A program made the position numbers and the translations under genes. Shown here in pieces: positions 1-22,153 of a stretch of 22,153 nt of DNA. The stretch is from a virus: positions 1 through 22,153 of IMG/VR virus record IMGVR_UViG_3300017708_000790; one strand, 5' to 3'. The notes under the pieces were generated by a model. That model ran no database searches. It was not told the DNA's origin and saw only the letters and a list, made by a program, of their open reading frames with translations. Each line of letters begins with the position of its first letter. Positions within the stretch are counted from its first letter, which is position 1.

Positions 1-212
1 AACACATCCAACAGGATAAAGAGATCCTAGACAATCCTATGATCTCTCCCAATCAGCGTCGTCACATTGAAGGCGAACTACATGAATTGGAAGATTATGC
101 AGAACATCACAAGGCAGAGATTGAAGCAGGAGATCATCATGATCCCACTTACCTAGAACTCTTTTGTGATCAGAATCCTTCAGAACCAGAATGTTTAGTC
201 TATGAAGATTGA
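1..212 (+). CDS. cp12: CP12-like Calvin-cycle regulator, C-terminal part (5' end outside the window)
   Basis: The reading frame enters at base 3 and ends with TGA at 210-212, giving the last 69 residues. The C-terminus DPTYLELFCDQNPSEPEC followed by LVYED has the hallmark of CP12: a Cys pair separated by eight residues around an NP, then an acidic tyrosine-containing tail. In cyanobacteria this end of CP12 docks GAPDH, which then binds phosphoribulokinase and shuts down the Calvin cycle. Phage copies are thought to redirect carbon toward the pentose phosphate pathway during infection. The preceding visible part is charged and likely helical. The N-terminal Cys pair of host CP12 cannot be judged because the start is missing. 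The next gene, cpeT, begins at or just after this stop, so the two are probably co-transcribed. The family call is from my knowledge of the CP12 tail and not from a search. Confidence 0.85.
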   Translation, partial: HIQQDKEILDNPMISPNQRRHIEGELHELEDYAEHHKAEIEAGDHHDPTYLELFCDQNPSEPECLVYED

Positions 213-214
213 AC

Positions 215-670
215 GTGGATTTTGAAAAATACATACTTGGTCATTGGTCTAACAAAGCACAAGCACAATCAGATCCTCAAAATTTTGCTACAGTAAACAT
301 TGTATGGCAAAAGATTGAAGGTGGTTATGAATCAATGAATTATAAAAGGTGTAGAGGTGCATACGATCCATATAGGCGTAAGTATCATAAACTAGAGGTA
401 GTTTCTGATACTAAAGTTATAATGCATAACTATCACATGGACTGGACACCTCACGATATTTGTGATATGATATTTACATTCGATGGAACTATGTGGAAAG
501 GCAGTCTTCTTGGAGATGAATGCCGAGGATATAGGGGTCATCGAGTAGTATCTCACATTCAACTATTTGGGCATAAACTTCATAGTATGGATCAAGGATA
601 TGATGATGAAGGTAACTTTGTCTGGGGTAGCGATAAGTTTTATCGTTTTACCCGTATGAAGGGCGAATAG
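215..670 (+). CDS. cpeT: CpeT/CpcT-family phycobiliprotein lyase
   Basis: A protein of about 151 residues that matches the CpeT/CpcT chromophore lyase fold family. The N-terminus has the family signature GHWSNKAQAQSDP (the GHFSNxxQA motif), and the middle has IFTFDGTMWKG. The C-terminus has VVSHIQLFGHKLHSMDQG followed by WGS and YRF, the usual closing block. These enzymes attach bilins to phycobiliproteins, and phage copies are taken to maintain or remodel light harvesting in the infected cell. There is no ATG. I prefer GTG at 215, with GAAG about seven bases upstream. TTG at 209, overlapping the cp12 stop as ATTGA, is the alternative. The TAG stop at 668-670 lies inside the tRNA-Val gene, so the mRNA end and the tRNA 5' end share ten bases. 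Whether this copy is active, and on which bilin, cannot be told from sequence. Confidence 0.88.
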   Translation: MDFEKYILGHWSNKAQAQSDPQNFATVNIVWQKIEGGYESMNYKRCRGAYDPYRRKYHKLEVVSDTKVIMHNYHMDWTPHDICDMIFTFDGTMWKGSLLGDECRGYRGHRVVSHIQLFGHKLHSMDQGYDDEGNFVWGSDKFYRFTRMKGE

Positions 671-732
671 TTCAGAGGTAGAACACTTGATTTACATTCA
701 AGTTGTCGGGGGTTCGATCCCCTCTTCGCCCA
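661..732 (+). tRNA. tRNA-Val(UAC)
   Basis: A full cloverleaf can be drawn. The acceptor stem is GGGCGAA (661-667) with TTCGCCC (725-731), with discriminator A732. The anticodon stem is CTTGA (686-690) with TCAAG (698-702), with loop TTTACAT and anticodon TAC at 693-695. The T arm contains GGTTCGATCC. No CCA is encoded; the bases after the discriminator are TGC. The first ten bases overlap the end of cpeT, whose stop codon is tRNA positions 8-10. Confidence 0.95.
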
Positions 733-744
733 TGCTAAATTATT

Positions 745-1353
745 ATGATGAAATCTATTCGTCCTCCTAACATTGGTTGGGTGGAGCAAAAATTAAGACC
801 TGAAGCAATGAAATTCTTATGGGATATCATTGCCATTGGCGGCACGTCTTTACGTAGTAAACTAGCAGGTAACATAGACTCTAGTTACAAAATAATTGAC
901 AAGAATGATTGGTTTTTTAAAAAAGTATTAACTCCTACAATTGCATTTTACGTAGATGAGTTTGCCGATCCATTATATAATTTTCCAATTAAACGGGAAG
1001 TAAAGTATTGTTTGGCAGATATTTGGGTAAACTACCAAAAACAAACAGAATTTAATCCTGTTCATACACATACAGGTATATTCAGTTTTGTAATATGGAT
1101 GAAAATCCCAACTAAATTTGAAGATCAAAGAAAATTGCCTATTGCTACGGGAGTAAATTCCAGAGCAATTTCAAGTTTTGAGATTGGATATCAAAATATT
1201 TTGGGTGAGAATTTATCTTATACTTACAATATGGATCCAGCATATGAAGGTACAATGTTGCTGTTCCCATCTAAGTTAAGTCACACAGTGTATCCTTTTT
1301 ATAAGTGTGATGAAGATCGGATTAGCATTTCTGGCAATGTTATGGTAGAATAG
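745..1353 (+). CDS. 2OG-Fe(II) oxygenase-like protein
   Basis: A 202-residue protein with the double-stranded beta-helix pattern seen in the cyanophage oxygenase-like family. It has an HTH pair at H107/H109 within FNPVHTHTG, then a strand FSFVIWMKIP. The distal block LLFPSKLSH has H180, and DRISISGN has R192, which would bind the 2-oxoglutarate carboxylate. Enzymes of this superfamily hydroxylate protein, nucleic-acid or small-molecule substrates; no substrate can be inferred. The long insert between the two metal blocks (about residues 120-170) is unusual for the shorter family members. Two adjacent ATG codons (745 and 748) could serve as the start. It follows tRNA-Val by 12 bases and precedes the HEGWH protein. 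Confidence 0.65.
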   Translation: MMKSIRPPNIGWVEQKLRPEAMKFLWDIIAIGGTSLRSKLAGNIDSSYKIIDKNDWFFKKVLTPTIAFYVDEFADPLYNFPIKREVKYCLADIWVNYQKQTEFNPVHTHTGIFSFVIWMKIPTKFEDQRKLPIATGVNSRAISSFEIGYQNILGENLSYTYNMDPAYEGTMLLFPSKLSHTVYPFYKCDEDRISISGNVMVE

Positions 1354-1374
1354 AATGAAACACATTTCAAAAGA

Positions 1375-2049
1375 ATGAAACTACGTAATGTATTATTGGC
1401 AGCAGCACTGACTCTTACTCCACCAGCATTTGCTAATGAAGATAAGATCACGCAAGGTTTCAAGTCATACGATGCTATGGGTTGTATGCTCCTACGTGAG
1501 TGTAAAGAGGATGTTGATGAAGTATTCTCTCTATTGGATATCTCTGCAGAGTATCCTAATACTGAAGCATACACACAATACTCAGCAGAGTTCAACATGA
1601 TGTTGATGACACTCAATCAGATTGGTGTCAAGGTATATCTTGCTGATGCTAAGTATTTCCCAATCAATCATCGTGGTGTCTATCACACAGTCTCTAATAA
1701 CTTCTATTTGAATCGTGATCACATGGGTGATCCTGGTACATTGATGATGTTAATGCGTCATGAAGGATGGCACGCTGCACAAGATTGTATGGCAGGCACT
1801 ATTGATAACTCACTTATTGCTATCATTATGCCTGAAGATTCGGTTCCTATGTTGTGGCGTACACTTGCAGAACGTACATATCCATCAAACGCTGTGCCTT
1901 GGGAAGCAGAAGCACAATGGGCAGGTAGAACTGAAGGCATGACTATGGAAGCACTTCAGAGTTGTGCTAACAAATCAATGTGGACAGATTACGAACCAAC
2001 ACCCAAAACTCGTGAATGGTTGGAACTGAACGGATACCTTAATAAATAA
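1375..2049 (+). CDS. Predicted exported protein with HExxH (zinc metallopeptidase-like) motif
   Basis: A 224-residue protein whose first 20 residues form a classical signal peptide: MKLR, a hydrophobic core, and a likely cut after AFA at residue 20. Residues 129-133 are HEGWH, an HExxH zinc motif, followed by AAQDC. A candidate third ligand is E177 or E179 in PWEAEAQWAGR, giving a gluzincin-like HExxH...E arrangement. Six cysteines (37, 43, 138 and 197 among them) could form disulfides after export. I do not recognise a named family. It may be a periplasm- or wall-directed peptidase, or an inactive relative. The ATG at 1355 is closed by a stop after seven codons, so ATG 1375 is the start. The stop overlaps a late-promoter-like AATAAATA that probably serves gene 5. 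Confidence 0.6.
   Translation: MKLRNVLLAAALTLTPPAFANEDKITQGFKSYDAMGCMLLRECKEDVDEVFSLLDISAEYPNTEAYTQYSAEFNMMLMTLNQIGVKVYLADAKYFPINHRGVYHTVSNNFYLNRDHMGDPGTLMMLMRHEGWHAAQDCMAGTIDNSLIAIIMPEDSVPMLWRTLAERTYPSNAVPWEAEAQWAGRTEGMTMEALQSCANKSMWTDYEPTPKTREWLELNGYLNK
2041..2048 (+). promoter_or_regulatory. T4-type late promoter-like box before gene 5
   Basis: AATAAATA matches the T4 late consensus TATAAATA at seven of eight positions and sits 22 bases before the gene 5 ATG, overlapping the previous stop. It is followed by the leader TGTAGGATT, which recurs before the structural gene at 15656. It would be read by a gp55-type late sigma factor, which is not in this window. Confidence 0.5.
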
Positions 2050-2070
2050 AAATGTAGGATTTGAAGCAAT

Positions 2071-4617
2071 ATGGCAACTATTGAGGGAATCACTAAAGAA
2101 CCAGTAGTAAATTTTGTCGGTAAAGATGGATTTTTCTGGTGGGTTGGTGAGGTTGAAGATAATCAAGATCCCATGGAACTTGGTCGTGTAAAAGTAAGAG
2201 TCCTTGGTTATTATACCAATGTTCGTGGTGGAACTACAGCAGATCTACCCACTGATAAATTGCCATGGGCAACAGTCTTGCAGCATACATGTCAACCAGG
2301 CAATGATGGTCAGGGTGAATCTTCTGGACAATTGCAACCTGGTGCGATTGTTATGGGATTCTTTATGGATGGTGAATCTGCACAGATGCCTGTTGTAATT
2401 GGTGTCCTTCGTGTTCAGAAATCATCTGAAACAGCAACCGATAAAGTATTTGCCTTTACAGGTGAATTCATGGAACCTGGTGTTTCACCTAATCCTGCAG
2501 CATTGAGTCCTGGTGCTCCCAATAGTGTCACTGCAAGGACGGCAGAACAAGGGTATGCGAGACAAGGTGATAACAACTCGGTGTCACTTCCTGGTGCTAG
2601 AACTACAACTCCTGGTGGTTCTGGTTCTCCTAATAATCTAGGTGTTCAACCTGGTGTTAATGGAAGTAGTGGTAATCCTCATAAACCTAGACAACCAGAG
2701 AAACCAATTCCTGCTGCTAATGGTGTTGGTGGACCTTGGAAAACTCTTGAATATAAACTCTCTTACTTGATTGAAGATCTTGCTGATACCGCAGGAACTC
2801 TAGTCAAAGGTGAGGATGGAGATTTTCTTGACGTTGTTAGTGGTAAGATTGTAACAGTAGAAAAACTCATGGGGAAGATTAAAAACTTCCTTGGTGCAGT
2901 TTTTAGTCAAGTGGTCTCTGCTGTTCGTCAATATGTTTCTAACCTAGCAGAAAGTCTTAATATTGCTACGTTTATTTCTGGTGCTACTGGTATTCCTCTT
3001 GCTATGTTGGCAGTCGTTCAGACGGCAGTACAACAAATTTTAGCATCTCTTTGTAATATTGATAGCAATCTTGCTGGATACATTTCAAATCCAATCGGAT
3101 CATTGACAAACCTCCTTAATGGTTTTCTTGATGGTTTGTTTGATAGAGCAGCAATGATTGTTCAAGGTGTTCAGGGTGTCATTGATAGCGTAATCTGCCA
3201 AGTTCAAGAGATCATCAATTCGGTTAAGAGTGTTATTGATACAGTAAAAAGTGCTGTTGGTGCAGTACAGCAAGCACAAGATATCATCAATGCATGGCAA
3301 TCGGGTTCTAAAATCTTTGAAGAGGGTGCTGACTTGCTCAAGCAAGGTATTACCAGCATCACAGGTTTGATTAAGTTGTTCCTATCTTTCATTGGTAGTG
3401 GTTGTGATAGGAAACCTAAAGGTGGTGAAGATGCTGTAGGTTGGTTCCCTCTCTTTGGTGTTACACATTGCACACCTGAAGAGTTGGCAGAAATTAATCG
3501 AATCCGAGGCAGCGGCAGAGGTAGTTGCGGAAATGGTAGCAGCGGCGGAAGTATGATTGATAACATTATCAATCAAGCAGATCCTTATATGTCTGTTGCA
3601 AAGACATTTATTAATGGTGCATACGATCATTATGTCGGTACACCTGGTCGTCAAGCAAAACTTTCTAGATCACCTAACGGCACGATGCATACGTCCGTTA
3701 AGTTGAACAACTATGAGTATGGTAAGTATGTTGCTGAAAAAGAAATTCGTAATACTGAGAACGATTTAACTGAGGCAGAAATTCAAGATAGAGCAGAAGC
3801 AGCAGGTAAAGGTGCTGCAGAAGGTAAGAGTGAACCAGGAAACTTAGTTGCTGATCATTCTTCCTATGCTGGCAACTACACCAAAGAAGTACATGGTGAT
3901 GAATGTTCTGCAATTGATGGCGACAATGTAGTTAACATTGAAGGTGATTACTTCTTAAAAATTACTGGAGATTGTCACATTGAAGTCGGTGGTGGTTTCT
4001 TCTTTGGTGCTGAAGGTGCTCCTAAAACAGCAGATAAAAATGGTGAAGATAAAGACACTGAAATTCAGAAACATACCATGCGATTTGGTTCTGACGTTGA
4101 TGTTAATGTAGTTGGTGCTAAGTTTGCACTACAATCGTCTGAAATTGAATTTGGAGCACAATCACATAAGATTGCTGGTGGTATATACGAAAACTCTTGT
4201 GCCTCAATTACAATGGCAGCAGGCGGAGACCTTGTTCTTTCTGCTACAAATACTGTTAATATCGTAACAACAGTACTAAATGAAACCATTAATATGAAAC
4301 CTCCTGTTCCACCTCCAATTAAATCGGGTATTTTCAGACAAGTAATGGGTTCTGTCGAAACGTTTATGATCGCTGGCGGTGGTGTTAGTGATAATCCACC
4401 AAGATATACAATTGCAAATCCATCAGGTGCATATTCAAACACCCAAGGACTTGGGTGTGTTACTACAACCGCAGCAGGTGCTATTACACAAACAGCAGCA
4501 GCAGGTCTTATTGCTTTAACTGCTGGTGCTGCTCTTTCCTGCAAAGCAGGTGCTGCTGTCCTAATACAAGCAGAACTAAACTGCACCATTATTGGTGCTT
4601 CTATTTTCCTTAACTAA
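2071..4617 (+). CDS. 5: Baseplate hub protein gp5-like (OB-fold, helical middle, C-terminal beta-prism), no visible lysozyme domain
   Basis: An 848-residue protein. Residues about 20-130 form the gp5/VgrG-type OB-fold (FFWWVGEVEDNQDPMELGRV, then KVRVLGYYT and VMGFFMDGE...PVVIGVL). Residues about 140-220 are a Pro/Gly/Asn-rich linker. Residues about 240-460 are long, hydrophobic and helical, with repeated VQ..I and VKS segments. From residue 609 there are four exact eight-residue repeats, GDECSAID, GDNVVNIE, GDYFLKIT and GDCHIEVG. These equal the VxGxxxxx repeats that build the triple-stranded needle of T4 gp5. T4 gp5 has about 575 residues with a T4-lysozyme domain after the OB-fold; I see no lysozyme-like Glu-Asp-Thr block here. 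The protein should trimerise at the centre of the baseplate and help puncture the outer membrane. It is expressed late, from the box at 2041. Confidence 0.85.
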   Translation: MATIEGITKEPVVNFVGKDGFFWWVGEVEDNQDPMELGRVKVRVLGYYTNVRGGTTADLPTDKLPWATVLQHTCQPGNDGQGESSGQLQPGAIVMGFFMDGESAQMPVVIGVLRVQKSSETATDKVFAFTGEFMEPGVSPNPAALSPGAPNSVTARTAEQGYARQGDNNSVSLPGARTTTPGGSGSPNNLGVQPGVNGSSGNPHKPRQPEKPIPAANGVGGPWKTLEYKLSYLIEDLADTAGTLVKGEDGDFLDVVSGKIVTVEKLMGKIKNFLGAVFSQVVSAVRQYVSNLAESLNIATFISGATGIPLAMLAVVQTAVQQILASLCNIDSNLAGYISNPIGSLTNLLNGFLDGLFDRAAMIVQGVQGVIDSVICQVQEIINSVKSVIDTVKSAVGAVQQAQDIINAWQSGSKIFEEGADLLKQGITSITGLIKLFLSFIGSGCDRKPKGGEDAVGWFPLFGVTHCTPEELAEINRIRGSGRGSCGNGSSGGSMIDNIINQADPYMSVAKTFINGAYDHYVGTPGRQAKLSRSPNGTMHTSVKLNNYEYGKYVAEKEIRNTENDLTEAEIQDRAEAAGKGAAEGKSEPGNLVADHSSYAGNYTKEVHGDECSAIDGDNVVNIEGDYFLKITGDCHIEVGGGFFFGAEGAPKTADKNGEDKDTEIQKHTMRFGSDVDVNVVGAKFALQSSEIEFGAQSHKIAGGIYENSCASITMAAGGDLVLSATNTVNIVTTVLNETINMKPPVPPPIKSGIFRQVMGSVETFMIAGGGVSDNPPRYTIANPSGAYSNTQGLGCVTTTAAGAITQTAAAGLIALTAGAALSCKAGAAVLIQAELNCTIIGASIFLN

Positions 4618-4620
4618 ATT

Positions 4621-5214
4621 ATGAAAACTTGGTCTATTGCTCCTCTATTTGTGCAACCTATTGCATCAACAGAGATTGAAGTAGAATTATCTACACAACT
4701 AAAAACAATTTCAGAGGATGCCTTTTGGTTCGCTGGAGATGGAAATGCATACATCACGTCTAAAGATATGCAAATTCTTGATAAGCATAAAGATCTAAGA
4801 TCTGCTTTTAAGGAAATTACTGAGGATCTCATTACTCAACTTGGATATGATTGTGAAATGCAGATTACTACATCTTGGATTCACAAATTACCACCAGGTG
4901 ATCAAATTTATCCCAAAACTATTTACAACTCTTGGTATACTGGCATGGTATTCTTTGATGAATATACAGAACAATCTGGTGATATTGAGTTCTTTGTTGA
5001 TCCTCAAGGCGTCTACGTTGTTCCTGCTGAGTGGTCGCAATGGACAGCACCAAGTATTCGTTTAACACCCAATTCAAATTACATGATGATGTTTCCTAGT
5101 TATGTAAGACACAGAGTTTATACAAATACTTCAGACACTGATAGGTTATGTCTCATGTTTAACGTCATGCCTAAGGGGCAGACAGGAAGCAATGAATCTA
5201 CATTCGTTTATTGA
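4621..5214 (+). CDS. 2OG-Fe(II) oxygenase-like paralogue lacking the HxH metal ligands
   Basis: A 197-residue protein clearly related to the next gene. Both have an N-terminal APLF/TPIF block, a TTSW strand, NSWY, a MMMFPS/MVMFPS block with RH, then R and NxMPKG/NMMPRG. Between TTSW and NSWY the spacing is identical in the two genes. The HTH of the partner is K99-T-I101 here, so two expected iron ligands are missing. H164 (YVRHRV) and R175 are kept. It may therefore be catalytically dead and serve as a structural or regulatory partner, for example in a heterodimer with its neighbour. It starts four bases after the gene 5 stop, and its TGA overlaps the next ATG. Confidence 0.62.
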   Translation: MKTWSIAPLFVQPIASTEIEVELSTQLKTISEDAFWFAGDGNAYITSKDMQILDKHKDLRSAFKEITEDLITQLGYDCEMQITTSWIHKLPPGDQIYPKTIYNSWYTGMVFFDEYTEQSGDIEFFVDPQGVYVVPAEWSQWTAPSIRLTPNSNYMMMFPSYVRHRVYTNTSDTDRLCLMFNVMPKGQTGSNESTFVY

Positions 5215-5816
5215 TGTGGAACGTAACTCCTATATTTGCTACACCACTACTCCACACTTTCGTAGATCCTAGTATTTGTGACAATCTAAAAAAGATTTGT
5301 GCTCGAATGAAATGGAATCCAGATAGCGATGATACTGGAGATAAAGGTGCAGGAAGTGAAGAAACTTGGGTTTTGCACAGCATGGATAAATCTGTGTTGA
5401 AATACTTTGAAGGTCTCTTCAATCAAAGCATAAAAGATGTTCTTGGGTATGATAATTCTATACAGATAACAACATCTTGGTTTACCAAAACATATCCTGA
5501 TGGTAGTTGTGCAGAGCATACACATACCAACTCATGGTATAGTGCAGTATTATACTTTGATGACTATGACGATGATTCATCACAATTAAGGTTGATGCAA
5601 TTCACTGAAGGCATTAATTCTATGTCGCATGAATTAAACGTATACAATGCAAAAGACTATAAGGTTGTACCACAAAAAAATCTAATGGTCATGTTTCCTA
5701 GTAGAGTTCGCCACAAGGTAACACGAAATAATTCTGATAAAATCCGATATTCGTTTGCTATGAACATGATGCCTAGGGGTCTGTGTGGCAGTGGCGATTC
5801 TGCACACCACTATTGA
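5214..5816 (+). CDS. 2OG-Fe(II) oxygenase-like protein (paralogue with intact HxH)
   Basis: A 200-residue protein. The metal site is visible as H102 and H104 (EHTHTNSWYS), H167 (FPSRVRHKV) and R178, the order expected of the cyanophage 2OG-Fe(II) family related to TIGR02466. The start is ATG 5214, which overlaps the upstream stop (TGATG), suggesting translational coupling to the degenerate paralogue. A TTG at 5211 is less likely. The C-terminus is His-rich (AHHY). Its position after the baseplate hub gene hints at late expression or virion maturation, but the substrate is unknown. Its last codons run into the -35 box of the promoter at 5813. Confidence 0.68.
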   Translation: MWNVTPIFATPLLHTFVDPSICDNLKKICARMKWNPDSDDTGDKGAGSEETWVLHSMDKSVLKYFEGLFNQSIKDVLGYDNSIQITTSWFTKTYPDGSCAEHTHTNSWYSAVLYFDDYDDDSSQLRLMQFTEGINSMSHELNVYNAKDYKVVPQKNLMVMFPSRVRHKVTRNNSDKIRYSFAMNMMPRGLCGSGDSAHHY

Positions 5817-5841
5817 CAAGCGCACCCCTCTCTGCTATACT
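5813..5841 (+). promoter_or_regulatory. Consensus sigma70-type promoter with extended -10
   Basis: TTGACA (5813-5818), a 17-base spacer and TATACT (5836-5841), with TGC immediately before the -10 (an extended -10, TGn). The -35 overlaps the stop codon region of the upstream oxygenase gene. It would fire into the small-gene, tRNA and oxygenase block starting at 5865, using host RNA polymerase. Its -10 region and the bases after it are nearly identical to the promoter at 18257. Confidence 0.75.
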
Positions 5842-5864
5842 ACATAGGTACAGAAGAGACGCTC

Positions 5865-6056
5865 ATGGACTCCCTCTCACACATCTTTGTCAACTTCTCA
5901 AAACGAAAGGTGACTCTCGTAGATGATGAAGGTTATGAAAAGGATGTTCAATGGCACTTTAATTCTGTAGGTGCTGAAGGTTTCTCTGAAACAATTTCTC
6001 AAATACAAGAGATTGTTGATAACGACTTAATTACTTATTGCTTTGCTGTAAAATGA
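5865..6056 (+). CDS. Small protein of unknown function
   Basis: A 63-residue protein starting MDSLSHIFVNFSKRK. The sequence suggests a small alpha/beta fold (VTLVDDEGYEKDVQWHF, then a helix around FSETISQIQEIVDN). I do not recognise a family with a known function. It is the first gene after the promoter at 5813. Its TGA overlaps the ATG of the next gene (ATGA), so it looks like the leader of an early or middle operon. The gene at 18311 sits in the same position behind a near-identical promoter, which suggests similar expression timing. Confidence 0.75.
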   Translation: MDSLSHIFVNFSKRKVTLVDDEGYEKDVQWHFNSVGAEGFSETISQIQEIVDNDLITYCFAVK

Positions 6057-6289
6057 TTGGACCTATTGGTATTACTCTAAAAGAAGCAGAAGACCATTTT
6101 GATTTTATTATTGGTCTCACAGATTCTCAACATGTCTGTTGGAAAATTACTAGGGAAGATAAAAAATCTGTAATGCTAGTTCCCGTAAATGAAATTTCTC
6201 CCATCTCTGATGATCTTCAGGATGATGTAGAAGAGTTTCGCAAATCATTTTTAGAAAAAGTTGGCGTTGGTCTTACTGAAAACGAATGA
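6053..6289 (+). CDS. Small acidic protein of unknown function
   Basis: A 78-residue protein, MIGPIGITLKEAEDHF onward, acidic toward the C-terminus. The start is ATG 6053, which overlaps the previous stop in an ATGA; longer in-frame extensions from non-ATG codons would sit inside the upstream gene. The first half is hydrophobic/charged alternating (FDFIIGLTDSQHVCWKIT), which looks like a beta-rich core. The second half (DDVEEFRKSFLEKV) looks helical. I do not recognise it. It overlaps the next gene through another ATGA. Confidence 0.7.
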   Translation: MIGPIGITLKEAEDHFDFIIGLTDSQHVCWKITREDKKSVMLVPVNEISPISDDLQDDVEEFRKSFLEKVGVGLTENE

Positions 6290-6483
6290 GACCTCAAACC
6301 CGTGAAGCAATGGAAAATCTTTGGTCCGCAAAGTGGAACTTGCCAAAAGCAGCAAAACATGCTAATCTTACTGAGAAAGAGATGAAGATTACATTCAATG
6401 AGTATTGTAATTTCCATCCTCCTACCTGGAAAATTGGTAACACCAAACAAATTGGAGTGCTACACATTGATGAGCGAGTATGA
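6286..6483 (+). CDS. Small protein of unknown function, possibly helix-turn-helix-like
   Basis: A 65-residue protein, MRPQTREAMENLWSAKWNLP onward, with WNLPKAAKHANLTEKEMKITF. The run 'KAAKHANLTEKEMKITFNEY' has the spacing of a small helix-turn-helix or Fis-like module, but this is only an impression. It is followed by HPPTWKIG. It starts in an ATGA overlap with the upstream gene and overlaps the next gene's start by 14 bases. If it does bind DNA it could be a local regulator; no direct evidence shows that. Confidence 0.7.
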   Translation: MRPQTREAMENLWSAKWNLPKAAKHANLTEKEMKITFNEYCNFHPPTWKIGNTKQIGVLHIDERV

Positions 6484-6667
6484 CTTTGGAGGACTTGAGA
6501 AGCATCCTGCTAACATTCTAAGATTGATTAGTGAGTTAGAAGGGTCTTATCAACTCTGTAAATGGATGGGGTTTGAAGAAGACATGAATACTCTCGATGA
6601 AATGAAGAAACCTTATTACAAACTTTATTTCAAACTCAAAAAAGAAAATGCATCTTCGCCCCCATAG
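6470..6667 (+). CDS. Small protein of unknown function, stop codon inside tRNA-Thr
   Basis: A 65-residue protein from ATG 6470 (MSEYDFGGLEKHPANILRLI), mostly helical and charged. I chose this ATG because the longer reading starts inside the preceding gene and its extra residues are the shadow of that gene. The C-terminus (KKENASSPP) is encoded by the first bases of tRNA-Thr, and the TAG at 6665-6667 is tRNA positions 8-10. The same arrangement occurs at cpeT/tRNA-Val. The function is unknown. Confidence 0.68.
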   Translation: MSEYDFGGLEKHPANILRLISELEGSYQLCKWMGFEEDMNTLDEMKKPYYKLYFKLKKENASSPP

Positions 6668-6729
6668 CTCAGTGGTAGAGCAATGCTTTTGTAAAGCATA
6701 GGTCGTTGGTTCAAATCCGACTAGGGGCT
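6658..6729 (+). tRNA. tRNA-Thr(UGU)
   Basis: The acceptor is GCCCCCA (6658-6664) with TAGGGGC (6722-6728), containing one C-A mismatch near the base, with discriminator T6729. The D arm is GCTCAGTGGTAGAGC. The anticodon stem is ATGCT/AGCAT with loop TTTGTAA and anticodon TGT. The T arm is GTTGG-TTCAAAT-CCGAC. It overlaps the upstream gene by ten bases. Confidence 0.93.
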
Positions 6730-6736
6730 CTAACAA

Positions 6737-6778
6737 AGAGGGAGTACAAAAGATCTGCAATTAGAAGCAGCGCCCTCT
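6737..6778. other. Inter-tRNA imperfect hairpin, possible minus-strand tRNA relic
   Basis: Between tRNA-Thr and tRNA-Asn, AGAGGG (6737-6742) pairs with CCCTCT (6773-6778), and inside it CTGC (6755-6758) pairs with GCAG (6767-6770). Read on the minus strand, the inner arm is CTGC-TTCTAATT-GCAG, like a tRNA-Arg(UCU) anticodon arm, followed by TTTGTACTCCCTCT, which resembles a decayed T arm. There is no complete D or T arm. It may be a tRNA remnant or only a processing hairpin between two tRNAs. Confidence 0.35.
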
Positions 6779-6786
6779 ATCTCCAA

Positions 6787-6858
6787 TCCCAAGTAGCTCA
6801 GCGGCAGAGCTATCGACTGTTAATCGATTGGTCGCAGGTTCAAATCCTGCCTTGGGAG
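6787..6858 (+). tRNA. tRNA-Asn(GUU)
   Basis: The acceptor is TCCCAAG (6787-6793) with CTTGGGA (6851-6857), with discriminator G6858. The D arm is GCTCAGCGGCAGAGC. The anticodon stem is ATCGA/TCGAT with loop CTGTTAA and anticodon GTT. The T arm is GCAGG-TTCAAAT-CCTGC. No CCA is encoded. Confidence 0.95.
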
Positions 6859-6875
6859 TTTACACTATTACTAAA

Positions 6876-7475
6876 ATGGCAGACGAACAAATAGGATTTA
6901 CCGAAAAAGTTATGTGGGAGTGCCCTACTCAACTGCCACCAGCATTGATTATGTCAATGAGAAAATATATTCGTGGTTTGACATATGAAACTGCGAAAGT
7001 TAATAGTTCTGATCCAAATGGAAAAGAAACAACATCAACAGCGGTTCGTAAAAATGATGTTGCATGGATTGCATGGGACGAATGGATTCCAGGCATCATA
7101 CACAATATGATGGTAAGTGCAAACGATTCTTATTTTAAGTATGATCTAACTCATTTTGAAAGTCGGATTCAATCTACCATTTATAATGGCAACTCGGAAG
7201 ATTTTTATACATGGCATGTAGATAACTTTACCCAAAAAGATCGTCATCCTGGAGAAGAAAGAAAATTATCATGCACTCTTGTTCTTACAGAACCTGATGA
7301 ATATGAAGGAGGCGAACTACAAATATGCTATTATAAGAATAGGTTTTACAATATAAAACCTAAAGCAGGAACTGCTATTGTATTTCCATCTTGGGTTCCT
7401 CATAGAGTCAGACCAGTAAAAAGCGGACAACGTATTTCTCTGGTAGCATGGATGAAAGGTCCAATGTTCAAATGA
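6876..7475 (+). CDS. 2OG-Fe(II) oxygenase, PKHD/prolyl-hydroxylase type
   Basis: A 199-residue protein with the complete prolyl-4-hydroxylase-type site: H114 and D116 (WHVDNF), H176 in FPSWVPHRV, and R186 in SGQRISLVAW. The stretch LSCTLVLTEPDEYEGGELQI is the typical core of PiuC-like PKHD hydroxylases (residues about 131-150). Of the oxygenase-like genes here this is the best canonical match. It should bind Fe(II) and 2-oxoglutarate and hydroxylate a protein or small substrate, which is unknown. The start is ATG 6876; a longer reading would begin inside tRNA-Asn. Its stop overlaps the next ATG (ATGA). Confidence 0.85.
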   Translation: MADEQIGFTEKVMWECPTQLPPALIMSMRKYIRGLTYETAKVNSSDPNGKETTSTAVRKNDVAWIAWDEWIPGIIHNMMVSANDSYFKYDLTHFESRIQSTIYNGNSEDFYTWHVDNFTQKDRHPGEERKLSCTLVLTEPDEYEGGELQICYYKNRFYNIKPKAGTAIVFPSWVPHRVRPVKSGQRISLVAWMKGPMFK

Positions 7476-7699
7476 CTTATAACTATAATTATCCATTATA
7501 TACACCATGGTGGAAAGTTGAATTGGGAAAACTAACCGAACAGGAGAAACAACTCATGAAAAAAACCAAGAAAAATTCTAAAGGTGATACCTTTGAATGG
7601 GAAGAAACTACCGAAACTATTGAAGCACTTAAAAAACTTCACGCAGATAGGATCAGTAGACTTGAAAATGAAGCACCTGATTATGGAGTAGGTAAATAA
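7472..7699 (+). CDS. Small charged protein of unknown function
   Basis: A 75-residue protein, MTYNYNYPLYTPWWKVEL onward, with a Tyr/Pro/Trp-rich N-terminus and a Lys/Glu-rich helical remainder (LTEQEKQLMKKTKKN, then EALKKLHADRISRLE). The ATG at 7472 overlaps the oxygenase stop (ATGA), so it is probably made together with that enzyme. It lies three bases before the next oxygenase gene. Its position between two 2OG enzymes makes an accessory or substrate role possible, but nothing in the sequence shows it. Confidence 0.7.
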   Translation: MTYNYNYPLYTPWWKVELGKLTEQEKQLMKKTKKNSKGDTFEWEETTETIEALKKLHADRISRLENEAPDYGVGK

Positions 7700-7702
7700 T
7701 CT

Positions 7703-8263
7703 ATGCCATTAAACACAATCACACAACCTGAAGACATCAAGATAATTGATGATTTTTTACCAAGGGATGAGTTTTTGCAACTCCAAGAACTCATGTGTGG
7801 CAGTGCATTTACGTGGTACTTTATTGATATCATTAACTATTCCTGGTCAGAAAAAGAAAAGAATGATGTGAGACAATTTCAGTTTGTTCATATGTTATTA
7901 GGAAAAGACTATGAAAGTTTCAGCACTCATACTAAATTGATTCTTGACTTATTTCAAAAAAGACTGAATGCTTTTATGTTCATACGAATAAAAGCAAATC
8001 TTAATGTTAACTCTACTAAGATTGATGTATATGATTGGCATACAGATTATTACTCTGAATGGTCAACAAAAAGTATGAGTGCCGTCTTTTACTTAAATAG
8101 TAATGACGGATATACCGAATTTCAAGACGGCACTAAAATTGAAAGCATAGAAAATCGTATGGCGATTTTTCCTACAATGACTCCCCATCGTGGAACAAAC
8201 TGCACGAATACTAAATCGAGAGTTGTTTTGAACTTTAACTATTTTGAGGATACAACGATATGA
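7703..8263 (+). CDS. 2OG-Fe(II) oxygenase-like protein with HxD motif
   Basis: A 186-residue protein with an HxD pair at H113/D115 (YDWHTDYY), a hydrophobic strand MSAVFYLN, H162 in IFPTMTPHRG, and R173 in KSRVVLNFN. This is the order of a prolyl-hydroxylase-like double-stranded beta-helix. The N-terminus (IIDDFLPRDEFLQLQELM) is the usual lead-in strand and helix of such enzymes. It is distinct in sequence from the neighbouring PKHD-type protein. The substrate is unknown. The stop TGA at 8261-8263 overlaps the next gene's start. Confidence 0.78.
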   Translation: MPLNTITQPEDIKIIDDFLPRDEFLQLQELMCGSAFTWYFIDIINYSWSEKEKNDVRQFQFVHMLLGKDYESFSTHTKLILDLFQKRLNAFMFIRIKANLNVNSTKIDVYDWHTDYYSEWSTKSMSAVFYLNSNDGYTEFQDGTKIESIENRMAIFPTMTPHRGTNCTNTKSRVVLNFNYFEDTTI

Positions 8264-8505
8264 TGAGCGACTTGGAACTATCAATTGAATACGGAAAGCA
8301 ACGAAAAGATCGTATGCAAGATGCCATTGATGATTATCTAAATGATTCTAAGGTAGATGCACGACGAACTTACGAAGAAATGGTATCATGCGTCGATGAT
8401 GTAATCAATTATCATAAGGCACAATATGACAAAGCAGTCGAACTCAAATCCCTCATGTTCGGACACAGAGAACCCTATCTCGATTCCTTCAGAACTACAG
8501 AATGA
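8260..8505 (+). CDS. Small helical protein of unknown function
   Basis: An 81-residue protein, highly charged and almost entirely helical by composition (QRKDRMQDAIDDYLNDSK, then YEEMVSCVDDVINYHKAQY), probably a coiled-coil or helical hairpin. ATG 8260 overlaps the upstream stop, and a second in-frame ATG lies at 8263. Its last 80 bases also encode the start of the next gene in another frame. I do not recognise the family. Confidence 0.7.
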   Translation: MMSDLELSIEYGKQRKDRMQDAIDDYLNDSKVDARRTYEEMVSCVDDVINYHKAQYDKAVELKSLMFGHREPYLDSFRTTE

Positions 8506-8608
8506 GTGGGAGTATTACAACAGATGTTGCGATTCTTTCGGTATTCCCCCTAACATTCGCCGCTTTCTAAGATACAACGAACTCTTCCCTCCTGACGAGT
8601 ATAAATAA
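8426..8608 (+). CDS. Small protein of unknown function overlapping its upstream neighbour
   Basis: A 60-residue reading. The second half (NEWEYYNRCCDSFGIPPNIR and RFLRYNELFPPDEYK) looks like a real, well-structured protein. The only in-frame ATG is 8426, which forces an 80-base overlap with the previous gene. The N-terminal residues (MTKQSNSNPSCSDTENP) look less protein-like, so the true start may be non-standard. The stop lies within the TATAAATA late promoter at 8600. The function is unknown. Confidence 0.55.
   Translation: MTKQSNSNPSCSDTENPISIPSELQNEWEYYNRCCDSFGIPPNIRRFLRYNELFPPDEYK
8600..8607 (+). promoter_or_regulatory. T4-type late promoter (perfect TATAAATA)
   Basis: An exact TATAAATA overlapping the last codons of the preceding gene and lying 27 bases before the GTG start of the fibre gene at 8635. 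It marks the beginning of the tail-fibre cassette, and late sigma (gp55-type) recognition is expected from T4. Confidence 0.7.
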
Positions 8609-8634
8609 ACTTGTAGCAAATGGTGTGATTATTC

Positions 8635-9975
8635 GTGGGAACCCGTAAAATTTCTCAGTTAGATACGATCGCAGATGCAAACCTTTCGGGTGAAGCAATT
8701 CTTCCCGTTGTCGTATCTGACCCTCTAATACCTAACCGAAAAGCAAAGATAAATCAACTCTTTAAGGGAGTTTCTCAAGGTACTAAATCAGAACCTGGTC
8801 TTTGTTTTGACTTGGATAGAGATAGTGGGTTGTATCAACTTGAATATGATCAACTGGGTCTTTCTTTCGGTGATGGTGGACTTTACCTTACTAGAAGTAG
8901 TATAAACGAAACTACCAGTAATATCACACTTGGCAGTAGAGACGAAGTACGAGAGAATGCTAATATTATTCTCTCACCAAAAGGTAGTGGTACAGTATCA
9001 ATTACGGGTATATTCTCCACTCAAGACGAAAACTTCCAACTAACCGACAATACAGCAAGTACAACTGCTAGATTTGAAGTTAGTGCCGTTGGTACTGGTG
9101 CCACTCGTGTGTTCTCATTACCAACTATTTCACAGGGTTCTACTACAACATTAGTCGGTTCTGATACTACTCAGGTTATCACTAACAAGACGATTAATAT
9201 CGATCATGATAATCTACAAATTGAAAATCCAATTGATGGTACTGCTAACAAAGATAGAGCATTATTTCAATTAAACTATAACGCTTCTCAAGGTCAACTT
9301 AGGAAGTTCTTCTTACCTGATGCTGGTGCAGCAGTTAGTGTTGAGCAACCAACTACAACAGAGTCCACTTTACTTGATACAAAGGCAGATCAGGTTGTTC
9401 TTACTAAGACCTTTGTTCAACCAAAGTTTACTAGGAATGATTCTGTAGGTACTGAGTATTTTCAGTTCAATACTGATGCTCTTTCAACAAACAGAATTAT
9501 CACAATTCCTGACTTGAACTTGACTTTGGTTGGTCTTGATGTTACTCAGACATTGACCGCTAAGACTATTGTTAATCTGATTCTTTCTGATAATGTTGAC
9601 ACAACTAAGCGTATAACGTTTGATCTTGGCAATCTTAATACTCAAACAAATAACTCTGTAGGATTCCCTAGTACAGACTTGCTAAATAATGCAGGTGCTA
9701 CTAGCATCCTGGTTACTGAGAAGGCAACTCAAGTTCTTTCTAATAAGACTTTGATTAGTCCTCAAATTCGTGAAGAAGCATCGGCAAGTCGATATGTAGT
9801 TATTGACACCACCAATATTACAGCAGCAAGGACAATTAAGTTCCCAGATGCAGATGCAACTCTGCTTTCTACCGAGAACGTTACAGTTGATGATGTTAAC
9901 TTTGGAGCAGGTATTGGTGCTGCTAACTTAACTGGTCGCACAAGACTTCAACAATTTTTCTACGCAGGATTCTAA
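8635..9975 (+). CDS. Tail fibre / virion structural protein with NKT-type repeats
   Basis: A 446-residue protein starting at a GTG (MGTRKISQL), a start block common in cyanophage structural proteins. Four degenerate repeats are visible: 172-187 (TLVGSDTTQVITNKTI), 246-260 (LLDTKADQVVLTKTF), 297-312 (TLVGLDVTQTLTAKTI) and 358-373 (ILVTEKATQVLSNKTL). These 'LVG.D.TQ.LTNKT' repeats are typical of phage tail fibres and build beta-rich trimeric shafts. There is no enzyme motif. It is the first gene of the fibre cassette, behind the late promoter at 8600. The exact fibre (short, long or a collar appendage) cannot be decided from sequence. Confidence 0.75.
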   Translation: MGTRKISQLDTIADANLSGEAILPVVVSDPLIPNRKAKINQLFKGVSQGTKSEPGLCFDLDRDSGLYQLEYDQLGLSFGDGGLYLTRSSINETTSNITLGSRDEVRENANIILSPKGSGTVSITGIFSTQDENFQLTDNTASTTARFEVSAVGTGATRVFSLPTISQGSTTTLVGSDTTQVITNKTINIDHDNLQIENPIDGTANKDRALFQLNYNASQGQLRKFFLPDAGAAVSVEQPTTTESTLLDTKADQVVLTKTFVQPKFTRNDSVGTEYFQFNTDALSTNRIITIPDLNLTLVGLDVTQTLTAKTIVNLILSDNVDTTKRITFDLGNLNTQTNNSVGFPSTDLLNNAGATSILVTEKATQVLSNKTLISPQIREEASASRYVVIDTTNITAARTIKFPDADATLLSTENVTVDDVNFGAGIGAANLTGRTRLQQFFYAGF

Positions 9976-9984
9976 TTTTTAACA

Positions 9985-11451
9985 ATGGCAAAATCAGGTA
10001 TTTTAGGGCAATCTAAACCCGCCGCTACTACTAATACAATTCTGTATAAGGCACCTATAGACAAATCTGCTAGTGCAGTATTGACTATTGCTAATGATGG
10101 TACGGGAGCAGCATACGATGTTGCGTTGAAGGATTACGACCAAAACTTAGTGATGGATGCTGACACATACTTATTTCACGAAGGTGATGTAGTCACAAGT
10201 CATAGATTCACTTTGGATCAGTCTTTGACCCCATCGTCTTCTATTACTCCTGGTGATATTATTACAAGTGTGGATGCAGAAAAGAAAGCAAAGTTTCATG
10301 GATTTTACATTCCTGAGTTTACTACAATCAATGTAAAAACAGTAGATCTTACTATCATCACAACTGAAAGTCAGTCGGGAGACTTTAACTTAGGCGATAC
10401 GATTACTAAAGGTACTTCTCCCAACACTACAACTGCGGTTCTGTTTGATACTTACGTTTCAGGCGACAACAGAATTTTGATTGTTGGTCCTAGAACTAAT
10501 AATGGAACTGGCACTGAGTTTGCTGATGGTGATAGTCTTACTAGCGCATCTGGTGGATCTACAACAGTTTCTACTGGTGGTGTTGCTGGAAGTGCAACTA
10601 ACGAGTTTATCTTCTCAACCGATGCTTCTACTTACGGATTTTATAGCAGAGTTCTGAGTGATTTCTTGCTAGCATTTACTGCTGATAGAGCATATCGTTT
10701 TGATGTTTCTGACTCTTCTATGAGTGGTAGATCGCTCAAGATCTCAGCAACAGTCAATGGTGAGTATGGTCCAGATAATGATTTTACTGCAACTGGTGAT
10801 AATGGTGTAGAATATACTGACGGCAAAACAACAAATGGCACCGCAGGTTCTAGTGGTGCATATGTCCAATATAACTTTGCTATTGGTACTCCACCAGCAG
10901 TTCTTTACTGGTATGATGGTGATACTGCTGCTAATGGTGGTGTTGCTTATGGTGGTGACGATAGAGGTATTTCAATCGGCACTAATTTCTTCTATAATGA
11001 GATTTATGTTTATGACATTGAAGGCACTTGGGGCAATACAGATACTTTCCTAGTTGGTGATAACTCCTTCCAATTGACTGCTCAAACTTCTGGTAAGTGG
11101 GGAGTTGTTAGAGACTTTACTAGCACTGCATTGAAAGTTATTCTTGGTCCTGGTTCTAGTGACTTTGCAGGTTCTGATGTTATTCTTGATTCTCCTCTAA
11201 AAGCAGGTGCTGCAAGAAGTTTCGCTACTATTAGTTCTATTACTACAGCAACTACAGCACTAGAAGATAGCAACTACATCGGTAAAGATGTAACAAATGC
11301 AGCAAACAATATTGATAAGATTACATCTCTTGTTATTGCTCCTGGTCAACGTTTGATTGTTGAATCTGCAACACAAAACAATATATTCTCTTTGGTCGGG
11401 TTTGAAGATAACTCTACTGAGTTGACAGTAAGGAACTACGCTCGCTCTTAA
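9985..11451 (+). CDS. Virion structural protein (tail-associated)
   Basis: A 488-residue, Thr/Ser/Gly/Asp-rich, beta-dominated protein beginning MAKSGILGQSKPAATTNTIL. The N-terminal part (YKAPIDKSASAVLTIANDGT) resembles structural proteins I remember from T4-like cyanophages. There are no catalytic motifs, signal peptide or membrane segment. It starts nine bases after the previous stop and is probably co-transcribed with it. A role in the fibre or adhesion apparatus is inferred from composition and neighbours; the precise part is unknown. Confidence 0.7.
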   Translation: MAKSGILGQSKPAATTNTILYKAPIDKSASAVLTIANDGTGAAYDVALKDYDQNLVMDADTYLFHEGDVVTSHRFTLDQSLTPSSSITPGDIITSVDAEKKAKFHGFYIPEFTTINVKTVDLTIITTESQSGDFNLGDTITKGTSPNTTTAVLFDTYVSGDNRILIVGPRTNNGTGTEFADGDSLTSASGGSTTVSTGGVAGSATNEFIFSTDASTYGFYSRVLSDFLLAFTADRAYRFDVSDSSMSGRSLKISATVNGEYGPDNDFTATGDNGVEYTDGKTTNGTAGSSGAYVQYNFAIGTPPAVLYWYDGDTAANGGVAYGGDDRGISIGTNFFYNEIYVYDIEGTWGNTDTFLVGDNSFQLTAQTSGKWGVVRDFTSTALKVILGPGSSDFAGSDVILDSPLKAGAARSFATISSITTATTALEDSNYIGKDVTNAANNIDKITSLVIAPGQRLIVESATQNNIFSLVGFEDNSTELTVRNYARS

Positions 11452-11457
11452 TAAATA
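11450..11457 (+). promoter_or_regulatory. T4-type late promoter-like box before the 1381-residue structural gene
   Basis: AATAAATA (7 of 8 to TATAAATA), overlapping the previous stop, in the same TTAATAAATA context as the box before gene 5. It is followed by an A/G-rich ribosome site (AAAGGATAAAGAGATAG) just before ATG 11486. Confidence 0.5.
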
Positions 11458-11485
11458 CTATTATCACCAAAGGATAAAGAGATAG

Positions 11486-14400
11486 ATGACTCTAACTAGA
11501 CTTAAGAATATTATTACGTCCAGAACTGGACGTATTATTTACGTCAATCCTGATGATTTTGATGCTGATGATTCCATTGATAATAGAGGGAACTCAGCAT
11601 TACGACCCTTCAAAACTATTCAGAGAGCGTTTCTTGAAGTAGCAAGATTCTCGTATCGAGTTGGTCTTAGTAATGACGAATTTGATGCATTTTCGATCAT
11701 GCTATATCCAGCAGAGTATGTCATCGATAATCGTCCTGGTGAAGTTTTATATACACAAACAGCACCTATTGATTCAAACTCAAACTTAGACATTACATCA
11801 CCTAATAATGTATTGTATAAGTTTAACTCTATCGAAGGTGGTGTTATCGTACCTAGAGGTTGTTCTCTCGTAGGTACTGATCTTCGTCGTACAAAGATCA
11901 TTCCTAAGTATGTTCCATATCCTACGACTTATCCTACCTATCAGATCAATACTGAAGCACAAGTACCTCCTAGAAGTTCTATTTTCAAAGTAACTGGTGG
12001 TACTTATTTCTGGCAATTCTCATTCTTCGATGGTGCTGAAGAAGGTGTATATTTCAAACCCGATCTTACAACAACACTCCCCCCTAAATTTTCTCATCAT
12101 AGACTGACTTGTTTTGAGTTTGCTGATGGTGTTAATAATCTAGCAACGTTGATTGCTAATGGAAATGTTCCTGATGATGATTATTCTGCGGTTCCTAATA
12201 TTCAAGAAAGAACTGACTTAGAGATTTACTATCAGAAGATCTCTAAAGCATTTGCAACAATTCCTGATACCTCTGGCGATCCTACTACTGACCAAATTCA
12301 GGCAAGAGTTGAAGAGAATAGAATCGTTGGTCCTATCTCTGATGAATATCGTGTCTCTAGTATTACGGCAAACGGACAAACTGCTACTGCTGTAACAGTT
12401 GACGAATTAGGTAACGATAGAAATCATGGATTCTCTGTTGGTGTTAACATTAATATTAGTGGTGTTGAAGGTTCACAAGGTCCAGCATCTGCTGCTGACG
12501 TTGCAATCTACAATGGTTCATTTACAGTAACATCAGCAAGAGATAACGTCTTCACTTATCAGATGTCATCTGAACCCTCAGGTAATGCAACTGGCACAAA
12601 CGTTACAGTTAAGACTGAGATTGATACAGTTGACTCTGCATCACCTTATGCGTTTAACCTGTCACTGAGATCAGTGTGGGGTATGAATGGCATGTTTGGT
12701 GATGGTAGCAAAGCAACTGGATTTAAGTCCATGGTTGTAGCTCAGTTCACAGGATTGTCCCTCCAAAAAGATGATAGAGCATTCGTTAAATATAATGCCT
12801 CTACAGGAGAATATGATGCTCAAACAGCAGGATCTGGTGCTCATCTAGATGGTTTTGCTGAGTATCGTAAGGGTTGGGCACATGAACATATTAAAGCATC
12901 TAATGATGCCTTTATTCAGGCAGTTTCTGTGTTTGCTGTTGGATATGGCACACACTTTACTACTGAGAGTGGTGCTGACATGTCTATCACCAACTCAAAC
13001 TCTAACTTTGGTAACACCGCTTTAAGATCTGCTGGTTTCAAAGCAAAAGCATTCTCAAAAGATAAGTCTGGTGTAATTACACATATCATTCCACCTAAAA
13101 CTTTACCCGTTACAACAACAACTTGTTCAGGAACTACAGGTGAAGCGGTAGTTACATTGCCTGCTGATGGATCGATCCTGGGTGTTGCTGAAGGAATGAA
13201 TGTAACCTCTACTTTAACTGGTACTGGTGCAGTAGTTTCCTCTATTGACGTTGTAAATAACCGCGTAACTCTTAGTGTGGTTAATGTTGAAACAAATGCA
13301 GCAAGTGATCCTGCTGTAGGTGGCACACCAATTATCTTTGGTGATGAAACTTCAGTTAACTGGGTCAACATCGATATTAAGAGAACTACATTTATTAACT
13401 CACAACTTTCGGCAGAAGGTGTTGCACCAGGATCTAGACTTTACCTCTATGGATATACGACTGAAACTTCACCACCTACTACTAGGGTCCAAGGTTTCAC
13501 CATTGGTGCGCGTCAAGATGGCGAAGGTGTTGACGCTGTACCCGATAAACTATTCTGTCTCTTAAATGCAACTTCATCTGCAACTCAAGCAACAGTTCAA
13601 TCAGCAGAAATTGCTGGTGCTGGTCCTGGAGTATCTGGTATTTCTGCGGGTGCTGTAGGTTCACCTCTGCAATATGATAGCAATACTTATAATATAGATG
13701 GCGATTCAAATACTGGTGTAAATGGTAGAGAAGCAGTTGGTGGTTGGTATATCAATGTAAATGCTGGTTCTACCAATCAAATTTATAGTGTACTGAATAC
13801 TAATAATGATTATGACAATGTTACCTTCACACCAACAACATTCATTAAGAGAATCTCTGACCCAAGAGATTTAACAGACAGAACATATCGTTTGCGTTAT
13901 GTGATCGATAAGGATAAAGTAAGTCCTGTTCCCCGTGATCCCCTCTCAGGTTATGTTATTCAACCTTTGAATGGTGATACGACAGCATATAAACTAGATG
14001 GTGCTTACTACATTTACGACATTGAAAGAGTTCAATCTTACGAGAGAGGTGTTGCCGATGGAATCTTCTATCTTACCGTATTATATGCATCTGTTGCACC
14101 TACAGCAGGTAATTTTGACAACAGAAAGTTCAGTCAAAACGTCAACGAAGTGTATCCTACATTTGACAGAGACAACCCTTCTAGTGACCCTAGTCGTGCT
14201 TATTCCAAAGCTGACAATGAAACTATCGGTCTAGTTTACGCAACAAACAATCAACTTCCATACAATAATAATAAAGATCCTAAACTTTCAGTTACGAAAG
14301 AAGCAATTGTTACTTTGTTGACTGATTCTGGATGGAATGAACCTGGAACTAATCCTGCATATACTGGTGGTCAGAATAATTCTGCTGGTGAGAATGATGG

Positions 14401-15631
14401 TACTGGTTCACTCGCAGGAACTAAACTTACTTCTGCCAGTGGTGATGAGGAAGTCAGAAAGATTGATATTAGACTTCTTAATAGTGTGAATAATCCTATT
14501 GCAGTTGAACTTAGAAGGCATTCTATTATGCGTTCTGGTAACCATACATTTGAATATCTTGGTTTCGGTCCTGGTAACTATTCAACTGCATTCCCACAGA
14601 CTCAAGTAGAGACGCTATCTGCTGATCAGATTAAGTTCTCTCAGTCTATTAAAGAGGAAGCAGGAGTTGCATTCTATTCAGGTCTTAACTCTAATGGTGA
14701 CCTATTCATTGGTAACCAGATTATTAACCCTGTTACAGGACAAATTACATCTGAAGATATTGCACAACTAAATGTTGTTGGTGAGGAGAATACAACGATT
14801 GAAACATTCTCTGAGTTGGTCCTTACAGATAAACTCACAGTTATTGGTGGTGCATCTAACCAGTTAGAATCCATCTTTGCTGGTCCTGTTACATTCCAAG
14901 GATTAGTTACATCAACTGGTAACATTCAGGCAAGAAAAATTACTTATTCTAACCCTGATGGTACAGTTATTAGACAAACATTGATGGCACCTGCTGCACT
15001 CGATGGCAGCAATGCTCCTATTGTTCCAACACGTCCTGATCTTTCTGGTCTTGGTGGAACATATCCTACACAGGCAGATGGTGATCTGATTTATAATAGT
15101 AACTGGACACCAGGATCATCGCTCGGTTGGATTTATTATGATAATGGTGATGGAAATGTAAATACCAACTGGTATGAATTTGGTCTAACTGATGTTGGTG
15201 TCATCAATATTGCTGATACTTATAGTGGATCACCACTCACGATTGATGGTGCTGGAACAACTGGAACAGGTGTAGGTTTCGGTTCTGATCCTGAAAATGG
15301 ATTCAGAGTAAAGGTTAGCGGCGATTTGAAGATTGCTGGTGATGTTGTAGGCACAGGTTTCGGTGTTGTTGGATCTGGTAAATATGTCAGACGTTTATAT
15401 GATGGTGATGGAGTACAAACTACTTTCACTATCACTAACCCAACAAATACTAGTATTGATCATGAAGCAAACTCAGTTCTTGTTTCATTAAATGGTGTTG
15501 TTCAGATTGGTGGTACTTCTTCTGAAGTTACTGCTAATACAGCAAATTATTATATTAATAGTGCTCAAGTTGTCTTTGGTGATGCACCACCAACGGGAAC
15601 TAAAATCCATATTATCGAACTGCCCATCTAA
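11486..15631 (+). CDS. Large virion structural / tail-fibre protein with beta-helix-type N-terminus
   Basis: A 1381-residue protein, the largest in the window. The N-terminus has GRIIYVNPDD (15-24) and ALRPFKTIQRAF (38-49), the lead-in typical of right-handed parallel beta-helix proteins such as pectate-lyase-like phage fibres and tailspikes. The remainder is Gly/Asn/Thr/Ser-rich, with short stretches such as GHVSV-like FSVGVNINISGVEG and repeated small-residue turns. The C-terminus (YVRRLYDGDGVQTTFTI, then SVLVSLNGVVQ) looks like a carbohydrate-binding or trimerising cap. No catalytic residues can be assigned. Its size and place in the cassette make it the main distal fibre or a baseplate-attached spike. 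It has a strong ribosome site and its own late promoter-like box. Confidence 0.78.
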   Translation: MTLTRLKNIITSRTGRIIYVNPDDFDADDSIDNRGNSALRPFKTIQRAFLEVARFSYRVGLSNDEFDAFSIMLYPAEYVIDNRPGEVLYTQTAPIDSNSNLDITSPNNVLYKFNSIEGGVIVPRGCSLVGTDLRRTKIIPKYVPYPTTYPTYQINTEAQVPPRSSIFKVTGGTYFWQFSFFDGAEEGVYFKPDLTTTLPPKFSHHRLTCFEFADGVNNLATLIANGNVPDDDYSAVPNIQERTDLEIYYQKISKAFATIPDTSGDPTTDQIQARVEENRIVGPISDEYRVSSITANGQTATAVTVDELGNDRNHGFSVGVNINISGVEGSQGPASAADVAIYNGSFTVTSARDNVFTYQMSSEPSGNATGTNVTVKTEIDTVDSASPYAFNLSLRSVWGMNGMFGDGSKATGFKSMVVAQFTGLSLQKDDRAFVKYNASTGEYDAQTAGSGAHLDGFAEYRKGWAHEHIKASNDAFIQAVSVFAVGYGTHFTTESGADMSITNSNSNFGNTALRSAGFKAKAFSKDKSGVITHIIPPKTLPVTTTTCSGTTGEAVVTLPADGSILGVAEGMNVTSTLTGTGAVVSSIDVVNNRVTLSVVNVETNAASDPAVGGTPIIFGDETSVNWVNIDIKRTTFINSQLSAEGVAPGSRLYLYGYTTETSPPTTRVQGFTIGARQDGEGVDAVPDKLFCLLNATSSATQATVQSAEIAGAGPGVSGISAGAVGSPLQYDSNTYNIDGDSNTGVNGREAVGGWYINVNAGSTNQIYSVLNTNNDYDNVTFTPTTFIKRISDPRDLTDRTYRLRYVIDKDKVSPVPRDPLSGYVIQPLNGDTTAYKLDGAYYIYDIERVQSYERGVADGIFYLTVLYASVAPTAGNFDNRKFSQNVNEVYPTFDRDNPSSDPSRAYSKADNETIGLVYATNNQLPYNNNKDPKLSVTKEAIVTLLTDSGWNEPGTNPAYTGGQNNSAGENDGTGSLAGTKLTSASGDEEVRKIDIRLLNSVNNPIAVELRRHSIMRSGNHTFEYLGFGPGNYSTAFPQTQVETLSADQIKFSQSIKEEAGVAFYSGLNSNGDLFIGNQIINPVTGQITSEDIAQLNVVGEENTTIETFSELVLTDKLTVIGGASNQLESIFAGPVTFQGLVTSTGNIQARKITYSNPDGTVIRQTLMAPAALDGSNAPIVPTRPDLSGLGGTYPTQADGDLIYNSNWTPGSSLGWIYYDNGDGNVNTNWYEFGLTDVGVINIADTYSGSPLTIDGAGTTGTGVGFGSDPENGFRVKVSGDLKIAGDVVGTGFGVVGSGKYVRRLYDGDGVQTTFTITNPTNTSIDHEANSVLVSLNGVVQIGGTSSEVTANTANYYINSAQVVFGDAPPTGTKIHIIELPI

Positions 15632-15634
15632 ATA
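15627..15634 (+). promoter_or_regulatory. T4-type late promoter-like box
   Basis: TCTAAATA (7 of 8 to TATAAATA) overlapping the stop of the large structural gene. It is followed by the leader TGTAGGATT, also seen before gene 5, and by ATATGGC at the next start. Confidence 0.4.
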
Positions 15635-15655
15635 GCATTGTAGGATTAGTCTAAT

Positions 15656-16081
15656 ATGGCACTAACTAAAATCAATGGAGATCAGATCTCCACAGGAACA
15701 CAGGCACTAATCACCAAACTTAGTTTCTTAAATAATGACTCTGAGTTAGTATTGCCTGGTGGTTCAACAGAAGATAGACCTGATTCTCCATCTCTTGGCA
15801 CCTTAAGGTACAATTCTGATGAAGATGCTGCTGAAATTTATATTACGAATATAGATGGCAATGGCACTAATGGTTGGATTCTTGTTGGTAGTGGTGGACC
15901 TTCTGTTGGAAATGATGCTATAATTAGAACCAATGGAACTAATTTAAGCGAAACTGCTACTATTGGTGCCACTGCAAATAATGATGCTAAATTCACAAAT
16001 GGTTACAGCATTGGTCCAATAACCATTGACACACTGGTTACTCTAACAATAGAGACCGACTCACGCTACATTATTTTCTAA
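15656..16081 (+). CDS. Small virion structural / fibre protein
   Basis: A 141-residue protein, MALTKINGDQISTGTQALIT onward. The block GSTEDRPDSPSLGTLRYNSD (about residues 37-56) followed by EIYITNIDG is a common phage fibre element, in which a structure meant for display is laid against 'RYNSD.....IYI'. The rest is Asn/Thr/Gly-rich. It has no enzyme motif. It has a late-promoter-like box upstream and a perfect one directly after it, so it may be transcribed on its own. The exact position in the virion is unknown. Confidence 0.65.
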   Translation: MALTKINGDQISTGTQALITKLSFLNNDSELVLPGGSTEDRPDSPSLGTLRYNSDEDAAEIYITNIDGNGTNGWILVGSGGPSVGNDAIIRTNGTNLSETATIGATANNDAKFTNGYSIGPITIDTLVTLTIETDSRYIIF

Positions 16082-16083
16082 AA

Positions 16084-16091
16084 TATAAATA
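16084..16091 (+). promoter_or_regulatory. T4-type late promoter (perfect TATAAATA)
   Basis: An exact TATAAATA three bases after the previous stop and 25 bases before ATG 16117. A ribosome site AGGAAG follows it. Confidence 0.7.
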
Positions 16092-16116
16092 ACTACGATA
16101 CCCCAGGAAGTTAGTA

Positions 16117-16716
16117 ATGTCCCAATTAAATGTAGACGCAATCAGAAATCAGGGCGGGTCTGGTGGAAAGATCCAACTGCTTGCTTCTGGTGACGTTAAT
16201 ATCAATGACAATAAACTCTATGTTGATAGTGCCACATCTAAAGTTGGTATTAACACTAATGATCCTCGTGCAGTATTAGAAGTTGAAGGCAATGGTGGTG
16301 TTATTCTTAAAACATCTCCTGTTGTAGAAAAATTCAATAATGTTTCTGGTTCATCAAACGCAAACGCGACCATCAATACTTACAATGGTGCTGTAACGCT
16401 TTTCACATCTGCTAACACTAACAACTGGACTCCCAACATCAGTTATAATGATGGTGGTAGTATTACTAGTTTGAACGCATACATGGAGAATAGTGAAGTT
16501 GCTGTTATTACTATTATTTCTCTAAATGGTAGTGGTACTGGATATGTTCCTGGAGATATTCAAGTAGATGGTTCTTCTAGAACAACTAACTGGTCTGGTG
16601 GTGAAGCACCAACTGCCCGTGGTGGTACTTCTGGATACGATATTTACGCATTCTCTGTCATCAAAACTGCTGACAATACCTTTACAGTTTTTGCTCAACA
16701 GACATTCTTCGATTGA
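16117..16716 (+). CDS. Tail fibre-like structural protein
   Basis: A 199-residue protein. Residues about 40-56 carry KVGINTNDPRAVLEVEG, the 'VGIGT..P...L.V.G' motif found at the ends of many phage fibre and head-domain proteins. The rest is Asn/Gly/Ser-rich and beta-like. AGGAAG about nine bases before the ATG gives a good ribosome site. It is followed six bases later by the glycine-rich adhesin-like gene, so the two probably form one late unit: a fibre segment and its tip. Confidence 0.7.
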   Translation: MSQLNVDAIRNQGGSGGKIQLLASGDVNINDNKLYVDSATSKVGINTNDPRAVLEVEGNGGVILKTSPVVEKFNNVSGSSNANATINTYNGAVTLFTSANTNNWTPNISYNDGGSITSLNAYMENSEVAVITIISLNGSGTGYVPGDIQVDGSSRTTNWSGGEAPTARGGTSGYDIYAFSVIKTADNTFTVFAQQTFFD

Positions 16717-16722
16717 TAAATC

Positions 16723-17670
16723 ATGCCTTTACTCTCATCTTTTAGTCTTAATGGTCCTACTGGCGCTCTTAGCGGTGGTGGTGGTGCATTAGAAGAATTT
16801 ACTAAGATATATTCATATACTGGCGGCGCTCAAACATTTGCGACACCTGCTGAAACTTCATCAATACAAGTATTTGTATGGGGTGCAGGTGCAGGTGGTC
16901 GCAGTCAAAGTGGTGGTGGAGGTGGATTTAGTAGAGCAACTATTAATAGTGCTGCCAACACTACTTTCAAAATTATTGTTGGAAATGGTGGACAAGAAGG
17001 TCGTCAGGAGAATGGTTGTGGCGGCGGACTTTCTGGTGTATTTACTAACTCTTGGGGAGGAAACGTTGCCAACACAGATCTTAATGCCTCTATTGTTATT
17101 GCTGGCGCTGGTGGTGGTGGATCTGACTCTAATGGTTCTGGCGGTGGTGGAGGCGGCAACTCTGGGCAGGGTGGTCACCCTGGCGGCGGTCAAGGTGGCG
17201 GAGGACAGCAGAATCAAACCAACAATTATGGTGGTCAAAGCGGCGGCAACTGCACAGCACCTCAAGGTCATTGCCATGGCAGAGCGTTAAGGGGTGGCAC
17301 TGGTTGTGGCGGCGGCGAAGTACAATCTGGCGATAGCGGTTGGCCCTGTCAGGTTTATGGGGGAACGTATTGCTCTGCTGCTGGCGGAAATGGTTGTAAT
17401 GGTGCTGGCGGTGGTGCTGGTTACTATGGCGGCGGTGGTGGTGGATCCAGTCCCAATAGTTCACCAGGCGGTGGCGGTTCAGGTTACATTGGAGGACATC
17501 CCAATCATCCTGTATCTGATGCTACAACATATCAAGCAAATTACCAAACTATTCACCCACAAGCAAGTGGATCGCCACATTATACTCCTGGAGTTGGTAG
17601 TGGAACTGCGTCAGGTAGAGGCGGTTCAGGTAGAATTGTTATCGTATATGAGGCATTCCAAGAAGTCTAA
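16723..17670 (+). CDS. Glycine-rich tail adhesin-like protein
   Basis: A 315-residue protein. An N-terminal part (about 1-90) has aromatic beta strands (SIQVFVWGAGAGG and FKIIVGNGGQEG). Residues about 95-260 are dominated by Gly runs, with seven Cys at 99, 177, 184, 195, 209, 217 and 225. The end (SGRGGSGRIVIVYEAF) is the usual closing block of glycine-rich phage fibre tips. Long GGGGG runs recall the polyglycine-II sandwich of gp38-type adhesins in some T4-like phages, but that is an analogy and not a detected homology. The DNA is locally G-rich. As the last structural gene it is a strong candidate for the receptor-binding tip, and so for host range. Two longer readings in other frames here are shadows. 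Confidence 0.72.
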   Translation: MPLLSSFSLNGPTGALSGGGGALEEFTKIYSYTGGAQTFATPAETSSIQVFVWGAGAGGRSQSGGGGGFSRATINSAANTTFKIIVGNGGQEGRQENGCGGGLSGVFTNSWGGNVANTDLNASIVIAGAGGGGSDSNGSGGGGGGNSGQGGHPGGGQGGGGQQNQTNNYGGQSGGNCTAPQGHCHGRALRGGTGCGGGEVQSGDSGWPCQVYGGTYCSAAGGNGCNGAGGGAGYYGGGGGGSSPNSSPGGGGSGYIGGHPNHPVSDATTYQANYQTIHPQASGSPHYTPGVGSGTASGRGGSGRIVIVYEAFQEV

Positions 17671-17680
17671 CTAATTTATT

Positions 17681-18238
17681 ATGCACTTGATTAACCTTTT
17701 TAGCACTCCAATCTGGTCTACCCAATTGGAGTGTTTTGATAATGAAAAACTAGCAAACAAGATTTATGACCTAGAGGAGAGAACAGACCCTACTAAAACT
17801 ACACCTAGATCTAATGAAGGGGGATTTCAAGTTGATGACTTAAACTACCCTATGTTTAGACGTAAAATATTTGAAAATATACCAAGAGTACCAGATAAAG
17901 AATTGCCAAAGGTAAAGGTATGGGAGTGGATTAATATTAATCGCAAAGGCAATCGTAACATAAGACACAATCACTTTGGGCGTGGTATTTTCCTATCTGG
18001 TATTTACTACGTAAAAACTCCAAAGAATAGTGGTAATGTCAGATTTTATGATCCTAGAGGATCTATGCACATGGCATTAGAAGACTATGACTACTATTAT
18101 GGTGTTGCTAATTATCAATACTTAGTGCCTGAACCTGGATTGTGTTTGTTTTTTCCAGCATGGTTAGATCATGATGTAGAAGAAAATAAAAGTGATGAGG
18201 ATAGAATCTCCATAGCATTCAACTTGGTGTACGCCTAA
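17681..18238 (+). CDS. 2OG-Fe(II) oxygenase-like protein, TIGR02466 type
   Basis: A 185-residue protein. N-terminal LFSTPIW is the usual start of this family. RHNHFGRGIFLSGIYYV has H96 and H98, FYDPRG lies between, FFPAWLDHDVEEN has H164, and DRISIAFNL has R175. These are the family's metal and 2-oxoglutarate residues, all present. The reaction is expected to be a hydroxylation; the substrate is unknown. It lies directly after the adhesin gene, ten bases away. An inverted repeat with a short T run sits inside its first twenty codons (17702-17737). Confidence 0.82.
   Translation: MHLINLFSTPIWSTQLECFDNEKLANKIYDLEERTDPTKTTPRSNEGGFQVDDLNYPMFRRKIFENIPRVPDKELPKVKVWEWININRKGNRNIRHNHFGRGIFLSGIYYVKTPKNSGNVRFYDPRGSMHMALEDYDYYYGVANYQYLVPEPGLCLFFPAWLDHDVEENKSDEDRISIAFNLVYA
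17702..17737 (+). terminator. Hairpin with T run inside the 5' end of the oxygenase gene
   Basis: CACTCCAAT (17704-17712) pairs perfectly with ATTGGAGTG (17725-17733) over a 12-base loop. The pairing extends by a G-T and an A-T pair, and TTTT follows at 17734-17737. It could attenuate or partly terminate late transcription leaving the adhesin gene. The T run is short, so function is uncertain. Confidence 0.4.
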
Positions 18239-18256
18239 CGGAGTGTCACAGAGGGG

Positions 18257-18285
18257 TTGCGCTTGCTCTTGAGATCTGCTATATT
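18257..18285 (+). promoter_or_regulatory. Sigma70-type promoter with extended -10
   Basis: TTGCGC (18257-18262), a 17-base spacer and TATATT (18280-18285), preceded by TGC. The 20 bases from 18275 differ by one base from those at 5831-5850. It would drive the small-gene run that starts at 18311. Confidence 0.65.
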
Positions 18286-18310
18286 ACATAGGTAAACAAA
18301 TGACAGGACC

Positions 18311-18514
18311 ATGCCTCAATTCACTCTCATCTGTACTGATGAAGATTCTACAGTAACAACTAAAGAATTTGAAGCAACTATCCTAGAAGATGTTGTAGAC
18401 AAGACAGAAGACTTTCTCAAGGGTGTTGGTTACTGCTTTGAGGAATTGCGTACCCAAGTATATCCTCTTCCAGTAACTGACGATATTCGTTCTATCTACA
18501 AAGATGTAGACTGA
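18311..18514 (+). CDS. Small protein of unknown function
   Basis: A 67-residue protein, MPQFTLICTDEDSTVTTKEF onward: a beta-strand opening, then an acidic helical centre (ATILEDVVDKTEDFLKGVG) and a final YPLPVTDDIRSIYKDVD. I do not recognise it. It is the first gene behind the promoter at 18257. ATG 18311 is the only credible start because the upstream ATG at 18300 is closed after 18 codons. A 41-base AT-rich gap follows, in which I see no gene. Confidence 0.72.
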   Translation: MPQFTLICTDEDSTVTTKEFEATILEDVVDKTEDFLKGVGYCFEELRTQVYPLPVTDDIRSIYKDVD

Positions 18515-18555
18515 ATACATATAGTATAGTTTATTTTTGACTCACATTCAATACA

Positions 18556-18753
18556 ATGGGTAAGACTTTTCGACGTGGCGGTGCCGAACGCGGTTACTAT
18601 TCTCCAGGCAAATCTATCCGAGACAAACGTGCTAAAGGTGGAACTAATCGATCAAACTGGGGTGATGACAACAGCAACAACTATGATGATGCAAAAACAA
18701 AAACCAGACGCAAATTTGATCCCGAACGTGACAACGACAATGGATGGTACTGA
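18556..18753 (+). CDS. Small basic, low-complexity protein of unknown function
   Basis: A 65-residue protein rich in Arg, Lys, Asn, Asp and Gly (MGKTFRRGGAERGYYSPGKS to RRKFDPERDNDNGWY). It has no hydrophobic core, so it is likely disordered and could bind nucleic acid; its charge pattern is the only hint. The next two short genes start close to its end. Confidence 0.6.
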   Translation: MGKTFRRGGAERGYYSPGKSIRDKRAKGGTNRSNWGDDNSNNYDDAKTKTRRKFDPERDNDNGWY

Positions 18754-18835
18754 GATCGAAAATGAATCTGAAGAATTGGCATTTGACGATTCTTCTGATG
18801 TAGACTATGATCTGGATTACACAGTTCAATATTAA
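18740..18835 (+). CDS. Very short acidic protein, tentative
   Basis: A 31-residue reading from ATG 18740 (MDGTEIENESEELAF onward), strongly acidic (Asp/Glu/Tyr). It overlaps the basic gene's end by 14 bases and fills what would otherwise be a gap in a run of tightly packed genes. There is no clear ribosome site. It may be a real micro-protein paired with the basic gene or may not be translated. Confidence 0.4.
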   Translation: MDGTEIENESEELAFDDSSDVDYDLDYTVQY

Positions 18836-18842
18836 TGAAGAC

Positions 18843-19022
18843 ATGCTGAACGAAAATTCCGACCAAAAGTTCAATCGAGGACTGGATCTTTTTACAGAAT
18901 CAGTTCTCAAACCTGATCATGAATTGCGTCAGTGTGCTCACAATCAGGAGTGTTTTCACGAACTGATGTATATCCGTTCCTATGTAATCGACTATCTTAA
19001 AACACTGCGGCGACACCAATGA
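18843..19022 (+). CDS. Small helical protein of unknown function
   Basis: A 59-residue protein from ATG 18843 (MLNENSDQKFNRGLDLFTES), largely helical (LRQCAHNQECFHELMYIRSY and VIDYLKTLRRHQ) with two Cys and His residues (C-A-H-N-Q-E-C-F-H) that could bind a metal, though this is a guess. It ends in an ATGA overlap with the next gene. Confidence 0.6.
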   Translation: MLNENSDQKFNRGLDLFTESVLKPDHELRQCAHNQECFHELMYIRSYVIDYLKTLRRHQ

Positions 19023-19213
19023 TTGGTCTTCATTCTCAAATCCTAGACAACACACAAAAAATGGTAGTCAAAGACGCTTTGATCATGTATGTATCGGACT
19101 TACAAAGACGATACTATGCTGATAAAGTTATTGAAGAACATCTCTACCTTGCTAAAATGAAAGAGGTAGAGCATATAGTTGAAAAATTACACTTGACTGA
19201 AATTTACAAGTAA
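19019..19213 (+). CDS. Small helical protein of unknown function
   Basis: A 64-residue protein, MIGLHSQILDNTQKMVVKDA onward, almost entirely helical and charged (SDLQRRYYADKVIEEHLYLA, KMKEVEHIVEKLH). It starts in an ATGA overlap with the gene before and shares the last base of its stop with the ATG of the next gene. I do not recognise it. Confidence 0.65.
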   Translation: MIGLHSQILDNTQKMVVKDALIMYVSDLQRRYYADKVIEEHLYLAKMKEVEHIVEKLHLTEIYK

Positions 19214-19386
19214 TGCAAAAAGACATCAATTTACTAAAACGTGCAATCAAAAAGGGACAAGAAGATCCTTTTTTATACACTGATGATGAGTTACATCGAC
19301 TCAAGAAAAAACTTCGCCAGTTGAATGACTGGAAACGTTCAGCAATTATCACACAAAACAATGGATTCGGTCAGTATGTACAGTGA
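19213..19386 (+). CDS. Small basic helical protein of unknown function
   Basis: A 57-residue protein read directly from the sequence (MQKDINLLKRAIKKGQEDPF to NNGFGQYVQ). It is basic in the middle (LHRLKKKLRQLNDWKR) and likely helical. The ATG shares a base with the preceding TAA (TAATG), which is typical of translational coupling. It overlaps the next reading by 26 bases. Confidence 0.6.
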   Translation: MQKDINLLKRAIKKGQEDPFLYTDDELHRLKKKLRQLNDWKRSAIITQNNGFGQYVQ

Positions 19387-19504
19387 AGATTTTGACATCT
19401 CTTGGGGTGAAAATGACATCATTCAAGCACCCGAAGATGATTGGATTTCATCAGTTCTAGGTGATGAATCAGAAACTATTGATGAACTTATTAACTACAA
19501 CTGA
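19361..19504 (+). CDS. Short acidic protein of unknown function
   Basis: A 47-residue reading from ATG 19361 (MDSVSMYSEDFDISWGENDI), with an alternative in-frame ATG at 19376 that would shorten the overlap with the gene before it. It is strongly acidic with several Trp and Asp residues. The basic gene before it and this acidic one may form a pair, but this is only suggested by charge and overlap. Confidence 0.55.
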   Translation: MDSVSMYSEDFDISWGENDIIQAPEDDWISSVLGDESETIDELINYN

Positions 19505-19507
19505 AGA

Positions 19508-19669
19508 ATGAAAAAGGACTATGATCGTTGGCGTATTCTCTGGAAAAAGGAGAAGAAACCAGGATTTTATGCAACTCAAGAAGTTGTAGTTTATGGAATG
19601 CACAATGTTGAGTATGTAATCGACAATCTTGTGCCAGAAAATGTAAACTGGGATGTTCTCCCCGCGTGA
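19508..19669 (+). CDS. Small protein of unknown function
   Basis: A 53-residue protein, MKKDYDRWRILWKKEKKPGF onward, with a basic, Trp-rich N-terminus and a C-terminal half (EVVVYGMHNVEYVIDNLVPE) that looks like a beta strand followed by a helix. It starts four bases after the previous stop and ends just before the leader of the endonuclease operon. I do not recognise it. Confidence 0.6.
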   Translation: MKKDYDRWRILWKKEKKPGFYATQEVVVYGMHNVEYVIDNLVPENVNWDVLPA

Positions 19670-19713
19670 CAGTTGGCATAGTGGACGCAGTGGACCCCAT
19701 TCCCTGCTCTGCT

Positions 19714-19722
19714 TGCTATACT
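19714..19722 (+). promoter_or_regulatory. Extended -10 promoter element before the endonuclease gene
   Basis: TGC followed by TATACT (19717-19722), the same extended -10 as at 5813 and 18257. I see no good -35 at 17 bases (ACCCCA). The upstream bases are C-rich, like the spacer of the 5813 promoter. The 108-base leader from 19670 to 19777 has no other gene I accept. Confidence 0.5.
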
Positions 19723-19777
19723 ATTGATATCGGAATGAGCAGCGCCGCAAAGACTCTCCCAAACTTGCTATTTTATT

Positions 19778-20317
19778 GTGCAAATCTCAAACGTCAAAAC
19801 TGCTATTCTGATCGGTAAGTTCGCAATCAATGATGGAACTTCCAAAGCACGATTGAAACTCAACTACGAGAATATCTCTAAAGATGTTCTTAAAGATGAT
19901 GCTGGTCGTGTATATCTTCTCGTCAAGAATGGCGAGATCATGAAGATTGGAGGTAGCATTTCTAAAGGTGGTATCAAATCCACCATGTCTTTCTATCTGT
20001 CCGCTAACACTGGACGCCCTTCAATTCGTTCCTTTGGTATCAATCAATTGGTTTACGAAGCGATTGAGAAAGGTGAAGAAGTGTCCATCTATATGATCAC
20101 TTCGGAGCAAGTTTCTGCACCAGTTAAAGGTCTCTTCGGTTCAGAAACATTATCTATCTCTGCTTTTAAGGAGATGGAAGAAAAGTGTCTTGCTGACTAT
20201 GTTGCTATCAGTGGTTGTTTTCCTGCCTGGAATTATCAGGAATCAGGTAGACCTTGGGAGCAGTATATTCAGGAAGCACATGCTATAATTCTCACTAAGT
20301 CTGCAAAACGTCAATGA
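19778..20317 (+). CDS. Putative GIY-YIG endonuclease (Hpy188I-like restriction enzyme)
   Basis: A 179-residue protein from GTG 19778; no in-frame ATG gives a complete domain. Residues 43-60, GRVYLLVKNGEIMKIGGS, form a GIY-YIG-type hairpin with V45-Y46 and K56-I-G58. As I remember the Hpy188I restriction enzyme, it has the same Tyr-to-Lys spacing (ten residues), the same replacement of the second Tyr by Lys, and a similar following pattern (LFG, then a helix with a Glu). Here the candidate metal ligand is E132, E134 or E135 (FKEMEEKCLADY). The Hpy188I Arg and His positions appear to be K67 and G59 instead, so activity is not certain. The stop TGA overlaps the methyltransferase ATG. A restriction, host-DNA or homing role are all possible. 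The family call is inference from motif layout. Confidence 0.65.
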   Translation: MQISNVKTAILIGKFAINDGTSKARLKLNYENISKDVLKDDAGRVYLLVKNGEIMKIGGSISKGGIKSTMSFYLSANTGRPSIRSFGINQLVYEAIEKGEEVSIYMITSEQVSAPVKGLFGSETLSISAFKEMEEKCLADYVAISGCFPAWNYQESGRPWEQYIQEAHAIILTKSAKRQ

Positions 20318-21225
20318 AAACACCACTCAGATACGCTGGCGGTAAATCAAAAGCATATAAAATTATCACCGAATATCTCCCCGAGTATCTTCCTACGGGT
20401 AAGATTGTCTCGCCATTCTTTGGCGGTGGTAGTCTTGAATCTCGTTGGAGTTCTGAGTTAGGTATTCCTGTTGAGGGGTATGATATGCTGCATCCCCTTG
20501 TTATTTTCTGGAACATTCTTCTAGATCATAACGAAGACTTAGTAAAACGTTGTAGGTATCTTGAACCAAACAAAGCAGAATATGCTGAGGTTAAAGAGGA
20601 ACTTATGAAGTGGTGTATCACTCAGCAAATGTTCCCTAGTCCGCTATATGCAGGAGAAAAAGATAGATGGGCATACTATCGTAGAGATCCAGAGACTACA
20701 CTATGCCACAAAGATGCTGCTGCTTATTTCTACTATAATCACAATCTTTCCTATGGTCCTATGTACCTTGGATGGATGAGTAAGATCTATGAATCTCGCG
20801 AAAAGTGGGATCGTATGATTGATAGATTGGAGAAGTATAAGAATCCTAACTTAAAGGTTCAACTTGGCAATTTCCTGGACACAATACCCGCAAACAATAA
20901 AGACTTTTTGTACTTAGATCCTCCATATTATTTGGAGAAAGATAAGGACAACAAAATGTTTAAGGGGATGTATCCCAATGCAAATTTCCCAGTTTACCAT
21001 AACAATTTTGATCATGAATATCTGGCATTCTTATTGTCACGACATAAGGGACCATTTGTGCTGAGTTATAATAACTGCGAGACCATTCGTGAGTATTACT
21101 CTGAATATGAGTTTGTGTATCCTAAGTGGCACTATTCATATGCTTTAGGTGAGACTCGTGTTGGTAAGAATAAGGTCAATAATGATCCTAAAGAGTCCCA
21201 TGAAATCCTTATCATTAAACGATGA
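20314..21225 (+). CDS. dam: DNA adenine-N6 methyltransferase, D12 (Dam-like) class
   Basis: A 303-residue protein with the alpha-class order of motifs. Motif X is LRYAGGKSKA (5-14) and motif I is VSPFFGGGSLE (32-42), the AdoMet-binding loop. A central target-recognition region lies at about 60-190, catalytic motif IV is DPPY (202-205), and the C-terminal ESHEILI block (294-300) is typical of D12 enzymes. It should methylate adenine in a specific DNA sequence that cannot be read off here. ATG 20314 overlaps the endonuclease stop (ATGA), so the two are translationally coupled. Many phages carry orphan Dam-type enzymes to evade restriction; here it comes with a nuclease-like partner. The last base of the gene is shared with the next gene's start. 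Confidence 0.88.
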   Translation: MKTPLRYAGGKSKAYKIITEYLPEYLPTGKIVSPFFGGGSLESRWSSELGIPVEGYDMLHPLVIFWNILLDHNEDLVKRCRYLEPNKAEYAEVKEELMKWCITQQMFPSPLYAGEKDRWAYYRRDPETTLCHKDAAAYFYYNHNLSYGPMYLGWMSKIYESREKWDRMIDRLEKYKNPNLKVQLGNFLDTIPANNKDFLYLDPPYYLEKDKDNKMFKGMYPNANFPVYHNNFDHEYLAFLLSRHKGPFVLSYNNCETIREYYSEYEFVYPKWHYSYALGETRVGKNKVNNDPKESHEILIIKR

Positions 21226-21767
21226 AACCCGAACCTATTGATATATCAGAAACAAAGAGTGTGCCATCAAAGATAGAGATGCGCCGAGAATGTGGTGATT
21301 GTAGTATGTGCTGCGAAGGACATCTCAACGCTGTTATTCATGGAATTCCTATGAGTAAGGGTCGCCCATGTCATTTTCTTGGCAAATGTGATGGTGGTGG
21401 ATGTACCATCTATGAGGATCGTCCTCCACTATGTGAAGCATATCAATGTCTTTGGAAATATACACCAACTCTACCAGAGTGGATGAAACCTAATCTTTCT
21501 GATGTGATTATGGCATATCACGAAGAAGAGATGAATGGTGAACAAGTGGGGTATCTAACTTTACGCGAAGGCAATAATACTATTAGGTCAGATGTACTCA
21601 ACTATGTGTTACGTTTGTGTCTAGAACATAATAAGAATCTAGAGTATGAATGTAATGGCAGTTGGTATCACTTAGGGGATCATGAATGGATCCGTTTTCA
21701 TGTAGAGAAAGGAGGGGGAGAGGTCCACGATGGTGTGACGATCCCAGAACTGGCGCAGACCCCTTGA
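21222..21767 (+). CDS. YkgJ/UPF0153-like cysteine-cluster protein
   Basis: A 181-residue protein. Residues 24-31 form CGDCSMCC (CxxCxxCC), followed by C50, C56, C61, C71 and C76, with GRPCHFLG and CTIYEDRPPLCEAYQC. This is the YkgJ-type metal-chelating layout (Zn or Fe-S binding suspected in the family). The rest has no recognised domain. It starts in an ATGA overlap with the methyltransferase and ends the operon; its TGA is in the loop of the terminator. Its role beside a nuclease and a methyltransferase is unknown. It could be a metal-dependent helper or an unrelated passenger gene. Confidence 0.75.
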   Translation: MKPEPIDISETKSVPSKIEMRRECGDCSMCCEGHLNAVIHGIPMSKGRPCHFLGKCDGGGCTIYEDRPPLCEAYQCLWKYTPTLPEWMKPNLSDVIMAYHEEEMNGEQVGYLTLREGNNTIRSDVLNYVLRLCLEHNKNLEYECNGSWYHLGDHEWIRFHVEKGGGEVHDGVTIPELAQTP

Positions 21768-21782
21768 CAGGGGTCTTTTTTT
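21757..21782 (+). terminator. Intrinsic terminator of the endonuclease/methyltransferase operon
   Basis: AGACCCC (21757-21763) pairs perfectly with GGGGTCT (21770-21776) around the six-base loop TTGACA, followed by a run of T (21777-21782). The stop codon of the upstream gene (TGA at 21765-21767) lies in the loop. Confidence 0.85.
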
Positions 21783-21792
21783 ATGCAATACT
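21764..21792 (+). promoter_or_regulatory. Sigma70-type promoter for the helicase, -35 inside the terminator loop
   Basis: TTGACA (21764-21769) is the terminator loop. After exactly 17 bases comes AATACT (21787-21792), preceded by TGC, as in the other three promoters of the window. The helicase ATG follows at 21817. Confidence 0.55.
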
Positions 21793-21816
21793 ATAAGAGT
21801 CAAAGAAACGCATTCC

Positions 21817-22153
21817 ATGCAACTCCGCCCCCACCAACAACGCGCCTTCGATGCTATGCAGGCGAACGATTGTGGTCAGGTGATCATCCCAACTGGCGGT
21901 GGTAAAACATATATTATGATTGCAGATGCTCTGCATCGTGCTGCACAGGGTCAAACGATTGTTGTTGTTGCTCCACGTATCTTGCTCGCTAATCAACTCT
22001 GTGAGGAGTTTATGGAGCATATCAGTGGCACTTGGACGCATGTCTGTCATGTACATAGTGGAGAGACTCACTACTTCAGCAGCACAAAACCTGAGAAGAT
22101 TGCACTCTTCAATGATACTGCGCGTGCTGCTGGTGAGTCATGCATTATATTCA
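21817..22153 (+). CDS. Superfamily 2 helicase, N-terminal part (runs off the window)
   Basis: An open frame from ATG 21817 with no stop to the window end, 112 complete codons. It opens with MQLRPHQQRAFDAM, which resembles the Q-motif region of SF2 enzymes. The Walker A P-loop is PTGGGKT (25-31), and motif Ia is VVVAPRILLANQL. This is the usual N-terminus of DEAD/DEAH or Res-type helicases; UvsW-like cyanophage helicases and type III restriction-subunit relatives are both possible. Motif II (DExH/D) is beyond the window, so the subfamily is open. It has its own promoter and follows the restriction-modification-like operon. Confidence 0.82.
   Translation, partial: MQLRPHQQRAFDAMQANDCGQVIIPTGGGKTYIMIADALHRAAQGQTIVVVAPRILLANQLCEEFMEHISGTWTHVCHVHSGETHYFSSTKPEKIALFNDTARAAGESCIIF

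Follow-up and report, generated by a model that had tools for sequence, protein, structure and literature searches.

Two adjacent genes in the window (22,153 nucleotides, the whole stretch of DNA analysed, from a marine cyanobacterial virus; positions 1 to 22,153 of IMG/VR record IMGVR_UViG_3300017708_000790) most probably constitute a type II restriction-modification module that is carried by the phage and belongs to the HpyAORF481P branch of the Hpy188I family. The upstream gene encodes a nuclease and the downstream gene a D12 adenine methyltransferase. The nuclease is genetically linked to one D12 methyltransferase lineage in phages, bacteria and archaeal MAGs, and in related phages this methyltransferase stays nearly constant (94-100% identical) while the endonuclease gene upstream of it is exchanged at gene boundaries. 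A restriction-modification-like module had already been proposed in the sequence-only reading of this DNA, and the proposal is supported by the Hpy188I-like predicted fold, by the linkage to the methyltransferase and by the invariant residues of the nuclease. The window pair is a further member of a published family of putative type II restriction-modification systems to which S-PM2 already belongs. Kaminska et al. 2008 (PMC2630997) tabulate the S-PM2 gene, together with its methyltransferase M.SspSPM2ORFAP, as a putative restriction-modification system, and R.HpyAORF481P itself is putative there.

The genes of the pair and the elements surrounding them are listed in Table 1. The VY and KIG motifs, separated by the Tyr-to-Lys spacing of ten residues pointed out in the sequence-only reading, are present in the nuclease ORF, and the ATGA overlap indeed leads into a D12 methyltransferase that has all three of the motifs YAGGK, FFGGGS and DPPY. 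Since dozens of independent contigs show the pair, the spacing and the residues again, the observation is not due to chance. Homologues of the nuclease start with ATG where the window gene has GTG, and TGCCATACT or TGCCATAAT is found in related loci at a place similar to that of TATACT in the window. The hairpin likely marks the end of the operon. The third gene, whose product shows a sub-threshold CxxCxxCC match, was found alongside the pair only in L002, L003, L005, S-P4 and Syn30, all of which are close relatives of the window. Nucleotide identity to the window is approximately 80% for contig L002 and 71%, over the shared stretch, for Synechococcus phage S-P4. The window also carries three tRNA genes, Val-TAC (661-732), Thr-TGT (6658-6730) and Asn-GTT (6787-6858).

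Table 1. Features of the nuclease-methyltransferase locus, in positions of the window.
Feature	Position	Strand	Remarks
TATACT, possible -10 box 5' of the pair	19717..19722	+	read from sequence; weak; no clear -35
GIY-YIG nuclease gene (predicted fold)	19778..20317	+	GTG start, 179 aa; Hpy188I family, HpyAORF481P branch
Codons Tyr46 to Lys56, VY-x9-K(IG) half of the predicted active site	19913..19945	+	Tyr46 19913-19915, Lys56 19943-19945
Arg84 codon, predicted relocated catalytic arginine	20027..20029	+	
Codons Glu134 to Asn152, predicted metal-binding Glu and PxWN motif	20177..20233	+	
ATGA stop/start overlap, nuclease to methyltransferase	20314..20317	+	read from sequence
D12 (alpha-class) adenine-N6 DNA methyltransferase gene	20314..21225	+	303 aa; PF02086
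Third gene, Cys-rich PHROG_9155 protein	21222..21767	+	PHROG_9155 E=7.9e-60; ATGA overlap with methyltransferase
Intrinsic-terminator-like hairpin (8 bp), then T run	21757..21776	+	

A Pfam search of the nuclease returned no domain match at all, and the protein matches PHROG_1111, annotated 'endonuclease' (E=3.5e-22). A profile of the nuclease family was needed, because a PDB search with the single sequence gave flavodoxin matches alone, which we rejected as chance. With the profile, Hpy188I is the top match (E=2e-6), followed by T4 endonuclease II (EndoII, DenA; E=0.007). An AlphaFold2 model built on an alignment of 20 phage homologues reached a mean pLDDT of 92.4 and a pTM of 0.87. When this model was submitted to Foldseek, the sole strong matches were Hpy188I (E=8.9e-7, prob 1.00) and T4 endonuclease II (E=5.8e-6). 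VIA-align overlays the model on T4 EndoII with a Z score of 14.1 and an rmsd of 2.6 over 129 residues, and on Hpy188I with a Z score of 9.8 over 115 residues. The nuclease is thus predicted with high confidence to have the GIY-YIG fold that had been suspected from its motifs. It resembles R.Hpy188I in the predicted fold, in the catalytic Tyr, Lys and Glu and as the best sequence-profile match, and T4 endonuclease II, likewise a phage-encoded enzyme, in giving the best structural overlay. To the latter its sequence similarity is weak, and T4 EndoII has no methyltransferase partner.

The active site of the nuclease is predicted to be intact and to be of a family-specific kind. Across all 75 viral and cellular homologues, Tyr46, Lys56, Gly58, Tyr73, Glu134, Pro149 and Asn152 are invariant, so the catalytic Tyr, Lys and Glu, along with the Asn, are retained throughout. 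Lys56 stands in the place of the Tyr of the YIG half-motif in each of them. (Another, wider alignment, A2, had too much diversity for use in a genome scan.) In the sequence-only reading the catalytic Arg appeared to be replaced by Lys (Lys67). This is incorrect: in the profile alignment Arg84 of Hpy188I falls on residue 69, which is Thr in the window and Thr or Cys in the homologues, and all 75 proteins have an Arg further on, 48 of them at residue 84 and 27 at residue 85. The apparent replacement of a His by Gly (residue 59), also mentioned there, holds for the window, but the position varies among homologues (Gly, Gln or Lys). The Lys of the YIG half-motif and the displaced Arg have a precedent, as in the HpyAORF481P branch the Tyr of the YIG motif is described as replaced by Lys, and the Arg as relocated to either of two adjacent alternative positions, 104/105 in Hpy188I numbering, whereas Hpy188I itself has its Arg at the orthodox position 84 and a methyltransferase of the gamma class (PMC2630997). 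The window pair therefore differs from R.Hpy188I/M.Hpy188I in its relocated Arg and its D12 (alpha) methyltransferase, and agrees with the HpyAORF481P branch in the Lys of the YIG half-motif, the relocated Arg and the adjacent PF02086 methyltransferase partner. Our literature searches for the specificity of HP0481/HpyAORF481P, and for cleavage or methylation data on members of the branch, found none.

The methyltransferase matches PF02086 with E=6.5e-21 (75.6 bits, compared to a cutoff of 22 bits), and its FFGGGS motif precedes DPPY, which is the alpha-class order. The best PADLOC model for it is the type II model PDLC03281 (E=2.7e-73), which is also the best model for the Helicobacter partner. 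The S-PM2 methyltransferase is 60% identical to that of the window. The ordinary cyanophage Dam, at approximately 26% identity, shows the methyltransferase of the pair to be a separate lineage. A Dam-like match is found in 346 cyanophage records, compared to 11 that have the pair. Of the 12 phage records that have the methyltransferase lineage of the pair, 11 also carry the nuclease. Separately, a 642-kb uncultured phage genome (L021, LR756502, 3327-4894) encodes a member of the lineage (51% identical) without the nuclease and has a 214-aa gene upstream of it.

Using the nuclease alone as the query, we found 77 viral contigs. The methyltransferase lies directly downstream of it in 49 of these, and with one gene in between in a further 12; 13 contigs lack the pair's methyltransferase nearby, and three end too early to tell. 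Thus, 61 of the 74 viral contigs that are long enough to judge have the methyltransferase downstream of the nuclease. Of the 39 distinct phage pairs that have no inserted gene, 31 show the exact 4-base overlap. The pair occurs in the named phages S-P4, S-E7, Syn30, Sf-CH11, Sf-CH1a, S-PM2, in which it spans the record ends, and S-SCSM2R. Scanning genome contigs gave 30 cellular loci of the nuclease, mostly from Helicobacter but also from Bacteroidales, Patescibacteria, Rickettsiales and archaeal MAGs. The methyltransferase adjoins the nuclease in 23 of them: 20 have it upstream of the nuclease and on the same strand, usually no more than a few bases away, and three have the two genes converging from opposite strands. 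Members of the family thus do sit beside an adenine methyltransferase, in viruses and in cells. The counts also indicate that phages have the nuclease first, usually with the 4-base overlap, whereas the Helicobacter and other cellular loci of the branch mostly have the methyltransferase first. At three Helicobacter loci (L142, L146, L150) a second methyltransferase or a putative restriction gene separates the two genes of the pair or adjoins them, which gives the impression of one system inserted into another.

Both genes of the pair are under purifying selection, with dN/dS values of 0.09-0.21 for the nuclease and 0.03-0.08 for the methyltransferase (0.06-0.08 when compared to the nearest relative of the window gene).

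The trees of nuclease and methyltransferase are strongly discordant, even though the distances still correlate overall (Mantel r 0.45, 49 viral pairs). In L012 and L025 the methyltransferases are 98% identical and the nucleases 34%; the corresponding values are 95% and 36% for L008 and L030, and 94% and 35% for L068 and L082, where the alignment breaks at the start of the nuclease and resumes at its end. Some operons have, between nuclease and methyltransferase, a middle gene of one of three families (Xp, Xq and Xr; 320-394 aa), which is swapped between otherwise similar operons (L004, L006, L007, L012, L025, L026, L030, L033-L036, L045). L006 and L036 encode identical methyltransferases, nucleases of 49% identity and middle genes from different families; at the nucleotide level they are 94% identical from the start of the methyltransferase on, and 96% identical in an upstream stretch of 223 bases. 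L006 and L007 match in nucleases and methyltransferases and differ in the middle gene. The window lineage has probably taken part in the exchange, since its nuclease shares 81-84% identity with the nucleases of L004, L006 and L007, but its methyltransferase only approximately 60% with theirs.

The exchange partner is either another GIY-YIG clade (34-49% identical) or an unrelated HinP1I-like protein. In L039 and L042-L048 the position of the nuclease is occupied by this unrelated protein of 234-268 aa. As a lone query it was found in 10 contigs, nine of which have the methyltransferase of the pair downstream, L165 being the exception; phage and plasmid collections yielded no relatives. A model of the protein (pLDDT 75, low at the N-terminus) matched HinP1I in Foldseek (E=2.8e-5) and in VIA (Z 11.9, compared to 4.9 for the next unrelated entry, MvaI). 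We consider the HinP1I-like fold a prediction of modest confidence for a protein outside the window. That an unrelated restriction-enzyme fold appears to fill the slot independently supports its being a slot for restriction endonucleases. The methyltransferases behind the replacement protein share 84-95% identity with those that follow GIY-YIG nucleases, and the phage partner is an adenine methyltransferase, whereas HinP1I is GCGC-specific and has a cytosine methyltransferase. Nuclease exchange between close phages is not described in the paper on the HpyAORF481P branch (PMC2630997), and, as far as we searched, the open-licence literature describes neither gene-level endonuclease exchange nor the second fold in the slot.

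Since the methyltransferase is constant while the nucleases vary, either the nucleases share a site or the methyltransferase is broad. The exchange looks like an arms race, and its repetition may, less surely, reflect counter-selection by inhibitors or resistant rivals. We tentatively propose, with more doubt than confidence, that a single adenine methyltransferase, which may be broad in its specificity, shields the phage from interchangeable endonucleases of GIY-YIG clades or of the HinP1I-like type, and that nuclease and middle gene are replaced like cassettes while the phage is engaged in an arms race against rivals or hosts. This raises the question of whether different restriction folds have a common recognition site, or whether one methyltransferase protects against many.

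In a module of the restriction-modification type the methyltransferase would mark the phage DNA at some adenine site, and the nuclease would cut DNA without the mark; less surely, the DNA under attack could be the host chromosome, that of co-infecting phages, or both. There are points against such a module. In the model, the nuclease appears structurally at least as close to T4 EndoII, an enzyme without a methyltransferase partner, and the 13 viral contigs mentioned above have the nuclease without the pair's methyltransferase nearby. Moreover, very different nucleases behind a constant methyltransferase are odd if the recognition site must be common, and endonuclease-first is the less safe order for a classical system.

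As to what the module is used for, the destruction of unmarked DNA of co-infecting phages is a plausible answer, which we rate a little short of an even chance. Most cyanophages lack the pair's methyltransferase lineage, and endonuclease exchange behind a near-constant methyltransferase is expected in an arms race with inhibitors. Ordinary recombination at a common operon boundary could also give such an exchange. The pattern leans slightly towards exclusion or inhibitor evasion.

A less probable use, which fits as well, is the degradation of host DNA: the nuclease would cut the host chromosome like T4 endonuclease II, and the methyltransferase would provide a self-mark in place of the modified cytosine that protects the DNA of T4. 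The pair would then be a restriction-modification system biochemically and a takeover tool functionally. The best structural match of the nuclease model, T4 EndoII, speaks for this use. So does a review according to which denA, ndd and denB are missing from cyanomyoviruses, modified bases are not in evidence there, and degradation may follow an undescribed route (PMC2984593). However, the small minority of cyanophage records that have the pair, compared to those with a Dam-like match, means that it cannot be the general route. Furthermore, the one viral restriction system for which we found a test of this kind, that of marseilleviruses, does not degrade host DNA (PMC7253447). The marseillevirus and chlorella virus systems resemble the pair in that nuclease and methyltransferase are both carried by the virus, and differ in belonging to viruses of eukaryotes (PMC7253447).

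It is highly improbable that the nuclease is a free-standing GIY-YIG homing endonuclease which sits beside the methyltransferase gene by chance. Homing nucleases of the GIY-YIG type are common in T4-like phages, and the contigs with the nuclease but not the methyltransferase would fit such an enzyme. We nevertheless rejected it because of the linkage to one methyltransferase lineage, which extends over three gene arrangements and over phages, Helicobacter, Bacteroidales, Patescibacteria and archaeal MAGs; in addition, the nearest solved structures are Hpy188I and EndoII rather than I-TevI. Pfam detects no accessory domain, but it matches nothing at all in the nuclease. Equally improbable is an inactive relic, in which a working methyltransferase is accompanied by a decayed nuclease: a prophage copy (L122) is frameshifted, but the active-site residues are invariant and the dN/dS values of the nuclease are low. 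In this prophage-like record (4970-7409) a gene resembling C5-cytosine methyltransferases and another candidate nuclease gene come after the frameshifted nuclease.

Little work has been done on lytic phages that carry a complete restriction-modification pair. Since cyanophages are reported to be without the host-DNA-degradation genes of T4 and without known modified bases, the putative restriction-modification pair described here is a concrete and testable candidate for the discrimination of self from non-self DNA in the ocean, with S-PM2, Syn30 and S-P4 as existing isolates that have it.

Among the middle genes, Xq matches PHROG_2615 and Xr PHROG_2558, and one family has no PHROG. Two profile comparisons revealed no similarity between the families, a PDB search with two of them gave nothing better than chance, and no Pfam match of the middle proteins was above the cutoff, with a weak, sub-threshold DGQHR-like hint in one. 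Relatives of two families were also seen in other cyanophage genomes. In S-CAM22 (L158, NC_055710, 1435-3909) the gene for a 208-aa protein has a 4-base overlap with that of a PF01555 N6/N4 methyltransferase, which is followed by a relative of Xr; this candidate pair is found just upstream of a helicase gene, near the place of the pair in S-P4 and Syn30. In S-RIM8 (L159, NC_020486, 2923-3921) a relative of Xq is flanked by psbA and the major head gene; cyanophages are known to have phage homing genes in this neighbourhood.
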